Positions 1 to 64,000 of a stretch of 64,000 nucleotides of DNA are shown here, piece after piece (positions within the stretch are counted from its first letter, which is position 1; each line of letters opens with the position of its first letter). This DNA comes from Bradyrhizobium stylosanthis (GTDB lineage: Bacteria; Pseudomonadota; Alphaproteobacteria; Rhizobiales; Xanthobacteraceae). The position numbers and the translations under genes were made by a program. The stretch spans positions 723,663 through 787,662 of the forward strand of contig NZ_LVEM01000002.1 in NCBI RefSeq assembly GCF_001641335.1, written 5' to 3'. The notes beneath the pieces are model-generated. The model ran no database searches, was not told where the DNA came from, and saw only the letters and a program-made list of their open reading frames with translations.

Positions 1-173
1 CGCACGCGGTCGAGCCAGTCGGGCACGGTCAGGACCTGCAGTTCGCCCTTCTCGACCCAGCGCAGATCGGCGGAGGGATGGAAGATGGCGCCGAGCTTTT
101 CGGCATCGCCCTCATAGAGCCCGTCAAAATAGGATTGCACGACGGCTTCGACGCTCGAACGGTTCTGGCTCAT
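1..173 (-). CDS. NTF2/SnoaL-like protein, 5' part (partial)
   Basis: Only the first 57 or so codons lie in the window; the gene runs off the left edge. Reading from the ATG at 173, the protein begins MSQNRSSVEAVVQSYFDGLY and continues with GDAEKLGAIFHPSADLRWVE. A helix (VVQSYFDGLYEGD) followed by an 'L..IFHP.A.L' strand is the N-terminal pattern of the NTF2-like superfamily, in particular the putative lumazine-binding/SnoaL-like branch. These are small cone-shaped folds that bind or isomerise small molecules. No catalytic residue is visible in this fragment, so the substrate cannot be named. It is divergent from the GFA-family gene at 267. Confidence 0.7.
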   Translation of the reverse strand, partial: MSQNRSSVEAVVQSYFDGLYEGDAEKLGAIFHPSADLRWVEKGELQVLTVPDWLDRV

Positions 174-266
174 GGGTCATCCCTTTGAATGATGGCTGGG
201 GGCGAACTTAGTCGTACAGTGCAAGATGCGCTATGGGTGTGTCAGCCATTGCGCAGAGGCCTCGTC

Positions 267-695
267 ATGACCGGATCAGAAAATTCGAACGCTCGTATCC
301 TGACCGGCGAATGCTATTGCCGCGCCGTGCGCTTCGAGGTGGCCGATGCGTTCTCCTATGCGCTGAACTGCCATTGCTCGAACTGCCGCCGCACCACCGG
401 GTCGGCCTTCAAGCCGTTCGCCGGCATCCCGCAGGACAAGCTCCGCATCGTCCAGGGCGGCGATCAGCGGCTCATTTACGGGGACGAGGTCACCCATGAC
501 GCCCACTGCGCCCGATGCGGCTCGCTGCTCTATTCCCGGGTGCGCGAGGGAAAATGGGTCCATGTCGCCATGGGAACCCTGGTTGATGCCCCCTCAATCC
601 GGCCGAGCGCCCACATTTTCGTGGGCTCGAAGGCGCCCTGGCACGAGATTACGGACGATCTGCCACAATATCGGGGGCATATCGGCGATCCCTAG
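267..695 (+). CDS. GFA-family zinc-binding protein
   Basis: Protein of 142 residues with the spaced cysteines of the GFA/CENP-V fold: CYC near residue 17, CHCSNC near residue 38 and CARC near residue 79. In the family these bind two zinc ions. The founding member was described as glutathione-dependent formaldehyde-activating enzyme, but most homologues, including this one, have no proven substrate. The frame is open from 189, but the ATG at 267 (MTGSENS) is preferred because the extra 26 residues (MMAGGELSRTV...) do not resemble the family and lie in the intergenic region. No operon partner is visible; the caspase-like gene starts 170 bp downstream. Confidence 0.8.
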   Translation: MTGSENSNARILTGECYCRAVRFEVADAFSYALNCHCSNCRRTTGSAFKPFAGIPQDKLRIVQGGDQRLIYGDEVTHDAHCARCGSLLYSRVREGKWVHVAMGTLVDAPSIRPSAHIFVGSKAPWHEITDDLPQYRGHIGDP

Positions 696-868
696 GGAAC
701 CCGGGCGTTTGCCGGCGAACCCCGACCGCGCTGGCGCGACAAACCAGAGGGAACCTTCGTTTTGTCGCCGGACGCCGCCTTCGTGACGTCGGTCACAAGC
801 GCCGGTGCCCGATCCTGCTAAAGCGGTCCCAAAGGCCCAGTCGGGTCCTGAACTTCGGAAGTCGTGTC

Positions 869-2695
869 ATGCGCAGTTTGCTCAGACTTTGTCCGCTTCT
901 CCTCGCCGCCGCGCTGGTGTTCGGCGCCGGGCCCGCTCACGCAGGAAAGCGCGTCGCCCTGGTCCTCGCCAACTCGGCCTACCAGCACGCGCCGTCGCTG
1001 GCCAATCCCGTCAACGACGGTGCGGTGATGGCGAAGATGCTGAAGGAGGCTGGTTTCGACGTCGTCGATTCCCGGCACGATCTGACCGCCCAGGATACCC
1101 GGCGCGTGCTGCGCGACTTTGCCGATGCGACCCGCACCGCCGACATCGCCGTGGTCTACTATGCCGGCCACGGCATCGAGGTCGAAGGCTCCAATTATCT
1201 GATCCCGGTCGACGCCAGGCTCGAGCGCGACACCGATGTTTACGACGAGGCGCTGTCGCTCGACCGTGTTCTGGTCGCGGTCGAGCCCGCCAAGCAGCTC
1301 CGCCTGGTGATCCTGGACGCCTGCCGCGACAATCCATTCGGCAAGACCATGAAGCGCACGATCGCCTCGCGCGGCATCGGCCGCGGTCTCGCCCAGGTCG
1401 AACCGACCAGTCCCAATACGCTGATTGCCTATTCTGCGAAGGCCGGCTTCACGGCGCAGGACGGCGACGGTGCCAACAGCCCGTTCACGGTGGCGCTCTC
1501 GAAGCATCTGACGACGCCGGGCCTCGACGTCCGCCGCGCCTTCGGCTTCGTGCGCGACGACGTGCTCAAGTCGACCGGCAACAAGCAGGAGCCGTTCGTC
1601 TATGGCTCGCTCGGCGGCGACGACGTCCCGCTGGTGCCGGTCAAGGCAGTGGCCGCAGCACCGGCGGCGCCCGTCGCGAACCCGCAGGCCGATATCCGCC
1701 GCGACTACGAGCTCTCGCTCCAGGTCGGCAACAGGGCGGCGTGGGAAGCGTTCCTCGCCCAGCATCCCGACGGTTTCTATTCCAACCTCGCAAAACTCCA
1801 GCTCGAGAAGATCGGTGCCGAGCAGGCTCACGCGGCGGCGATCGAGAAGGCGAAGCAGGCCGAAGCCGAGCGTGACCGTCTCGCAGCCGTCGGCGCGCAG
1901 AAGGATGCGCAGGCCAGGGCCGCGGCCGATGCCAAGGCGGCCGAGCAGGCGCAGCTTGCCGCGCAGAAGGCCAAAGAGCAGGCGCAGCAGCAGGCCGCCG
2001 CCGCCGAGCAGCAGCGCGTCAATCTCGCCGCTGCCGCGCCGAGCACCGCGCCGGCCAGCACTGCGAGCCCGGCCGGAACCAACGTCGCGTCGCTGACGCC
2101 TGCGACGGCTCCGGCCGATCTCAGCCGTTCGGTGCAGACCGAGCTTGGCCGGGTCGGCTGCTTCTCGGGTCAGGCCGACGGCAACTGGAATACGTCCTCG
2201 CAGCGCTCGCTGTCGCAGTTCAACCGCTATGCCGGCACCAAGCTCGACGTGAAGGTCGCGAGCACCGACGCGCTCGATGCGGTGAAGGCGAAGCCGTCAC
2301 GCGTCTGCCCGCTGGTCTGCGAGCACGGCTTCAAGGTCGACGGCGACAAGTGCACCAAGATCGTCTGCCGCGAGGGCTTTGCGATCAACGACGACAATGA
2401 GTGCGAGAAGCAGCGCGCTGCCAAGCCGGCCAAGCCCGCAACGGCCAAGCGCGACGACAGCGAGGAGCGCCCTGCGCGGCAGCGTCGTCAGGCCGGCGGT
2501 GCGGCGGGCGAAGCGGCAGGCGGCTACGGCGCGGCTGCCGGCATCGCTGCCGCAACCGGCGCCGGCCGTCGCTCCGGCGGCGGGCAGGTCTTCTGCAACA
2601 GCAGCGGGTGCCGTCCGGTCAGCCGCGGCTGCCATCTCGAATATCGCGGCGGCGGCGGCCCCGGCAACGATGCCAATGCCGAGGTGTGTTACTGA
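869..2695 (+). CDS. Exported caspase-like (peptidase C14) protein with peptidoglycan-binding-like segment
   Basis: Protein of 608 residues. Residues 1-25 are a signal peptide (LLLAAALVFGAGPAHA). Residues 27-245 are a caspase/metacaspase-type domain with the catalytic dyad visible: His101 in YYAGHG and Cys152 in LDACRDNPF. An Ala/Gln/Lys-rich coiled coil follows at about 310-390. Next is a segment at about 418-470 (ELGRVGCFSGQADGNWN) resembling a degenerate PG_binding_1 domain, then a cysteine-rich stretch (VCPLVCEHG, CTKIVCREG) and a Gly/Ala/Arg-rich tail ending in Cys-Tyr. Bacterial proteins of this kind are periplasmic or envelope cysteine proteases of mostly unknown role. The dyad suggests activity, but the target is unknown. 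Confidence 0.85.
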   Translation: MRSLLRLCPLLLAAALVFGAGPAHAGKRVALVLANSAYQHAPSLANPVNDGAVMAKMLKEAGFDVVDSRHDLTAQDTRRVLRDFADATRTADIAVVYYAGHGIEVEGSNYLIPVDARLERDTDVYDEALSLDRVLVAVEPAKQLRLVILDACRDNPFGKTMKRTIASRGIGRGLAQVEPTSPNTLIAYSAKAGFTAQDGDGANSPFTVALSKHLTTPGLDVRRAFGFVRDDVLKSTGNKQEPFVYGSLGGDDVPLVPVKAVAAAPAAPVANPQADIRRDYELSLQVGNRAAWEAFLAQHPDGFYSNLAKLQLEKIGAEQAHAAAIEKAKQAEAERDRLAAVGAQKDAQARAAADAKAAEQAQLAAQKAKEQAQQQAAAAEQQRVNLAAAAPSTAPASTASPAGTNVASLTPATAPADLSRSVQTELGRVGCFSGQADGNWNTSSQRSLSQFNRYAGTKLDVKVASTDALDAVKAKPSRVCPLVCEHGFKVDGDKCTKIVCREGFAINDDNECEKQRAAKPAKPATAKRDDSEERPARQRRQAGGAAGEAAGGYGAAAGIAAATGAGRRSGGGQVFCNSSGCRPVSRGCHLEYRGGGGPGNDANAEVCY

Positions 2696-2704
2696 CACCA
2701 CTGG

Positions 2705-2845
2705 GTCGTCCCGGCGAAAGCCGGGACCCATGACCCCAGGGAGGAGTTTGGCGACGACAAGTAGTGATGAAGTCTTCGCCCGTACTCGCACCGCCGCGAA
2801 TGCGAGGGATCACGCGATATGGGTCCCGGCCTCCGCCGAGACGAC
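2705..2845. repeat. Dispersed palindromic repeat, family A (copy 1)
   Basis: About 140 bp bounded by inverted ends: TCGTCCCGGCGAAAGCCGGG on the left and GGGTCCCGGCCTCCGCCGAG on the right, with a variable centre. The same architecture recurs at 16580, 20591, 43178, 55879 and 63639. It lies between converging genes. Confidence 0.8.
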
Positions 2846-2847
2846 AA

Positions 2848-3540
2848 TCATGTCGCGATCGCGCTCGCCGCGATGTTCACCGTCAGCGCCAGCAAGGCCG
2901 TGTTGTAGATGAAGGACACGATGCCGTGGGCGGTGGCGGTGCGGCGAATGGTCTTGTCGGTGATGCCGACGTCGGAGACCTGCGCGGTCATGCCGATGAC
3001 GAACGAGAAATAGACGAAGTCCCAATAGTCCGCGTGGACTTCCTTGTCGCCGCTTGGAAACTGCAGGCCGCCCGGCTTGGCGGCCCGGTAATAATCATGG
3101 GCGTAATGCAGCGCGAAGGTGGTGTGCACGGTGGCCCATGACAGCGCGATCGTGGTGATCGCGACGGTCAGCTCCAGCACGCCGCGATGCGGCGTGCCGA
3201 GCTCGGAGACGATCGCCGCGATGCTGGCGAAGGCGCCGATGGCCGTCACCAGCAGGATCACGAAGCGGCCGTCGTCCTGCATCGCCGCGGCGCGGCGGAT
3301 GTGCTGGTGGTCGTTGCACAGCATCATCGCATAGACCAGCACGAGATAGACCGTGATCAGCGCATCCCAGCCGAACAACAGTCGCGTCACCAGCCGGTGC
3401 GAGCCCGGCAGCAGCAGGGCGACCAGGATGCCCGCCGCGAGCGCGATGAAGGTGCGCGGCCGCGCATAGATCAGCCGCACCGGCCGCGACATCTTGCGGA
3501 AGCGGACGAGGACGGGATCGTCTTTGCCCTCGGCCGCCAT
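2848..3540 (-). CDS. DUF1345 family membrane protein
   Basis: Protein of 230 residues with five or so hydrophobic segments: FIALAAGILVALLLPG, LITVYLVLVYAMML, FVILLVTAIGAFASIAAIV, LELTVAITTIALSWATV and a C-terminal pair. The segment ATVHTTFALHYAHDYY with the following YWDFVYFSFVIGMTAQVSD is the hallmark of the DUF1345 family of predicted inner-membrane proteins. Its function is unknown. It is followed closely, on the same strand, by nothing in this window and is preceded by the prenyl synthase gene (stop at 3550), only 9 bp upstream of its start, so the two are probably co-transcribed. Confidence 0.85.
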   Translation of the reverse strand: MAAEGKDDPVLVRFRKMSRPVRLIYARPRTFIALAAGILVALLLPGSHRLVTRLLFGWDALITVYLVLVYAMMLCNDHQHIRRAAAMQDDGRFVILLVTAIGAFASIAAIVSELGTPHRGVLELTVAITTIALSWATVHTTFALHYAHDYYRAAKPGGLQFPSGDKEVHADYWDFVYFSFVIGMTAQVSDVGITDKTIRRTATAHGIVSFIYNTALLALTVNIAASAIAT

Positions 3541-3549
3541 CGGGATGCG

Positions 3550-4473
3550 CTAGTTCTTCCGCTCGGCGACGAAGCGCGCGGCGGCTTGCAGTACGGCGGC
3601 GCGGTCGCCGAAGATCGAGACGGCGCTGTCGGCGCGCGCGAGCAGGTCGCGGACGCGCTGCTTGGCACCGTCGATGCCGAGCTGGGTGACGAAGGTGGTC
3701 TTGCCGAGCGCGGCATCGGCGCCGGCCGGCTTGCCGAGGGCGGCGGCATCGCCTTCGACGTCAAGCAGGTCGTCGGCGATCTGGAAGGCTTCGCCGAGCG
3801 CGCGGCCGTAATCGTCGAGCGCCTGATATTCCTTCTGCGAGGCCTGGCCGAGGATCGCGCCGGCGATGCAGCCGTAGCGCAGCAGCGCGCCGGTCTTCAT
3901 CTGCTGAATGCGTGCGACGTCGATCGGCTCGTTGCCGCCGAAGCGGCCTTCGCCGGCGAGATCGAGGATCTGGCCGCCGACCATGCCGCCGATGCCGGCG
4001 CAGCGCGCCAGCGCGCGCGTCAGGAGCAGCCGCACATTGGCGTCGCGATGGATCTCGTCCCGGGTGACGATGTCGAAGGCGAGTGTGAGCAGACCGTCAC
4101 CGGCGAGGATCGCGGTGGCGTCATCGGTGTGCTTGTGCAGGGTCGGGCGGCCGCGGCGCAGGTCCGAATTGTCCATCGCCGGCAGATCGTCGTGGATCAG
4201 CGAATAGCAGTGGATGCATTCGAGCGCGGCGCCGACCAGCAGCGCGGCCTCGCGGGGAACGCCGAACACGGCGGCGCTCTCGACCACCAGGAACGGCCGC
4301 AGGCGCTTGCCGCCATTCAGGCTGGAATAGCGCATTGCGTCCATCAGTCGCTTGGGCCGGGCGATCTCATCGTGCAGGATGTCGTCCGTGAGCAGGCGCC
4401 CGAGCAGCGCTTCGGTGTCATCAGCGGTCTTGTCCAGACGTTTGGCGAAATCGGACGGGGACGTGCCGGTCAT
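3550..4473 (-). CDS. ispA: Polyprenyl (farnesyl-type) diphosphate synthase
   Basis: Protein of 307 residues of the trans-isoprenyl diphosphate synthase family, which condenses isopentenyl diphosphate with allylic diphosphates to give farnesyl or geranylgeranyl diphosphate in the cytosol. The first aspartate-rich motif is DDLPAMD at residues 95-101 followed by NSDLRRGRP, the insertion-containing form typical of bacterial farnesyl diphosphate synthases. The second is DDLLD at 234-238. GGKRLRP at about 54-60 is the IPP-binding motif. The ATG at 4473 is chosen over an upstream in-frame start at 4509. The exact chain length of the product cannot be read with certainty. mtgA is divergent, about 160 bp away. 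Confidence 0.88.
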
Positions 4474-4634
4474 CAAGAAAGGCTCCAGAACTAAAATTCG
4501 GCGGGACAATCCTTTATGCGCCCGCCCCAGTCAATCGTTTGGAAGGCCTAAAAAGTGCTGGAAAAGGCCCGAATTATCACAGACTTAATGGTCCAGCCCG
4601 TGGCCGCGGTACAGTTTGCGCCGGAAAGGTCGAT

Positions 4635-5309
4635 TTGCGCATCGTCAAAATCCTGCTGGTGGCGCTCGCGGTCGTGGTTCTCGCGCCATATCTGATCGCG
4701 CCGTTCTACCGTGCCGGCCACCCGGTTTCGACGCTGATGGCCTGGCGCAGCTTGCGGGGCGCACCGATGCAGCGGGAGTGGATCGATCTGGCCGACATGT
4801 CGCCCTATCTGCCGCGCGCGGTGGTGGCGGCCGAGGATGCCCATTTCTGCAAGCATCACGGTATCGATTGGGGCGCGCTGCGCGAGGCGATCGACGATGC
4901 GAAGGAGGATGGCACCCCGTTCCGGGGCGCCTCCACCATCACCCAGCAGGTGGCGAAAAACCTGTTCCTCTGGCAGGGGCGGGATTTCGTCCGCAAGGCG
5001 CTGGAATTCCCGCTGGCGCTGTGGATCGACCTGGTCCTGCCGAAGCCCCGGATCCTGGAAATTTACCTCAACATCGCCGAGCTCGGCCCGCAGGGCCAGT
5101 TCGGGGTCGAGACCGCCAGCGCCTATGCCTTCGGCAAGTCGGCCGAGAACCTCTCCCCCCGGGAGGCCGCCCTTCTGGCCTCGATCCTGCCGAATCCGGT
5201 CAAACGCAGCGCCCGGACCCCGGGACCAGGCGTCCGGCGGCTGGCGGCCACCTATATGGCGCGGGGGCAGGCCAGCTCGCTGGTCACCTGTTGGCGCGAA
5301 AATCGCTGA
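4635..5309 (+). CDS. mtgA: Monofunctional peptidoglycan transglycosylase MtgA
   Basis: Glycosyltransferase family 51 enzyme that polymerises lipid II into glycan strands at the outer face of the inner membrane. One N-terminal membrane helix ([20 protein letters not shown]) is followed by the conserved motifs [12 protein letters not shown] (with the catalytic glutamate), [16 protein letters not shown], the helix ending [12 protein letters not shown], and [15 protein letters not shown]. There is no transpeptidase domain, so it is the monofunctional form. A TTG at 4635 preceded by GGAAAGG gives 224 residues, the usual length. An ATG at 4539 is also in frame, but it would add a non-family leader in the divergent promoter region. 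Confidence 0.88.
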
Positions 5310-5477
5310 TTTCGGGCCCTTTTCGGGCGCATTTTCCGGCCCAAGAGCCTAGCTTTACGGTCGGCCTTCCTCTATAAGCGCGGCCTTGATCGGCATTCAG
5401 CTCGCCCCGTATTGCGGGTGCTGAGCCGTCCCCCGGGGACGATGCCCTGATGACACCAATCCCTAGAGGATATTGAA

Positions 5478-5660
5478 ATGGCCGTTCCGAGAAGAAAAAC
5501 CTCGCCGTCGCGTCGTGGCATGCGCCGCTCGGCAGACGCCATCAAGAAGCCGACCTACGTGGAAGACAAGGACTCCGGCGAGCTCCGTCGTCCGCACCAT
5601 CTCGACCTCAAGACCGGCATGTACAAGGGCCGGCAGGTCCTGAAGAAGAAAGAGTCCTGA
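5478..5660 (+). CDS. rpmF: 50S ribosomal protein L32
   Basis: Protein of 60 residues beginning [18 protein letters not shown], the highly conserved N-terminus of L32, followed by a hydrophilic tail with [17 protein letters not shown]. It is a structural protein of the large ribosomal subunit. This is the cysteine-free form of L32 (no zinc-ribbon cysteines). A good ribosome-binding site (AGAGGA) lies about 8 bp upstream of the ATG. It stands alone between mtgA and a membrane protein gene; plsX and fabH are not adjacent here. Confidence 0.97.
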
Positions 5661-5678
5661 GAACGGACTGTTTCTTTG

Positions 5679-5714
5679 GGCGGGTTATCCTCAATCAGGA
5701 TGACGTGACCCGCC
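5679..5714. terminator. Possible hairpin after rpmF
   Basis: Inverted repeat GGCGGGT...ACCCGCC with an inner ATCCT...AGGAT stem, beginning 18 bp after the rpmF stop. There is no clear T run after it, so it may be a processing or attenuating structure rather than an intrinsic terminator. Confidence 0.4.
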
Positions 5715-5818
5715 TGATTTCGGCCAACCCATGAGATATGACAGTGACGGCGGCGGAGCTAATGCTTCGCCGCCGCATTGTCCTGTCTGCATATCTTGAT
5801 CGAGAAGGCGTTTTGCCG

Positions 5819-6466
5819 ATGGTCGGTTTCCCGCTGCTCCTGATTCCGCTCGCGGTCTACAACATCATCGCCTTCCTGATGCCCAGCGTGTCCTTTACGG
5901 ACGTGCTGTTCAAGGTGCCGATGATCACGGGCGAGACCTGGCCGGTCACGCTCGCCGACCTCCTGCTTGCGCTCGGTGTGGTGCTGCTGCTGCTTGAGGT
6001 GGTCAAGGGCGCGCGGCCCGGCTCGAAATTCCTGATGGATCATCTGCTGTCGCTGATCATCTTCGGCGCGGCGGCGGCCGAATTCGTGATGTGGCCCAAA
6101 TTCGGCAACTCCACCTTTTTCCTGCTGGTGTTGCTTTCGATGGCCGATTTCCTCGGCGGCATCGCCCAGCGCACGCGCCGCCGCGTCACCTATGTCGCCG
6201 AGACCACGGTGCCGGCGCCGCGCAAGGCCAAACGCCGGGCTGACCCGCCGGCGGACGATGTGGCTCCCGAACCCACGTTCGAGCCTTTGACGAAGGTGGA
6301 GCCGGTGGTGCCGCCCGCACCTTCCGCGCAGTCGGTCGCCGAATCCGTTTTGATGGATCATCCGGCGCCGAAGCCTGTGCCGAGCATTCCGCCGTCGCCG
6401 GAAATTCCCTCGCCGCATCTGCAGCCGGGCAACGGCACGCCGCCTTCCCCCGACACGCCGCGCTGA
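5819..6466 (+). CDS. Small membrane protein with proline-rich tail
   Basis: I do not recognise a named family. The first half has about four hydrophobic segments: FPLLLIPLAVYNIIAFLM, WPVTLADLLLALGVVLLLLEVV, HLLSLIIFGAAAAEFVMW and STFFLLVLLSMADFLGG. The second half, from about residue 120, is a basic linker (QRTRRRVTYVAE) and then a long Pro/Ala-rich cytosolic or periplasmic tail. The ATG at 5819, with GAGAAGG upstream, is preferred to 5738 because the hydrophobic domain begins directly after it. It lies 158 bp downstream of rpmF and may be independently transcribed. Confidence 0.7.
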   Translation: MVGFPLLLIPLAVYNIIAFLMPSVSFTDVLFKVPMITGETWPVTLADLLLALGVVLLLLEVVKGARPGSKFLMDHLLSLIIFGAAAAEFVMWPKFGNSTFFLLVLLSMADFLGGIAQRTRRRVTYVAETTVPAPRKAKRRADPPADDVAPEPTFEPLTKVEPVVPPAPSAQSVAESVLMDHPAPKPVPSIPPSPEIPSPHLQPGNGTPPSPDTPR

Positions 6467-6509
6467 CTTCTGTGAGTTTAACTTAGCCCCACGGCGACGT
6501 CGGTGTGCT

Positions 6510-6650
6510 CCCTCGCCCCGCCCTTCGCGGGGAGAGGGTTGGGGTGAGGGGCCTGTCTCCACACGCGAGATGGCCGCGAGACCTGTACCCCCTCACCCGG
6601 ATCGCAAGGGCGATCCGACCTCTCCCCGCAAGCGGGGCGAGGTAAGGGCA
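6510..6650. repeat. Dispersed palindromic repeat, family F
   Basis: Two hairpin-rich modules: CGCCCCGCCCTTCGCGGGG with GAGAGGGTTGGGGTGAGGG, then CCCTCACCCGGATCGCAAGG with GACCTCTCCCCGCAAGCGGG. The halves are complementary to each other. No coding sequence is evident. Confidence 0.7.
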
Positions 6651-6679
6651 GCGGCCTCTGTCGGTAAAATTCGTTGTGC

Positions 6680-6940
6680 TCAAGCCACCTGCCGCGTGCG
6701 GGCGCTGACGCTCGGAAGCGGGAGCTTGCTGCCATAGGCGATGCGCGCGTCCTCGGACGAGGCGCGGCGGAGCCGGCTGGTTTGCGGTACGTGCTCGGCA
6801 TTGGCGATCAGCTGGGTGACGAAGCTCGGATCGGGGCGGGGCAGCGGCACCTTGTGGAGCCATTGCACAGTCGGGATCAGCGGCACCAGGGCCGTGCCCA
6901 TGCTGCCTGCCAATTCGTCCGATCGATCAGTACTCAACAT
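6680..6940 (-). CDS. Small conserved-looking hypothetical protein
   Basis: Protein of 86 residues beginning MLSTDRSDELAGSMGTALVP and containing TVQWLHKVPLPRPDPSFVTQ, a segment with good amino-acid composition and none of the Arg/Ala-rich character of a shadow frame. No domain is recognised. The ATG at 6940 is preferred over a GTG at 6949. It is divergent from the EAL protein gene at 7121. It could be a short lineage-specific protein; confirmation needs homologues in other Bradyrhizobium genomes. Confidence 0.5.
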   Translation of the reverse strand: MLSTDRSDELAGSMGTALVPLIPTVQWLHKVPLPRPDPSFVTQLIANAEHVPQTSRLRRASSEDARIAYGSKLPLPSVSARTRQVA

Positions 6941-7120
6941 CGCGATCACCGTTGATCCGGCGGATAGTGTCGCGTTTCGGGACGCGGGCGCCGGTTGCGT
7001 GTCAGTACTCGCAAGGCCTATGCCGGGCGGGCCGGTTTGGTTCCCCCGTCACTTCACAACGTGGTTTCCAAATTGTTTATCAACTTTGCCTAGGGTCGGG
7101 GGCGAATCTAGCCGTATTCT

Positions 7121-8857
7121 GTGCCGGCTCAGGACTCCCCGCTGTCCCGAAACGAGGCGATTTTGACCCCCGCATTGCCGCAAGCCTCCGACATTCTGGC
7201 CGCGCTCGGTCAGGCCGTGTTCGCCTGGGACATCGCCAGCGACGTCATCGTCTGGGGCGAGCAGGTCGGCGCCGTCTTCCCCACCATTCCTGCCGAGAGG
7301 CTCGCGACCGGGGCCGAATTCGCCAAGCTGATCGAGCCTGCGCAGTCGCTGCGGACCGCCGCCCTGGCGCAGACCTCCGCCGTCCACGGCGCCGACGGCA
7401 CGGCCTACCGGGTCGAATACGGCGTGCGCATGAGCGCCTCCGACGCCGTGGTCTGGGTCGAGGAGACCGGCCGCTGGTTCGCCGGCCCCGACGGCCGCCC
7501 CACGCGCGCGATCGGCTCCGTCCGCATTAACAATGAGCGCCACGCCCGCGACGAGGAGCTGTCCAAGCTCGCCCGGCTCGATCCGCTGACCGGCGAGCTC
7601 AACCGCTCGCATCTGGTCGCGGCGCTGGCCGAGGCAATCGAGGAGACCACCCGCTTCCGCTCGACAGCGGCCTTCATGCTGGTCGGCATCGACCATCTCG
7701 CCCGCGTCAACGACGCCTTCGGCTTCGACGTCGCCGATGCCGTGATCCTCGACATCGCCAAGCGCATCCGTGCGCGCCTGCGCGGCGGCGATGTGCTCGG
7801 ACGCTTCTCCGGCAACAAGTTCGGCCTGATCCTGAAGAACTGCACCACCGACGACATGAACGTCGCCGCCGAGCGCTTCCTCGCCGGCATCCGCGACGAG
7901 GTGGTGCCGACCAAATCCGGTCCGGTCTCGGTCACCGCGTCGATCGGCGCGGTCAGCCTGCCGCGCTATGCCCGCAACACCGACGAAGCGGTCAATCGCG
8001 CCCATGAGACGCTCGACGCAGCCAAGCGCCGCCGCGCCGGCTCGTTTGCTGCGTGGCGTCCGGATGCCACGCGCGATGCGCAGCGCCGCGTCAACATCCG
8101 CGTCACCGACGAGATCGTCACCGCGCTGAACGAGCGCCGCATCAAGCTCGCCTATGAGCCTGTCGTGTCGGCCGTCTCGCGCGAGCGCGCCTTCCACGAA
8201 TGCCTGGTGCGGATGGACCAGGGCGACGGCCAGGTGCTGCTCGCACCCGACATCGTGCCGGTCGCCGAGCGGCTCGGCCTGATCCGCCTCGTCGATCATC
8301 GCGTGCTCGAGCTTGTGGTCGCCGAGCTCGCGGCCGCGCCCGACGTCAGCCTCAGCCTCAATATCTCGCCTGATACCACCATGGATCCGGATTGGTGGGC
8401 GAGCATCGAATCGCTGATGCGCGCGCATCCGGGCGTTGCCGAGCGGCTGATCGTCGAGATCACCGAGACCGTCGCGATCCAGGATATCGACGACGTCCGC
8501 GGCTTCGTCACGCGGCTGAAGAATTTCGGCAGCCGCATCGCCATCGACGATTTCGGCGCGGGCTACACCTCGTTCCGGAACCTGCGCAAGCTCGGCGTCG
8601 ACATCGTCAAGATCGACGGGGCCTTCGTGCAGAACATCACGCATTCCGCCGACGACCGCGCCTTCGTGCAGACCCTGATCGATCTCGCACGTCGCCTCGA
8701 TATCAAGACCGTCGCCGAATGGGTACAGGACGATGATGCCGCCAACATGCTGCGCGACTGGGGCTGCGACTACATCCAGGGCCGCCTGATCGGTCTCGCC
8801 TCAGCCGACCGCCCGTGGGGCGCGCTGGCCGAGAATGCGCTGCCAGCGGCGAGCTGA
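7121..8857 (+). CDS. PAS-GGDEF(degenerate)-EAL cyclic-di-GMP protein
   Basis: Protein of 578 residues. Residues 25-135 look like a PAS fold, 145-305 a GGDEF domain and 325-570 an EAL domain. The diguanylate cyclase signature is degenerate: SGNKF at 230-234 replaces GGDEF, so synthesis is unlikely. The phosphodiesterase residues are retained: Glu360 (in ECL instead of EAL), Asn414, Glu446, Asp476-Asp477 (IDDFGAGYTS), Lys497, Glu533 and Gln553. The protein is therefore predicted to hydrolyse cyclic di-GMP, possibly with the GGDEF as a GTP-sensing or dimerising module. There is no signal peptide or membrane helix, so it is probably cytosolic. The start is non-ATG. Confidence 0.85.
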   Translation: MPAQDSPLSRNEAILTPALPQASDILAALGQAVFAWDIASDVIVWGEQVGAVFPTIPAERLATGAEFAKLIEPAQSLRTAALAQTSAVHGADGTAYRVEYGVRMSASDAVVWVEETGRWFAGPDGRPTRAIGSVRINNERHARDEELSKLARLDPLTGELNRSHLVAALAEAIEETTRFRSTAAFMLVGIDHLARVNDAFGFDVADAVILDIAKRIRARLRGGDVLGRFSGNKFGLILKNCTTDDMNVAAERFLAGIRDEVVPTKSGPVSVTASIGAVSLPRYARNTDEAVNRAHETLDAAKRRRAGSFAAWRPDATRDAQRRVNIRVTDEIVTALNERRIKLAYEPVVSAVSRERAFHECLVRMDQGDGQVLLAPDIVPVAERLGLIRLVDHRVLELVVAELAAAPDVSLSLNISPDTTMDPDWWASIESLMRAHPGVAERLIVEITETVAIQDIDDVRGFVTRLKNFGSRIAIDDFGAGYTSFRNLRKLGVDIVKIDGAFVQNITHSADDRAFVQTLIDLARRLDIKTVAEWVQDDDAANMLRDWGCDYIQGRLIGLASADRPWGALAENALPAAS

Positions 8858-8862
8858 GATGC

Positions 8863-8960
8863 CGTAGGGTGGGCAAAGGCGCGAAGCGCCGTGCCCACCA
8901 TCTCTCTCCAACTCAGGCAGATCGCGGGCACGGCGCAAGTGCGCCTTTGCCCACCCTACG
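8863..8960. repeat. Dispersed palindromic repeat, family B (copy 1)
   Basis: Bounded by CGTAGGGTGGGCAAAGGCGC and its inverse GCGCCTTTGCCCACCCTACG. The same ends recur at 22851, 44291, 49048 and 50054. It fills the gap after the EAL gene. Confidence 0.85.
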
Positions 8961-8990
8961 ATTCCGAGTGTGGGGTCGCCTGTCCCCTCC

Positions 8991-9068
8991 GTCATTGCGA
9001 GCGTAGCGAAGCAATCCAGAAACTTTCCGCGGTGGCAGGCTGGATTGCTTCGCTGCGCTCGCAATGAC
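8991..9068. repeat. Palindromic repeat, family C
   Basis: Inverted repeat with arms GTCATTGCGAGCGTAGCGAA and TTCGCTGCGCTCGCAATGAC around a short centre, able to form a long hairpin between two converging genes. Confidence 0.8.
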
Positions 9069-9078
9069 GATGCGGCAG

Positions 9079-9447
9079 CTACGCCACGCAGATCCCGGGC
9101 ACCGCGACCTTCTGGAATAGATGCGGGCTCGCGACGGCCGACGCCGGATAGTCCGCGATCTTGGCGCGGAATTCCGGGTGCGTGAACGCCGCTCGGAAAA
9201 GCGCATTGGATTCCCACACCGCGTAATTGAGATAGGTCGGATTGTCGCCGACGGCGCGGTGGAGCTGGGTCGAGATGAAACCCGGCTGCCGCTTCATGAA
9301 GGCGGCATCGTCCTGCCATCCCTTCAGGAAGGCTTGTTCGTCGGTCGCATCGAGCGTGAACAGGTTCACCAGCACAACGGGGCCGGCATCGAGCGCGATC
9401 TGACGGTCGATCGGGAAGGCGGGGTCGAGCGGACGCATCTGGGGCAT
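9079..9447 (-). CDS. Antibiotic biosynthesis monooxygenase (ABM) family protein
   Basis: Protein of 122 residues with the single-domain ferredoxin-like ABM fold: strand PVVLVNLFTLD, helix EQAFLKGWQDDAAFMKRQPGF, strand STQLHRAVGDNPTYLNYAVW and helix ALFRAAFTHPEFRAK. Members include small cofactor-free oxygenases and heme-degrading proteins. The W of YAVWES and the pattern MKRQPGF are typical. It is divergent from the marR gene at 9545, with shared operators between them, so it is the likely target of that regulator. The substrate is unknown. Confidence 0.8.
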   Translation of the reverse strand: MPQMRPLDPAFPIDRQIALDAGPVVLVNLFTLDATDEQAFLKGWQDDAAFMKRQPGFISTQLHRAVGDNPTYLNYAVWESNALFRAAFTHPEFRAKIADYPASAVASPHLFQKVAVPGICVA

Positions 9448-9470
9448 GGCATCACTCCGTGTAAGTTGGT

Positions 9471-9526
9471 ATTATCATGTCAATTCGACACGGTGTGACA
9501 TAGATAATTGACATTATGATGTCAAT
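9471..9526. promoter_or_regulatory. Probable MarR operators in the divergent promoter
   Basis: The palindrome ATTGACAT-N4-ATGTCAAT occupies 9507-9526, just upstream of the marR start. The same half-site, ATGTCAAT, occurs at 9477-9484 next to ATTATC, about 30 bp from the ABM start. Half-site spacing and location between a MarR gene and its divergent neighbour fit an autoregulated operator pair. Confidence 0.65.
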
Positions 9527-9544
9527 ATAGGGCAATCATTACAA

Positions 9545-10009
9545 ATGACCAGAACCAAGCGGACCCCGGCCGGCGAGGCCCTGACCGGCTTCATCCTCGA
9601 CCTGTTCCGGGCCAACGGCCTGCTGCTGACCGCCGGCGACCGGCTGGTCGCCTCGCTCGGCCTCACCAGCGCGCGCTGGCAGATCCTGGGGGCGATCGTC
9701 GATGCCGAGCGCCCGGAGCCGGTGGCCTGGCTGGCGCGCAATCTCGGTGCCAACCGCCAGAACGTGCAGCGCATCGTCAACGACCTCGAGCGCGATGGCC
9801 TCGTCGCGTTCGAGACCAATCCGCATCACCGCCGGGCGCAACTCGTGGTGCTCACCGACAGGGGTAGGCAGGTCTACGATGCCGCCGGCCGCTTGCAGTC
9901 CCCATGGGTCAACGGCCTCGCGGACGGCTTGTCGGTGAAGGAGATCGAGACGGCGCATCGCGTGATCGGCGCGCTGCGCGGCCGGCTTGAGGGGAGCGGC
10001 GAGGGGTGA
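9545..10009 (+). CDS. MarR family transcriptional regulator
   Basis: Protein of 154 residues with the MarR winged-helix layout: dimerisation helix, then LTSARWQILGAIVDAE, the recognition region VAWLARNLGANRQNVQRIVN, and the wing EKNPHHRR-like stretch FETNPHHRRAQLVVLTDRG. It probably represses itself and the divergent ABM monooxygenase, because palindromic sites lie between the two starts. The inducing ligand is unknown, but MarR/monooxygenase pairs commonly respond to phenolic or quinone compounds. Confidence 0.9.
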   Translation: MTRTKRTPAGEALTGFILDLFRANGLLLTAGDRLVASLGLTSARWQILGAIVDAERPEPVAWLARNLGANRQNVQRIVNDLERDGLVAFETNPHHRRAQLVVLTDRGRQVYDAAGRLQSPWVNGLADGLSVKEIETAHRVIGALRGRLEGSGEG

Positions 10010-10039
10010 TTGCGCCGCCCGCGCTCCTCGCGCAGGCGC

Positions 10040-10154
10040 CGTAGGGTGGGTTAGCCGAAGGCGTAACCCACCACTTTGCTATCCGCATGGAGAGAAGAGG
10101 TGGATTACACCAGCGGACTGCGCTTCGCGCAGCCGCAGGCTAATCCACCCTACG
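10040..10154. repeat. Dispersed palindromic repeat, family B variant (copy 1)
   Basis: Begins CGTAGGGTGGGTTAGCCGAA and ends with the inverse CTAATCCACCCTACG. A second copy is at 30540. It lies between marR and tctA, which converge. Confidence 0.8.
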
Positions 10155-10157
10155 AAG

Positions 10158-11666
10158 CTACGCCCCCTCGTCCAATGCCACCAGCTCGCGCTTCTTGCGC
10201 AGCGACGGCAGCAGCGGCGCGATCAGCAGCACCAGCGCGAGCGCCAGGCACGCCGCCGAGATCGGCCGCTGCACGAAGGTCCAGAGGTCGCCCTGCGACA
10301 GGATCAGCGACTTGCGCAGATTGTTCTCCAGCATCGGCCCGAGCACGAAGGCGAGCACCAGGGGCGCCGGCTCGTAGCCGAGCTTGCGCATGAAATAGCC
10401 GATGATGCCGAAGGCGATCATCACATAGACGTCGAACACGTTGTTGCTGGAGCAATAGACGCCCAGGATCGTGAACAGGATGATCAGGGGGAAGAGGATG
10501 TTGTAGGGCAGCTTGAGCAGTTGCACCCACATGCCGATCATCGGCAGGTTCAGGATCAGCAGCATGACGTTGCCGATATACATGCTGGCGACGATGCCCC
10601 AGAACAGGCCGGGGTTCTGCGTGATCAGCAGCGGGCCCGGCTGCAGGCCGTGGATGACGAAGGCCCCGAGCAGCAGCGCCATCACCACGTTCGGCGGGAT
10701 GCCCAGCGTCATCAGCGGAATGAACGCGCCGCCGGCGGCGGCGTTGTTGGCGGATTCGGGGCCCGCGACGCCCTCGATCGCGCCGTGACCAAAACGCTCC
10801 GGCGTTTTCGACAGCCGCTTCTCGAGCGCATAGGACGCGAACGAGGCGACGACCGCGCCGCCGCCCGGCAGAATGCCGAGCAGGAAGCCGAGCAGGGTGC
10901 CGCGCGTCACGGGGCCGGCACTCGCCTGCCAGTCCTCTTTATTGGGCAGAAGCTGGGTGATCTTGGCATTGATGATGTCGCGCTTGATCGCCTGCTCGGT
11001 GTTGAGCAGCACCTCGGCGACACCGAACAGGCCCATCACCACCGGCACGAGGCCGATACCGTCGATCAGCTCCATGCGGCCGAAGGTGAGACGCGGCTGC
11101 GCCGTGATGCTGTCGAGCCCGATCAGCCCGAGCACGACGCCGATGCAGGCCATCAGCAGCGCCTTCGGCATCGAGCCTTGCGTGAGGAAGGTGAGCACCA
11201 CGAGGCCGAGCACCATCAGGCTGAAATACTCGGCCGGGCCGAACGCGATCGCGATGCTGGCAAGTCTTGGCGCCACCAGCATCAAGGCGACCAGCGCGAA
11301 GGTGCCGGCGATGAAGGAGCCGAAGGCGGAGATGCCGAGCGCGGGGCCCGCGCGGCCCTGCTTCGCCATCTGGTGGCCGTCGATGCAGGTGACGACGGAG
11401 GCCGCTTCGCCGGGAATGTTGACCAGGATCGAGGTCGTCGATCCCCCATACATCGAGCCGTAGTAGATGCCGGCCATCATGATGATGCCGGATTCCGGCG
11501 TGCCCGATAGCGTCACGGGCAACAGCAACGACATCGCCGAGATCGGCCCGATGCCAGGCAGCACGCCGACCAGCGTACCGATGAAGACGCCGATGAAACA
11601 ATAAAGCAGGTTGATCCCGGTCAGCGCGACGCCGAAACCATGGGCGACATTGGCGAGCGTATCCAT
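10158..11666 (-). CDS. tctA: Tripartite tricarboxylate transporter permease, TctA family
   Basis: Protein of 502 residues, the large membrane subunit of a TctABC secondary transporter that imports carboxylic acids with a periplasmic binding protein. About 11-12 hydrophobic helices are visible. The N-terminal signature GVLPGIGPISAMSLLLPVT and its internal repeat counterpart GFLLGILPGGGAVVASFASY are the duplicated family motifs, and MYGGSTTSILVNIPGEAASV is a conserved loop. It starts 3 bp after the tctB stop, so it belongs to the same transcript. The transported acid cannot be told from sequence. Confidence 0.93.
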   Translation of the reverse strand: MDTLANVAHGFGVALTGINLLYCFIGVFIGTLVGVLPGIGPISAMSLLLPVTLSGTPESGIIMMAGIYYGSMYGGSTTSILVNIPGEAASVVTCIDGHQMAKQGRAGPALGISAFGSFIAGTFALVALMLVAPRLASIAIAFGPAEYFSLMVLGLVVLTFLTQGSMPKALLMACIGVVLGLIGLDSITAQPRLTFGRMELIDGIGLVPVVMGLFGVAEVLLNTEQAIKRDIINAKITQLLPNKEDWQASAGPVTRGTLLGFLLGILPGGGAVVASFASYALEKRLSKTPERFGHGAIEGVAGPESANNAAAGGAFIPLMTLGIPPNVVMALLLGAFVIHGLQPGPLLITQNPGLFWGIVASMYIGNVMLLILNLPMIGMWVQLLKLPYNILFPLIILFTILGVYCSSNNVFDVYVMIAFGIIGYFMRKLGYEPAPLVLAFVLGPMLENNLRKSLILSQGDLWTFVQRPISAACLALALVLLIAPLLPSLRKKRELVALDEGA

Positions 11667-11669
11667 GGG

Positions 11670-12155
11670 TCAGCCGATCCCGAACAGGCCGGAGGGCAGC
11701 TGGATCAGCAGCAGCCGCTTGAGCACCCACCACATGCCCGTCGGCACCAGCACGGCGATCGGGATCGCCAGCGTCCAGCGCACGGGATCGATCAGCCGCA
11801 GCAGGAGCAGCATCAGCGGGATCGACGACAGCAGGAAGCCCAACGGCTCCAGCGCGAAGGAGAACGCCGTGAGGCACGCGATGACGAGCAGCGGCTTGCT
11901 CCAGCGCACATTCTCCCAGCGCGAGGCCAACGTCGGCCCGCCCTCGGTGATCGCCGAGACGATGATGGAGGTCGCGAACACGCACATCAGGATGCCCGTG
12001 TAGAACAGCACGTAGCCGGAGCCGGGATCGTTGATGGTGCCGAGCTTGAGCTTCAGCCCCTGCCAGATCACGAAGCCGCCGAGCGCCAGCCCGATCAGCC
12101 CGCCCCAGAGCTCGGAATTGTTGAGGCGGAGTTTGACGTTGGTTTGGTTGGTCAT
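11670..12155 (-). CDS. tctB: Tripartite tricarboxylate transporter small membrane subunit, TctB family
   Basis: Protein of 161 residues with four hydrophobic helices: ELWGGLIGLALGGFVIWQGL, VLFYTGILMCVFATSIIVSA, PLLVIACLTAFSFALEPLGFLLSSIPLML and LAIPIAVLVPTGMWWVLKRLL. Size and topology are those of TctB, the small partner of TctA. Gene order tctC-tctB-tctA on the minus strand and 3-bp spacing to tctA support the assignment. Confidence 0.88.
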   Translation of the reverse strand: MTNQTNVKLRLNNSELWGGLIGLALGGFVIWQGLKLKLGTINDPGSGYVLFYTGILMCVFATSIIVSAITEGGPTLASRWENVRWSKPLLVIACLTAFSFALEPLGFLLSSIPLMLLLLRLIDPVRWTLAIPIAVLVPTGMWWVLKRLLLIQLPSGLFGIG

Positions 12156-12167
12156 CGATTCTCTCTC

Positions 12168-12323
12168 GTGCCCCGGACGCGGCGCAGCGCCCTAAGTGCG
12201 TTCACGCACGTCTTCGACGTGCTATCGCGGTGCGCTGCAGAGCCGGGGCCCATCAGTGGGGGCGAAGCAGATGGGTCCCGGCTCTGCGCAGCAGCGTTGC
12301 ACGCTGCAGCGCGTCCGGGACAC
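12168..12323. repeat. Palindromic repeat, family H
   Basis: Ends GTGCCCCGGACGCGGCGCAG and GCAGCGCGTCCGGGACAC are inverted. Inner blocks CCGGGGCCCATC and GATGGGTCCCGG also pair. It is inserted between tctC and tctB inside what should be one operon. Confidence 0.7.
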
Positions 12324-12337
12324 AAGCAGCTCGGCCC

Positions 12338-13312
12338 CTACTTCTTCGCCAGCCCGAGCGTGTCGATCACCTTGCGCTCGGATTCGGTGACCTCGACGAC
12401 GAACTTCTTGTAGTCCTCGGTGTTCTTGTAGTTCGGCACCATGTCGTATTTGGCGAGCGTGGCGATCACCGCGGGGTCCTCGACGGCCTTCTTGAAGGCG
12501 TCGTGCAGCTTGGCGACGATCTTCGGATCCATGCCCTTCGGGCCCGCGACGCCGAACGGGGAATCGTAGACCATGGGATAGCCGAGCTCCTTCAGCGTCG
12601 GCACGTCAGGATAGTTCGGCGACCGCGCGCCCGTCCACACCATCAGCAGCTTCAGCTTGCCGGCATCGACCAGCGGCCGCCATCCCGTCGAATCCGCCTG
12701 CAACATCGTGTGCTGGCCGAGCACCGCAGCGTTGGTCTCGGCGCCACCCTTGAACGGCACCTGCGTGAGCTTGATGCCGGACATCGCCGCGATCTGCTCC
12801 ATGCCGATATGGAGCGAGGTGCCGGTGCCCGGCGTCGCATAGGTCACCTTGCCCGGATTGGCCTTCGCGAAGTCGACCACGTCCTTCCAGGACTTGAACT
12901 GCGACTCCGCGCTGGTGGTCACGCCGAACGTGTAGCCGGTGAGGTGAATGATGTAACTGAAGTCCTTGGCCGGATCCCACGACACTTCCTGCATCAGGGG
13001 CAGACGGAACACCGTGATCGGGATCTGCGCGATGGTGTAGCCGTCGGGCTTGGCAGCCGCCGCCATGGTCGCGGGACCCACCGTGCCGCCGCCGCCGGCC
13101 TTGTTGTCGATCACGATCGGCTGCCCCAGCACTTTCGAGGCGCTGTCGGCGATCGCGCGCATGGAGATGTCGGTCGATCCGCCGGCCGGCCACGGCACGA
13201 TCAGCGTGATGGGTTTGCTGGGATAGTCCTGCGCGCCGGCGGCCGTTGCGAGCAATATGCCCGCGGCTTGCATGGCGGCAAAGGCAATCGTCTTCAGCCC
13301 GTATCGCGACAT
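12338..13312 (-). CDS. tctC: Tricarboxylate transporter periplasmic binding protein, TctC/Bug family
   Basis: Protein of 324 residues with a signal peptide (FAAMQAAGILLATAAGAQ) and the Bug-family core: YPSKPITLIVPWPAGGSTD near the mature N-terminus, PIVIDNKAGGGGTVGPATM, and PNYPDVPTLKELGYPMVYDS. Bug proteins bind one small carboxylate in a Venus-flytrap cleft and hand it to TctAB. It is the first gene of the tctCBA operon and is separated from tctB by a palindromic repeat. An alternative signal-peptide start was not needed. Confidence 0.93.
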   Translation of the reverse strand: MSRYGLKTIAFAAMQAAGILLATAAGAQDYPSKPITLIVPWPAGGSTDISMRAIADSASKVLGQPIVIDNKAGGGGTVGPATMAAAAKPDGYTIAQIPITVFRLPLMQEVSWDPAKDFSYIIHLTGYTFGVTTSAESQFKSWKDVVDFAKANPGKVTYATPGTGTSLHIGMEQIAAMSGIKLTQVPFKGGAETNAAVLGQHTMLQADSTGWRPLVDAGKLKLLMVWTGARSPNYPDVPTLKELGYPMVYDSPFGVAGPKGMDPKIVAKLHDAFKKAVEDPAVIATLAKYDMVPNYKNTEDYKKFVVEVTESERKVIDTLGLAKK

Positions 13313-13514
13313 CTAAACACCTCCCTCGCAGCGGTCTCGCTGGACCGCCGTTTCTCATTGTTATGAGGGGATTGTCCCCGAAATCACCGGGGAAGAAAAG
13401 CGCATTGCGCAGGTCGCGCGCAGGAGTGCGGCGCCGATCCCCGCGGAAACGCGACGTGCGACAATTGGTCGTTTGCAGACGTGCCGAGAGGCGGAATTTG
13501 AGGCCCGAAAGACC

Positions 13515-16382
13515 TTACGCCACGCGCCGGACCGCGCTCAGCGCCTCGATGGTGCGGCCGACCTCGGCCGTCGGGCAGGGCTTGCCGAAATAATAGCCCT
13601 GTACCGCGGTGCAGCCGCATTCGCGCACGAAGTCGAGCTGCTCCTCGGTCTCCACACCCTCGGCCGTGGTCTCGACGCCGAGCACGGAGCCGAGGCTGGC
13701 GATGGTGCGGACGATGGCGACGCTCTCCGGGCTTTCGCCGAGCGTGCCGACGAAGGAGCGGTCGATCTTGATGCGGTCGAACGGAAACTTGCGCAAATAG
13801 CTCAGCGAGGAATAGCCGACGCCGAAATCGTCGAGGCTGACGCGCACCCCCAGCGCGCGGAGCTGGTGCAGGATCTCGATGGTCGCCTCGCTGTCGTCGA
13901 GCAGCGCCGTCTCGGTGACCTCGAGCTCGAGCCGTTGCGGCGGCAGGCCGGCTTCCGCCAGCGCGCTCGTGACCAGCGCCACCAGCCCGCGGGAGCGGAA
14001 TTGCACCGGCGAGAGGTTCACGGCGACGGTGACGTCGGGCCAGGAGGCCGCGGTGGCGCAGGCCGTGCGCAGCACCCATTCACCGATCGGGACGATCAGT
14101 CCGTTCTCTTCCGCGATCGGAATGAACTCGGCGGGTGAGACGAAGCCGCGCGACGGATGCTTCCAGCGCAGCAGCGCCTCGAAGCCGGTGAGTTCGGACG
14201 AATCCAGCCGCATCTGCGGCTGGAACACCAGATGGAACTGGTTGGACTCCAGTGCACCGCGCAGATCGTGCTCCAGCGCGTGCCGGCTGCGCGCCTCTTC
14301 CTCCATCTCGGGCTCGAACAGCTGGTAGGCGCCGCGCCCCTTGGCCTTGGCCTGGTACAGCGCGAGATCGGCGCACTTCATCAGTTCGTCGGCGTCCAGG
14401 CCGTGATCGGGTGCGATCGCGATGCCGACGGAGACGCCGACATGGATCGCCTGGCTCTCCAGCGGCGGCGGATGACCGATGATCTCGACCAAGCGGCGGG
14501 CGAGTCGTTCGGCCGACTGCGGCTGCGGACCGCGCTGCAGAACCGCGAATTCGTCGCCGCCGAGGCGCGCGACGGTGTCGTGCTCGCCGACATTTTCCTT
14601 CAAGCGCGCAGCGACCCAGCGCAGCAGCCGGTCGCCGGCGGCATGGCCGAGGCGGTCGTTGACGGTCTTGAAATTGTCGAGGTCGAAGCACAGCACCGCC
14701 ATCGCGCCGCCGGCGATCGCGACCTGGTTCAACCCCTCGCCCATCTTCTCGCGGAACAGGGTGCGGTTGGGCAGGTCAGTCAGGGAATCGTGCCGCGCCA
14801 TGTGCGCGACGCGGGCCTGGGCCTTGTGGCGCTCGGTGACGTCCTCATAGGTGACGACCCAGCCGCCATGCTCCATCCGCTTGTGATTGAGCTTGATGAT
14901 GCGGCCGTCGCTCAAGTGACGGTGCAGCGTGTGCTCTCCCTCGCGCAGCCGCTCGACATAGTCGGCATAGATCTTCGCGGCCGTGGTGTTCGGGTGGATG
15001 CCGAGCTCGCAGCTATGCTCCATGATCTCGCGCATCGAGACGCCGGGCTTCACCACGTCGGGCGACAGCCCGTACATCTCGATATAGCGGCGATTGCAGA
15101 CGATCACGCGCAGGCTCGAATCGAGCATGCACAGACCCTGGCTCATGTTGTTCAGGGCGGCGTCGAAGCGCCGATATTGCTCACTCAGCTCCTCGACCGC
15201 GTGCTCGCGTTCGGTGATGTCCTCGTAGGTGGCGACGAAGCCACCCTCGGCCAGCGCGCAATAGCGGACCGAAATCACGGTGTCGTTCGACATGCGCCGG
15301 CGCATCGGCGAGCTGTCGCGGCTCGCGATCCGCGCGCGGGCGGCTTCGAGGATCTGCTGCGGGCTGTATTCCGAAGCGAACGCGCCGTTTGTCATCGAGC
15401 GCTCGATCAGCTCGCCGAGATGCGTGCCGGGCCGGGTCTCCTCCTGCGACAGGTGGTAGATCGTGCGGTAGGTGGTGTTGCAGACGCGCAGGCGCATGTC
15501 GCTGTCGTAGAAGGCGAGCCCGTGCGCCATGTTCTCCAGCGCCGCGTCGAGGATGAAGTTCTGCTGCCTGAGCGTTTCCTCGTATTGCAGCCGTTCGGTG
15601 ACGTCTTCATGCACCGTCACCCAGCCGCCGTCGGGGAGGAAGCGGGAGACCGCCTGTACCATCCGCCCGTCGTAGCGCATGACCAGGAGGGTTTTCGCCT
15701 TCCTGTCGCGCACGTCCTCGAGCCTGGTGCTGCGGAATTCGTCGGCCGGTACGCCCGGCAGGTTGCCGCGCGAGAGCCAGTGTTCGATGGCCGCATCGTG
15801 CGTGATGCCGGGCCTCACGATCGCGGGGTCGAGATTGTAGAGCTTCAGGAAGCGCTCGTTGCAGACCACGACGCGGCTATCGGCGTCATACATGATGAGG
15901 CCGTGCGACATGTTGGAGAGCGCATGCTGGCTGCGTTCCGTCTGCACGCGCAATTCGGCTTCGAGCCGGGCAAGGCGGCTGACGTCGTCGCAGATCGTCA
16001 TCCAGCCGCCGCCTGGAAGCGGCTTCAACTCCAGCGACATCACGAGGCCGCTCGCCAGTCGCTGCTCGGTTCGGAACGGTTTGCCGCCAGCGATCTGCGC
16101 GATCCGCGCCGAATACAGCGCGTCGATCTCGCTCTCCGGAAAGTTGCCGCGCATCGCACTGTGCTCCAGCACTTCGCGATAGCTGGTGCCGACGTGCACA
16201 ACATCGTCCGACATGTCGAACAGGCTGAGGTAACGCTGGTTGACCAGCACGATCCTGTTGTCGGCGTCGTAGACGCAGACGCCCTGCTCCATGCGATCGA
16301 GCGCAAGCTGACTCAGCGCAACCAGGGCCTGCGGGCCCTGCTCGCGGCTTGCACCAAGCTCGTTGTCGCAGGTCGACGTCAT
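13515..16382 (-). CDS. Multi-PAS GGDEF-EAL sensor protein
   Basis: Protein of 955 residues with no signal peptide or membrane helix. Four tandem PAS-like regions occupy about 24-145, 150-270, 278-395 and 400-515, each with a motif such as MEQGVCVYDADNRIVLVNQR, MSHGLIMYDADSRVVVCNER, MAHGLAFYDSDMRLRVCNTT or MSQGLCMLDSSLRVIVCNRR. GGDEF follows (LPNRTLF, intact RLGGDEF), then EAL (GFEALLRW, LSLDDFGVGYSS, IKIDRSFV, AEGVET). Both catalytic motifs are intact, so it may make or degrade cyclic di-GMP under PAS control. The four near-identical PAS openings suggest internal duplication. The signal is unknown. Confidence 0.93.
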   Translation of the reverse strand: MTSTCDNELGASREQGPQALVALSQLALDRMEQGVCVYDADNRIVLVNQRYLSLFDMSDDVVHVGTSYREVLEHSAMRGNFPESEIDALYSARIAQIAGGKPFRTEQRLASGLVMSLELKPLPGGGWMTICDDVSRLARLEAELRVQTERSQHALSNMSHGLIMYDADSRVVVCNERFLKLYNLDPAIVRPGITHDAAIEHWLSRGNLPGVPADEFRSTRLEDVRDRKAKTLLVMRYDGRMVQAVSRFLPDGGWVTVHEDVTERLQYEETLRQQNFILDAALENMAHGLAFYDSDMRLRVCNTTYRTIYHLSQEETRPGTHLGELIERSMTNGAFASEYSPQQILEAARARIASRDSSPMRRRMSNDTVISVRYCALAEGGFVATYEDITEREHAVEELSEQYRRFDAALNNMSQGLCMLDSSLRVIVCNRRYIEMYGLSPDVVKPGVSMREIMEHSCELGIHPNTTAAKIYADYVERLREGEHTLHRHLSDGRIIKLNHKRMEHGGWVVTYEDVTERHKAQARVAHMARHDSLTDLPNRTLFREKMGEGLNQVAIAGGAMAVLCFDLDNFKTVNDRLGHAAGDRLLRWVAARLKENVGEHDTVARLGGDEFAVLQRGPQPQSAERLARRLVEIIGHPPPLESQAIHVGVSVGIAIAPDHGLDADELMKCADLALYQAKAKGRGAYQLFEPEMEEEARSRHALEHDLRGALESNQFHLVFQPQMRLDSSELTGFEALLRWKHPSRGFVSPAEFIPIAEENGLIVPIGEWVLRTACATAASWPDVTVAVNLSPVQFRSRGLVALVTSALAEAGLPPQRLELEVTETALLDDSEATIEILHQLRALGVRVSLDDFGVGYSSLSYLRKFPFDRIKIDRSFVGTLGESPESVAIVRTIASLGSVLGVETTAEGVETEEQLDFVRECGCTAVQGYYFGKPCPTAEVGRTIEALSAVRRVA

Positions 16383-16737
16383 GGGATCGGCGTGATCTCG
16401 GCGGGCAATAGACTTAACGCAACGTAATTCCTCTACCGAGCGTAGCGAAGAGGCGGGAAAATTCCCTTAAGCGCGTTAGTTTACGGAGGGTGACTTGCGA
16501 TGGAGAGAGATCGCTTCGCGCGCGCGAGTGCTGCGCGGCCTGCAAGCCAGAGTTGGCTGAAGTGCGCAACAAGTTCGGTGTCGTCCCGGCGAAGGCCGGG
16601 ACCCATAACCACAGGGAGAGGTCTGGCGAAGACTGTTGGTGAAGAGGCTCTCCGTCGGTACCAACACCTGTACCGAAGGATGGATCACGCGGTATGGGTC
16701 CCGGCCTTCGCCGGGACGACGGAGACAATGGGATAAC
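16383..16737. other. Intergenic region with family A repeat
   Basis: No convincing gene. The right half is the family A repeat at 16580-16720. The left part is AT-rich for this genome around ACTTAACGCAACGTAATTCC and may carry the promoter of the PAS-GGDEF-EAL gene. Confidence 0.5.
16580..16720. repeat. Dispersed palindromic repeat, family A (copy 2)
   Basis: Ends GTCGTCCCGGCGAAGGCCGG and CCGGCCTTCGCCGGGACGAC are near-perfect inverses, with the variable centre seen in other copies. Confidence 0.9.
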
Positions 16738-17613
16738 CTACGGCCCGTACAGCACCAGCTCCGTGTCGGTGAGATCGCCGAGTTGCGGCCGGTGCGGGCC
16801 TTTGAAATATTTGCGGCCGCGCCGCTCCGTATAAATACCGGCGAGGCCGGGAATTGGGCCGTTGGCGTCGACGGCCACCGCGATCTTGCCGAGCCGCAGC
16901 AGCAGCCGGCCGATGCGGCCGGCGCACTCGGCGTATTCGGCGGCGCTGCGGCAGTAGATCAGCTTCATCGCGGGCGGCGCGATGAAGCCGCGGCGGATGC
17001 GCACCGGTTGCAGGATGAAGGGGAACGTTCCCTTCGGCGTGCGGCAGACGACGCTGAGGCAGTTGTAGCGCGCATGCCGCGTCAGGATCTCGGTCTCGTC
17101 CGGAGAGAGCCCGTCGATCGTCTTGGCGTGCTGGGAGATCACCTCGATCTTGCTCCAGCGCGGGGCGCGCGCCAGCGCAGGCACCGAGAAGAAGATGCCG
17201 CGGCAGTAATTGCGGAAACCCTGGGCCTCGATGATCGGCCAGGTCCACGGCGCCGGGCTGATGTTGAGATAGGTGACGTCCTTGTGCCGCTGCGCGACCT
17301 TGGTCAGGAACGGCGCGTAGTTGCGGTAGGCCGGGTCGACATACCAGCTCGACAGATTGCACTGGATGGCGGTCTCTTCGCCGTGCTTCCGCGTCGTGTA
17401 GATCAGCAGCAGCACGCCGACGGGCTCGCCGTCATTGTCGAGCATGTAGCCGAAGCGCGGATAACCCTCCGGCACAGGCCGGAAGGCCTGCCGGCGCAGG
17501 CCCTGCATCCAGTATTCGCGTGAGCGGCCGACGAAGCCGCGCGTCAGCAAGTCCGCGATCTTCTCGACGTCGGACTCGGTGATCTCGCGGCAACGGACCT
17601 TGGTATGGATCAC
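16738..17613 (-). CDS. GNAT-like acyltransferase linked to the aminoacyl carrier protein locus
   Basis: Protein of 291 residues from a GTG at 17613. It opens IHTKVRCREITESDVEKIAD, a typical GNAT first strand and helix, followed by FGYMLDNDGEPVGVLLLIY and CNLSSWYVDPAYRNYAPFL, which corresponds to the GNAT acyl-CoA-binding region. The family assignment is by fold pattern only. It could transfer an acyl group to, or an aminoacyl group from, the neighbouring carrier protein; that is inference from position. The frame stays open upstream to an ATG at 17739 overlapping the ligase stop by 20 bp, so translational coupling from that longer start is possible, but the extra residues do not look like a domain. 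Confidence 0.72.
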   Translation of the reverse strand: MIHTKVRCREITESDVEKIADLLTRGFVGRSREYWMQGLRRQAFRPVPEGYPRFGYMLDNDGEPVGVLLLIYTTRKHGEETAIQCNLSSWYVDPAYRNYAPFLTKVAQRHKDVTYLNISPAPWTWPIIEAQGFRNYCRGIFFSVPALARAPRWSKIEVISQHAKTIDGLSPDETEILTRHARYNCLSVVCRTPKGTFPFILQPVRIRRGFIAPPAMKLIYCRSAAEYAECAGRIGRLLLRLGKIAVAVDANGPIPGLAGIYTERRGRKYFKGPHRPQLGDLTDTELVLYGP

Positions 17614-17719
17614 GCTCGTCTTGCCCGTGGAAATGGTCGGCCTCGTCTGATCTAACGTTTCAGCATTATGTTTCCGGAAGACCGCTTCGCGCGTTTCGCT
17701 ATGCGGTCCGCCGAATGCG

Positions 17720-18700
17720 CTAGCGCCAGCCTTCGCCATGGGCGTCGGCCGCGACCTGCGGCTGCAGGCCCAGCATGTCCCGCACCTTGGCGGGCCAGGC
17801 GGAGAGGTCGGTGCCGTGGGTGTGGAACATGGCGACGGCCAGGCGGTCCATGCCGAAGGCGACGCAGCCGGTGTGAGCCGGCTCGCCATTGGCGTCCTGG
17901 ATGCCCCAGGTCGTGCCGAAATGCTCGCGATGATAGTTGAAGCTCATGCAGGCGGTCGGCTGCTCTTCCGAGCGCAGCGGGATCAGGAGCTCGAACTTGA
18001 GCTGCTGCTGTTTCTGGCTCACCGCCTTCATCTGGCCGACGCGGCCGAAGAAGGGATCGCTGGCATAGTCGACGCGGAAGGTCAGGCCGAGGTCGGTCGC
18101 GATTTTCTGCGCACGCACCATCCAGCGCTCGCGGAAATCGGCGACGTCATCGGGCGTGCCGATGCAGACATATTCGCGCATCCGGAACGATTGCAGCCGG
18201 TCGAGATGCTTGGACGGCTCGCGGCGGAAGCAGTCGGCCGCGACGTCGAAGCGCAGGCCGCCCTTCGGCAGCTGGCCGCGGCTCGCCGCGATGGGGTAGA
18301 CCGGATAGCAGGCGGCGGGCGACAGCACGAGGTCGGCCGGCGACAGCGACGTGGTCCAGTCGCCGCCGGCATCGAAGCGGCTCACGGCGGCGTTGATCTC
18401 GCGCTCGGTGCCGTGCAGGCCGCAGACGCAGCCGAGCAGGTTCGGAAAGCTCTTGAGATAGCCGGACTTCTCCAGCTGCGCGCGGCTCATCACCGGCGGA
18501 AAGCGCAGCGCCTCGGTGCCGGCTTCGCGATGGCTGGTGATCAGCGCGGCTAGCTTCTCGACGATGCCTTCATAGAGCGCGGTGCGGGCGTAGACGCCAT
18601 CCGAGCCCATGCGGTGGAACAGCTTGTCGGCGAGATGATCGAGCGGATCAACGATCTGCGGCGCGGTCGTCGGCGAGTCGGGAAGGACGGCAATATTCAT
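17720..18700 (-). CDS. Amino acid:[acyl-carrier-protein] ligase (SerRS-like)
   Basis: Protein of 326 residues, a truncated class II aminoacyl-tRNA synthetase homologue related to atypical archaeal seryl-tRNA synthetases but without a tRNA-binding arm. In Bradyrhizobium japonicum this family activates glycine or alanine with ATP and loads it on the phosphopantetheine of a dedicated carrier protein, not on tRNA. The expected zinc ligands are present: Cys131 (PAACYP), Glu176 (FRMREY) and Cys279 (HTGCVAFGMDR). The last of these runs into class II motif 3, and motif 2 is CFRREPS...RMREY. The ATG at 18700 (MNIAVLPDS) is chosen over 18748. It lies 40 bp after the acyl-CoA dehydrogenase homologue and is followed by the GNAT gene, so the three form an operon. 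Confidence 0.95.
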   Translation of the reverse strand: MNIAVLPDSPTTAPQIVDPLDHLADKLFHRMGSDGVYARTALYEGIVEKLAALITSHREAGTEALRFPPVMSRAQLEKSGYLKSFPNLLGCVCGLHGTEREINAAVSRFDAGGDWTTSLSPADLVLSPAACYPVYPIAASRGQLPKGGLRFDVAADCFRREPSKHLDRLQSFRMREYVCIGTPDDVADFRERWMVRAQKIATDLGLTFRVDYASDPFFGRVGQMKAVSQKQQQLKFELLIPLRSEEQPTACMSFNYHREHFGTTWGIQDANGEPAHTGCVAFGMDRLAVAMFHTHGTDLSAWPAKVRDMLGLQPQVAADAHGEGWR

Positions 18701-18740
18701 GGGATGATGTCCTGCTATCTGAAAATCTGTTCTTGTTGTT

Positions 18741-19958
18741 TTAGTCACGAAGGCTCGACGGCACGCCGCTCATCAGCGTCGAGGTCGCGGCGTTGGCCAG
18801 AATGCGGTCATTGTTGATCATGATCGGCGACGACAGCACGTCGCGCAGGTGACGGCCCATCGTGAACTCGCCGTCATTGCGGTAGCCGGACAGGCCGGCG
18901 GTGCGCATCGCATGCATCACGGTCTCGACCGCGAGCTCGGAGGCCTGCACCTTCAGAAGGGTGATCGAGGACTGGAAGTCGAGCGAACTCAGCGCGCGCT
19001 CGTCATGCTCGGCGCGGGAGAAGGCGTCGATATTGGCCGATATCAGCGCACGCAGCTTGGCGAGCGACATCTTGGCGGCGGTGAAATGCGCGGCGGCCGG
19101 GGGCATCTGCCCGCCCGAAGTGCGGGCCGCCTTGCGGATGAAAGCCTGCGCGCGCGTGACCGCGGCGGCAGCGATGCCGGCCCAGGCCGACGACCAGCAC
19201 AGATGCGCGAACGGCGTCATGGTCTGCGCGTGGATCTTGTCGTAGGCCTCCGGGAAGACGCGGTCGGCGGGGCAGTCGACCTTCAGCTCGAAGCCGGTCG
19301 AGCAGGTGCCGCGCATGCCCAAGGTTTCCCAGCCCTGCGTCTGCTTCAGCGAATAGTCGTCCTTGGCGAGTGCCAGCAGCACCTGGTCGGAAGCCGCGGC
19401 GCTGGTGGCACGGCGGGCGATGGTGACGAGGCCGTCGGCCTGGGCACCGTAGGAGATCACGGTGGCGTCGCGCACCAGCGAGACGGTGTCGCCGGCATGG
19501 TCGACCGCGGCCGCGCTGGCGCGGATGTTGCCGCCGTTCTGGCCTTCGGTGGTGGAGGAGGCGAGCAGCCACTGGTCGCGCGCGACCCGGCGCATCATCG
19601 TTTCCATCCAGGGAATGCCGTGGCCGTGCCTGACGACGCAAGCGACCTTGGTCGTGTGCATCGCGTAGATCATCGCCGTGGAAGCGCAGGCGCGTCCGAG
19701 CGTGTAGCAGATGTCGGTGACGTCGTGGATCGAGGCGCCGAAGCCGCCGAACTCGACGGGGATCATCACGCCGAGCAGCTTCTGCTCGCGTGCGATGTCG
19801 AAGGCTTTATGCGGGAAGCGGGCGTCGCGATCGACGCCGTCTGCGTCGGCTGCGGCCGCGGCGGCGGTCCGGGCGGCGCGCTCGATCAGGGAAGGACCCT
19901 GCTCGAGAAAACTCGTCTGCGTTTCGTCGACAGTGAGGACCGCTTCACGCACGTTCAT
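18741..19958 (-). CDS. Acyl-CoA dehydrogenase homologue of the aminoacyl carrier protein locus
   Basis: Protein of 405 residues with the acyl-CoA dehydrogenase fold: N-terminal helical domain (EQKLLGVMIPVEFGGFGASI), central barrel (WETLGMRGTCSTGFEL) and C-terminal four-helix domain (MRTAGLSGYRNDGEFTMGRH). Where ordinary enzymes carry the catalytic base as YEGT.EI, this protein has HLRDVLSSPIMINNDRI at 370-386 with Asn382-Asn383-Asp384 and no glutamate. It probably binds FAD but may catalyse a different reaction, for example hydroxylation or oxidation of a carrier-bound aminoacyl thioester; this is inference. First gene of the operon with the ligase and GNAT protein, and divergent from the carrier protein at 20310. 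Confidence 0.85.
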   Translation of the reverse strand: MNVREAVLTVDETQTSFLEQGPSLIERAARTAAAAAADADGVDRDARFPHKAFDIAREQKLLGVMIPVEFGGFGASIHDVTDICYTLGRACASTAMIYAMHTTKVACVVRHGHGIPWMETMMRRVARDQWLLASSTTEGQNGGNIRASAAAVDHAGDTVSLVRDATVISYGAQADGLVTIARRATSAAASDQVLLALAKDDYSLKQTQGWETLGMRGTCSTGFELKVDCPADRVFPEAYDKIHAQTMTPFAHLCWSSAWAGIAAAAVTRAQAFIRKAARTSGGQMPPAAAHFTAAKMSLAKLRALISANIDAFSRAEHDERALSSLDFQSSITLLKVQASELAVETVMHAMRTAGLSGYRNDGEFTMGRHLRDVLSSPIMINNDRILANAATSTLMSGVPSSLRD

Positions 19959-20309
19959 ACTCGTCCGCCTCCGGTTCGCCGTTCAGGACCGCCGGCATCA
20001 TTCGCGATGCGCGCAAGCGATCTCCGGCCATCTTTGCTTGTGAGACGAGGCTACGGATTTAATTCAAATTCGTCGATCAAATAGAGGGTAAACGAAGTCC
20101 AATTCCAAATGGACAGTTAAAGCCCGGTTTTTCGCACCGCAGGATTTTCCGCGATCGCGTTAGGGATCTGGAAGAAGCCGGAATTCCAGACAATCTGAGT
20201 CATCGTTTACTAAGAAACGCGAGTTAATGGTGACGCCCATTGCGGGATCGGCCGTCCCTGCCCATCGTAACCGGCAGTTCGGTCCGACCAAACAAATGGG
20301 AATTTACCG
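19959..20309. promoter_or_regulatory. Divergent promoter region of the aminoacyl carrier protein locus
   Basis: A 351-bp gap, unusually AT-rich for the window, between the divergent dehydrogenase and carrier protein genes. It contains no repeat-family element and no ORF of merit. An imperfect palindrome GTCCAATTCCAAATGGAC at 20097-20114 is a candidate operator. Promoters for both directions should lie here. Confidence 0.5.
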
Positions 20310-20582
20310 ATGCAGGCCTTCGATACCGAATTGCGCAATCGCGTCATCAAGCTGGTGAAGGGCATCCTCACGCAGAACTCGCTGCCGGCCGACGTCACCC
20401 CGTCCGCCAAGCTGGTCGACGCGGGCCTGACCTCGATGGACATGGTCAATCTCATGCTCGGCGTCGAAGCCGAGTTCGACTTCACCATCCCGCAGTCCGA
20501 GATCACGCCGGAGAATTTCCAATCCGTCGAGACGCTCGAGCGCATGGTCGCGACGCAGCTGCGGCTGGCGACGGCGGCGTAG
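20310..20582 (+). CDS. Aminoacyl carrier protein (stand-alone ACP)
   Basis: Protein of 90 residues with the carrier protein four-helix pattern and the phosphopantetheine attachment site in DAGLTSMDMVNLML, where Ser42 replaces the usual DSL serine context. The acidic helix II and following FDFTIPQSEITPENF loop are typical of acyl carrier proteins. Its neighbour on the opposite strand is the amino acid:carrier protein ligase operon, and in Bradyrhizobium japonicum the equivalent protein is aminoacylated by that ligase. It is not the fatty acid synthesis ACP, which carries the DSLD motif and sits with fab genes. Translation starts at the ATG preceded by AATGGGAA. Confidence 0.93.
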   Translation: MQAFDTELRNRVIKLVKGILTQNSLPADVTPSAKLVDAGLTSMDMVNLMLGVEAEFDFTIPQSEITPENFQSVETLERMVATQLRLATAA

Positions 20583-20590
20583 TTTCGGCT

Positions 20591-20717
20591 GTCGTCCCGG
20601 CGGAAGCCGGGACCCATACCGCGTGATTTATCGATCGCGGATTGTAGCAGTACTGAACGACCACTCTTCGTCAAACTACGCCCTGTGGTTATGGGGCCCG
20701 GCCTCCGCCGGGACGAC
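20591..20717. repeat. Dispersed palindromic repeat, family A (copy 3)
   Basis: Ends GTCGTCCCGGCGGAAGCCGG and CCGGCCTCCGCCGGGACGAC are inverted. It sits between the carrier protein gene and mtnP. Confidence 0.88.
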
Positions 20718-20833
20718 AACGAGTGGGTGGCAGCGCATCTGCGCACCCCACATCCCTGCACCCCCGTTCCAAATCTGCCCCAAAGCTGGCATAGCTTAAC
20801 CATGTCGCACGTGACGGACAGGGTGGAGCAGGC

Positions 20834-21709
20834 ATGGCGCAGGCGGTATTGGGCATCATCGGCGGATCCGGCATCTACGATCTGCCGGGCCTCGAGGGCG
20901 CACACGAAGAGGTGATCAAGAGCCCCTGGGGCGAGCCGTCGGCTCCCCTGCGGCGCGGCTCCATCGCCGGCCTGCCGATCGTGTTCCTGCCGCGGCACGA
21001 CAAGGGCCACCGGCTGTCGCCCTCCGACATCAACTATCGCGCCAATATCGACGTGTTGAAGCGGGCCGGCGTCACCGACCTGATCTCGCTGTCGGCCTGC
21101 GGCTCGTTCAAGGAAGAGCTGCCGCCCGGCACCTTCGTTCTCGTCGATCAGTTCGTCGACCGCACGCACAAGCGCGAGAGCTCGTTCTTCGGCCGAGGCT
21201 GCGTCGCGCACGTCTCGATGGCGCATCCGGTGTCGCCGCGCTTGCGCATTCACCTCGCCGCGGCCGCCGAAGCCGAAGGCCTCGCGATCGCGCGCGGCGG
21301 CACCTATGTCTGCATGGAGGGGCCGCAGTTCTCCACCTATGCGGAGAGCATGACATACAAGACATCGGGCTATTCCGTGATCGGCATGACCAACATGCCC
21401 GAGGCAAAACTCGCCCGCGAAGCCGAGATCTGTTACGCCACCGTCGCGATGGTGACCGACTTCGATTGTTGGCATCCCGACCACGACGCCGTCACCGTGC
21501 AGGACATCATCCGCGTGCTGACCTCGAACGCCGACAAGGCCAAGGCCCTGGTGGCGCGGCTGGCGAAGGATTTTCCGCGCGAGCACGAACCGTGCCCCAT
21601 CGGCTCGGACCGCGCGCTCGACACCGCGCTGATCACCGCGCCCGAGGCGCGCGATCCCGAGCTGCTGAAAAAGCTCGATGCGGTGGCCGGGCGCATCCTA
21701 CGCGGTTGA
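20834..21709 (+). CDS. mtnP: S-methyl-5'-thioadenosine phosphorylase
   Basis: Protein of 291 residues of the purine nucleoside phosphorylase type 2 (PNP/MTAP) family. It cleaves methylthioadenosine with phosphate to adenine and methylthioribose-1-phosphate, the first step of methionine salvage. Visible motifs are the N-terminal GIIGGSGIYDLPGL, the phosphate-binding LPRHDKGHRLSPSDINYRAN, the substrate-pocket ACGSFKEELPPG, and YVCMEGPQFSTYAES followed by VIGMTNMPEAKLAREAEICY. mtnA follows 30 bp downstream on the same strand and uses its product, confirming the role. A ribosome-binding site GGTGGAG precedes the ATG. Confidence 0.96.
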   Translation: MAQAVLGIIGGSGIYDLPGLEGAHEEVIKSPWGEPSAPLRRGSIAGLPIVFLPRHDKGHRLSPSDINYRANIDVLKRAGVTDLISLSACGSFKEELPPGTFVLVDQFVDRTHKRESSFFGRGCVAHVSMAHPVSPRLRIHLAAAAEAEGLAIARGGTYVCMEGPQFSTYAESMTYKTSGYSVIGMTNMPEAKLAREAEICYATVAMVTDFDCWHPDHDAVTVQDIIRVLTSNADKAKALVARLAKDFPREHEPCPIGSDRALDTALITAPEARDPELLKKLDAVAGRILRG

Positions 21710-21739
21710 GACGCAAGAGAGACAAAAAGGCAGAATGCC

Positions 21740-22846
21740 ATGAAGGTCGACGGCAAGCATTTCCGCAGCATCTGGCGCGAGCGCGACGGCTGGTCGGTCG
21801 GTGCGATCGACCAGCGCCGGCTGCCGCATGAGTTCGTCATCGCGCGCCTGACCTCGTGCGAAGATGCCGCCGTCGCGATCCGCGACATGCTGGTGCGCGG
21901 CGCGCCGCTGATCGGCGCAACCGCGGCCTATGGCATGGCGCTTGCGATGCGCGAGGATTCCTCCGACGCCGGCCTGAAGCGCGCCTACGAGACGCTCGTC
22001 GTGGCGCGGCCGACCGCGATCAATTTGAAATGGGCGCTGGACGAGATGCGCACGGCGCTCGCGCCGATCGATCCGCTGGAGCGGGCGGAAGCCGCCTATG
22101 CGCGCGCCGACGAGATCGTCGAGCAGGACGTCGAGATCAACCGCGGCATCGCCGGCAACGGCCTTGCGCTGATCGAGGCGATCGCGGCGAAGAAGCCGGG
22201 CGAGACGGTCAACGTGCTGACCCATTGCAATGCCGGCTGGCTCGCCACCGTCGACTGGGGCACCGCCACCGCGCCGATCTATCTGGCACATGAGCGCGGC
22301 ATCAAGGTCCATGTCTGGGTCGACGAGACCCGCCCGCGCAACCAGGGCGCCTCGCTCACCGCCTGGGAACTCGGCCATCACGGCGTGCCGCACACGGTAA
22401 TCCCCGACAACACCGGCGGACACCTGATGCAGCACGGCATGGTCGATCTCGCCATCGTCGGCACCGACCGCGTCGCCGCCAATGGCGACGTCTGCAACAA
22501 GATCGGCACCTATCTCAAGGCGCTCGCCGCGCATGACAACGGCGTGCCGTTCTACGTCGCGCTGCCGTCGCCGACGATCGACTTCGCCGTGAATGACGGC
22601 ATCCGCGACATTCCGATCGAGCAGCGCAGCGGCGTCGAGGTCACGGATATGACCGGCCGTACCGCGGATGGCAGGCTGGAGACGGTGCGCATCGTGCCGG
22701 AGAACTCGCCGGTCGCGAACTACGCCTTCGACGTGACGCCGGCACGTCTCGTCACCGGCCTGATTACGGAGCGCGGTGTCCTGAAGCCGGATCGCGCCGC
22801 GCTGGCGGCGGCCTTTCCCGAGCGAGTCACTGCTACGGCGAAGTAG
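21740..22846 (+). CDS. mtnA: S-methyl-5-thioribose-1-phosphate isomerase
   Basis: Protein of 368 residues related to eIF2B subunits. It converts methylthioribose-1-phosphate to the ribulose form in methionine salvage. The catalytic Cys163 lies in [11 protein letters not shown] and the catalytic Asp243 in [33 protein letters not shown] (near residue 53) and [17 protein letters not shown] are further family motifs. It is cotranscribed with mtnP. No mtnB, mtnC, mtnD or mtnK gene is nearby, so the rest of the pathway is elsewhere or replaced by another route. Confidence 0.96.
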
Positions 22847-22850
22847 GTCT

Positions 22851-22929
22851 CGTAGGGTGGGCAAAGGCGCGAAGCGCCGTGCCCGCCATATGCTAGTGGT
22901 GGGCACGCTGCGCTTTTGCCTACCCTACG
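22851..22929. repeat. Dispersed palindromic repeat, family B (copy 2)
   Basis: Begins CGTAGGGTGGGCAAAGGCGC and ends with the inverse CGCTTTTGCCTACCCTACG. Located 5 bp after the mtnA stop and between converging genes, so it may serve as a bidirectional transcript end. Confidence 0.82.
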
Positions 22930-22940
22930 GCATTTGCGAA

Positions 22941-23576
22941 CTAGGTCAGCTTCAGCCCCGTCGCCGCCTCGAGCTCCGTAATCGCCTGCGCGCCGCTCGT
23001 CACCTTGATCGTGGTCATGCCCATCTCGCGCGCGGGCTTCAGGTTCACGCCGAGATCGTCGAGATAGACGCAGTTCTTCGGATCGACCTTCAGTGTCTCG
23101 ACCATCAATTGATAGATGCGCGGATCGGGCTTGCGCAGGCCGATCTTGGCGGATTCGATGACGTGGTCGAACAGCACCATCACCTCGGCCACGTAGAGCG
23201 AGCGCCCGGTCATGCTGCCGATCGCGTTGGCCGGCAGATTGTTGGTGATGCAGCCGGTCTTGAATTGCGCCTTGATGCGCTTCAAGGCTTCGACCATCCC
23301 GGGGCGGAGATCGCCCTGGAGCAGCGGCAGCACCTCGCGTCCGCGGACCTCGGCGCCAAGCGCGAGTGATTCCGCCGCGAACAGCTTGTCGAAGGTCTCG
23401 ATGTCGACCTCGGCGCGCTCGAACTTGGCCCAGGCGTTTTCGAGATGGTTGGCGGCGTTGGTGCGCCGGATGATGTCGGCGGGCAGGCCGCGCTCGGTCT
23501 CGAACCGTGTGAACGCCTCGAACGGCGAGCTCGTCAGCACGCCGCCAAAATCAAAGATCACCGCCTCGGTCGCCAC
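22941..23576 (-). CDS. HAD superfamily hydrolase
   Basis: Protein of 211 residues with HAD motif I IFDFGGVLTS (nucleophile Asp9), motif II CITNNLP, and motif III/IV KPDPRIY with VYLDDLGVNL. Motif I is DFG rather than DxD, as in the branch that includes the N-terminal domain of soluble epoxide hydrolase and ACAD10-like proteins; lack of the second Asp can mean dehalogenase or altered phosphatase chemistry. It converges with mtnA and is not the enolase-phosphatase MtnC. The substrate is unknown. Confidence 0.85.
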   Translation of the reverse strand: MATEAVIFDFGGVLTSSPFEAFTRFETERGLPADIIRRTNAANHLENAWAKFERAEVDIETFDKLFAAESLALGAEVRGREVLPLLQGDLRPGMVEALKRIKAQFKTGCITNNLPANAIGSMTGRSLYVAEVMVLFDHVIESAKIGLRKPDPRIYQLMVETLKVDPKNCVYLDDLGVNLKPAREMGMTTIKVTSGAQAITELEAATGLKLT

Positions 23577-23680
23577 AATCCTGTCCCCGTCAATTCCTTT
23601 CCAAGAGGGCTAGCATGCGCTATCGGCAAGGGCCAGTCCGAAGCAGCCCGTCGTTTCCACCGAGGCCGAAGCGTGTTCCC

Positions 23681-24439
23681 ATGAAGAAGCCTGCAATGCT
23701 CGTCGCAGCCGCGCTGCTGCTCGCCACCCCCGCTTACGCCATCGTCGGCGGCGGCACGCCGCAGGCCGATGGCGTCGCGCGTGCCGTCGTCACCATCGTC
23801 GGCTCGCGCGGCAATTTCTGCACCGGCACGCTGATCGCGCCAAAACTGGTGCTGACGGTCGCCCACTGCGTGCAGCCCGGCGCCGACTACAAGATCGTCG
23901 ATCGCGGCGCCGACGGCGCACCGCAATTGCTGAATGTGCGCACGGTCGCGATTCATCCAAGCTTCAACATGCAGGCGATGCAGGCGCATCGCGCCACCGC
24001 CGACGTGGCGCTGCTGCAACTGGAAATTCCACTGAAGGGAAAATCGACAGTGCCGGTCGGTACACCGGCCATACCGATCCAGGTCGGCAGCCGGTTCGTC
24101 ATCGCCGGTATCGGCGTCACCGTGCGCGGCGACGGCAAGAGCGGCGGCGCGACGCGTGTTGCCGGTCTCGTCGCCACAGGGCAGCCCGGCACGCTCCAGA
24201 TCCGTCTGGTCGATCCCGTAACCAACGGAGTTCGTGATGGAATTGGCGCCTGCACCGGCGATTCCGGCGGGCCCGTGTTCGAAGACAAGCCGAACGGCAC
24301 GATGCTGGTCGGCCTCATCAGTTGGTCCACTGGACCGAATGGCGCCGCAGGTTGCGGCGGCCTGACCGGTGTCACGCCACTCACGCTCTATCGCGACTGG
24401 ATTTTGCAGACCGCGCGGAGCTGGGGTGCGGCGCTGTGA
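23681..24439 (+). CDS. Secreted trypsin-like serine protease
   Basis: Protein of 252 residues of the chymotrypsin/trypsin (S1A) fold. A signal peptide (MLVAAALLLATPAYA) is followed immediately by IVGGGT at 21-26. The catalytic triad is His62 (TVAHC), Asp108 (ADVALLQL) and Ser195 (TGDSGGPVF). In trypsins the free N-terminal Ile of IVGG, normally exposed by zymogen cleavage, forms the active-site salt bridge; here signal peptidase cleavage after Ala20 would expose it directly. An upstream in-frame start at 23615 would only add a non-family leader. The substrate is unknown; it acts in the periplasm or outside. Confidence 0.88.
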   Translation: MKKPAMLVAAALLLATPAYAIVGGGTPQADGVARAVVTIVGSRGNFCTGTLIAPKLVLTVAHCVQPGADYKIVDRGADGAPQLLNVRTVAIHPSFNMQAMQAHRATADVALLQLEIPLKGKSTVPVGTPAIPIQVGSRFVIAGIGVTVRGDGKSGGATRVAGLVATGQPGTLQIRLVDPVTNGVRDGIGACTGDSGGPVFEDKPNGTMLVGLISWSTGPNGAAGCGGLTGVTPLTLYRDWILQTARSWGAAL

Positions 24440-24565
24440 TTTGACGGCGACTTGATCTATGTCATTTTGAAGCGGAAGCGCGATGGGTGATCATGCCCGT
24501 CGCGGAGGAAACGCGCCGTCCGGTCAAGGACGGCCACAAAAAACAAGCAAGGCATAGAAGCAACA

Positions 24566-26068
24566 ATGAATGTCGCTGTTCGCAGTCACGCCACCACCAA
24601 GCAGGCCTCGGAACATTTCGACGTGCTGATCGTCGGCGCCGGCATCTCCGGCATCGGCAGCGCCTACCACATCAACAAGCAGCTTCCGGGCACGAGCTAC
24701 GTGATCCTGGAGACGCAGGAAACGTTCGGCGGCACCTGGTCCACACATCGCTATCCCGGCATTCGCTCCGACAGCGACCTGCACACCTTCGGCTACAGCT
24801 TCAAGCCCTGGGTCGGGCCCCCCATCGCGACCGCGGAAGAAATCCTCTCCTATATGAAGGAGGTGATCGACGATAACGATATCGCCCGGCACATCCGCTA
24901 CAAGCATCAGATCAATTCGGCGAGCTGGTCGAGCGAGCAGAACCTCTGGACGATCGAGGCGACGACGACAGACACCGGCGAAGCAAAAACCTTCACCGCG
25001 AACTTCCTCTGGATGTGCCAGGGCTATTACCGCCATTCGGAAGGCTACACGCCGGAATGGAAGGGCACCGATCGCTTCAAGGGCCGCATCGTCCATCCGC
25101 AGACCTGGCCGGATGACATCGATCTCACGAACAAGAAGGTCGTCGTGATCGGCTCGGGCGCGACCGCGGCGACGCTGGTGCCGAACATTGCCGACAAATG
25201 CGCGCACGTCACCATGCTGCAGCGCTCGCCGACCTATTTCCGGCTCGGCCGCAACGCCATCGAGATCGCAGAGGAACTCCGCCGGCTCCAGGTCGACGAT
25301 GCCTGGATCCACGAGATCGTGCGGCGAAAGATCCTGTTCGAGCAGGACGCCTTCACCAAGCTCTGCCTGTCCAATCCGGAAGGGGTGAAGAAGGAGCTGA
25401 TCGGCCAGATCAGCGCGGTGCTTGGTCCGGACTACGACGTCGAGAAGCACTTCACGCCCAGCTATCGTCCGTGGCGGCAGCGCATCGCCTTCGTGCCCGA
25501 TGCCGATCTGTTCAAGGGCATCGCCAGCGGCAAGGCTTCCGTCGTCACCGACGAGATCGAATGCTTTGTCGAGAACGGCATCCAGCTCAAATCGGGCCAT
25601 GTGCTGGAAGCGGATGTCATCGTCACCGCGACCGGCTTCAATCTTGCAGCGCTCGGCGACATCGCGTTCGAGATCGACGGCAAGCCGCTCGCTTTCGGCG
25701 ACACCGTCACCTATCGCGGCATGATGTTCACCGGCGTGCCGAACATGGTCTGGGTGTTCGGCTATTTCCGTGCCAGCTGGACGCTGCGCGTCGATCTCGT
25801 CGCCGATTTCGTCTGCCGGCTGCTCGGCCACATGAAGGCGAAGGGCAAGAAGAAGGTTGAGGTGAGCTTGCGCTCCGAAGACCACAACATGCCGATCCTG
25901 CCCTGGATCGATCCGGAAAACTTCAATCCGGGCTACATCATGCGCGACATGAACCTGCTGCCCAAGCGCGGCGACAAGCCGGAATGGCAGCACAGCCAGG
26001 ACTACTGGACCGAGAAGGACGAGATCCCGAAGACGGACCTGGACGACAAGGCATTCGTCTACGGCTGA
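24566..26068 (+). CDS. Flavin-containing Baeyer-Villiger-type monooxygenase
   Basis: Protein of 500 residues with two Rossmann motifs: VGAGISG at 23-29 for FAD and IGSGATA at 196-202 for NADPH. The Baeyer-Villiger fingerprint FKGRIVHPQTWP is at 171-182. The N-terminal region around LETQETFGGTWSTHRYPG is also typical. Such enzymes insert oxygen next to a ketone or oxidise N/S atoms, using NADPH and O2, in the cytosol. The gene stands alone between the protease and an autotransporter, so its substrate is not indicated by context. Confidence 0.92.
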   Translation: MNVAVRSHATTKQASEHFDVLIVGAGISGIGSAYHINKQLPGTSYVILETQETFGGTWSTHRYPGIRSDSDLHTFGYSFKPWVGPPIATAEEILSYMKEVIDDNDIARHIRYKHQINSASWSSEQNLWTIEATTTDTGEAKTFTANFLWMCQGYYRHSEGYTPEWKGTDRFKGRIVHPQTWPDDIDLTNKKVVVIGSGATAATLVPNIADKCAHVTMLQRSPTYFRLGRNAIEIAEELRRLQVDDAWIHEIVRRKILFEQDAFTKLCLSNPEGVKKELIGQISAVLGPDYDVEKHFTPSYRPWRQRIAFVPDADLFKGIASGKASVVTDEIECFVENGIQLKSGHVLEADVIVTATGFNLAALGDIAFEIDGKPLAFGDTVTYRGMMFTGVPNMVWVFGYFRASWTLRVDLVADFVCRLLGHMKAKGKKKVEVSLRSEDHNMPILPWIDPENFNPGYIMRDMNLLPKRGDKPEWQHSQDYWTEKDEIPKTDLDDKAFVYG

Positions 26069-26080
26069 AGGAAGTATTGT

Positions 26081-26104
26081 GTAGGGCGGCTGCGACCGCC
26101 CTAC
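26081..26104. terminator. Hairpin after the monooxygenase gene
   Basis: GTAGGGCGG-CTGCGA-CCGCCCTAC is a perfect 9-bp stem, 12 bp after the stop. No T-run follows, so it is only a probable transcript end or a remnant of a family B repeat. Confidence 0.45.
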
Positions 26105-26317
26105 GCTCTACCGTCGTCATGGCGAGACCCAGGACGCATTAATTCAGGAAAAAGTTGCAACGAGTGTCGCCGCAAAACGTGGCCCGGTTGCAACATGGCC
26201 GTCGGATTCTGCCTCGGTTGTGCGCCAAACGGACGCATTTCGGAGGCGCCGTAGTTTTACGGAACCTCGTCATGACCTAAGTTCCCCGGCGAAATTGCTG
26301 GGAATTGGGGGTGCGAG

Positions 26318-29300
26318 GTGCAGGGCGTGGGGCCATGGTGGCGGCAGGATCGATTGCACCGATCCGTTGCTGCGTCGATTGCAGGCGTATCGGCCGTCTT
26401 CGTCGGCTTCTGCCTTTGCACGACACCGGCCAACGCGCTCTGCGCGCCCGATCCCGCCACCAGCGGCCAGACCGTCACTTGCAGCGGCACTGATACGGAC
26501 GGCTTTCAGGCCGGGGTCGGCGTCGACAGCCTCAATGTCAACGTGCTCTCCGGCGCGATCGTGAACGATAACGGGGCGGTCTCGATCGGCGTCAACGATT
26601 CCAGCACGGTCACCAACAACGGCACGCTCTCCGCCGGCTCAGGCCTGACCGGCATCGGCGCCGGAAATTTCAACACGGTGACGAACAACGGCATCATCAC
26701 CGTGATCGACAGCGGCCTCGGCATCCAGGTGATCGACCACAACACGGTCGCCAATGCCGGAACGATCACGACCGGCGATAACGGCGCCGCGATTTGGGTC
26801 AACGACAACAACACGGTCACCAACAGCGGTGCGCTGTCCGTCGGCGCGGGGGGCGCGGGTGTCTTCTCGGGTCAGAACAACACGATCACCAATACCGCGA
26901 CGGGTACGATCACCGGAGGCGACGATGCACGCGGCATTTTTGCGGTAGGCGGCGCGACCGTGATCAATGCCGGCACCATCACGGTCGGCGATTCCGGCGG
27001 CTTCTCCGGCGGCATTCTCGTCGTCGGCAACAACAACACGGTCACCAACACGGCCACCGGCAGGATTACGGTCGGACAGAATGCAGCCGGCATCTTCATG
27101 GCTGGCGACGCCCAGACCGCGAGTAATTTCGGCACCATCACGGCCGGCGATCTTGGCGTCGGCATTGCCGTGCAGGGTGACGATGCCAAGGTGACCAACG
27201 GCGGCACGATCACCGCGGGTGACAGCGGATCGGCGGGCATCTCGGCACAGGGCGACCGGGCGGTGATCAGCCAGAGCGGCACGATCAATGTCGGTGTCGG
27301 CGGCGCCGGTATCGCCTATAACGGATCGTCCGCCACGGTCACCAACAGCGGACGGATCACCGGCGGCGATTTTGCCGAAGGCATCCTGGCGTTGGGCGAT
27401 TCCAACGTCGTCACCAACACCGGCACGATCACCGTCGGCGCTGCCGGCGTCGGCATCGACGTGAGTAACTTCAGCACCACCAATCAGGTGGTCAACACCG
27501 GCACCATCACCGTCGGGGCCAGCGGTATCGGCATCACCGTGAGCGGCGGCGGCAGCGTCTTCAATTCCGGCACCATCAACGCTGCGACCGGCTTCGCCGC
27601 GATCGAGTTCTGCAGCTGCGGTCCGAACACGCTCACGCTCGGCCCGGGCAGCGTCATCAACGGCGCCGTGCTCGGCGCCGGCACGGACACGTTCCAGCTC
27701 GGCGGCACCGGCAAGGACACGTTCAGTCTCGACCTGATCGGCACCGCCCTCCAGTACGACGGCTTCTCGACCTTCAACAAGGTCGACAGCTCGACCTGGA
27801 CCGTGACCGGCACCGGCAATCAGGACTGGAACGTGCTCGGCGGCACGCTGCTGCTCGCCGGCACCATCAACGGCACGGTGACCATCGCGAGCGGCGGCAC
27901 GTTCGGCGGCGTCGGCACGGTCGGCACCACCAGCGTCAATGGCGGCACGCTGGCGCCGGGCAATCCGACCGGCACGCTCACCGTATCGGGCGATCTCAGC
28001 TTCACGTCCGCGTCGAGCTACATGGTGCAGGTTTCGGGCGCCAGCAACGGCCTCGCGGTCGTGACGGGTACGGCGACGCTCGGCGGCGCAACGGTCGTGG
28101 TCGTGCCGACCGGCTCGATCGCGAAGCACTACACGATCCTGACGGCGACGACGCTCCCCGATACGTTCAATCCCGTCGTTGCCGGGCTCTCGCCGAACCT
28201 GAAGGCGGTCCTCAGCTACGATCCGAGCAACGTCTTCCTCGATCTGTCGTTGAGCTACGGCACCGGCCTCAACGTCAACCAGCAGAACGTCGCCAACGTC
28301 CTGACCAATCACTTTAACAGCACCGGCAGCCTGCCGGTGGCGCTCGCCAATCTCTCGCCGGCCGGTCTCACGCAGGCCTCCGGCGAATCCGGCACGGGAT
28401 CGCAGCAGACGACGTTCAATGCGATGAACCTGTTCATGAGCCTGTTGACCGACGTCTTCGGTTCGGGGCGCAGCGGTGCATCCGGGGCGACGCCGCTGGC
28501 CGACGAGGCGGATGCCTATGCGTCGACCGGCAAGCGTGCACGTGACGGAAGCGCGCGCGATGCGTTCGCCTCGATCTACCGCAAGGCGCCGGCTGCGACA
28601 TTCGATCAACGCTGGGATGTGTGGGCGGCCGGCTATGGCGGCTCGCAGACCACGGACGGCAACACGGCCCTCGGCTCCAACGCCAGCAGCAGCAGCGTCT
28701 ACGGTACGGCCGTCGGCCTCGACTATCGCTTCTCGCCGTCGACGATCGCAGGCTTTGCGTTGGCCGGCGGCGGCACCGGCTTCAACGTCAACGGGCTCGG
28801 CTGGGGCCGCTCCGACCTGTTCCAGGCCGGCGCCTTCGTGCGTCACAATGCGGGACCGGCCTATATCACCGCCGCGCTCGCCTATGGCTGGCAGGATGTC
28901 ACGACCAACCGCATCGTCACCGCCGCCGGCACTGATCAGCTTCGCGCGCAGTTCAACGCCAACGCGTTCTCGGGCCGCGTCGAGGGCGGCTATCGCTATG
29001 CGACCCAGTGGATCGGCCTGACGACCTATGCCGCCGCCCAGGCCACCATGTTCAGCCTTCCGAACTATTCGGAGTTCGCCGTCGTCGGCAACAACACCTT
29101 TGCGCTCAACTATGCCGCCAAGGACGTGACCAGCACCCGCACCGAGCTCGGCCTGCGTGCGGACAGGTCATTCGCGGCGGCGGGCGGCGTGATGACGCTG
29201 CGCGGACGCCTTGCCTGGGCGCATGACTTCAATCCGGATCGCACCGTCGGCGCGGTGTTCCAGACGCTGCCGGGTTCGGTCTTCGTCGTGAACGGCGCCG

Positions 29301-29446
29301 CCCAGGCGCGCGATTCCGCGCTGACCACGGCGTCGGTACAGATGAACTGGATGAACGGCTGGTCCGCGTCGGCGACCTTCGAGGGCGAGTTCTCGAACGT
29401 CACGCGCTCCTACGCCGGCAAGGGCGTCCTCCGCTACGCGTGGTGA
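26318..29446 (+). CDS. Autotransporter (type V secretion) with repetitive passenger
   Basis: Protein of 1042 residues. An extended signal region (SVAASIAGVSAVFVGFCLCT to ANA, residues 16-41) is followed by a passenger from about 60 to 450 made of roughly 22-residue repeats with the consensus NT-GTITVG-G-GI-V-G-NTVTN, the parallel beta-helix type. A PATR-like linker (GGTLLLAGTINGTVTIASGG) follows. Residues from about 770 form the C-terminal autotransporter beta-barrel (WDVWAAGYGGSQTTDG, VYGTAVGLDYRFSPSTIAGF), ending in aromatic RYAW as outer-membrane proteins do. It is exported through Sec and displayed on the surface; adhesion is possible but not shown. The GTG at 26318 has GGGGGTGCGAGG just upstream. 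Confidence 0.9.
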   Translation: MQGVGPWWRQDRLHRSVAASIAGVSAVFVGFCLCTTPANALCAPDPATSGQTVTCSGTDTDGFQAGVGVDSLNVNVLSGAIVNDNGAVSIGVNDSSTVTNNGTLSAGSGLTGIGAGNFNTVTNNGIITVIDSGLGIQVIDHNTVANAGTITTGDNGAAIWVNDNNTVTNSGALSVGAGGAGVFSGQNNTITNTATGTITGGDDARGIFAVGGATVINAGTITVGDSGGFSGGILVVGNNNTVTNTATGRITVGQNAAGIFMAGDAQTASNFGTITAGDLGVGIAVQGDDAKVTNGGTITAGDSGSAGISAQGDRAVISQSGTINVGVGGAGIAYNGSSATVTNSGRITGGDFAEGILALGDSNVVTNTGTITVGAAGVGIDVSNFSTTNQVVNTGTITVGASGIGITVSGGGSVFNSGTINAATGFAAIEFCSCGPNTLTLGPGSVINGAVLGAGTDTFQLGGTGKDTFSLDLIGTALQYDGFSTFNKVDSSTWTVTGTGNQDWNVLGGTLLLAGTINGTVTIASGGTFGGVGTVGTTSVNGGTLAPGNPTGTLTVSGDLSFTSASSYMVQVSGASNGLAVVTGTATLGGATVVVVPTGSIAKHYTILTATTLPDTFNPVVAGLSPNLKAVLSYDPSNVFLDLSLSYGTGLNVNQQNVANVLTNHFNSTGSLPVALANLSPAGLTQASGESGTGSQQTTFNAMNLFMSLLTDVFGSGRSGASGATPLADEADAYASTGKRARDGSARDAFASIYRKAPAATFDQRWDVWAAGYGGSQTTDGNTALGSNASSSSVYGTAVGLDYRFSPSTIAGFALAGGGTGFNVNGLGWGRSDLFQAGAFVRHNAGPAYITAALAYGWQDVTTNRIVTAAGTDQLRAQFNANAFSGRVEGGYRYATQWIGLTTYAAAQATMFSLPNYSEFAVVGNNTFALNYAAKDVTSTRTELGLRADRSFAAAGGVMTLRGRLAWAHDFNPDRTVGAVFQTLPGSVFVVNGAAQARDSALTTASVQMNWMNGWSASATFEGEFSNVTRSYAGKGVLRYAW

Positions 29447-29467
29447 GGAGCGTTACGGTTCCTGCGG

Positions 29468-29600
29468 CCATCCTTCGAGACGCCCGCTTTGGCGGGCTCC
29501 TCAGGATGAGGCCGGAATGTGTGGCAACAGTTTTGAGGAGCACGATGCCGCTTAGCCTCATCCTGAGGAGACCGCGAAGCGGTCGTCTCGAAGGACGAGG
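29468..29600. repeat. Palindromic repeat, family G
   Basis: Inverted blocks CATCCTTCGAGACGCCCGCT with CCTCAGGATGAGG on the left and CCTCATCCTGAGGAG with GGTCGTCTCGAAGGACGAGG on the right. It lies between converging genes. Confidence 0.75.
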
Positions 29601-29665
29601 CGTGCAGTCAGACGTTGCCAACGTTGATATGCGATCGACCCTCTCCCTCCAGGGGAGGGTGAGCA

Positions 29666-30487
29666 TCACCGCTTCTTCTGCTCGGGCTGGCGCGGTGGCC
29701 GCGGCGGCAGGGGCGTGCCGGCCATCTTGTTCGCGGTCTCGCTGACGTCGAGCAGCGAGCGGCGGATCTCCTCGAGATAGGTCGCCGATTTCTTCTTCAT
29801 GGTGTCGGCGAGCTCGTGCAGGTCCTGCACCTTCTCGAACAGCTCGTCGGCCTTGCCGTTGACGAAGCCGGGGACCACGCTTTCGATCTTGGTGACCGCC
29901 TTGTCGAATCCCGCAAAGGCGCTGTCGACCTTGGCCATCACGGAATCGATCTCGCCGCCCTTGCTCCTGAGATCGGCGGTGTAGGTCTCGAACGTGCGCA
30001 GGCCCTCCTTGATGGCGGGCGCGTTGCTGACGATGGTGCGGTCGACGCTGTGCAGGGTGTCGACGATGGATTCGGCGTCGCTGAGATCGGCGGTCAGCAC
30101 GGGGATGCCGTCCACATCCAGCGGCACAGGCGGCGCGGAAGGCGCGCCACCGATCAGCGAGATCGCGGCAACGCCGGTGAGCCCCTGGAACTCGATGCCC
30201 GCGACGGTGTCCTTGCGGATCGGCGCGGCGTTGTCGAGCATCACCAACGCCACGATCCGGCGCGGGCTGTCCAGCTTGATCGACAGGATCTGGCCCGCAG
30301 GCACGCCGTCGAAATTGACCGGCCCGCCGCGGCGCAGGCCGCTGGCGGAGCCGCCCTCGAACACCACGCGCAACTGGCTGCGGCTCTGGATGGTGCGCCA
30401 TTTCTGCACGCCAAGCACGCCGCCGAACGCCACGGCGATCACCGCCAGCGTCGCCGTACCGATCACAAGATTGCTCGCGCGTGCCAT
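29666..30487 (-). CDS. MCE/MlaD domain protein (orphan)
   Basis: Protein of 273 residues. One N-terminal membrane helix (LVIGTATLAVIAVAFGGVLG) is followed by an MlaD/MCE domain (VVFEGGSASGLRRGGPVNFD, GVPAGQILSI). The remainder is a long helical region (residues 150-250, ESIVDTLHSVDRTIVSN and following) and a proline-rich basic tail. MlaD proteins form hexameric rings in inner-membrane lipid transporters with an MlaE permease and MlaF ATPase. Neither is encoded nearby, so it either works with components encoded elsewhere or has a solo role. Confidence 0.88.
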   Translation of the reverse strand: MARASNLVIGTATLAVIAVAFGGVLGVQKWRTIQSRSQLRVVFEGGSASGLRRGGPVNFDGVPAGQILSIKLDSPRRIVALVMLDNAAPIRKDTVAGIEFQGLTGVAAISLIGGAPSAPPVPLDVDGIPVLTADLSDAESIVDTLHSVDRTIVSNAPAIKEGLRTFETYTADLRSKGGEIDSVMAKVDSAFAGFDKAVTKIESVVPGFVNGKADELFEKVQDLHELADTMKKKSATYLEEIRRSLLDVSETANKMAGTPLPPRPPRQPEQKKR

Positions 30488-30539
30488 GGGGCTGAGTCTA
30501 CGGCCAAAGTGGGGAAGTTGGAAGAAGGCCGCAATGGTA

Positions 30540-30629
30540 CGTAGGGCGGGTTAGCGAAGCGTAACCCGCCAACCCCTCTGGCGCGGATGAACCGGATTGG
30601 TGGATTACGCTGCGCTAATCCACCCTACG
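30540..30629. repeat. Dispersed palindromic repeat, family B variant (copy 2)
   Basis: Begins CGTAGGGCGGGTTAGCGAAG and ends with CGCTAATCCACCCTACG. Closely related to the element at 10040. Confidence 0.8.
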
Positions 30630-30639
30630 CCCTGCGGTC

Positions 30640-32856
30640 TCAATGTCCCGCCGCGCGTTTCGCCGCGGCATTGTTCAGCACGATCAGCGCATCGACGGCC
30701 ACGCCCGTTTTGGTGTTGATCAGGAACGGATTGATGTCGATCGATGCAATCCGGTCGCCGGCATCCGCGATCAGGTTGGACAGGCCGACCAGCGCCTTCA
30801 CCGCGGAGGCCTCGTGCAAGGCCGGCTTGCCGCGATAGCCGCGCATCTTGATGCCGGCCTTGGTGCGGCCGATCAGGAGCCGCGCTTCGGCCTCGTCCAG
30901 CGGTGCGCCGGCAAGTGCGACGTCCTTCATCAGCTCGATGTCGATGCCGCCCGTGCCGAACAGCACGACCGGACCCATTTCGGCGTCGAGCGAGGCGCCG
31001 ACCACGAGCTCGAGATCGGCCTTGACCTGCTGCGCGACCAGGATGCCGTCGAGCTTCGGCTTGCCCTTCAGCTTGGCCACCCGCGCGGAAATGTCGGTGA
31101 AGGCCTTCTTCACCTCGGCCGCGCTGTTGAGGTTCAGCACGACGCCGCCGATGTCGGACTTGTGCAGGATCTCGGCGCTGACCACTTTAGCCACGACCGG
31201 GAAGCCGATCTGCTTGGCGATCTTCGCGGCCTCTGCCGCGGTCTGCGCGATCGCCTCCTTGGAGATCGGGATGCCATAGGCTTTCAGCAGCTTCTTCGAG
31301 GCGACTTCGTCGAGCGCCGCACCGTTCGCCGATTTCAGAGCCTTCTCCAGTACGGCACGTGCGGCAGGCTTCGATGAGGAGACGATGTCGGGCACTTCCT
31401 TGCGCAGCTTCGCGTACTCGAGCAGCGACTTGATCGCGGTAACCGCGCGGTCCATGCCCTGCATCACCGCGAGATGAGGGAGTGACTTGCGCAAGCCCTT
31501 GGTGAAGTCGGTGAAGCCGATCGACATCGCGCTGATATAGATCACGGGCTTGCCGGCCCCGCTCGCCATGTCGTTGACGATGCGCAAGTTCCGCTCGCGC
31601 AGCTCGTGCGGCGCCTTGGGCAGCTCGGCATCGACGATCACGATGTCGATATCGGGATCATCGATCATCAGCTTGATCGACTTCATGTAGACGGAGGGAT
31701 CGACCACCGCGGCAAAGCCGGCGTCGAGGGGATTGCCGACGATCGAGCCCGGCCCGAGCATTTTTGCGAGCTCCGAGCCGACATGGGGGCTCAGCGGCGC
31801 GAAGTTCAGGCCTTCGGCATAGAAGGCATCCAGCAGCATGCCGCGCTTGCCGCCTGATAGTGTGACGGCTGCAAGCCGGTCGCCTTTCGGCACGGCCGAG
31901 TGGACGAAGCATTCCGTTGTCTCGATCAGCTCGTCGAGCCCGCCGACGCGGATCACGCCCTCACGCGTTGCGATGGCGTCGAACGTCTCGATCGAGCCCG
32001 CCAGCGCGCCGGTGTGTGCCATCGCCGCGGCGCGGCCGCCCTCGGACGCCCCGAGCTTGAGCGCGATCACCGGCTTGCTGGCGGCGCGTGCCGCCTTGCA
32101 GGCATCGCGGAACGCCTTGGTGTTGCGCACGCCTTCGAGGTAGACGACGATCACCCTGACGCTTGGATCTTCTGCGAAATAGCGCATCAAATCCGGCGTC
32201 TCGAGCCCGGCTTCGTTGCCTGTGGTCACCATGTAGCCGACCCCGACGCCGCGATCCTCCAGCGCCTGGCGGATCGCCATGACGATGGCGCCGGATTGGC
32301 CCGCGATCGCCACCGCGCCCTGTTCCATGGTGACGATGCGGTCGTCGATATTGGTGAAAAGCTTCTCGCCGGCGCTCAGATTGCCGAGGCAGTTCGGCCC
32401 GGTGACGGCGAGGCCCGTCTCGCGTATCGCCGCCTGCAATTCGGCGGCGAGCCTCTGGCTCTCGTCATCCTGCAGTTCGCTGAAGCCGGAGGTGACGATG
32501 GTGGCCGAGCGCGCGCCGGCCGCTGCCGCGTCGCGGATCACCTGCACGGCGAAGCGTGCGGGCACCAGCACCAGCACATGATCCGGCTTTTCCGGCAGGC
32601 TCGCGAAGTCCCTGTAGCAGGTGACGCCCCAGATGCTTTCGCGTTTGGCGTTGATCGGATAGAGCCCGCCCTCGAAACCGTATTTGACCAGATTGTTCCA
32701 GATGCGCTCGGCATAATTGCCGGGCTTGTCGGTCGCGCCCACCAGTACGATGTTGTGCGGGTGCAGCATGGCATGGATGCGCTTGACGATGTCGCTGGCG
32801 CCCGGCGGCGGAGACCATGGACGGGACGCGGACGCAGCAGACACATGGGCTTCCAT
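30640..32856 (-). CDS. Fused ADP-forming acyl-CoA synthetase (AcdAB type)
   Basis: Protein of 738 residues. It has a CoA-binding Rossmann domain at about 28-160 (NIVLVGATDKPGNYAERIWN), succinyl-CoA-ligase-like flavodoxin domains in the middle (with AMAHTGALAGS, a conserved His motif that accepts phosphate in the family) and a C-terminal ATP-grasp domain (AKVVSAEILHKSDIGGV). These enzymes interconvert an acid, ATP and CoA with acyl-CoA, ADP and phosphate in the cytosol. The substrate acid is not evident. It follows the sortase gene on the same strand after 142 bp, so co-transcription is uncertain. Confidence 0.92.
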   Translation of the reverse strand: MEAHVSAASASRPWSPPPGASDIVKRIHAMLHPHNIVLVGATDKPGNYAERIWNNLVKYGFEGGLYPINAKRESIWGVTCYRDFASLPEKPDHVLVLVPARFAVQVIRDAAAAGARSATIVTSGFSELQDDESQRLAAELQAAIRETGLAVTGPNCLGNLSAGEKLFTNIDDRIVTMEQGAVAIAGQSGAIVMAIRQALEDRGVGVGYMVTTGNEAGLETPDLMRYFAEDPSVRVIVVYLEGVRNTKAFRDACKAARAASKPVIALKLGASEGGRAAAMAHTGALAGSIETFDAIATREGVIRVGGLDELIETTECFVHSAVPKGDRLAAVTLSGGKRGMLLDAFYAEGLNFAPLSPHVGSELAKMLGPGSIVGNPLDAGFAAVVDPSVYMKSIKLMIDDPDIDIVIVDAELPKAPHELRERNLRIVNDMASGAGKPVIYISAMSIGFTDFTKGLRKSLPHLAVMQGMDRAVTAIKSLLEYAKLRKEVPDIVSSSKPAARAVLEKALKSANGAALDEVASKKLLKAYGIPISKEAIAQTAAEAAKIAKQIGFPVVAKVVSAEILHKSDIGGVVLNLNSAAEVKKAFTDISARVAKLKGKPKLDGILVAQQVKADLELVVGASLDAEMGPVVLFGTGGIDIELMKDVALAGAPLDEAEARLLIGRTKAGIKMRGYRGKPALHEASAVKALVGLSNLIADAGDRIASIDINPFLINTKTGVAVDALIVLNNAAAKRAAGH

Positions 32857-32998
32857 GGCGTGACCTCACCTGTTGTTCTTATTGGTGGCGCGTCACTCTG
32901 TTCTATGGGGAGTTCTTCGGAGTGGCAACCATGCGAGTTGGCATGCCGTGTGGTGGAATGAGCAACGCTTCGGTGCGTCTCGCTGGATCGCGGGCGAT

Positions 32999-33568
32999 CT
33001 ATCTGTCGGCTTCGATCAATGTTGCGTGCAGGATGTAGCGCTCGGGGCCGGAACTGACGGCGTCGAATGGCCAGCAGGTCGCGAGAACGAGCTCGAAACC
33101 CTGCGCCGTGGCCTCGATGCCCGATGCATCGAAACGGACCACGGCCGACGAATCGGCGCGATAACGAAAATGTTGACCGTCGCTGCGCGTGACGTCGATG
33201 ACATCGCCGATGGCAACGTTGCGCAGGAAGCGGAAATGCGTGTCGCGATGGGCGGCATAGACGGCAATCCCGCGTTCGCCCGCCTCCGGCGTGTGGTCGA
33301 CATGGCCGGGTCCGAAAGCCAGCGCCTGTCCGCTCGAGCCTTCCAGCACGATGGCGCTGGCGCCGATCCGCTTGACCTCCACTCGCGCCACCGGCCAGGT
33401 GTCGGCCCATGACCATGGCTTCACCGCCTGTCCCGTCGCGATGCTTCGGTCGAACGCTCGCTCCAGCAGCGCCTGCGCGAGCCATGCCTTGGCGTGGATG
33501 TAGGCGCCGTCGCCGAACAGGATGAGGCCGAGGATGGCAAGGACGAGCGGAGAGATCAGGCGGGACAT
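32999..33568 (-). CDS. Gram-negative sortase (class GN, 'marine proteobacterial' type)
   Basis: Protein of 189 residues with an N-terminal membrane helix (PLVLAILGLILFGDGAYIHA) and a sortase beta-barrel. The catalytic residues are His107 (YAAHRDTHF), Cys165 (LATCWPFD) and Arg177 (GPERYILH). Sortases cut a C-terminal LPxTG-like motif and link the protein to another group. In proteobacteria this small class is encoded next to a single VIT/VWA substrate, as here: the target gene ends 95 bp upstream of this start. The ATG at 33568 is preferred to a TTG at 33586. The acceptor nucleophile in the Gram-negative envelope is unknown. Confidence 0.92.
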   Translation of the reverse strand: MSRLISPLVLAILGLILFGDGAYIHAKAWLAQALLERAFDRSIATGQAVKPWSWADTWPVARVEVKRIGASAIVLEGSSGQALAFGPGHVDHTPEAGERGIAVYAAHRDTHFRFLRNVAIGDVIDVTRSDGQHFRYRADSSAVVRFDASGIEATAQGFELVLATCWPFDAVSSGPERYILHATLIEADR

Positions 33569-33662
33569 TCGTTCTGCATCCGTCAAAGAAAAAGGCGCGC
33601 GCGGCCGTTGAAAGGGACGGGCAGCCGCGCGCGCTAACAGAGGAGTTCGGGGTGCTCCTCTC

Positions 33663-35927
33663 TCAAGCGGCGTCGGTGAGCAAGGGCCGACGCCGACTGA
33701 ACACGAACAGGACCAGGGCGAGCACGATCAGGACGAGGCCTGCGATCATCTTCAGCTCGGCCGAGGTTGCGGTCTTGGGCAGGCGGACTGCGTCTTGTGC
33801 GGCGGGGGTCGGCCGTCGCGTCGCCGGCAGATTGCGCGCATCGGCATGACGTTCGCGCAGCTGCGTCGGCGTCAGATGCGGCCGTTCGCCGAACACCTTC
33901 TCGAAATCCCACCCCGCAGGCAGGTTGATCGGCAGGTCGCTGAGCCTGAGCGGCTCGCCTGCGGGCCGGCTCGGCGTCTTGTCGACGGCGACGAGGCTGG
34001 TGAGCCGCGTGACGATCTGGTGGTCGAGCGCCAGCGCCAGGATCGCCTTGTCGGAGTCGTCGGGCGTCATCTCGCGCAGCGTGCGCGCCACCTCGGCATC
34101 GCCGATCTTGCGCCTCGCCCAGAGCTTCGACAGCCCCTTGCCTTCGGCGGCACTTTGCAGCGGCAGCGTGACCGACCACGGGCGGTCGCCGACGCGGCCC
34201 TTGATCTCGAGCGAGCCCGCGAGCTTGTCGAGTTTCGCCGCCAGCACCAGCGGCTCATCGCGATAGACGTCCGGAATGATCGCTGGGGTGATGTCAGCCT
34301 TGGCGTCGGAGAATTTTGCGCTGAGGCCGGTCACGGCAGGGTTTTCCAGCTTGGCGAACAGGCCGCGCATGCGCTCCTCGACCTGCTCGACCGAGCCGAT
34401 ATGGGTGAAGGCGCCGCGGCCGAGCTCGGCGGCGCGCGTCATCAGATAGGTGTTGGGCGCAGAGCCGATGCCGACCATGAAGATGCGCGAGCGGCCGCGC
34501 ATCGCCGTGATGGTCTCGAACAATTGCTGCTCGTTGCCGATCGCGCCGTCGGTCAGGAACACGACCTGGCGAACCATGTTGGTGTCAGCGAGCTTGTCGG
34601 TCAGCGCGGCGCGCATTGCCGGCACCATCTCGGTGCCGCCGCGCGCCTGCAGTCCATTGACGAAACCGAGTGCTTCGCCGAGATGCGCGGGGTCGGTCGG
34701 CACGGAGGCTGAGAACAGCACGTCCATGGTGTCGTCGAAGCGAATGACGTTGAAGCGGTCATTGGGCTGCAGGCGGCCGAGCGCATAGAGCAGGCTCGCC
34801 TTGGCTTGCACGATGGACGTGCCGCCCATCGAACCGGAATTGTCGATCACGAACACGACCTCGCGCGGCAGCGGCTTCTGCGTCGCCTGCTCGGCGCTGG
34901 GCGGGGTGACGAAGGCGAGCAGATAGTCGGCATCGCCGACATGCTCGCGGAACAGGCCGACCGACGGCGCCTTCTCGGCGGCCGGCTTCCAGGTCAGTTC
35001 GAAATCGCGGTCGGCGGGGACAGCGCCATCGGCGAGCGTGACGACACGCGTCGACGCGTCCGGGCTCTCGATCTTGACGTTGTGGTGGTGGCTCTTGACC
35101 TCGCCGAGCGCAAAGCCGGCCTTCAGGCGCACCGTGATGCTGGTCGGATTGACCGGCGCAGCCTTGGCGGGATCGAGCACGGGAGGCGAGATGCGGTCGC
35201 GATCCGGCACGGGATCCGAATTCGTTGCGCCCCAGCCGGAGCCGTCCTTGCGGAAGTCGACGCTCTGCACGATCGGCGCCGGATTGTAGCGTGGGGCAAC
35301 CACCAGCGGCAGGCGCAGCGAATATTCATTGCCGGACTGGTGGACCGGCTCCTGATATTCGATCTGCACCAGTACGGTCTCGCCGGGACCTATATTGGTA
35401 ACCGAATTGGTGAAGATGTTGGGCCGCTCCTGCTCGGTGAGTGCGGCCTTCTGGCCGGCGCTGCGCGCCTGCTCGTAGATCACGCGGGCCTGCTGCCGCT
35501 CCTTGATGTCGCCGACGATGACGCGGTCGCCGACCACCATCTTCAGCGTGTCGACGGCGCCGTTGGTCGCGAGCGGGTAGACATAGGTGGCTTCGACCCA
35601 GTCCTTGGTCGGGTTGCGGAACACCTGCGTCACGCGGGCGCGCAGCGTCGGACCGGAGACCGTGATGTCGATGTCGGTCCCGAGGCGGATCGCCTCGGTG
35701 GTGGCGCCGTCCTCCTTCAGCAGGAGGCTGCCCGACCGTGCCTCGCCGGGCTGGAGCAGGCCGGCCTGCTCGGTCGTTGCCGACCAGCCGGTCCCGAAAC
35801 TCACCAGCAGGGCCACGAAGGCGACCAGCAGCACCGCGATGCCCTGCGCGAGGAGAAACAATCCGACCTTGATCAGCCCCCTGAGCAGAGGGTGTTCGTC
35901 GCTGTCGGTGGTGTCGTAGCTGCTCAT
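33663..35927 (-). CDS. Sortase target protein with VIT and VWA domains and LPKTA sorting signal
   Basis: Protein of 754 residues. An N-terminal membrane segment at 20-45 (VGLFLLAQGIAVLLVAFVAL) may act as signal anchor. A VIT domain follows at about 75-215 (VTQVFRNPTKDWVEATYVYP, YEQARSAGQKAALTEQERPN). A VWA domain starts at about 355 with the MIDAS motif DNSGSMGG at 362-369. The C-terminus carries a sorting signal: LPKTA at 716-720, a hydrophobic stretch and RRR, the tripartite cell-wall sorting layout. The gene next to it encodes the sortase. The ATG at 35927 (MSSYDTTDS), with GGGAG upstream, is chosen over 36053. VIT/VWA proteins usually mediate protein binding. Confidence 0.93.
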   Translation of the reverse strand: MSSYDTTDSDEHPLLRGLIKVGLFLLAQGIAVLLVAFVALLVSFGTGWSATTEQAGLLQPGEARSGSLLLKEDGATTEAIRLGTDIDITVSGPTLRARVTQVFRNPTKDWVEATYVYPLATNGAVDTLKMVVGDRVIVGDIKERQQARVIYEQARSAGQKAALTEQERPNIFTNSVTNIGPGETVLVQIEYQEPVHQSGNEYSLRLPLVVAPRYNPAPIVQSVDFRKDGSGWGATNSDPVPDRDRISPPVLDPAKAAPVNPTSITVRLKAGFALGEVKSHHHNVKIESPDASTRVVTLADGAVPADRDFELTWKPAAEKAPSVGLFREHVGDADYLLAFVTPPSAEQATQKPLPREVVFVIDNSGSMGGTSIVQAKASLLYALGRLQPNDRFNVIRFDDTMDVLFSASVPTDPAHLGEALGFVNGLQARGGTEMVPAMRAALTDKLADTNMVRQVVFLTDGAIGNEQQLFETITAMRGRSRIFMVGIGSAPNTYLMTRAAELGRGAFTHIGSVEQVEERMRGLFAKLENPAVTGLSAKFSDAKADITPAIIPDVYRDEPLVLAAKLDKLAGSLEIKGRVGDRPWSVTLPLQSAAEGKGLSKLWARRKIGDAEVARTLREMTPDDSDKAILALALDHQIVTRLTSLVAVDKTPSRPAGEPLRLSDLPINLPAGWDFEKVFGERPHLTPTQLRERHADARNLPATRRPTPAAQDAVRLPKTATSAELKMIAGLVLIVLALVLFVFSRRRPLLTDAA

Positions 35928-36113
35928 TTGGTCTGCTCCCGGAGCATGTTTGCTGGTCCTCAGCATCGGTCGGGAGGGCCGGATTTCGCGAGCAGAATGA
36001 TCGGCAATGTTCCGCCGCCGCCGGCCGGACGGGCCCGCCGCGGGGGCGGCCATGTGCGGTTTTGTGCTGCTTTGTCCGGCCTGCTAGAATGGTGCTCCCA
36101 GGCAGGGTTGACG

Positions 36114-36878
36114 ATGCAGATGCAGGCCGACAAGCAGCTTTCGGACGAGCAGAGCCGCGAGATCGCGGAGACCATTCGCGAGGAGCTGGCCAGGCGCCGG
36201 ATCTCCCGGCAGGCCCTGGCTGAGCAGGCCAAGCTCAGCCTGTCGACCCTGGAGAAGGTGCTCGGCGGCCGCCGGCCGTTCACGCTGGCGACCACGGTCC
36301 GGCTCGAGCAGGCGCTGGGGGTATCCTTGCGCAAAAGTCCCGCCGTTGTGGCGCCGCCGCCGGCCGCGAACGACGTCGCGCCCGACAGCCTGGGCTCCTA
36401 TGCGCATCGCGCGGTGACCTGGCTCGAGGACGTCTACATCACCTTGCGCCCGTCCTTCGGCGACAAGGACGCGATCTTCGCCTACCGCACCGAGATCGTC
36501 TGGGAGCCGAAGGTCTCATCGCTGGTCTTCCGCGAGGGTGAGCGGACGGATACCGCCTATGAGCACACCGGCGAGGTCGCCGTTCCCCACCAGTCCGGCT
36601 TCATCTATCTCGTCATCATCAAGCACGGCCAGCATCGCGTGATCACGGTGTCGCGGCCGACCGTTGCCGGCGAGATGTACGGCATCATCTCGACGCTTCG
36701 CGCCGGGCCCGGCTCGCAGCTAACGCCGATCGCCGCGCCGATCGCCTATGTGCCGCTGAAGAACATTCCGAAGCCGTCGCTGGGGCGGGTCGCGGCCGAC
36801 GACGCCAATTACGCCCTGTATCGGAAGCATCTGCGCCGCACGGTGGAAGAGCCGTTCGCACTCTTCCTGCCGGCATAG
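36114..36878 (+). CDS. HTH (XRE-like) DNA-binding protein with C-terminal domain of unknown function
   Basis: Protein of 254 residues. An HTH motif of the lambda-repressor/XRE type is at about 28-72 (ELARRRISRQALAEQAKLSL, then STLEKVLGGRRPFTLATTVR). The remaining 170 residues (SYAHRAVTWLEDVYITLRPS, then FAYRTEIVWEPKVSSLVF and YLVIIKHGQHRVITVSRPTV) are a beta-rich domain I do not recognise, possibly ligand-binding. The frame is open far upstream, but the ATG at 36114 is the first plausible start. It is divergent from the sortase target gene, 186 bp away, so it is a candidate regulator of that locus. Confidence 0.82.
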   Translation: MQMQADKQLSDEQSREIAETIREELARRRISRQALAEQAKLSLSTLEKVLGGRRPFTLATTVRLEQALGVSLRKSPAVVAPPPAANDVAPDSLGSYAHRAVTWLEDVYITLRPSFGDKDAIFAYRTEIVWEPKVSSLVFREGERTDTAYEHTGEVAVPHQSGFIYLVIIKHGQHRVITVSRPTVAGEMYGIISTLRAGPGSQLTPIAAPIAYVPLKNIPKPSLGRVAADDANYALYRKHLRRTVEEPFALFLPA

Positions 36879-36906
36879 CTTCATCTTGAAATAGCTTCAT
36901 CTTGAA
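36875..36906. repeat. Perfect 16-bp tandem duplication at the HTH gene stop codon
   Basis: ATAGCTTCATCTTGAA occurs twice head to tail, at 36875-36890 and 36891-36906. The first copy contains the TAG stop of the HTH gene. It looks like a recent slippage duplication. Confidence 0.85.
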
Positions 36907-36914
36907 GGACATGG

Positions 36915-36944
36915 ATAAAAAAATGGCGGCCTTTCAGCCGCCAT
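36915..36944 (-). terminator. Rho-independent terminator of the Liv-type binding protein gene
   Basis: Stem ATGGCGGC-TGAAAG-GCCGCCAT read on the minus strand, followed by a run of seven T residues. It ends 29 bp beyond the stop of the gene at 36973. Confidence 0.85.
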
Positions 36945-36972
36945 CTTCCGTGCATGGACCGTCGGCGGCGCG

Positions 36973-38196
36973 CTAGCCGCTCGGCTCGGCGCTGATGATG
37001 TCGCCGAACAGCTCCCACTGGCCCTTCTTGAAGCGCCACATCTTGAGCTGCTCGATCGGCGCGAAGTCGGTGGCCGAGGTGTTGATCGTGATCCCCGGGA
37101 TCAGCGTGTCCGGCACGAAGTTCTTCAGGCTGGCGGCCTGCTTCATCACGTTCTCACGCGTGAGATTGTCGCCCGACTGCTTCAGCACCTGAACCATCGT
37201 CTGGGCAGCCGCATAGCCGTAGACGAGATTCGCATCCGAGATGTTCGCGCCGGGCATGTACTTGTCGATGAAGGCCATGAACTTCTTCATGCCTTCGTCG
37301 TCCTTCCACTGCGGGTCCGACGCGTCCTTCAAATAGCCGGCCGACAGCACGCCTTCGGAGGCTTCGAGGCCGGCGGGCTTCATCACGGCGCCGATCGACA
37401 CCGAGACGTCCGTCATCAGGTGCATCGGCTTCCATTCCAGCTCGGCGATCTTCTTGATGGCCTGCGCCGCGAATTTCGGGGTCGCGATGTTGACGAAGAC
37501 ATCGGCCCCGGTGCCCTTGAGCTTGACGATATGCGCGTCGATCGACGGCTCCGACGTCTCGTAGCTCTCTTCGGCGACGATCAGCTTCGATGCCTTGTCG
37601 CCGAACACGTCCTTGATGCCCGCGACATAATCCTTGCCGAAATCGTCGTTGGCATAGAAGATCGCGACCTTCGCGTCCGGCTTCTCCTTCAGGATGTACT
37701 TGGCGAAGATCCGCGCCTCGACGCGGTAGCTCGGCTGGAAGCCCATGGTCCACGGAAAGTTCTGCGGGTCGTTCCACTTGCTGGCGCCGGTGGCGAGGAA
37801 GAGCTGCGGCACCTTCTTCGAATTGTGATATTTCTGCACGGCGGTCTGGGTCGGCGTGCCCAGCGCGTTGAACACGAGGAAGACCTCGTCGCTCTCGATC
37901 AGCTTGCGGACCTGCTCCACGGTCTTCGGCGGCGAATAGCCGTCGTCATAGGAGATCCAGTTGATCTTGCGGCCGTTGATGCCGCCCTGATCGTTGATCA
38001 TCTTGAAATAGGCTTCCTCGGTCTTGCCGATCACGCCATAGGCGGAGGCCGGACCCGAATAGGCCTCGACATTGCCGATCTTGATCTCGGTGTCGGTGAC
38101 GCCGGTATCGTATTTCTTCTGCGCCTGGGCGCCCTGGGCCGAGAGCAATGTCAGGGCCGCCGCTGCGGCGAGCAGGGAGAGTTTCTTGTTCTTCAT
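36973..38196 (-). CDS. Liv-type (branched-chain amino acid) ABC transporter substrate-binding protein
   Basis: Protein of 407 residues from the ATG at 38196 (MKNKKLSLLAAAAALTLLSA, signal peptide to AQGAQA). The mature protein has the type I periplasmic binding protein fold: EIKIGNVEAYSGPASAYGVI near the N-terminus, then INDQGGINGRKINWISYDDG and FYANDDFGKDYVAGIKDVFG. It captures a small molecule in the periplasm for a Liv-type permease; the usual livH, livM, livG and livF genes are not in this window. It is followed by a strong terminator and preceded by an acyl-CoA ligase gene on the same strand (73 bp), suggesting that the imported compound may be an aromatic or aliphatic acid rather than an amino acid; this is inference. 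Confidence 0.9.
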   Translation of the reverse strand: MKNKKLSLLAAAAALTLLSAQGAQAQKKYDTGVTDTEIKIGNVEAYSGPASAYGVIGKTEEAYFKMINDQGGINGRKINWISYDDGYSPPKTVEQVRKLIESDEVFLVFNALGTPTQTAVQKYHNSKKVPQLFLATGASKWNDPQNFPWTMGFQPSYRVEARIFAKYILKEKPDAKVAIFYANDDFGKDYVAGIKDVFGDKASKLIVAEESYETSEPSIDAHIVKLKGTGADVFVNIATPKFAAQAIKKIAELEWKPMHLMTDVSVSIGAVMKPAGLEASEGVLSAGYLKDASDPQWKDDEGMKKFMAFIDKYMPGANISDANLVYGYAAAQTMVQVLKQSGDNLTRENVMKQAASLKNFVPDTLIPGITINTSATDFAPIEQLKMWRFKKGQWELFGDIISAEPSG

Positions 38197-38268
38197 GGAA
38201 ATTCCTTGGGTTTCTTGTGGGTTGGCAGGCACTTCAAAAAAGAAAAGCGCCCGCAAGGGGCGCTTCGA

Positions 38269-39819
38269 TCAGGCGTTGGCGACTTTCTTGTCGACCTCCG
38301 AAGCGACGGAGAATTCCTTGCGCAGGGTCGGCTTGTGGATCTTGCCGGTGGCGTTGCGCGGCAGCGCCGTGACGAAGCGGATCTGCCGCGGGCACTTGAA
38401 GCGCGCCAGATTTGCGGCGCAATGTGCGAACACGTCCGCCTCGGTCAGCCGCTCGCCCGGTTTGACCGCGACAATGGCAAGGCCGACCTCGCCCCATTGC
38501 GGATCAGAGATACCGATCACTGCGGCTTCCGCGATCGCGGGCAACTGATGCAGCACGTTCTCGACCTCGGCCGGATAGACGTTCTCGCCGCCGGAGATGT
38601 ACATGTCCTTCCAGCGGTCGACGATGTAGTAGAAGCCCTCTTCGTCGATGCGTGTGGCATCGCCGGTGTGCAGCCAGCCGTCGGTGAAGGAGGTCTTGTT
38701 CGCCTCCGGCCTGTTCCAGTAACCCGGCGTGATGTTGGGACCCTTGACCCAGAGCTCGCCGAGTTCGCCGACAGCGGCATCGCTGCCATCGGGCCGGACG
38801 ATGCGCACCTCTGTGTGAAGCACCGGCTTGCCGGCGGAGCCGGCCTTGCGCGCCGCATCCTCGCGATCGAGCACCAGCACGGCCGGCGAGGTCTCGGTCA
38901 TGCCGTAGCCCTGCTGGAGCGCGACGCCGCGTGCTTCCCAGACCTTCAATAGCGGCACCGGCATCGGTGCGCCGCCGACACCGCCGACGATCAGCCTGCC
39001 GAGGTCGGTCGTGGCGAAAGCCGGATGCTGCGCCATGAACTGGTAGATCGCGGGCACGCCGAAGAACACGTTGATGCCCTGGGCGGGATCGTTGATCAGG
39101 CCGAGCGCCGTGCCGGGATCGAAGGCGCGCATGATCATCACGGTGCCGCCGGCATGCAGCACCGGATTGGTGTAGCAATTGAGGCCGCCGGTATGAAACA
39201 GCGGCAGCACGGTGAGCAGCACCGAGGACGGCCCGATGCAGGCAGGGCCGCCGAGATTGACGCAATTCCAGAAGGTCATGCCATGGGTGATGGTCGCGCC
39301 CTTCGGATGTCCCGTAGTGCCCGACGTGTACATGATGGTCGAGACGTCATCGAGCGTGACTTCTTCAGCGCGGTCGAGCGGCTTTGCTGCGGCGATGCCG
39401 GCCTCATAGGCCCCGCCTGGCCCGAGCAGCAGGTTTGTCGGGATGTTGCAGAGCTTTGCGACCGCAAGCGCCGTTTCGGCGAGATCGGTGTCGTGGATCA
39501 TCACAACAGGCGCGCAGTCGCCGGTGATGAATTGCAGCTCGGGAACGGTGAGGCGGGTGTTGAGCGGCACGAAGATCGCACCAAGCCGCCCGCAGGCGAA
39601 CTGCACCTCCAGCGTATCGGTCGTGTTCAGCGCCAGAACCGCGACGCGGTCGCCGCGCGAGACCTTCAACTTGTGGCGCAGGAACGAAGCGAGCCGCGAG
39701 ACGCGGGCGTCGAGCTGCGAATAGCTGAAGCGGCGCTCGCTGGCGAGATCGATCACCGCAACCTTGTCGGGTGTGCGGCGGCCATGGTGGGCGATCCAGT
39801 CGTAGTAACGAACGGCCAA
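38269..39819 (-). CDS. AMP-forming acyl-CoA synthetase
   Basis: Protein of 516 residues of the ANL superfamily, which activates a carboxylic acid via acyl-AMP to acyl-CoA. The P-loop-like motif is TIMYTSGTTGHPKGATITHG, followed by GYGMTETSP and the C-terminal GWLHTGDATRIDEEGFYYIV with DRWKDMYISGGENVYPAEVE. The catalytic Lys region near the end is LPRNATGKIHKPTLR. The TTG at 39819 has a strong ribosome-binding site (GAGGGAGGGA) 4 bp upstream and starts the family N-terminus (AVRYYDWIAHHG); the ATG/GTG further upstream adds a Gly/Pro-rich leader. It is co-directional with the Liv-type binding protein gene downstream. Confidence 0.92.
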   Translation of the reverse strand: MAVRYYDWIAHHGRRTPDKVAVIDLASERRFSYSQLDARVSRLASFLRHKLKVSRGDRVAVLALNTTDTLEVQFACGRLGAIFVPLNTRLTVPELQFITGDCAPVVMIHDTDLAETALAVAKLCNIPTNLLLGPGGAYEAGIAAAKPLDRAEEVTLDDVSTIMYTSGTTGHPKGATITHGMTFWNCVNLGGPACIGPSSVLLTVLPLFHTGGLNCYTNPVLHAGGTVMIMRAFDPGTALGLINDPAQGINVFFGVPAIYQFMAQHPAFATTDLGRLIVGGVGGAPMPVPLLKVWEARGVALQQGYGMTETSPAVLVLDREDAARKAGSAGKPVLHTEVRIVRPDGSDAAVGELGELWVKGPNITPGYWNRPEANKTSFTDGWLHTGDATRIDEEGFYYIVDRWKDMYISGGENVYPAEVENVLHQLPAIAEAAVIGISDPQWGEVGLAIVAVKPGERLTEADVFAHCAANLARFKCPRQIRFVTALPRNATGKIHKPTLRKEFSVASEVDKKVANA

Positions 39820-40083
39820 AAATCCCTCCCTCGGCGGTCTTTTGCCGCCTGCATTCCCGTCGCTGTGCACCGTGCCCGGCGTGGCCCTGGGGCCAGCCGG
39901 AGTTTGTGCACCACGTCTTTTTTTGATTTGGAGTTGGCCTGTGGGGGGTGAAAATCGTCTTGCGTTGAGTTGCTAGGCCGCGAGCTGCCGTGGAGCGGTT
40001 CCCCAGTCAGCCACTCTGCGCAAGTGGACGGCTGTCGTTCCGGCCATGGTGGACCGGACGAATCCGCCAGAGGGCGAGTTGCG

Positions 40084-41220
40084 ATGAAGAGCCCATTCTA
40101 TACCGCCGAGCACGACGCCTTCCGGGACGTCATGCGCCGCTTCGTCGAAAAGGAGATCGCGCCGTTCGCCCACGACTGGGACGAAGCCGGCGAATTCCCC
40201 CGCGTGCTCTATCGCAAGGCGGCTGAGATCGGCCTTTTGGGACTCGGATTCCCCGAGGAATATGGCGGGATCGCCGCCGACCAGTTCATGAAGATCGTCG
40301 CCAGCCAGGAATTGGCGCGGGCCGGCGCCGGCGGTGTCAGCGCCAGCCTGATGAGCCACACTATCGGCTCGCCGCCGATCGCGCGGGCGGCGCGCCCTGA
40401 AGTCAAGGCGCGCGTGTTGCCGCAGGTGCTGGCCGGCGAGAAGATTTCCGCGCTCGCGATCACCGAGCCGGGCGGCGGCTCCGATGTTGCGAACCTGCGT
40501 ACCCGCGCCCGACGCGACGGCGATCACTACGTCGTGAGCGGCGAAAAGACCTTCATCACCTCGGGCATGCGCGCGGACTATCTGACCGTTGCCGTGCGCA
40601 CGGGCGGCGAAGGCGCCGGCGGCGTCAGCCTGCTCCTGATCGAGGGCGACACGCCCGGCCTGTCCAGGACAAAACTGAAGAAAATGGGCTGGTGGGCCTC
40701 CGACACCGCGACGCTGCATTTCGACGACTGCCGCGTGCCGGCCGAGAACCTGATCGGCGAGGAGGGGCAGGGCTTCAAGATCATCATGCGGAATTTCAAC
40801 AGCGAGCGCATGGGCATGGCTGCGGGCTGCACCGGCTTCGCGCGCGTCTGCCTCGACGAGGCGATTGCCTATGCCAAGGAGCGCAAGACCTTCGGCAAGC
40901 CGCTCGCCCAGCATCAGGTCATCCGCCACAAGATCGTGGACATGGCGCAGAAAGTGGCAGCCAGCCAAGCGATGCTGGAGATGCTGGCCTGGCGGCTGGA
41001 GCAGGGCGAGAGCCCGGTCGCGGAGATCTGCATGATGAAGAACCAGGCGACCCAGACCATGGCGTTCTGCGCCTCGGAAGCCGTGCAGATCTTCGGCGGT
41101 GCCGGCTTCATGCGCGGCATCAAGGCCGAGCGCATCTACCGCGAGGTCAAGGTCAACGCCATCGGCGGCGGCACCGAGGAGATCATGAAGGATCTGGCCA
41201 GCCGGCAGATGGGGTTGTAG
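40084..41220 (+). CDS. Acyl-CoA dehydrogenase
   Basis: Protein of 378 residues that oxidises an acyl-CoA to the 2,3-enoyl-CoA with FAD, passing electrons to ETF. Signature ALAITEPGGGSDVANLRTRA lies in the middle domain, FGKPLAQHQVIRHKIVDMAQ in the C-terminal domain and YREVKVNAIGGGTEEIMKDL at the end, where the Glu of GGTEEI is the usual catalytic base position. The ATG at 40084 is preferred over an upstream open start at 39970. A second dehydrogenase gene follows after a 132-bp gap filled by a palindromic repeat. The chain specificity is unknown. Confidence 0.92.
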   Translation: MKSPFYTAEHDAFRDVMRRFVEKEIAPFAHDWDEAGEFPRVLYRKAAEIGLLGLGFPEEYGGIAADQFMKIVASQELARAGAGGVSASLMSHTIGSPPIARAARPEVKARVLPQVLAGEKISALAITEPGGGSDVANLRTRARRDGDHYVVSGEKTFITSGMRADYLTVAVRTGGEGAGGVSLLLIEGDTPGLSRTKLKKMGWWASDTATLHFDDCRVPAENLIGEEGQGFKIIMRNFNSERMGMAAGCTGFARVCLDEAIAYAKERKTFGKPLAQHQVIRHKIVDMAQKVAASQAMLEMLAWRLEQGESPVAEICMMKNQATQTMAFCASEAVQIFGGAGFMRGIKAERIYREVKVNAIGGGTEEIMKDLASRQMGL

Positions 41221-41230
41221 CCGCGTTCTC

Positions 41231-41317
41231 CGTCATGCCCGGGGCTGTCCCGGGCATCCACGTTCTTTCTGCCGGGTGACCAAGCCGTGGATGGCCGGGA
41301 CAAGCCCGGCCATGACG
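41231..41317. repeat. Palindromic repeat, family D (copy 1)
   Basis: Arms CGTCATGCCCGGGGCTGTCC and GGACAAGCCCGGCCATGACG are inverted. A second copy is at 58914. Confidence 0.82.
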
Positions 41318-41352
41318 AGCACATCAGAGATACCGAGGGCTGAGCTGACAAA

Positions 41353-42519
41353 ATGCTATTCACCGCCGACCATGACGACATCCGCCGTAGCTTGCAAAAA
41401 TTCATCGCCAACGAGATCAACCCTCATGTCGATGAATGGGAGAAAGCCGACATCTTCCCGGCGCATGCGCTGTTCAAGAAGATGGGCAGCCTCGGATTCC
41501 TCGGATTGAACAAGCCGGTCGAGTTCGGAGGCTCGGGCCTCGACTATTCTTACGCGCTGATGATGGCGGAAGAGCTCGGCGCCATCACCTGCGGCGGCGT
41601 GCCGATGGCGATCGGCGTGCAGACCGACATGGCAACGCCGGCGCTGGCGCGCTTCGGCTCGGACGAGGTGCGCCGCGAATTCCTGGCGCCTTCGATCTCC
41701 GGCGACTTTGTGGCCTGCATCGGCGTCTCCGAGCCGGGCGCGGGATCGGACGTGGCCTCGATCAAGACCAACGCGCGCTCCGACGGCGACGATTACGTCA
41801 TCAACGGCGGCAAGATGTGGATCACCAACGGCACGCAGGCCGACTGGATCTGCCTGCTCGCCAACACCGGCGATGGGCCCGTTCACCGCAACAAGTCGCT
41901 GATCTGCGTGCCCATGAAGAGCAAGGGCGTTCAGGTCGCGCGCAAGCTCGACAAGATGGGCATGCGCTCCTCGGACACCGCGCAGATCTTCTTCGACAAT
42001 GTCCGCGTGCCCAAGCGCAACCGGATCGGCGAGGAGGGCAAGGGCTTTACCTACCAGATGATCCAGTTCCAGGAGGAGCGGCTCTGGGGCGCGGCGGCCT
42101 GCCTCAAGGCGCACGAATACATCATCGACCAGACCATCGCGTACACGCGCGATCGCAAGGCCTTCGGGAAGTCGATCCTCGACAATCAGGTCGTCCACTT
42201 CAAGCTGGCGGAGATGCAGACCGAGGTCGAGTTGCTGCGCGCGCTGATCTATCGCGCGGCCGAGCAGCTCGTCGCCGGCGAGGACGTGACGCGGCTTGCG
42301 ACGATGGCCAAGCTGAAAGCCGGCCGGCTCGGCCGCGAGCTCACCGACGCCTGCTTGCAATTCTGGGGCGGAATGGGCTTTACCAACGAGACGCCGGTCA
42401 GCCGCGCCTATCGCGACAGCCGCCTGACCTCGATCGGCGGCGGCGCCGACGAAGTCATGCTGATGGTTTTGTGCAAGATGATGGGCACGCTGACCGGCAG
42501 TGGTAAGGGGAACGCTTGA
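41353..42519 (+). CDS. Acyl-CoA dehydrogenase (second copy)
   Basis: Protein of 388 residues of the same family as the gene at 40084 but only distantly similar. Motifs are CIGVSEPGAGSDVASIKTNA, MWITNGTQADW, the C-terminal FGKSILDNQVVHFKLAEMQT and YRDSRLTSIGGGADEVMLM, where Asp-Glu sits at the usual catalytic glutamate position. Sequence style resembles branched-chain and citronellyl-CoA dehydrogenases, but specificity is not proven. Its stop overlaps the start of the GST gene (ATGA, 42516), so translation of the two is coupled. Confidence 0.92.
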   Translation: MLFTADHDDIRRSLQKFIANEINPHVDEWEKADIFPAHALFKKMGSLGFLGLNKPVEFGGSGLDYSYALMMAEELGAITCGGVPMAIGVQTDMATPALARFGSDEVRREFLAPSISGDFVACIGVSEPGAGSDVASIKTNARSDGDDYVINGGKMWITNGTQADWICLLANTGDGPVHRNKSLICVPMKSKGVQVARKLDKMGMRSSDTAQIFFDNVRVPKRNRIGEEGKGFTYQMIQFQEERLWGAAACLKAHEYIIDQTIAYTRDRKAFGKSILDNQVVHFKLAEMQTEVELLRALIYRAAEQLVAGEDVTRLATMAKLKAGRLGRELTDACLQFWGGMGFTNETPVSRAYRDSRLTSIGGGADEVMLMVLCKMMGTLTGSGKGNA

Positions 42520-43175
42520 TGATCACGCTCTATCACTGCGACGCCGCGCGCTCGTTCCGTCCGCTCTGGATGCTGGAGGAGATGGGGCTGCCGTATGAGC
42601 TGAAGATGCTGCCGTTCCCGCCGCGCGTCTTCGCCAAGGAATACCTTGCGCTCAATCCGCTCGGCACGATCCCCTTCATGGTCGACGGCGAGACGAAGAT
42701 GACGGAGTCCTCCGGCATCTGTCATTATCTCGGTACCAGATACGCCCCGACGCCGCTGATGGTTGATGTCGCCGATCCCGCCTATGGCGCGTTCCTGAAC
42801 TGGATGTATTTCAGCGATGCCACGTTAACCTTCCCGCAGACGCTGGTGCTCAGATACACCCAGCTCGAGCCGGAAGAGCGGCGCAATCCGCAAGTCGCCA
42901 CCGACTATGCAAAATGGTTCCTGGGCCGGCTGCGCGCTGTCGAGGCAGCAACCGCGAATGCCGAAACCTTGTGCGCGGGCCGCTTCACCGCCGCTGACAT
43001 TGTCATCGGTTACGCGCTTCGCCTCGCCGACAATATCGGGCTCGCCAAGGATTTTGGGCCAAATGTCGCAGCCTATTGGGCGCGACTGCAGCAACGCGAC
43101 GGCTTCAAGCGCGCCGTTGCTGCGGAGCAAAAGGCCGGCCAGGAGCAGAATGTTGCGCCGCGCGTGAGGGCGTAG
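42516..43175 (+). CDS. Glutathione S-transferase family protein
   Basis: Protein of 219 residues. N-terminal thioredoxin-like domain (ITLYHCDAARSFRPLWMLEE, NPLGTIPFMVDGETKMTESS, with ESS the glutathione gamma-glutamyl contact) and an all-helical C-terminal domain (FTAADIVIGYALRLADNIGL, the N-capping box region). It conjugates or isomerises with glutathione in the cytosol. It overlaps the dehydrogenase gene by 4 bp, so it probably takes part in the same catabolic route or protects against a reactive intermediate. Confidence 0.9.
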   Translation: MMITLYHCDAARSFRPLWMLEEMGLPYELKMLPFPPRVFAKEYLALNPLGTIPFMVDGETKMTESSGICHYLGTRYAPTPLMVDVADPAYGAFLNWMYFSDATLTFPQTLVLRYTQLEPEERRNPQVATDYAKWFLGRLRAVEAATANAETLCAGRFTAADIVIGYALRLADNIGLAKDFGPNVAAYWARLQQRDGFKRAVAAEQKAGQEQNVAPRVRA

Positions 43176-43177
43176 TG

Positions 43178-43323
43178 GTCGTCCCGGCCTAGCGCGCAAG
43201 TGCGCACGGGGGCCGGGACCCATACCGCGGAATTTCTCGATTGCGGATGGTCGTTGTACCGAACGACGTGCCTTCGCCAAACTGTGTGCGGTGGTTATGG
43301 GTCCCGGCCTTCGCCGGGACGAC
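43178..43323. repeat. Dispersed palindromic repeat, family A (copy 4)
   Basis: Ends GTCGTCCCGGCCTAGCGCGC and CCGGCCTTCGCCGGGACGAC. It directly follows the GST stop and fills half of the 302-bp gap; the other half holds the AraC gene promoter and a ribosome-binding site GGAGGAG before 43478. Confidence 0.88.
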
Positions 43324-43477
43324 AGTGAACGAGAGTTCCGGGCGCGTCTCCCAACAGTCCCGGAATGGTAACCTTTCGCGCGTCCATGACAGCGCTATCC
43401 CGTCGTGACAGCGCCCAAATTTCCGCTAAGGTGACCTCCGTCCGCAGCGGCCAGAGAGCCGCGCGAGGAGGAGCCCA

Positions 43478-44281
43478 ATGGAATATAACGGTCGCGAATC
43501 CGACCATCTGATGCTGATCACGCCGGAGCGGGTGTTCTATGCCGGCCTGCTCGGCCGCCCCCGCAAGCGGACCCCGGGCTGCTGCCATGTCTACGTGGCG
43601 GTGAAGGGCAATCTGCACCTGACCATCGATGACGCTCTCGCCTCCGGCGAGCTGTTCGTCACCCTGCCGAACCAGCGGCATTCCATTGCCAGCGACTATC
43701 GCACCGCCATCAGCGTGACGCTCGAGCCGGAGAGCATGCCGGATGGCGTGCTCGAAGCCCTGGCCGAGCGACTGATGGGACCGGACCGCGCGGCCTATGC
43801 CCGCAAGATCCTGGCCGCTTACGCATTGCTGCGCCAGCGCCGCTACGGCGACATCACCACCGCCGAATTCGACGAGATGTGCTTCGGCGAGGCTCTGCCG
43901 CGCCGCGTGCTCGACCCGCGCGTGACGCGCGCGGTCGCTCGCATCGAGCGCTTCTCCGGCGAGCCGGTGACGGCGGATACATGCGCGGCCGAAGCGGGCC
44001 TCTCCGCCTCGCGCTTCCTGCATTTGTTCAAGGAAGAGACCGGCATCTCGTTCCGCTCCTTCCGCGCCTGGAAGCGCGCGCGGCATTTGCTGCACTTCGC
44101 CAACCAGGACCTCAACCTCGCCCATCTCGCGCAGGACATCGGCTATCCCGATAGCACCCATTTCAGCCATTCGATCCGCCGCTTCTACGGATTGAAGCCG
44201 CGCGCGATCTTCGTCGGCTCGCGCGACCTTGCGATCTATCGCAGCACCGAGACGGTGCGGGAGTTGGCGGAGGCGGGCTAG
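43478..44281 (+). CDS. AraC family transcriptional regulator
   Basis: Protein of 267 residues. The last 100 residues are the AraC double helix-turn-helix: TADTCAAEAGLSASRFLHLF and KEETGISFRSFRAWKRARHL, then LNLAHLAQDIGYPDSTHFSH with SIRRFYGLKPRAI. The N-terminal half (AGLLGRPRKRTPGCCHVYVA) is a cupin-like sensor region. The start has a strong GAGGAGGAG Shine-Dalgarno. It lies inside the acyl-CoA gene cluster and may regulate it. Confidence 0.92.
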   Translation: MEYNGRESDHLMLITPERVFYAGLLGRPRKRTPGCCHVYVAVKGNLHLTIDDALASGELFVTLPNQRHSIASDYRTAISVTLEPESMPDGVLEALAERLMGPDRAAYARKILAAYALLRQRRYGDITTAEFDEMCFGEALPRRVLDPRVTRAVARIERFSGEPVTADTCAAEAGLSASRFLHLFKEETGISFRSFRAWKRARHLLHFANQDLNLAHLAQDIGYPDSTHFSHSIRRFYGLKPRAIFVGSRDLAIYRSTETVRELAEAG

Positions 44282-44290
44282 CACCGCTCT

Positions 44291-44382
44291 CGTAGGGTGG
44301 GCAAAGGCGCTCTTGCGCCGTGTCCACCACCTCTCGGCAATTGGCAAAGGCGGTGGGCACGTTTCGCTTTGCCCACCCTACG
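44291..44382. repeat. Dispersed palindromic repeat, family B (copy 3)
   Basis: Begins CGTAGGGTGGGCAAAGGCGC and ends with CGCTTTGCCCACCCTACG. It lies between the AraC and BKACE genes. Confidence 0.85.
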
Positions 44383-44480
44383 AAAGCGCGCCCTGTCTCA
44401 GCTTCTCCGCGCAAGAAGCCGCATGCCCCGCATCACATGATCGCCCACGTTGAATTCTCAACGTGCGAGATATTTTTGGC

Positions 44481-45347
44481 ATGAGCGACAAGGCCGTCAT
44501 CACCTGCGCGCTGAACGGCGTGCTCACCGATCCGAAGCAGCACAACGTGCCCGTGACGCCCGAGCAGATGGCGCGCGAGGCCAAGGCTGCGTTCGATGCC
44601 GGTGCGTCCGTCATGCACATCCACCTGCGCCAGCAGGCGCCGGGCAAGGGACACCTGCCGTCCTGGGAGGTCGCGGTCAGCAAGGAGATCCAGCAGGCGA
44701 TCCGCGAGGCCTGCCCGGGCGTGATCATCAACCACACCTCCGGCGTGTCAGGGCCGAATTACTCCGGCGCACTCGACTGCATCCGGGAAACGAAGCCGGA
44801 GATCGCCGCCTGCAACGCCGGCTCGCTGAACTATTTGAAGGTGAAGGCCGACAACACCTGGGCCTGGCCGCCGATGATGTTCGATAACGCGGTCGAGAAG
44901 GTGAAGGACTATCTCGACGTCATGAACGCGGTCGGTACCATCCCCGAGTTCGAATGCTTCGACGTCGGCATCGTGCGCTGCGTCGGCATGTATCACCAGG
45001 TCGGCATGTATAAAGGCCCGCTCGAATACAATTTTGTCATGGGCGTTGCGTCCGGCATGCCGTCGGACCCCGAGCTGCTGCCGATCCTGATCAAGCTGAA
45101 GCGGCCCGAAGCGAAGTTTCAGGTCACCGCCATCGGCCGCGAAGAAATCTGGCCGCTGCATCAGCGCTGCGCCGAGCTCGGCGGCCATTTGCGCACCGGC
45201 CTCGAGGACACTTTCTATCTCGCCGACGGCACGAAGGTGACGTCGAACGGCCAGCTGATCGAAGCCATCGCCGCCTGTGCAAGGCGCGCCGGCCGCGAGG
45301 TCGCGTCACCGGCCGAGGCACGGAAGATCTTTGGGACGAATCGGTAA
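44481..45347 (+). CDS. BKACE family beta-keto acid cleavage enzyme (DUF849)
   Basis: Protein of 288 residues with the BKACE TIM-barrel. These enzymes join a beta-keto acid with acetyl-CoA and give acetoacetate plus a new acyl-CoA; the lysine-fermentation 3-keto-5-aminohexanoate cleavage enzyme is the best known member. Zinc ligands are His46 and His48 in MHIHLR and a Glu in FECFD. VIINHTSGV and CNAGSLNYL are further family blocks. The start at 44481 (MSDKAV) is used; an in-frame start at 44463 is possible. With the carboxylase subunits downstream this suggests degradation of a keto-acyl intermediate. Confidence 0.92.
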   Translation: MSDKAVITCALNGVLTDPKQHNVPVTPEQMAREAKAAFDAGASVMHIHLRQQAPGKGHLPSWEVAVSKEIQQAIREACPGVIINHTSGVSGPNYSGALDCIRETKPEIAACNAGSLNYLKVKADNTWAWPPMMFDNAVEKVKDYLDVMNAVGTIPEFECFDVGIVRCVGMYHQVGMYKGPLEYNFVMGVASGMPSDPELLPILIKLKRPEAKFQVTAIGREEIWPLHQRCAELGGHLRTGLEDTFYLADGTKVTSNGQLIEAIAACARRAGREVASPAEARKIFGTNR

Positions 45348-45356
45348 CTCAAATCC

Positions 45357-45436
45357 TGTCATTCCGGGGCACGCGAAGCGTGAACCCGGAATCTCGAGGT
45401 TCCGGGTTCGATGCTGCGCATCGCCCCGGAACGACG
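45357..45436. repeat. Palindromic repeat, family E
   Basis: Arms TGTCATTCCGGGGCACGCGA and ATCGCCCCGGAACGACGG, with GAACCCGGAATCTCGAGG and TTCCGGGTTC forming an inner hairpin. It lies between the BKACE and carboxyltransferase genes. Confidence 0.78.
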
Positions 45437-45443
45437 GAGCAAG

Positions 45444-47066
45444 TTGAACGTGTCCATTCTTGAAAACACCATTTCCCCCGGCAGCGCGGCCTATCACGCC
45501 AACCGTGACGGCATGCTCGGTCTGATCGACCGCATGCGTGCGCTGGAAGAGCGCACGCGCGCGGCGTCCGCTGCCGCGAAGGATCGTTTCCATAAGCGCG
45601 GCCAGCTGCTGCCGCGCGAGCGCGTCGCGCTGGTGCTCGATCCCGGTGCGCCCTTCATTGAGCTGTCGACGCTTGCCGGCTACATGTTCGACGTGCCGGA
45701 CGCGAACAAGAGTGTGCCCGGTGGTGGCGTCATCGCCGGCATCGGCTTCGTCTCGGGCATCCGCTGCATGGTCAGCGCCAACGACGCCGGCATCGATGCC
45801 GGCGCACTGCAGCCCTATGGCCTCGACAAGACGCTGCGCGTGCAGGAGCTCGCGCTGGAGAACAAGCTGCCTTATGTGCAGCTCGTCGAAAGCGCCGGCG
45901 CCAATCTGCTGCGCTACCGCGTCGAGGATTTCGTCCGCGGAGGCAACATCTTCCGCAACCTCGCGCGGCTCTCGGCGGCAGGCCTGCCCGTCGTCACCGT
46001 CACGCATGGCTCCTCGACCGCGGGCGGCGCGTATCAAACGGGCCTCTCCGACTACATCGTCATGGTGCGCGGCCGCACCCGCGCGTTCCTCGCAGGGCCG
46101 CCGCTGCTGAAGGCCGCGACCGGCGAGATCGCGACCGAAGAAGAGCTCGGCGGCGCCGAGATGCACACCCAGGTCTCCGGCCTCGGTGACTACCTTGCCG
46201 AGGACGACCGCGACGCACTGCGCATCGCCCGCGAGATCATGGCCGCGCTGGAGTGGGAACGGCCGAACAAGGTGGCTCCCGAGTTCAAGCCGCCGCGCTA
46301 CGACCAGGACGAACTGCTCGGCATCATGCCGATGGACCACAAGCGCCCGGTCGACATGAAGCAGGTGATCGCGCGCATCATCGACGATTCCGACTTCACC
46401 GAGATGGCGCCCAACTACGGCCCGGCCACCGTCTGCGGCCATGCCCGCATCGAGGGGCAGGCCATCGGCATCATCACCAACAATGGCCCGCTCGATCCCG
46501 CCGGCGCCAACAAGGCGACGCACTTCATCCAGGCCTGCTGCCAGACCCGCACGCCGATCCTCTACCTCAACAACACCACCGGCTACATGGTCGGCAAGGC
46601 TTATGAGGAAGCCGGCATGATCAAGCACGGCTCCAAGATGATCCAGGCGGTGACCTCCGCGACGGTGCCGCAGATCACGATCTATTGCGGCGCCTCCTTC
46701 GGTGCCGGCAATTACGGCATGTGCGGACGCGGCTTCCATCCGCGCTTCTGCTTCTCCTGGCCCAACGCCAAGACCGCGGTGATGGGCGGCGAGCAGGCGG
46801 CCGAGACCATGGCGATCGTGACGGAAGCCGCCGCCGCGCGCCGCGGCAAGCCGGTCGAGAAAGAGAAGCTCGATGCCATGAAGGCGCAGATCGTCGGCGT
46901 GTTCGACGGTCAGATGGACGTGTTCTCGACCAGCGCCCGCGTGCTCGACGACGGCGTGATCGATCCGCGCGACACCCGCGCGGTCCTGTCCGAAGTGCTC
47001 GCGATCTGCCGCGAGGGTGACACGCGCACGCCTCAGCGCATGCAATTCTCGGTGGCCCGCCCATGA
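45444..47066 (+). CDS. Acyl-CoA carboxylase beta subunit (carboxyltransferase)
   Basis: Protein of 540 residues with the two crotonase-like halves of biotin-dependent carboxyltransferases: VSANDAGIDAGALQPYGLDK and VTHGSSTAGGAYQTGLSDYI in the N-half, ILYLNNTTGYMVGKAYEEAG and YCGASFGAGNYGMCGRGFHP in the C-half. It carboxylates an acyl-CoA from carboxybiotin. Similarity style is of methylcrotonyl/geranyl/propionyl-CoA carboxylases rather than AccA/AccD. The biotin subunit gene overlaps it by 4 bp. The TTG at 45444, with GGAG upstream, starts MNVSILENT; a GTG six bases further is equally possible. Substrate not certain. Confidence 0.9.
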   Translation: MNVSILENTISPGSAAYHANRDGMLGLIDRMRALEERTRAASAAAKDRFHKRGQLLPRERVALVLDPGAPFIELSTLAGYMFDVPDANKSVPGGGVIAGIGFVSGIRCMVSANDAGIDAGALQPYGLDKTLRVQELALENKLPYVQLVESAGANLLRYRVEDFVRGGNIFRNLARLSAAGLPVVTVTHGSSTAGGAYQTGLSDYIVMVRGRTRAFLAGPPLLKAATGEIATEEELGGAEMHTQVSGLGDYLAEDDRDALRIAREIMAALEWERPNKVAPEFKPPRYDQDELLGIMPMDHKRPVDMKQVIARIIDDSDFTEMAPNYGPATVCGHARIEGQAIGIITNNGPLDPAGANKATHFIQACCQTRTPILYLNNTTGYMVGKAYEEAGMIKHGSKMIQAVTSATVPQITIYCGASFGAGNYGMCGRGFHPRFCFSWPNAKTAVMGGEQAAETMAIVTEAAAARRGKPVEKEKLDAMKAQIVGVFDGQMDVFSTSARVLDDGVIDPRDTRAVLSEVLAICREGDTRTPQRMQFSVARP

Positions 47067-49039
47067 GGAACGGATCAGTGCATCACCGCCCTTTCTTCAA
47101 GATCCTGGTCGCCAATCGCGGCGAGATCGCACTGCGCGTGATGCGCAGCGCGCGGCAGCTGGGCCTCGGCGTCGTCGCAGTCTATTCGGACGCCGATCGC
47201 GATGCGCTCCACGTGCGTCAGGCCGATCAGGCCGTGCGCATCGGCGAAGCGCTGCCGGCGCAATCCTATCTCAACATCCCCTCAATCATTGCCGCGGCCA
47301 AGGCGAGCGGCGCGGATGCCGTTCACCCCGGCTATGGCTTCCTCGCCGAGAACGAAGATTTTGCGCAAGCCTGCAGGGATGCCGGGCTCGTCTTCATCGG
47401 CCCGTCGCCGCAGGCGATCGAGGCGATGGGCAACAAGGCCGGCGCCAAGGAGATCATGAAGAAGGCCGGCGTGCCCGTCGTGCCCGGCTATCAAGGCGCC
47501 GATCAGGGCGACGAAATCATGCTCGCGGAAGCCAGGAAGATCGGCTTCCCTGTGATGATCAAGGCGGTCGCCGGCGGCGGTGGCCGCGGCATGCGGCTGG
47601 TTGCCGACGCCGCCTCGTTCCCCGATGCGCTGCGCAGCGCTCGATCGGAGGCCAAGGCGGCGTTCGGCGATGCCACCGTCATCCTCGAGCGCGCCATCCA
47701 GAATCCGCGCCATATCGAGATCCAGGTGTTCGGCGACAGCCACGGCAACGCCATCCATCTCGGCGAGCGCGACTGCTCGGTGCAGCGGCGGCACCAGAAG
47801 CTGATCGAGGAGGCGCCGTCGCCCGCGGTCACGCCGGAGCTGCGCGCGAAGATGGGCGAGGTCGCGGTATCCGCGGTGAAGGCACTGCGCTACGAGGGCG
47901 CCGGCACGCTGGAATTCCTGCTCGATGCCAGCGGCGAGTTCTACTTCATGGAGATGAACACGCGTCTCCAGGTCGAGCATCCCGTCACCGAGGCGATCAC
48001 CGGGCTCGATCTTGTCGAGCTGCAGCTCCGCGTCGCGCGCGCCGAGCCATTGCCGGTGAAGCAGCAGGACATCAAGTTCTCGGGTCACGCGATCGAGGTG
48101 CGGCTGTGCTCGGAAGATGCCGCACAGGACTTCATGCCGCAGTCCGGCCGCATGACGCGCTGGCAGGTGCCTGACGGCATCCGCGTCGAGCATGCGCTGC
48201 AACCGGGTTCGGAGATCCCGCCGTTCTACGATTCCATGATCGCCAAGGTGATCAGCCACGGCGCCACGCGCGAGGAGGCGAGGGGACGGCTGATCGTCGG
48301 CCTCGAGCAGCTCACCGCGTTCGGCGTGACGACCAACCAGGCCTTCCTGATGTCCTGCCTGCGCCATCCGGGCTTTGCCGGGGGCGAGGTGACGACCGCC
48401 TTCATTGGCGCGCATCGCGACGAGCTGCTGGCGCCGCGCGCGGATGCCGCATTCGACACGGCGCTGGCGGGCCTGCTGCTCTACGTCACCAACCCGCGCG
48501 CGCCGTCCTGGCAGGGCGGGCGCAGTCTCGCCGCCACCTTTCCGTTGCCTGCGAAGATCGAGATCGCCGGCCACACGCACGAACTCGAAGTCACGCGCGA
48601 GCGCGATGGCAGCTACACCGTCGCTGCCGATGGCCGTCAGGACAAGTTCGAGATCGATCAGCTTGACGCTGACGCGATCCGCTTCCGCCATGATGGCGTG
48701 ATGGACAGCGCAAAATTCCTGCGCGATGGCGATCGGCTGTACGTGCAGCACCGCGGCATCCCCGCCGCGGTCACCGATCTCACCCTCGCAGCACCGAAGA
48801 CCGCTGCGAGCAACGGCGGCGACGGCAAGGTCCGCGCCGCCATGAACGGTCGCATCGTCGCCGTCCTGGTCAAGCCGGGCGATCGCGTCACCATCGGCCA
48901 GCCGGTGATGACGCTCGAAGCGATGAAGATGGAGCACGTCCACAAGGCCGGCATCGACGGCATCGTCGCCGCGATCGACGTCGCCGAGGGCGAGCAGGTC
49001 ACGACGGGCAGGATCGTCGCGGAGATCGGAGCCGGCTAA
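47063..49039 (+). CDS. Acyl-CoA carboxylase alpha subunit (biotin carboxylase and BCCP)
   Basis: Protein of 658 residues. Residues 10-455 are the biotin carboxylase: KILVANRGEIALRVMRSARQ, the ATP-grasp glycine loop VAGGGGRGMR and FMEMNTRLQVEHPVTE. A linker domain follows, then the biotin carboxyl carrier domain with EAMKMEH, Lys622 being the biotinylation site. This single-chain arrangement is that of the alpha subunit of methylcrotonyl-, geranyl- or propionyl-CoA carboxylase. Starting ATG overlaps the beta subunit stop (ATGA at 47063-47066). The pair can carboxylate an unsaturated or branched acyl-CoA from the dehydrogenases upstream. Confidence 0.92.
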   Translation: MRNGSVHHRPFFKILVANRGEIALRVMRSARQLGLGVVAVYSDADRDALHVRQADQAVRIGEALPAQSYLNIPSIIAAAKASGADAVHPGYGFLAENEDFAQACRDAGLVFIGPSPQAIEAMGNKAGAKEIMKKAGVPVVPGYQGADQGDEIMLAEARKIGFPVMIKAVAGGGGRGMRLVADAASFPDALRSARSEAKAAFGDATVILERAIQNPRHIEIQVFGDSHGNAIHLGERDCSVQRRHQKLIEEAPSPAVTPELRAKMGEVAVSAVKALRYEGAGTLEFLLDASGEFYFMEMNTRLQVEHPVTEAITGLDLVELQLRVARAEPLPVKQQDIKFSGHAIEVRLCSEDAAQDFMPQSGRMTRWQVPDGIRVEHALQPGSEIPPFYDSMIAKVISHGATREEARGRLIVGLEQLTAFGVTTNQAFLMSCLRHPGFAGGEVTTAFIGAHRDELLAPRADAAFDTALAGLLLYVTNPRAPSWQGGRSLAATFPLPAKIEIAGHTHELEVTRERDGSYTVAADGRQDKFEIDQLDADAIRFRHDGVMDSAKFLRDGDRLYVQHRGIPAAVTDLTLAAPKTAASNGGDGKVRAAMNGRIVAVLVKPGDRVTIGQPVMTLEAMKMEHVHKAGIDGIVAAIDVAEGEQVTTGRIVAEIGAG

Positions 49040-49047
49040 GGCGGTAC

Positions 49048-49135
49048 CGTAGGGTGGGCAAAGGCGCGAAGCGCCCTGCCCAGGGAGGTCAAGCGTACCC
49101 GGGGTGGTGGACACGCTTCGCTTTGGCCCCCTACG
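49048..49135. repeat. Dispersed palindromic repeat, family B (copy 4)
   Basis: Begins CGTAGGGTGGGCAAAGGCGC and ends, imperfectly, with CTTCGCTTTGGCCCCCTACG. Diverged copy just after the carboxylase alpha stop. Confidence 0.78.
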
Positions 49136-49208
49136 GAACCTGCCGTTCGGCGAGAATTTCAATGATTTCAATGAAGTTTCGGCGCATAATGGCCTCGCAG
49201 GGTGACCG

Positions 49209-49250
49209 TTGAACAACGTTCAATCTTGAACTATATTGAACATTGTTCAT
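49209..49250. promoter_or_regulatory. Double palindromic operator upstream of the ceramidase-like gene
   Basis: TTGAACAACGTTCAA at 49209-49223 is a perfect palindrome with 6-bp arms, and TGAACATTGTTCA at 49237-49249 is a second with 5-bp arms and the same TGAAC/GTTCA half-sites. The centres are 27 bp apart, and a further TTGAAC half-site lies between them (49226-49231). The ceramidase start is at 49268. This pattern is typical of a TetR- or LysR-class operator, but no regulator gene is adjacent. Confidence 0.6.
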
Positions 49251-49267
49251 TTTGTCGGGAGGCCCGC

Positions 49268-50077
49268 ATGCAGCGCGCAACTGATTCCCCTCCAGAGACC
49301 AATGCTACGTCCCGCTTCCTGCCGTCCCGGCTTCCCCTCGCCGGAGCACAGGTCGGCGAAACATACCTGAGCGCCGCTGTCCTCCTCCTGGTGCTGGCGG
49401 CAATCTTCGCGCCGGCTCTGTCTGCCTCCGCCTGGCCGATCCCGCATTACGTCGACAGTCGCAGCTGGTTCGGCTTGCCCAATGCCGGCGATGTGCTGAG
49501 CAACCTCGCCTTCCTCGCGCTGGGTGTCTGGGGCCTGGTGCTGCTGCGCGCCCGTCCCGATGCGCCCGCGGGCACAGGCTGGCTCTTCGTGGGGCTGATC
49601 CTCACTTGCGTGGGCTCGACTTTCTATCATCTCGCTCCCGACGTGCCGCAGCGCCTCGTGGCAGATCGCCTCGGCATGGCGGTGGCATTCGCGGGCCTTC
49701 TCGGCATCGCAGCCAGCGAGCGCGTCAGCATGCGCGCCGGCCGGGTGCTGGTGCTGCTGATGATGGTTGCGGGTCCGCTCGCGGCCTGGGTGGCGCGCGA
49801 CAACATCACGCCATGGGCCGTCGTGCAGTTCGGCGGCATGGCGCTCGCGGTGGGACTGGCGTTGACACGACCTCGCCCCGGTGCGCTTGGCGTGCCGCTC
49901 GGCGGCGTGATCTTCTTCTATGTGCTGGCCAAGCTCTTCGAGCTCGGCGATGCGACCGTGTTCGAAGCGACGGGGCATCTTGTCTCGGGTCATACGCTCA
50001 AGCATCTCGCCGCCGCGCTGGCTGCGTGGCCGGTGATTAGCACGCTCCGTGATCGTAGGGTGGGCAAAGGCGCATAG
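49268..50077 (+). CDS. Ceramidase-like (alkaline phytoceramidase family) membrane protein
   Basis: Protein of 269 residues with seven predicted helices (LSAAVLLLVLAAIFAPALSA, NLAFLALGVWGLVLL, WLFVGLILTCVGSTFYHLAP, VLVLLMMVAGPLAAW, VVQFGGMALAVGLAL, VIFFYVLAKLFEL and a last LAAALAAWPVISTL). STFYHLAPD and GHTLKHLAAA supply the histidine-containing motifs of the CREST hydrolase superfamily; DRLGMAVAF is also typical. In this family zinc-dependent amide hydrolysis of sphingoid lipids is known, but bacterial members have unproven substrates. The ATG at 49268 has GGGAGG upstream. The last residues, RRVGKGA, and the stop codon are encoded by a family B repeat. Confidence 0.82.
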   Translation: MQRATDSPPETNATSRFLPSRLPLAGAQVGETYLSAAVLLLVLAAIFAPALSASAWPIPHYVDSRSWFGLPNAGDVLSNLAFLALGVWGLVLLRARPDAPAGTGWLFVGLILTCVGSTFYHLAPDVPQRLVADRLGMAVAFAGLLGIAASERVSMRAGRVLVLLMMVAGPLAAWVARDNITPWAVVQFGGMALAVGLALTRPRPGALGVPLGGVIFFYVLAKLFELGDATVFEATGHLVSGHTLKHLAAALAAWPVISTLRDRRVGKGA

Positions 50078-50179
50078 CGCCGTGCCCACCATCGTGTGGT
50101 GATCGCAGTTTGGAATGGTGGGCGCGCTTCCGCCTTCGCTCTTCGAGCTACGGCGGACAAGTCGCTTTGCCCACCTACG
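50054..50179. repeat. Dispersed palindromic repeat, family B (copy 5)
   Basis: Begins CGTAGGGTGGGCAAAGGCGC inside the last codons of the ceramidase-like gene and ends with CGCTTTGCCCACCTACG before the ABC transporter gene. Confidence 0.82.
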
Positions 50180-50183
50180 AGCC

Positions 50184-51179
50184 CTACGCAACCGCGTTGT
50201 TTCGCCCCGTCCCCTCATTCAGCAGGCACGCCACCTGGTGCCCGTCGCCGGCATCCAGCAGCGCGGGGCGCTCCGTCCTGCAGCGCTCCATCGCGAACCG
50301 GCAGCGGGTGTGAAACGCGCAGCCGGACGGCGGATTGACCGGGCTCGGCACATCGCCATCGACCAGCGGCACCAGCTTCTTTGCGAGCGGATTGGCGACC
50401 GGCACCGAGGCGAGCAGCGCCTGCGTGTAGGGATGCCTGGGGTTGCGGAACAGCTCGTCCTTGTCGGCGATCTCGACGATGCGGCCGAGATACATCACGG
50501 CCACGCGATGGCTGATATGTGCGACCACGGCGAGGTCGTGCGCGATGAAGAGATAGGAGAAGCCGTGCTGGCGCTGCAGGTCGATCAGCAGGTTGATCAC
50601 CTGCGCCTGGATCGAGACGTCGAGCGCGGACACCGGCTCGTCGCAGACGATCAGGCGCGGCTCCAGCGCGAGCGCGCGGGCGATGCAGATGCGCTGGCGC
50701 TGGCCGCCAGAAAACTGGTGCGGGAAATTCTGCATCTGGTCCGGCCGCAGGCCCACTTGCTCGAACAGTCTTGCGACCCGCGCCTCCAGCTCCTTGCCGC
50801 TCGCGAGCCCGTGCACGGCCAGCGGTTCGCCGACGATGTCGCCCGCGGTCATGCGCGGATTGAGCGAGGCAAAGGGATCCTGGAATACGATCTGCATCGA
50901 GCGGCGGTGCGGGCGCAGCGCGGTCTTGGACAGATGCGTGATGTCCTCGCCCTCGAGCCGGATCTGGCCCGAGGTCGGCTCGACCAGCCGCAGCACGCTG
51001 CGTGCCACCGTCGACTTGCCGCAGCCGGATTCGCCGACGAGCCCGAGCGTCTCGCCGGTGCCGAGCGAGAACGAGACGCCATCCACCGCATGCACGGTGC
51101 CGACCTGCCGGCGCAGCACGCCGGCGCGCACCGGATAGTGTTTCGTGAGGTCGGTGACCTCGAGCAGCGCCTCGGTCAT
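50184..51179 (-). CDS. Oligopeptide-type ABC transporter ATP-binding protein (DppF/OppF-like)
   Basis: Protein of 331 residues. Walker [14 protein letters not shown], signature SGGQRQRIC, Walker [14 protein letters not shown], and the C-terminal oligopeptide/dipeptide extension with [14 protein letters not shown] (cysteine motif of the family). It energises import of peptides or related substrates across the inner membrane. The ATG at 51179 overlaps the stop of the partner ATPase gene (ATGA). A longer frame to 51236 is open but would run inside the partner gene. Confidence 0.92.
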
Positions 51180-52183
51180 GCCACCTCCGCCACTTCTTCC
51201 GCGCGCCAGCAGGCTGCGAGATGGCCGCCGCCCCAATCCGCCAGCGGCGGATATTCGGCCTCGCAGCGTTTCACCGCGAGCTTGCAGCGCGGTGCGAAGG
51301 CGCAGCCTTGCGGCAGCCGCACCAGCGAGGGCACGGTGCCGGGAATTTCGTTCAGCCGCGCCTGCGCGGGAGCGCCGGAGGCCGGCACCGCCGGGATCGA
51401 GGCCATCAATCCGCGCGTATAAGGATGCTTTGGCGCGGCGAACAGCGCCTCGACGCCGGCTTCCTCGACCTTCCGCCCCGCATACATCACGATCACGCGC
51501 TGCGCGGTCTGCGCGACGACGCCGAGATCGTGCGTGATCAGCACGAGGCCGGTGCCGAGCTCCCTCTGCAGGTCGAGGATCAGCGCCAGGATCTGCGCCT
51601 GGATGGTGACATCGAGTGCGGTGGTCGGCTCGTCCGCGATCAGCAGCGCCGGCCGGCAGGCCAGCGCCATCGCGATCATCGCGCGCTGGCGCATGCCGCC
51701 GGAGAGCTGGTGCGGATACTCGCGCGCACGCCGCGCCGGTTCGGGAATGCGCACCAGGCGCAGCATCTCGACCGCGATCTCACCGGCCTCCTTCCGCGAC
51801 AGGTTGCGATGCAGCCGCACCGCCTCGACGATCTGGTCGCCGATCCGGATCACCGGATTGAGCGAGGTCATCGGTTCCTGGAAGATCATGGAGATGCGGT
51901 TGCCCCTGACTGCGCGCATCTGCGCTTCGTCCAGCGCCAGCAGGTCGGTGCCTTCGAGCGTGACGGAGCCGCCGACGATGCGGCCGGGCGGATCGGGCAC
52001 GAGCCGCATCAGCGACAGCGCGGTGACGCTCTTGCCGCAACCGGATTCGCCGACGATCGCCAGCGTCTCGCCGCGCTTCACGGTGAAGGACAGGTCGTCC
52101 ACGGCCTTGAACAGGCCGGAATTGGTGAAGAACACCGTCTTCAGGTTCTTCACGTCGAGCACGAGATCGGATTTGTTCGCCAT
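51176..52183 (-). CDS. Oligopeptide-type ABC transporter ATP-binding protein (DppD/OppD-like)
   Basis: Protein of 335 residues from the ATG at 52183. Walker [14 protein letters not shown], signature [20 protein letters not shown] with Walker [13 protein letters not shown], and the C-terminal oligopeptide extension [14 protein letters not shown]. With the DppF-like protein it forms the asymmetric ATPase pair of a peptide importer. The start overlaps the permease stop by one base (TGATG). A frame open to 53017 would swallow the permease gene and is rejected. Confidence 0.92.
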
Positions 52184-53076
52184 CAGCCGCGCTGCCGGGG
52201 ATCGAGGATGTCGCGCAGGGCGTCGCCGAACAGGTTCGCGCCGAACACGGCGAGGCTGATCGCGATGCCCGGGAAGATCACCAGCCACGGCGCGGTGCGG
52301 ACATACTCGGCGGCGGATTCGGAGAGCATGCGGCCCCATGACGGGTAAGGCTCGGGAATGCCGAGGCCGAGGAAGGAGAGCGAGGCTTCGGTGAGTATGG
52401 TCGAGCCGAGCTGCGCGGTGGCGAGTACGATCAGCGGCGCCAGCGTGTTCGGCAGCACGTGGCGGAGCGCGATGCGGACCTCGCTCATGCCGATCGATTT
52501 GGCGGCCTCGACGAAGGGCTGCTCGCGCAGCGCCAGCGTGTTGGCGCGGATGACGCGCGACACGGTCGGGATCAGCGGAATGGCGATGGCGATGATGACG
52601 TTCGGCAGCGACGGTCCGAGCGCGGCCGTCATGATCAGGGCCAGCACCAGCAGCGGCAGTGCCTGCAGCACATCGGAGACGCGCTGAAACACGAGGTCGA
52701 CCCAGCCGGAGAGATAGCCGGAGGTCAAACCGACGATGACGCCGATGGTGCCGCCGAGCGCGGTCGATCCGATCCCGACCGCGAGCGAGATGCGCGCGCC
52801 GTGGATGATGCGGCTGAACACGTCGCGGCCGAACGAGTCCGTCCCCATCCAGTGTGCCCAGCTCGGCCGGGCCAGCGCGCGGGCGGAATCGACCGTGAGC
52901 GGATCGTAGCGCGCAATGAAGTCGGCAAAGATCGCGGTGAGCACGAACACCGTCATGATGATGAGTCCGGCCGCGCCCAGCACGTGCCGCTGCGCCATGA
53001 ACAGCACGCGCCGCCACCCGCCAGTCGCATGCGCCCCGGCGCGTCTCAGTTCAACATCGAAGTCGATCGCGGCCAA
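52183..53076 (-). CDS. Oligopeptide-type ABC transporter permease (DppC-like)
   Basis: Protein of 297 residues with six or so membrane helices. The N-terminal region [20 protein letters not shown], with [20 protein letters not shown], is the family signature, and the EAA loop is visible as [20 protein letters not shown]. It forms the channel with the DppB-like permease. It begins 9 bp after the DppB-like stop and ends one base into the DppD-like start, so the operon is tightly packed. Confidence 0.93.
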
Positions 53077-53085
53077 ACAGCTCTC

Positions 53086-54033
53086 CTAATCGGTGTATCT
53101 GATGCGCGGATCGAACACCGCGTAGAGCATGTCGACGGTGAAGTTCGCGAACACCACCACGACGGCAATGAACATCACGAGGTTCTGCACGATCGGATAG
53201 TCGCGCCAGCGGATCGCCTCGACCAGGAAGCGCGCGACGCCGGGAATGTTGAATACGGTCTCGGTGACGATCAGGCCGCCGATCAGGAACGCCGCCTCGA
53301 TGCCGATCACGGTGATGACGGGCAGGATCGCGTTCTTCAGCGCGTGGTGATAATTCACGGCAGCGTCGGAGGCGCCCTTGGCGCGCGCCGTGCGGATATA
53401 GTCCTGCCGCAGCACTTCCAGCATCGATGATCGCGTGATGCGCATGGTCAGCGCGGCGCTGCGGAAACCGACGGCGGCGGCCGGGACGGCGTAGGTGGTG
53501 AACGCCTCCAGCCAGGTCTGCGGGTTCGGATTGAAGATCGGGATCTGGCCGAACATCGCCACCGCCGCGGTGAGGATGAGCAGGCCGAGCCAGAACGAGG
53601 GCAGCGACAAGCCGCTGAGGCTGACCACGCGCAGCGCGTAGTCGAGCTTTGTACCCTGCTTGACGGCGCTGATGACGCCCAGGGGAATGCCGATGGAGGC
53701 CGAGAACAGCAGCGCCAGGCCTGCGAGCCGCGCCGTGATCGGGATCCGCGGCAGGATCTCCTGCAGCGCCGGCTTCTCCGAGACGTAGGAGTAGCCGAAA
53801 TCGCCGCGCAGAAAGCCGCTGATCCAGTGCCAATATTGCACGATCAGCGGCTGGTCGATGCCGAGCTCTTTCTCCAGATTGGCCTTGTCGGCGGGATCGA
53901 CATAGCCGGCGGCGGCGAACAGGATGTCGACGATGTTGCCGGGCACGATGCGCAGCAGGAAGAAGATGACGATCGAGATCCCGAACAGGGTCACGAGCAT
54001 CAGGAACAGGCGTCGCACCAGATAGGCAAACAT
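53086..54033 (-). CDS. Oligopeptide-type ABC transporter permease (DppB-like)
   Basis: Protein of 315 residues with about six membrane helices. The opening FAYLVRRLFLMLVTLFGISI and the motif ARLAGLALLFSASIGIPLGV, the EAA loop YIRTARAKGASDAAVNYHHA and the late segment GLIVTETVFNIPGVARFLVE are typical of the DppB/OppB permease. It follows the binding-protein gene by 32 bp on the same strand. Confidence 0.93.
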   Translation of the reverse strand: MFAYLVRRLFLMLVTLFGISIVIFFLLRIVPGNIVDILFAAAGYVDPADKANLEKELGIDQPLIVQYWHWISGFLRGDFGYSYVSEKPALQEILPRIPITARLAGLALLFSASIGIPLGVISAVKQGTKLDYALRVVSLSGLSLPSFWLGLLILTAAVAMFGQIPIFNPNPQTWLEAFTTYAVPAAAVGFRSAALTMRITRSSMLEVLRQDYIRTARAKGASDAAVNYHHALKNAILPVITVIGIEAAFLIGGLIVTETVFNIPGVARFLVEAIRWRDYPIVQNLVMFIAVVVVFANFTVDMLYAVFDPRIRYTD

Positions 54034-54065
54034 CCTTCGCCTCCTGCCGAACCCGTCAGCCTGCG

Positions 54066-55664
54066 CTACTTGTCCATCCAGACGTCCTCGTAGCGATAGC
54101 CATTATACGAGCTGTTCGACATGATCGTCACGCCCTTGACGTAGGGCTGCCAGCAGGAGCCGGTGCGCGCGTGGAAGATGATCGGGCGTGCGACGTCCTC
54201 CTGCAACTTCTTGTCGATGTCCCACACCAGTTTCTTGCGTTTGGCGATGTCGGTCTCCTGCGACTGCACGTCGAATAGCTTCTCGATCTCCTTGTTGCAG
54301 TAGTTGGTGTAGTTGCGCTCCGACCCGCAGGAATAATTCTCGTAGAAGGACTGGTCGGGATCGTCGACGGCGTTGCCGGTCAGGTTGAGCCCGAGCATGT
54401 AGTCCTTGCGCGCGATCTTCGGGAACCAGTTCGCAGTCTCGACCACGTCGAGCTCGCCGTCGATATAGATGCTCTTGAGCTGGTCGATCAGGATCACCGC
54501 GGGATCGCGGTAGACCGGGATGTTGCGGGTCGAGACCTTGACGGCGAGATGCTTGTCCGGGCCGTAGCCGGCCTTTTGCATCAGCTTCTTGGCTTCCTCG
54601 CGGTTGGCTTTCACGTCGGGGCCGTAGCCCGGAATGGTCTCGAGCATCTCCTTCGGCATGCCCCACAGGCCGTTCGGCGGCGGCAGCATGGTGCCGCCGA
54701 CGTCGCCCTGGCCCTCGAACATGATCGAGATGAAGGCCTTGCGGTCGAGCGTCAGCGCCATGGCGCGGCGGATATCGATGTTGTCGAAGGGCGGGGCGCT
54801 CGAATTGACGATGATGTTGGTGGCGACGTTGTTGGGCTCGACCACGCAGACCGCGTTCGGCGCCTGCGACTTCACGTCCTTCAGCAGCGGAATGCTCACC
54901 TCGGTCGGGAAGGTCATGTCGAACTTGCCGGCGACGAAGGCGAGGATCGCGGTCGAGCGGTTCGGAATGATGGTGAACTCGATGCCGTCGAGATAGGGAC
55001 GGCCCTTGCGCCAGTAATCCGTGTTCCGCGTCAGCTTGATCGATTCATTGGCCTTGAACTCGACGAACTTGAACGGACCGGTGCCGATCGGATGCGTGCG
55101 CATGTCGCCGGGCGAGACGTGGCAGGGATAGACCGGCGTATAGCCGGAGGCCAGCAGCGCCAGCAGCGAGGGCTGCGGCCGCTTCAGGTTGAACGAGACC
55201 TCGAGATCGCCGTTGGTGGAGATATCATTGACCTGCTCGTACCAGGTCTTGCGCGGGTTCTGCCGGAACTTCTGCTGCGACTTGCCCATCAGCATGTCGA
55301 ACGTGCATTTGACGTCCGCCGACGTGAACGGCTTGCCGTCATGCCATTTCACGCCCTGGCGCAGCTTGAAGGTCAGGGTCTTGTTGTCGTTCACCCAGGC
55401 CCAGCTCTCGGCGAGCTCGGGCATGATGTTGTCCATCCTGTTCTGCGCCTCGTCCTGCTTGTAGATGACGAGGTTGTTGAAGACAGGCATGAAGGGAACA
55501 TTGAGCGAGTAGGTCGCGCCCTCGTGGATCGAGGCATTGCCGGGGCTGTCGCGATGGTACATCCGCAGAATACCGCCCTGCTTGGGCTCGCCGGCGAATG
55601 CAATGGTCGAAAACGCCAGCAAAGATAGCGCCGCCGTCGCGGCGAGCGCCCGCACGCTCCGCAT
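54066..55664 (-). CDS. Peptide/nickel-type ABC transporter substrate-binding protein
   Basis: Protein of 532 residues of the SBP_bac_5 (cluster C) family. A signal peptide (MRSVRALAATAALSLLAFST, ending AFA) is followed by the family's GGILRMYHRDSPGNASIHEG and LAESWAWVNDNKTLTFKLRQ with GVKWHDGKPFTSADVKCTFD. This binding protein feeds the DppB-, C-, D- and F-like subunits downstream. Ligands in the family include peptides, nickel-chelates, opines and glycosides; which one applies here is unknown. The ATG at 55664 has GGGAGGA upstream. A frame open to 55739 lacks a signal peptide at its start. Confidence 0.92.
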   Translation of the reverse strand: MRSVRALAATAALSLLAFSTIAFAGEPKQGGILRMYHRDSPGNASIHEGATYSLNVPFMPVFNNLVIYKQDEAQNRMDNIMPELAESWAWVNDNKTLTFKLRQGVKWHDGKPFTSADVKCTFDMLMGKSQQKFRQNPRKTWYEQVNDISTNGDLEVSFNLKRPQPSLLALLASGYTPVYPCHVSPGDMRTHPIGTGPFKFVEFKANESIKLTRNTDYWRKGRPYLDGIEFTIIPNRSTAILAFVAGKFDMTFPTEVSIPLLKDVKSQAPNAVCVVEPNNVATNIIVNSSAPPFDNIDIRRAMALTLDRKAFISIMFEGQGDVGGTMLPPPNGLWGMPKEMLETIPGYGPDVKANREEAKKLMQKAGYGPDKHLAVKVSTRNIPVYRDPAVILIDQLKSIYIDGELDVVETANWFPKIARKDYMLGLNLTGNAVDDPDQSFYENYSCGSERNYTNYCNKEIEKLFDVQSQETDIAKRKKLVWDIDKKLQEDVARPIIFHARTGSCWQPYVKGVTIMSNSSYNGYRYEDVWMDK

Positions 55665-56071
55665 CCTCGTCCTCCCTGGACAATCGGCCTTTGTGGCCTG
55701 TTTGTCAGGACGATAGCCGAGGCAAGCACGGCGAGGCAACCCGCAAGCGCGGCGGCACTCTCCGCAATTCGGATGACGGAAGGCCGCAGGCCTTTCACAT
55801 TTTCATAATGTGAGAGTGCAGGTGCGAAGGCGGTTCCTGTGGTGTGTAATGCGCAGTCGCATCCAAAAACTCCGCCGTTGTCCCTCGAAGGCCGGGACCC
55901 ATAACCCCGGGGAGGAGTTTGGCAAAGAAAGTCGTCCGGTACGGCGACCGCTTACAATCGATAGGTCACGCGGTATGGGTCCCGGCCCCCGTGCGCGATT
56001 GCGCACTAGGCCGGGACGGCATGGAGTGTTGCGGCGCGCAGCTTGCGTCAACCACCCGACGGAACAAGCCC
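55665..56071. other. Intergenic region with transporter promoter and family A repeat
   Basis: A 407-bp gap between the acyl-CoA synthetase gene and the transporter operon, both on the minus strand. It contains the transporter leader at 55665-55700, a region with no clear signal, and a family A repeat at 55879-56020. The repeat probably separates two transcripts. Confidence 0.5.
55879..56020. repeat. Dispersed palindromic repeat, family A (copy 5)
   Basis: Left end TGTCCCTCGAAGGCCGGG, right end GGGTCCCGGCCCCCGTGCGC with the GTGCGCGATTGCGCAC insert seen also in copy 4. A diverged member. Confidence 0.8.
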
Positions 56072-57622
56072 TCACACGATCCGCGACGTCTTGTTCCCCC
56101 AATACCGGTCGCGCAGCAGCCGCTTGTACAGCTTGCCGGTCGGCAGCCGCGGCAATTCCTTCTCGAAGTCAACCGAGCGCGGCACCTTCTGTCGCGACAG
56201 ATGTTGCCCGCAGAACGCGATCAGCTCCTCGGCGAGCGCCTCGCCGGGCAGCACGCCCGGCATCGGCTGCACCACCGCCTTCACTTCCTCGCCGAGATCG
56301 GGATTGGGCACGCCGAACACCGCGGCGTCGGCGACCTTCGGATGTGTGATCAGCAGATTCTCGCATTCCTGCGGATAGATGTTCACGCCACCGGAGATGA
56401 TCATGAAGGTGGCGCGGTCGGTGAGGTAGAGGAAACGGTCGTCGTCGACATAGCCGACATCGCCGACCGTGCTCATGCTGCCGTCGGCCGAGCGCGCCTC
56501 CCTGGTCTTCTCGGGGTCGTCGAAATATTCGAACGGCGATCCGGTCTTGAACCAGACTTGTCCGGGCGTGCCGGTCGGGCACGGCTGCATGTTCTCGTCG
56601 AGAATGTGGAGGTCGCCGAGCAGCACCTTGCCGACCGTGCCGCGGTGACTAAGCCATTCCTCGCTGTTGCAGGCGGTAAAGCCGAGGCCTTCGGTCGCCC
56701 CGTAATATTCGTGGATGATCGGTCCCCACCATTTGATGATGTCCTCCTTGACGAGCGCCGGGCAGGGCGCGGCGGCGTGGATCGCGATCTCCAGCGACGA
56801 CAAATCGTAGCGGCGTCGCACCTCCTCCGGCAGCTTCAGCATCCGCGAGAACATCGTCGGCACCAGCTGGGTGTGGGTGATGCCCCATTGCTGGACGAGC
56901 TGGAGATAGCACTCGGGGTCGAAGCTCTCCATGATGATCACGGTGCCGCCCATGCGGATCGTGAGGTTCACGGCCGCCTGCGGCGCCGAATGATAGAGCG
57001 GGGCCGGCGACAGGTAGACCATGCCCTCGCGGTAGCGCCAGAGCTTGGTGAGGAAATCGAACAGCGGCAGATTGTGCTTCGGCGGCTCCTCCGGCAGTGG
57101 CCGCAGGATGCCCTTCGGCCGCCCCGTCGTGCCCGACGAATAAAGCATGGCCGTGCCGAGCCATTCATCCGCGATCGGCGTCGCCGGCAAGTCGGCTGTC
57201 ACCTCGGCAAGGCCGACGATGCGATCGCTCTCGCCGGGACCGTCGGCGACGATGCAGAGCTTGATGTCGGGACAGGCCTTGATCGCCTCGCGCGCGATGT
57301 CGAGCTTGGCCATCGACGTGATCAGGATCTTCGACTGGCTGTTGACGAGGAGATAGGCGAGCTCGCCCGGCGTCAGGAACGAGTTGATGCAGGTGTAGTA
57401 CAGCCCGGAGCGCTCGCCTGCGCCGCAGGCCTCGAGATAGCGCGAATTGTTCTCCATGAAGATCGAGTAGTGGTCGAGCCGCTTCAGGCCCTGCCTGCGA
57501 AATAGCTGCGCGAGGCGATTGCTGCGCGCGTCCAGCTCGCGATAGGTGACGGTCTCGCCCGTTGCGGCCATGATGAAGGCAGGCTGCAGCGGACGCAGGC
57601 GCGCGTGGTGACCAGTGTACAT
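56072..57622 (-). CDS. AMP-forming acyl-CoA synthetase
   Basis: Protein of 516 residues of the ANL superfamily. AMLYSSGTTGRPKGILRPLP is the ATP-binding loop; YYGATEGLGFTACNSEEWLS and STVGDVGYVDDDRFLYLTDR follow, and LPRLPTGKLYKRLLR carries the C-terminal catalytic lysine. It activates an unidentified acid to acyl-CoA. It lies 17 bp after the stop of an iron-type alcohol dehydrogenase gene, so the two form an operon. It differs clearly from the acyl-CoA synthetase at 38269. Confidence 0.92.
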   Translation of the reverse strand: MYTGHHARLRPLQPAFIMAATGETVTYRELDARSNRLAQLFRRQGLKRLDHYSIFMENNSRYLEACGAGERSGLYYTCINSFLTPGELAYLLVNSQSKILITSMAKLDIAREAIKACPDIKLCIVADGPGESDRIVGLAEVTADLPATPIADEWLGTAMLYSSGTTGRPKGILRPLPEEPPKHNLPLFDFLTKLWRYREGMVYLSPAPLYHSAPQAAVNLTIRMGGTVIIMESFDPECYLQLVQQWGITHTQLVPTMFSRMLKLPEEVRRRYDLSSLEIAIHAAAPCPALVKEDIIKWWGPIIHEYYGATEGLGFTACNSEEWLSHRGTVGKVLLGDLHILDENMQPCPTGTPGQVWFKTGSPFEYFDDPEKTREARSADGSMSTVGDVGYVDDDRFLYLTDRATFMIISGGVNIYPQECENLLITHPKVADAAVFGVPNPDLGEEVKAVVQPMPGVLPGEALAEELIAFCGQHLSRQKVPRSVDFEKELPRLPTGKLYKRLLRDRYWGNKTSRIV

Positions 57623-57639
57623 CTATCCTCCGGCTTGGA

Positions 57640-58794
57640 TCATGCGGCGAGAGACAGGATTTCGCGGATATCGGCGGGGCTTTCGATCTTGCGCGGGTTG
57701 CGCGGGATCCAGTTCGTGCGCATCGCCTGCTCGGCGATCACATCGAAATGCTCCGGCGAGACACCCACGTCCGCGAGGCTGCGCGGCATGCCGAGCGAGC
57801 GGATGAAGGCATCGAGCACGTCGGCGGCGTCACGGCCGGGGAAGCCCATTGCGGCCGCGACAATGATCTGCCGCTCGGCATTGTCGCGCGCATTCCAGCG
57901 CATCACGGCCGGCAGCATGACGCAGGAGGTGTAGCCGTGCGGCACGTCGAAGGCCGCCCCCAGCACATAGCCGATGCCGTGGCTGGCGCCCATCGGCACG
58001 CCGGCGGCGAGCGCCCCCATCGACAGCCAGGTCCCGATCTGCGCGTCCATCCGCGCGGCGAGATCGGAAGGATCGGCCTTCACCCGCGGCAGCGCATCGG
58101 CGAGCATGGCAAGTCCTTTGACCGATTGCGCGTCGGCGTAAGGGTGCGTCTCGCGCGAGCAGATCGCCTCGACGCAATGATCGAGGGCGCGGATGCCGGT
58201 GGAGAGGAACAGCCATTCCGGCGTGTGCACGGTCATGGCGGGATCGAGGATGGTCGCGCGCGGCACGGCCAGCGGATGCCGCAGCATCTGCTTCACGTTG
58301 GTGTTGCGGTCGGTCACGCCCGCGATTGAACTGAACTCGCCGCCGGCGATCGTGGTCGGCACGCTGACCTGGCGTACGGCCGGCGCCTTCATCTCGGGTG
58401 CGACGCCCTTGTGCACGCGGATGCGGTCGATGCCGTCGATCGTGTCGATGCCGTTGGCAAGGCAGAGCTGCACCGCCTTGGCGCCGTCGGTGATCGAGCC
58501 GCCGCCGACGGTGACGATCAGGTCGGCGCCGGCCTCGCGCGCCGCATTGGTGGCGGCAATCACCGCTTCGCGCGGCGTGTGCGCCGGCATGGCGTCGAAC
58601 AGGCCGGCGCAGCGTGCGCCGAGCGCATCCCTGATTTTCGTGATCTCGTCGGTCTGGCGGTTCAGCGTCCCCGAGACCATCAGGAAGGCGCGGCGCGTTC
58701 CCAGCCGGTCCATCTGCGCCACGATCGCGCCGGCCGCAGGCTGGCCGAACACGACCTCCTCGATCGCGCCGTAAACGACACGTCCCTGGTGCAC
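57640..58794 (-). CDS. Iron-containing alcohol dehydrogenase (maleylacetate-reductase-like)
   Basis: Protein of 384 residues. NAD(P)-binding segment IVTVGGGSITDGAKAV; metal-binding region from ILDPAMTVHTP through RALDHCVEAICS to ASHGIGYVLGAAFDVPHGYT, supplying one Asp and three His. This is the group III dehydrogenase fold, whose members reduce maleylacetate or oxidise alcohols with NAD. The GTG at 58794 has the strong Shine-Dalgarno GGGGAGG 6 bp upstream and gives the family N-terminus (VYGAIEEVVFGQPA). The acyl-CoA synthetase gene follows at 17 bp. The substrate is unknown. Confidence 0.9.
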   Translation of the reverse strand: MHQGRVVYGAIEEVVFGQPAAGAIVAQMDRLGTRRAFLMVSGTLNRQTDEITKIRDALGARCAGLFDAMPAHTPREAVIAATNAAREAGADLIVTVGGGSITDGAKAVQLCLANGIDTIDGIDRIRVHKGVAPEMKAPAVRQVSVPTTIAGGEFSSIAGVTDRNTNVKQMLRHPLAVPRATILDPAMTVHTPEWLFLSTGIRALDHCVEAICSRETHPYADAQSVKGLAMLADALPRVKADPSDLAARMDAQIGTWLSMGALAAGVPMGASHGIGYVLGAAFDVPHGYTSCVMLPAVMRWNARDNAERQIIVAAAMGFPGRDAADVLDAFIRSLGMPRSLADVGVSPEHFDVIAEQAMRTNWIPRNPRKIESPADIREILSLAA

Positions 58795-59245
58795 GCCTGT
58801 CCTCCCCGGACAATTCGTCTTTGTTTTTGTGAGGGGAAGTCTAGCCGAGCCCGCCGCGCCCGTCATGCGCGAAGACGCTGGCCGTTTCGTTCCCTCGTCT
58901 CAAGCTTCCGCACCGTCATGGCCGGGCTTGTCCCGGCCATCACGTCTTGTCCCGTGGCACCAAGAACGTGGGTGCCCGGGACAAGCCCGGGCATGACGGA
59001 AATGGAGGCGCTCAACGACCCCGTCATTCATGAACCCCGCGAATAAGTCCATGCACGTCTCGCCCACTCATCATCGCGTGCGAAGCCGGCTATACCCCTT
59101 GTCAACCCGCCATCCGGTCAGGGCGTCTGTCCAAGCATTGCGCGTGCATGGGTCTTGAAGAGTTCATCATTGCCGCCCATCCTGTAGGACCCGCGAACAG
59201 GCGAATACCCTGCATTTTCCGCGGCTTTTGATGCGAGGACTTGGG
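58795..59245. other. Intergenic region between ADH operon and RND operon
   Basis: A 451-bp divergent gap. It holds the ADH leader (58795-58830), the family D repeat at 58914-58999, and about 240 bp before the RND adaptor that must contain its promoter. A 68-codon minus-strand frame at 59102-59308 overlaps the adaptor gene and looks spurious. No regulator gene is present. Confidence 0.5.
58914..58999. repeat. Palindromic repeat, family D (copy 2)
   Basis: Arms CGTCATGGCCGGGCTTGTCC and GGACAAGCCCGGGCATGACG are inverted, matching the element at 41231. Confidence 0.85.
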
Positions 59246-60445
59246 ATGATCGGACCGGACGGAAGCGAGCCATATGTCAAAAAGCACGATTTCGTTCAGT
59301 TGCGGCATTACGCGATAGCGGGCCTCCTCGCTGCTTCATTCGCGCTCGCAGGTTGCGGCCAGCCGGCTTCGCAAGCCTCCGCGCCGCCGCCTGCGCCGGT
59401 GACGGTCGCCCAGCCGGTCAAGCGCACTGTCACCGATTGGGACGAGTTCACGGGACGCTTCGAGGCGGTCGAGGAGGTGCAGGTGCGCCCGCGCGTCGGC
59501 GGCTTCGTCAACTCCGTCGAATTCCAGGACGGCGCCATCGTGCGCCAGGGCGATCTGCTTTATGTCATCGACCCGCGTCCGTTCGAGGCGGTGGCCGAGC
59601 AGGCGGACGGCCAGCTCTCCGATGCCCGCGCCAAGGTGGAGCTTGCCAAGCGCGAGCTCGACCGCGGCCTGAACCTGGTTCAGACCAGCGCCGTCTCCGA
59701 GCAGGTCGTCGACCAGCGCCGCCAGGCCCTGCAGGCCGCGCACGCCGCGGAAGTGCAGGCCGCAGGCGCGCTGAAGGCCGCGCGGCTCAACATCGAGTTC
59801 ACCCATGTGACCGCGCCGCTCACCGGCCGCGTCAGCCGCCATCTCGTCAGCCCCGGTAATCTCGTGCAGGGCAGCGACAACGGCGCCTCGACGCTGCTGA
59901 CCTCGATCGTGACGCTCGATCCGATCTACGTCTATTTCGACATGGATGAGGCGACCTTCATCAAATACAGCAAGCTTTGGTTCGAGGGTAAGCGGCCGAG
60001 CTCGCGCGACACCGCGAACCCGGTGCAGGTGACGCTCGCCGGCGAGACCAAGGCCTCGCGCGAAGGCACCATCAACTTCCTCGACAACCGCCTCGACGTC
60101 TCCACCGGCACGCTGCGCAGCCGCGCCGTGATCAAGAACACCGATCTGTCGATCCTGCCCGGCCAGTTCGGCCGCGTCCGCCTGATCGGCAGCGCGCCCT
60201 ATGAGGCGCTGCTGATCCCCGACGTCGCCGTTGCGACCGACCAGTCCCGCAAGATCGTTTTCGTGGTCAAGCCTGACGACACGGTCGAGGCCCGCCCCGT
60301 GGTGCTCGGGCCGCTCGACGACGGCCTGCGCGTGATCCGCGAAGGCCTGAAGCCGGACGATCGCGTCATCGTCAACGGCATCCAGCGCGCCCGCGTCGGC
60401 GCCAAGGTTGCTCCGCAGACCGCGCCGGCTGGTGGCAAGTCATGA
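59246..60445 (+). CDS. RND efflux periplasmic adaptor lipoprotein
   Basis: Protein of 399 residues, membrane fusion protein of an AcrAB/MexEF-type tripartite pump linking the inner-membrane RND protein to an outer-membrane channel. A lipobox LAGC with Cys37 follows the hydrophobic AIAGLLAASFALAGCG. Barrel-sandwich and hairpin segments are RPRVGGFVNSVEFQDGAIVR and LLYVIDPRPFEAVAEQADGQ, then AELEAA-type coiled coil and IEFTHVTAPLTGRVSRHLVS. The ATG at 59246 has GAGGA 6 bp upstream. The RND pump gene overlaps by 4 bp. No TolC-like gene is in the window. Confidence 0.92.
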   Translation: MIGPDGSEPYVKKHDFVQLRHYAIAGLLAASFALAGCGQPASQASAPPPAPVTVAQPVKRTVTDWDEFTGRFEAVEEVQVRPRVGGFVNSVEFQDGAIVRQGDLLYVIDPRPFEAVAEQADGQLSDARAKVELAKRELDRGLNLVQTSAVSEQVVDQRRQALQAAHAAEVQAAGALKAARLNIEFTHVTAPLTGRVSRHLVSPGNLVQGSDNGASTLLTSIVTLDPIYVYFDMDEATFIKYSKLWFEGKRPSSRDTANPVQVTLAGETKASREGTINFLDNRLDVSTGTLRSRAVIKNTDLSILPGQFGRVRLIGSAPYEALLIPDVAVATDQSRKIVFVVKPDDTVEARPVVLGPLDDGLRVIREGLKPDDRVIVNGIQRARVGAKVAPQTAPAGGKS

Positions 60446-63400
60446 ATCTCGGCCGTCTCTCCATCAATCAGCCCATCCTGGCGATGGTGCTGTCGATCGT
60501 GCTGCTGATCGTCGGTGCGCTCGCCTACACCACGCTGCCGGTGTCCGAATATCCGCAAGTGGTCCCGCCCACCGTTGTGGTCACCACGCAATATCCCGGC
60601 GCCTCCGCGCAGACCGTGTCCGACACGGTCGCAGCTCCCATCGAGCAGGAGATCAACGGCGTCGAAGACATGCTGTATCTCTACAGCCAGGCGACCTCGA
60701 ACGGCCAGCTCACCATCACCGTCACCTTCAAGCTCGGCACCGACCTCGACAAGGCCCAGGTGTTGGTGCAGAACCGTGTCGCCATCGCGCAGCCGCGCCT
60801 GCCCGAGGAGGTGCAGCGCAACGGCGTCACCACCCGCAAGAACTCGCCCGACATCCTGATGGTCGTGTTCATGCTGTCGCCGGACGACACTTTCGACCAG
60901 CTCTACATCTCCAACTACGCGCTGCTGCAGGTTCGCGACCAGCTCTTGCGCATCGACGGCGTCGGCGACATCCAGATCTTCGGCGCCCGCGACTATTCGA
61001 TGCGGCTGTGGCTCGATCCTGACCGCATCGCCAATCTCGGCCTGACCTCGACCGAGGTGCTGGCCGCAATCCGGGCCCAGAACGTGCAGATCGCGGGCGG
61101 CCAGATCGCCGAACCGCCGATCGCGGACCGTGCCTTCCAGCCGAACCTCACCTTCACGGGACGCCTGAAGGACCAGAAGCAGTTCGAGGACATCCTGATC
61201 AAGGCCGGCTCCGACGGCCGCACGGTACGCCTGCGCGACGTCGCCCGCATCGAGCTCGGCGCGCTCGCCTATTCCACCAACAGCTTCCTGCTGCGCAAGT
61301 CGGCGGTCGCCATGCTGGTGACGCAGCGGCCGGGGTCGAACGCGCTCGCGACCGCGAAGAACATCTCCGACACCATGACCAGGCTGAAGGAGAGCTTTCC
61401 GAAAGGCCTCGACTACAATATCGGCTACAACCCGACCGAGTTCATCGCGCAGTCGGTCCATGAGCTGATCAAGACCATCTACGAGGCCATGCTGCTGGTG
61501 GTCATCGTGGTGCTGGTGTTCCTGCAGGGATGGCGGCCCGCGATCATTCCGATCATCGCGATCCCGGTCTCGCTGGTCGGCACCTTCGCGGTGATGGCGG
61601 CGCTCGGCTTCTCCATCAACAATCTCACGCTGTTCGGCCTCGTGCTCGCGGTCGGCATCGTCGTCGACGACGCCATCGTCGTGGTCGAGAATGTCGAACG
61701 CCATCTCGAGCACGGCTTGAGCCGGCGCGATGCCGCACTCAAGACCATGGAGGAGGTCGGCGGCGCGCTGGTCTCGATCGCGCTGGTGCTGTGCGCGGTG
61801 TTCGTGCCGACCGCCTTCCTCGGCGGCATCTCCGGGCAGTTCTTCCAGCAATTCGCCGTCACCATTGCGGTGGCGACCGCGATCTCCTGCTTCTGCTCGC
61901 TGACGCTGTCGCCGGCATTGGCCTCGCTGATCCTGACGCCGCACGAGGAGAAGCGGCCGCCGGCCGCCTGGAATCTTGTCGCGCGCGGCTGGAATGCCTT
62001 CACCGGTGTCTTCAACCGCATATTCGACCGGCTCTCGCACGGCTATGCCGGCCTCGCCAATTTCGTCATCCGCCATTCCGTGGTGATGCTGCTGGCTTAC
62101 GTGGTGCTGATCGGCAGCGCCGGCTGGCTGATCGTGACCACGCCGCAGGGCTTCATCCCCGCGCAGGATCGCGGCTACGTCATCATCTCCGTGCAATTGC
62201 CCGGCGCGGCCTCGCTGGCGCGCACCACCGAGGTGGTGCGCGAGATCGAGCGGATCTCGTTGGATACGCCGGGTATTATCCGCGTCGCTGCCTTCGCCGG
62301 CTTCTCCGGCGCCACCCGCACGCAGGCCGGCAACGCGGCGGCGCTGTTCCCGGTGTTCGAGGAGCCCGAGGCGCGGATCAAGAAAGGCCTCACGGCGAAC
62401 GCGATCACGGCCGAGCTGCGCAAGCGGCTTTCCGCGATACAGGGCGCGTTCATCATCGTCATCCCGCCGCCGGCCGTGCCCGGCATCGGCACCGGCGGTG
62501 GCTTCACCATCCGCATCCAGGACCGGCAGGGTCGCGGCCCCGAAATGCTCGCCGCTGCGACCGACGAGCTGGTCGCCGCCGCGCGCAAATCGCACGCGCT
62601 GCTCGCTCCCACGGTGTTCTCGCCGTTCTCGGCCAACACGCCGCAGCTGTTCGTCGACATCGACCGCACCAAGGCGCAGAAGCTCGGCGTGCCCATCGCC
62701 AACATCAACGACACGATCCAGACCTATTTCGGGTCGACCTATGTCAACGACTTCAACCTGTTCGGTCGCACCTACCACGTCACCGCACAGGCCGACTTCC
62801 CGTTCCGGAAGGAGCCAAGCGACCTTTCACGCCTGCGCACGCGTAATGCCAACGGCGACATGGTGATGCTCGGCAGCGTGGTCGAGTTCAAGGACGTCTC
62901 GGGCCCCGACCGCGTCGCGCGCTACAATCTCTATGCGGCGTCCGAGCTGCAGGGCGAACCGGCGCCGGGCACCAGCTCGACCACCGCGCTCAACGCCATC
63001 AAGAAGCTCGCGGACGATACGCTGCCGAGCGGCTTCACCTTCGAATGGACGGATCTGTCCTACCAGCAGATCACCGGCGGCAATGCGGGCCTGCTCGTGT
63101 TCCCGATCTGCGTGCTGTTCGTCTATCTCGTGCTTGCCGCGCAATATGGCAGCTGGACGCTTCCATTCGCGGTCATCCTGATCGTGCCGATGTGCCTGCT
63201 GGCCGCCACCGTCGGCGTTCGCATCATGGGGCAGGACGTCAACATCCTGACCCAGATCGGCTTCGTCGTACTGGTGGGCCTCGCGGCGAAAAACGCGATC
63301 CTGATCGTGGAGTTCGCGCGCGACATCGAGAAGGAAGGCAAGCCCCGGCTGGAGGCCGTGATCGAGGCCTGCCGCTTGCGCCTGCGGCCGATCCTGATGA

Positions 63401-63606
63401 CGTCGTTCGCGTTCATCCTCGGCGTGCTGCCGCTGGTGGTCTCGACCGGCTCCGGTTCGGAGATGCGCCAGGCCGTCGGCGTTGCCGTCTTCTTCGGCAT
63501 GATCGGCGTCACCCTGTTCGGGCTGCTGTTCACCCCGATCTTCTACGTGGTGGTGCGGAACCTGGCCGAGGGGCGGCAGGACAAGAAGCCGGAGGCGGTG
63601 GCGTAG
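60442..63606 (+). CDS. RND multidrug efflux transporter (HAE1 family, AcrB/MexF-like)
   Basis: Protein of 1054 residues, the proton-driven inner-membrane pump. Twelve helices are expected. The opening LSINQPILAMVLSIVLLIVG is typical, the proton relay Asp pair lies in GIVVDDAIVVVENVERHLEH and the relay Lys in GLAAKNAILIVEFARDIEKE. The two periplasmic loops (PVSEYPQVVPPTVVVTTQYP) match drug-efflux HAE1 pumps rather than heavy metal pumps. Its ATG lies inside the adaptor stop (ATGA), so expression is coupled. The drug range cannot be inferred; no adjacent regulator. Confidence 0.95.
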   Translation: MNLGRLSINQPILAMVLSIVLLIVGALAYTTLPVSEYPQVVPPTVVVTTQYPGASAQTVSDTVAAPIEQEINGVEDMLYLYSQATSNGQLTITVTFKLGTDLDKAQVLVQNRVAIAQPRLPEEVQRNGVTTRKNSPDILMVVFMLSPDDTFDQLYISNYALLQVRDQLLRIDGVGDIQIFGARDYSMRLWLDPDRIANLGLTSTEVLAAIRAQNVQIAGGQIAEPPIADRAFQPNLTFTGRLKDQKQFEDILIKAGSDGRTVRLRDVARIELGALAYSTNSFLLRKSAVAMLVTQRPGSNALATAKNISDTMTRLKESFPKGLDYNIGYNPTEFIAQSVHELIKTIYEAMLLVVIVVLVFLQGWRPAIIPIIAIPVSLVGTFAVMAALGFSINNLTLFGLVLAVGIVVDDAIVVVENVERHLEHGLSRRDAALKTMEEVGGALVSIALVLCAVFVPTAFLGGISGQFFQQFAVTIAVATAISCFCSLTLSPALASLILTPHEEKRPPAAWNLVARGWNAFTGVFNRIFDRLSHGYAGLANFVIRHSVVMLLAYVVLIGSAGWLIVTTPQGFIPAQDRGYVIISVQLPGAASLARTTEVVREIERISLDTPGIIRVAAFAGFSGATRTQAGNAAALFPVFEEPEARIKKGLTANAITAELRKRLSAIQGAFIIVIPPPAVPGIGTGGGFTIRIQDRQGRGPEMLAAATDELVAAARKSHALLAPTVFSPFSANTPQLFVDIDRTKAQKLGVPIANINDTIQTYFGSTYVNDFNLFGRTYHVTAQADFPFRKEPSDLSRLRTRNANGDMVMLGSVVEFKDVSGPDRVARYNLYAASELQGEPAPGTSSTTALNAIKKLADDTLPSGFTFEWTDLSYQQITGGNAGLLVFPICVLFVYLVLAAQYGSWTLPFAVILIVPMCLLAATVGVRIMGQDVNILTQIGFVVLVGLAAKNAILIVEFARDIEKEGKPRLEAVIEACRLRLRPILMTSFAFILGVLPLVVSTGSGSEMRQAVGVAVFFGMIGVTLFGLLFTPIFYVVVRNLAEGRQDKKPEAVA

Positions 63607-63638
63607 TTGGTGAGCCTCGACGTATCCAAAATCTCGGT

Positions 63639-63758
63639 GTCGTCCCGGCGAAGGCCGGGACCCATAACCCCAGGGAGAGGTGTGGGGCGAGCCGGTAACT
63701 CCAAGCCTTCGTAAAACCCTTGCTGCGGCGTATGGGTCCCGGCCTTCGCCGGGACGAC
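63639..63758. repeat. Dispersed palindromic repeat, family A (copy 6)
   Basis: Ends GTCGTCCCGGCGAAGGCCGG and CCGGCCTTCGCCGGGACGAC are perfect inverses. It follows the RND gene and probably separates it from the next transcript. Confidence 0.9.
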
Positions 63759-63877
63759 ACCATCTTTGTGGCAGGCTCACTTCATACTAACGACCAACAT
63801 GCAATGGATGGGCAGGGGCGGGGTTGTTCACTAGTATCCGCGCGATTTCAAAACAGAAAACTGCTGGGAGCTCACAG

Positions 63878-64000
63878 ATGAAATCAGCCCTTTTGGCCGC
63901 CGTCGCAACCTCGGCCCTGCTGCTGGCAGCGCCGGCCTTCGCGCAAGGCGTCAAGATCGGCATCCTCAACGACCAGTCCGGCGTCTATGCCGATTACGGC
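63878..64000 (+). CDS. Liv-type ABC transporter substrate-binding protein, 5' part (partial)
   Basis: Only 41 codons are in the window. MKSALLAAVATSALLLAAPA with AFA cleavage is a signal peptide; the mature start GVKIGILNDQSGVYADYG is the first beta strand and loop of the type I (Liv-type) periplasmic binding fold. GGGAG lies 9 bp upstream of the ATG. It is a different paralogue from the one at 36973. Confidence 0.88.
   Translation, partial: MKSALLAAVATSALLLAAPAFAQGVKIGILNDQSGVYADYG

Follow-up and report, generated by a model that had tools for sequence, protein, structure and literature searches.

Bll0957 of Bradyrhizobium is an amino acid:[carrier protein] ligase that reportedly loads glycine or alanine onto its carrier, and the published work on Bll0957 and aminoacyl carrier protein 1 is said to deal with this loading. 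A 2022 review describes such ligases as attaching Gly, Ala or Ser to the Ppant of the carrier and still calls their biological role unknown (PMC9437257). A load-modify-transfer pathway was predicted in 2010 for the branch of these systems that contains DUF1839 (Iyer et al. 2010, PMC2922099), so the load-modify-transfer logic is not new. The initial annotation of the locus described here held that the fate of the aminoacyl thioester is not known; as far as we found, this is true of experiments, whereas a prediction for the DUF1839 branch had already appeared in 2010. A papain classification lists DUF1839 as papain-like, and also BtrH, a papain-like enzyme that moves acyl groups from an acyl carrier protein to aminoglycosides (PMC10318531). 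In a study of a phaR mutant under low oxygen, one table has bll0957 and bll0958 together, each with a fold change of 3.0, and also contains bll1105 (metZ) (PMC10888616). The latter gene is a candidate for the MetY-type partner discussed below. In a literature search that left subscription papers mostly outside, the 2010 note, this classification and the phaR table were all that was found on the system beyond loading; no measurement was found for steps past loading, and on the flavoprotein, GNAT and other modules of the window's clade nothing beyond the phaR table.

Here, we analysed a locus in a stretch of 64,000 nucleotides from Bradyrhizobium stylosanthis, referred to as the window. In the clade of the window's ligase, the locus tracks a module of a second carrier protein (ACP2), an AMP-ligase and an SDR, as well as a MetA-type HTS; this association is new here. 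We consider it rather probable that the window locus carries out the aminoacyl loading for a larger non-ribosomal pathway whose partner genes lie elsewhere in the genome.

Four genes around a divergent intergenic region

The initial annotation described a ligase, a carrier protein, a flavoprotein and a GNAT-like protein around one divergent promoter. All four genes are present in the window, three on the minus strand and the carrier gene on the plus strand, arranged round a divergent intergenic region of 351 bp. Long blocks of this region are unchanged in an alignment of the window with five other Bradyrhizobium loci. A sigma-70-type consensus promoter was not found in the region; neither was an Rfam match. 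Comparison of the upstream regions of the modules, taken as approximate slices, revealed no common motif.

Table 1. Position and assignment of the features of the locus in the window
Feature	Length	Coordinates	Strand	Basis
GNAT-fold protein, probably tandem GNAT, GTG start	291 aa	16738..17613	-	Model, Foldseek, VIA-align
Amino acid:[carrier protein] ligase (Bll0957 type)	326 aa	17720..18700	-	NCBIfam NF005479; PDB 3mey alignment
Acyl-CoA-dehydrogenase-fold flavoprotein (bll0958 type)	405 aa	18741..19958	-	Pfam, model, fold matches; Glu at neither usual catalytic position
Divergent intergenic region, flavoprotein gene / CP gene		19959..20309	.	Long invariant blocks and inverted pair GTAAACGA / TCGTTTAC
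Stand-alone aminoacyl carrier protein (CP)	90 aa	20310..20582	+	Pfam PP-binding; Ser42 phosphopantetheine site in TSMDM

The ligase starts at the same ATG as Bll0957, of which it is a near-copy: residues 1-326 align with PDB 3mey, and residues 9-312 match the NCBIfam family at 484.6 bits (cut-off 357). The residues Cys131, Glu176 and Cys279, which we take to be the zinc ligands, are retained as annotated and are invariant in all seven ligases compared. Similarity to a 527-residue type-2 SerRS covers residues 113-308 of the ligase and 301-507 of the synthetase, and the N-terminal tRNA-binding part of SerRS is missing. An ordinary tRNA-charging SerRS was ruled out, as the core alone matches and the top match is Bll0957. 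The carrier protein likewise agrees with its annotation as a stand-alone carrier: it scores 27.8 bits against PP-binding (cut-off 20.8), its best PDB match is 4h2s_C, "Aminoacyl carrier protein 1" (residues 1-90), and its Ser42, read from the sequence, lies within GLTSMDM, which fits GLxS. A condensation domain, as in modular NRPS, was not found by Pfam in the four window proteins. The genome also has a second, larger cluster with a ligase 75% identical to that of the window; in this second copy, most of the set lies in one contiguous stretch.

The start of the GNAT-like gene was picked by alignment, since the 383-aa ORF runs too far, into the ligase gene. The Pfam match (E = 0.16) is under the cut-off, and the fold assignment therefore depends on the predicted structure (mean pLDDT 87.3), which bears out the annotation. 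Foldseek returned the acetyltransferase 3n7z (E 2.8e-08) and 7q3a, titled a tandem repeat GNAT (3.4e-07), and VIA-align superimposed the model on GNATs with a Z of 14.2 (3.1 A, 144 residues). From these models the protein is probably a tandem GNAT; a search for sequence relatives in the PDB found none. The acetyl-CoA pyrophosphate loop of GNATs is (R/Q)xxGx(G/A). The window protein has RNYAPF at this place, and the Gly is absent from most of the 16 aligned rows.

The flavoprotein was correctly annotated as an acyl-CoA dehydrogenase (ACAD) homologue: PF02771 and PF00441 are above the Pfam cut-off (PF02770 is below), covering N- and C-terminal domains, and the model (mean pLDDT 83.9) has the acyl-CoA dehydrogenase fold. 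DszC, TdsC, KijD3, DnmZ and true ACADs match it alike, so that a dehydrogenase cannot be told from a monooxygenase by fold. In all 14 aligned family members, Ile381 is invariant at one presumed catalytic position (Glu376 of acyl-CoA dehydrogenases) and a small residue, just before the invariant His252, occupies what we take to be the other (Glu254). Because the Glu bases are missing and the His is conserved, we somewhat favour an oxygenase-like reaction (N- or alpha-hydroxylation) over ordinary alpha,beta-desaturation. The flavoprotein may instead be a carrier-tethered aminoacyl dehydrogenase or oxidase resembling the prolyl-ACP oxidase AnaB or ColB1, yielding an imino or dehydro-aminoacyl thioester. 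The common fold speaks for this, with ColB1 (7xp7) superimposing on the model at a Z of 37.9 (3.0 A, 359 residues) and AnaB (4irn) being among the fold matches; we nevertheless regard it as unlikely, given the residues at the two Glu positions and the lack of a beta carbon for desaturation in glycine, the reported substrate.

Conservation of the locus and its partner modules

The contig search gave the best 80 of at least 579 relatives, which skews the loci toward close Bradyrhizobium relatives. In the 120 loci compared the ligase scores 250 bits or more, ten distant loci (L168-L177) being excluded; three plasmid stretches lacked feature annotation and were covered through the query sequences alone. 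Among the matches listed, many of them near-copies, the flavoprotein adjoins the ligase in 119/120 loci. The carrier is beside it in 112 of the 120, with three more by the carrier profile, again among the matches listed; neither the neighbour nor the profile search found it in L139, L146, L166, L167 and L185. These counts support ligase, carrier and flavoprotein as a conserved unit. Of the neighbourhood expected by the initial annotation, the flavoprotein was thus confirmed generally and the GNAT in one clade.

The ligase tree has one deep split into two clades, and the partner sets follow it. In the sister clade (Rhizobium, Azospirillum, Mycetohabitans), the papain-like DUF1839 and a GH2 glycosidase come after the ligase, and DUF1839 is the likely transferase. 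Among 398 Pseudomonadota genomes, 28 bear the ligase; DUF1839 is found in 15/15 of the sister clade and the GNAT in 13/13 of the window's clade. L144 belongs to the window's clade by the tree, though a weak GH2 match most likely put it in the DUF1839 group. A DUF1839-type set was also seen in a Bradyrhizobium genome, G407.

The DUF1839 branch brings in another destination for the aminoacyl group, namely an amino sugar in a polysaccharide of the cell surface, as put forward for the Agrobacterium branch (Iyer et al. 2010, PMC2922099), with the GNAT doing the job here. Besides DUF1839, papain-like according to PMC10318531, and GH2 after the sister-clade ligase, several neighbours fit this: O-antigen ligase and GumC genes near a Shinella locus, Wzz-like genes (our labels) near four loci of the window's clade (L140, L142, L147, L164), and two sugar-nucleotide-type genes, labelled by eye, after the second copy (L009, 13628-15638). 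However, DUF1839 has no match in the 13 window's-clade genomes of the 398 or in the window genome, GH2 has none in the window, and a set of HTS, MetY and AMP-ligase seems unlike sugar chemistry. We judge this reading improbable.

The partner genes of the window's clade can lie in one contiguous cluster (AMP-ligase-FadD-CP / flavoprotein-ligase-PLP-HTS-GNAT) or apart; the window genome has PLP-HTS (L215) and FadD-ACP2-AMP-ligase-SDR (L214) elsewhere. Names in the gene maps are our labels, one member each being checked by Pfam for AMP-ligase, SDR, two alpha/beta hydrolases, class IV aminotransferase, TPP enzyme, cupin, SnoaL, HTS, FadD, PLP enzyme, DUF1839, GH2 and ACP2. We searched 60 Bradyrhizobium genomes, with no ancestry control; a check gene was found in 59/60, so that ligase-negative genomes were searchable. 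The ligase is present in 38, the flavoprotein (E <= 1e-60) in 38 (the remnant in G398 counted, G419 without), the GNAT (E <= 0.001) in 40, the MetA-type HTS in 39 and the AMP-ligase (E <= 1e-40) in 38. The GNAT accompanies the ligase in 37/38 genomes, the exception being G407. The match in G403 (115 bits) is present at this threshold, but the Fisher value calculated for the GNAT treats that genome as lacking it.

Setting G407 aside leaves 37 genomes with the ligase. Best matches place 34 of these in the window's clade, and three (G404, G420, G437) are counted without clade assignment. With kinship uncorrected, HTS and GNAT matches occur in 37/37 (the GNAT split in G419) and the AMP-ligase in 36/37 (in two pieces in G426); G419 has neither AMP-ligase nor flavoprotein. 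In the other 23 genomes, HTS or AMP-ligase is confined to G398 and G444, both with partial sets: the former has a decayed cluster (L211), and the latter has CP, GNAT and HTS together (L204) and the AMP-ligase module elsewhere (L216). These distributions bear on the short pathway of the initial annotation, in which the amino acid is loaded, modified on the carrier and handed by the GNAT to the final acceptor with no further genes. In Bradyrhizobium these genes lie close together and are conserved, and of the seven families sought many loci have just the four. Because HTS and AMP-ligase track the ligase genome by genome, and both adjoin the set at a number of loci, it is nevertheless very unlikely that the four genes make up a self-contained pathway.

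The 398 Pseudomonadota were counted with GNAT above 170 bits and AMP-ligase above 380 bits; the GNAT had matches in 37 genomes, 23 of them weak (<70 bits) and left uncounted. The two genes share an identical 14 genomes, and the ligase is above the cut-off in 14/14, in 13 of them of the window's clade. In G191, GNAT and ACP2-AMP-ligase-SDR lie on another contig and the sole ligase is of the DUF1839 clade, so the GNAT/AMP-ligase pair can exist without the window's ligase clade. The GNAT is also beside ACP2-AMP-ligase-SDR and apart from the ligase in L205, L220, L221 and L223, and in L208, L219 and L222 it has no neighbour from the query set. It may therefore belong mainly to the ACP2-AMP-ligase module, and as a general neighbour of the ligase it fails, the sister clade having DUF1839 in that place. 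Its proximity to the ligase is unlikely to be by chance. That shared ancestry alone links GNAT, HTS and AMP-ligase to the ligase, the GNAT serving ACP2-AMP-ligase in an unrelated pathway, fits G191 and ligase-negative Bradyrhizobium that may form clades, but is highly doubtful, since the genes co-occur whether contiguous, as in many loci, or scattered, since incomplete sets exist (G398, G419, G444) and since genus g6 has both ligase clades, each with its own partner set (G028, G143 vs G151, G167, G271).

A proposed two-carrier pathway

With the locus read as a loading module, the ligase would form the aminoacyl-adenylate and pass the aminoacyl group to the carrier thiol, a step reportedly established by others for the near-identical Bll0957, with glycine as the amino acid. 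The flavoprotein would then oxidise the aminoacyl group on the carrier. In parallel, the compact AMP-ligase would charge ACP2, the FabG-like SDR would reduce its cargo, and the MetA- and MetY-type enzymes would supply a homoserine-derived unit. Finally, the GNAT would make an amide between the carrier-bound aminoacyl unit and the other unit. In the simplest form the aminoacyl amine would accept the ACP2-bound acyl group; alternatively, the aminoacyl group may be the donor. In the sister clade, the papain-like DUF1839 would take the place of the GNAT in the transfer step.

As a whole, this two-carrier, RNA-free amide-forming pathway, which combines a SerRS-derived ligase, an ACAD-fold oxygenase, an AMP-ligase with a second carrier, a MetA-MetY homoserine-derived unit and joining by the GNAT (a papain-like transferase in the sister clade), is a tentative proposal to which we give slightly less than even chances. 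If it is true, cluster-based mining would miss the pathway, because its modules are scattered over the chromosome in many Bradyrhizobium, and a relative of tRNA synthetases would be linked to an actual metabolite of soil-dwelling and symbiotic bacteria. The gene list is now testable and wider than four genes, with a homoserine arm and a second carrier protein, and the places of the partner genes in the window's own genome are identified. Genomes with partial or decaying sets, and the sister clade with another likely transferase, provide natural experiments.

Comparison with known systems

Two Bradyrhizobium proteins of known structure, Bll0957 (PDB 3mey) and aminoacyl carrier protein 1 (PDB 4h2s), are near-identical to the ligase and carrier of the window. 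The system of Iyer et al. 2010 (PMC2922099), composed of an ACP, a redox enzyme, Atu2574 (presumably DUF1839, judging from gene order) and a glycosidase, has ligase, carrier, redox enzyme and load-modify-transfer in common with the window. The window's clade differs by the lack of DUF1839 and by having the GNAT, ACP2-AMP-ligase-SDR and HTS-MetY, all unnamed in that note. BtrH, as described in the papain classification, is a precedent for carrier-dependent papain-like transfer and hence for DUF1839 of the sister clade; it is of a different family, and none is found in the window. AnaB and ColB1 (PDB 4irn, 7xp7) have the same fold as the flavoprotein, and their PDB titles give carrier-bound aminoacyl substrates, whereas the window family is without Glu at both usual base positions. 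The ACAD-fold flavin monooxygenases DszC/TdsC, KijD3 and the nitrososynthase DnmZ are among the closest folds to the flavoprotein, with an identity of about 17-21%.

The window locus and its genes

All four genes that the initial annotation had placed around a divergent promoter, and read as a short pathway to load, modify and transfer an amino acid, are present at the positions it gave. The ligase reached 484.6 bits with the amino acid--[acyl-carrier-protein] ligase profile, whose cut-off is 357, Bll0957 (PDB 3mey) aligns with it along the entire length, and residues Cys131, Glu176, and Cys279 showed no variation in an alignment of 7 ligases. The carrier protein gene is separated by 351 bp from the other three genes, which are transcribed away from it. 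When this intergenic region was aligned with that of five further Bradyrhizobium loci, long invariant blocks emerged. An inverted pair, GTAAACGA / TCGTTTAC (window 20087-20095 and 20203-20211), lies inside these blocks and was absent from the upstream slices inspected for other modules. Either side of the locus carries copies of a short palindromic, cccggcgaaggccgggac-like repeat, read by eye (window 16580-16725 and 20590-20725), and a 26-base part of this repeat recurs exactly at other places in the window genome (L006 and L008).

Coordinates of the window genes and of the second cluster in the same genome (G000)
Feature	Position	Strand	Basis
Carrier protein gene	20310-20582	+	best structure match is aminoacyl carrier protein 1
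Flavoprotein gene	18741-19958	-	acyl-CoA-dehydrogenase fold
Ligase gene	17720-18700	-	profile score and full-length alignment with Bll0957
GNAT-like gene	16738-17613	-	read from GTG start
Second cluster	G000:C1:404561-412542 (L009 4561-12542)	both	gene map

The flavoprotein model (pLDDT 83.9) matches acyl-CoA dehydrogenases (ACADs) and ACAD-fold monooxygenases alike. The top Foldseek rows were DszC and TdsC, and the top VIA-align row was human SCAD (Z 38.8, 3.0 A, 363 residues), the 50 VIA-align rows spanning only Z 36.3 to 38.8. In 14/14 aligned family members, isoleucine occupies the Glu376 position, and the Glu254 position has a small residue directly ahead of an invariant histidine. Because of the isoleucine and the small residue, the aligned sequences speak against a standard acyl-CoA dehydrogenase mechanism.

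Gene neighbourhoods of the ligase

The window genome has a second ligase, 75% identical to the window ligase, within a bigger cluster (L009). Here an AMP-ligase, a FadD-like ligase, and a carrier protein are encoded on one strand, and a flavoprotein, the ligase, a MetY-type PLP enzyme, a MetA-type HTS, and a GNAT on the opposite strand; the gene map of this cluster shows no SDR gene. The HTS scored 470 bits against the 358 cut-off of NF003776 MetA and the PLP enzyme 601 bits against the 495 cut-off of OAH_OAS_sulfhy (both NCBIfam). Two genes labelled by eye as sugar-nucleotide-type come after the cluster (L009 13628-15638). The PLP-HTS partner of the window copy sits near C18:118499 (L215), and FadD, the second carrier (ACP2), AMP-ligase, and SDR near C12:1229520 (L214), some 0.49 Mb away from the window ligase.

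Neighbourhoods were compared in 80 named loci, the best 80 of at least 579 relatives, together with stretches of further genomes and plasmid stretches, giving 120 loci in which the ligase reached 250 bits or more, many of them near-copies. The flavoprotein was found in 119 of the 120 and the carrier in 112, plus 3 more by carrier profile. This part of the proposed pathway is upheld: ligase, carrier, and flavoprotein stay together as a conserved trio. In the sister clade, DUF1839 stands next to the ligase where the window has the GNAT. Gene maps display two arrangements. Rhizobium, Azospirillum, Shinella, and Mycetohabitans closely pack carrier, flavoprotein, ligase, DUF1839, GH2 glycosidase, and often an alpha/beta hydrolase. 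Bradyrhizobium, Rhodopseudomonas, Methylobacterium, Bosea, and others carry varying combinations of GNAT, AMP-ligase, SDR, ACP2, FadD, PLP enzyme, and HTS, and also of class IV aminotransferase, TPP enzyme, and cupin. In the ligase tree, the DUF1839 group forms one side of a branch with full support (100/100, 14 rows).

Distant SerRS-like ligases of other Pseudomonadota (L168-L177; about 100-175 bits to NF005479) perhaps form a separate subfamily; our query set found no carrier or flavoprotein match beside them.

Co-occurrence across genomes

Among 398 Pseudomonadota genomes, the ligase exceeded the profile cut-off in 28, DUF1839 occurred in 15, and GNAT above 170 bits in 14 (23 more had matches below 70 bits only). 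The DUF1839 and GNAT genomes all fall within the 28 and jointly cover them, with G191 counted in each group. When every ligase was assigned to a clade by its best-matching reference, 15 fell into the DUF1839 clade, in exactly the 15 DUF1839 genomes, and the other 13 into the window's clade, with GNAT in 13/13. AMP-ligase above 380 bits was found in the same 14 genomes as GNAT, and weaker matches (157-248 bits) in 4 further genomes.

The ligase is present in 38 of 60 Bradyrhizobium genomes, one of which (G407) carries the DUF1839 set (L210). Clade assignment covered 34 of the other 37, all in the window's clade. All 37 have a GNAT match and HTS, and 36 have AMP-ligase; the GNAT match of G403 is weak (115 bits), and in G419 the flavoprotein and AMP-ligase are gone and the GNAT is split. 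Two of the remaining 23 genomes, both ligase-negative, have HTS and AMP-ligase: G398, whose cluster has decayed (L211), and G444, in which carrier, GNAT, and HTS are grouped with neither ligase nor flavoprotein (L204), the AMP-ligase module being at another place (L216). Fisher's test for the HTS association across the 60 genomes gave 3e-14, a statistic that ignores shared ancestry. In the window's clade, GNAT, ACP2-AMP-ligase-SDR, and HTS-MetY, at the least, accompany the trio.

Role of the GNAT and relation to published systems

The GNAT-like protein model (pLDDT 87.3) has a GNAT fold, its best VIA-align row reaching Z 14.2 (3.1 A, 144 residues). Since the first Foldseek rows are mostly larger acetyltransferases, including one titled tandem repeat GNAT (7q3a), the modelled protein is probably a tandem GNAT. 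Its most economical job would be to link the two carrier-bound units through an amide. In G191 and several others (L205, L220, L221, L223, and L225), GNAT sits with ACP2-AMP-ligase-SDR, away from the ligase; in G191 this group includes FadD (L225), and the ligase is solely of the DUF1839 type. Other GNAT paralogues (L208, L219, and L222) have no gene of the query set beside them. These placements, next to ACP2-AMP-ligase-SDR or alone, argue against a dedicated GNAT role.

In the open-licence literature searched, no description of the wider gene set of the GNAT clade was found, and a 2022 review describes carrier aminoacylation as having no known role (PMC9437257). Genes bll0957 and bll0958 are listed, with a fold change of 3.0 each, in a study of a B. 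diazoefficiens phaR mutant under low oxygen (PMC10888616). DUF1839 has been assigned to the papain-like fold, its triad being C(T/S)H (PMC10318531). A 2010 paper linked the SerRS paralogue to an ACP, a redox enzyme, the uncharacterised Atu2574, and a glycosidase, and predicted modification of the amino acid, probably a monooxygenation, and its ligation to a cell-surface amino sugar (PMC2922099). From the gene order, we infer that Atu2574 corresponds to DUF1839.
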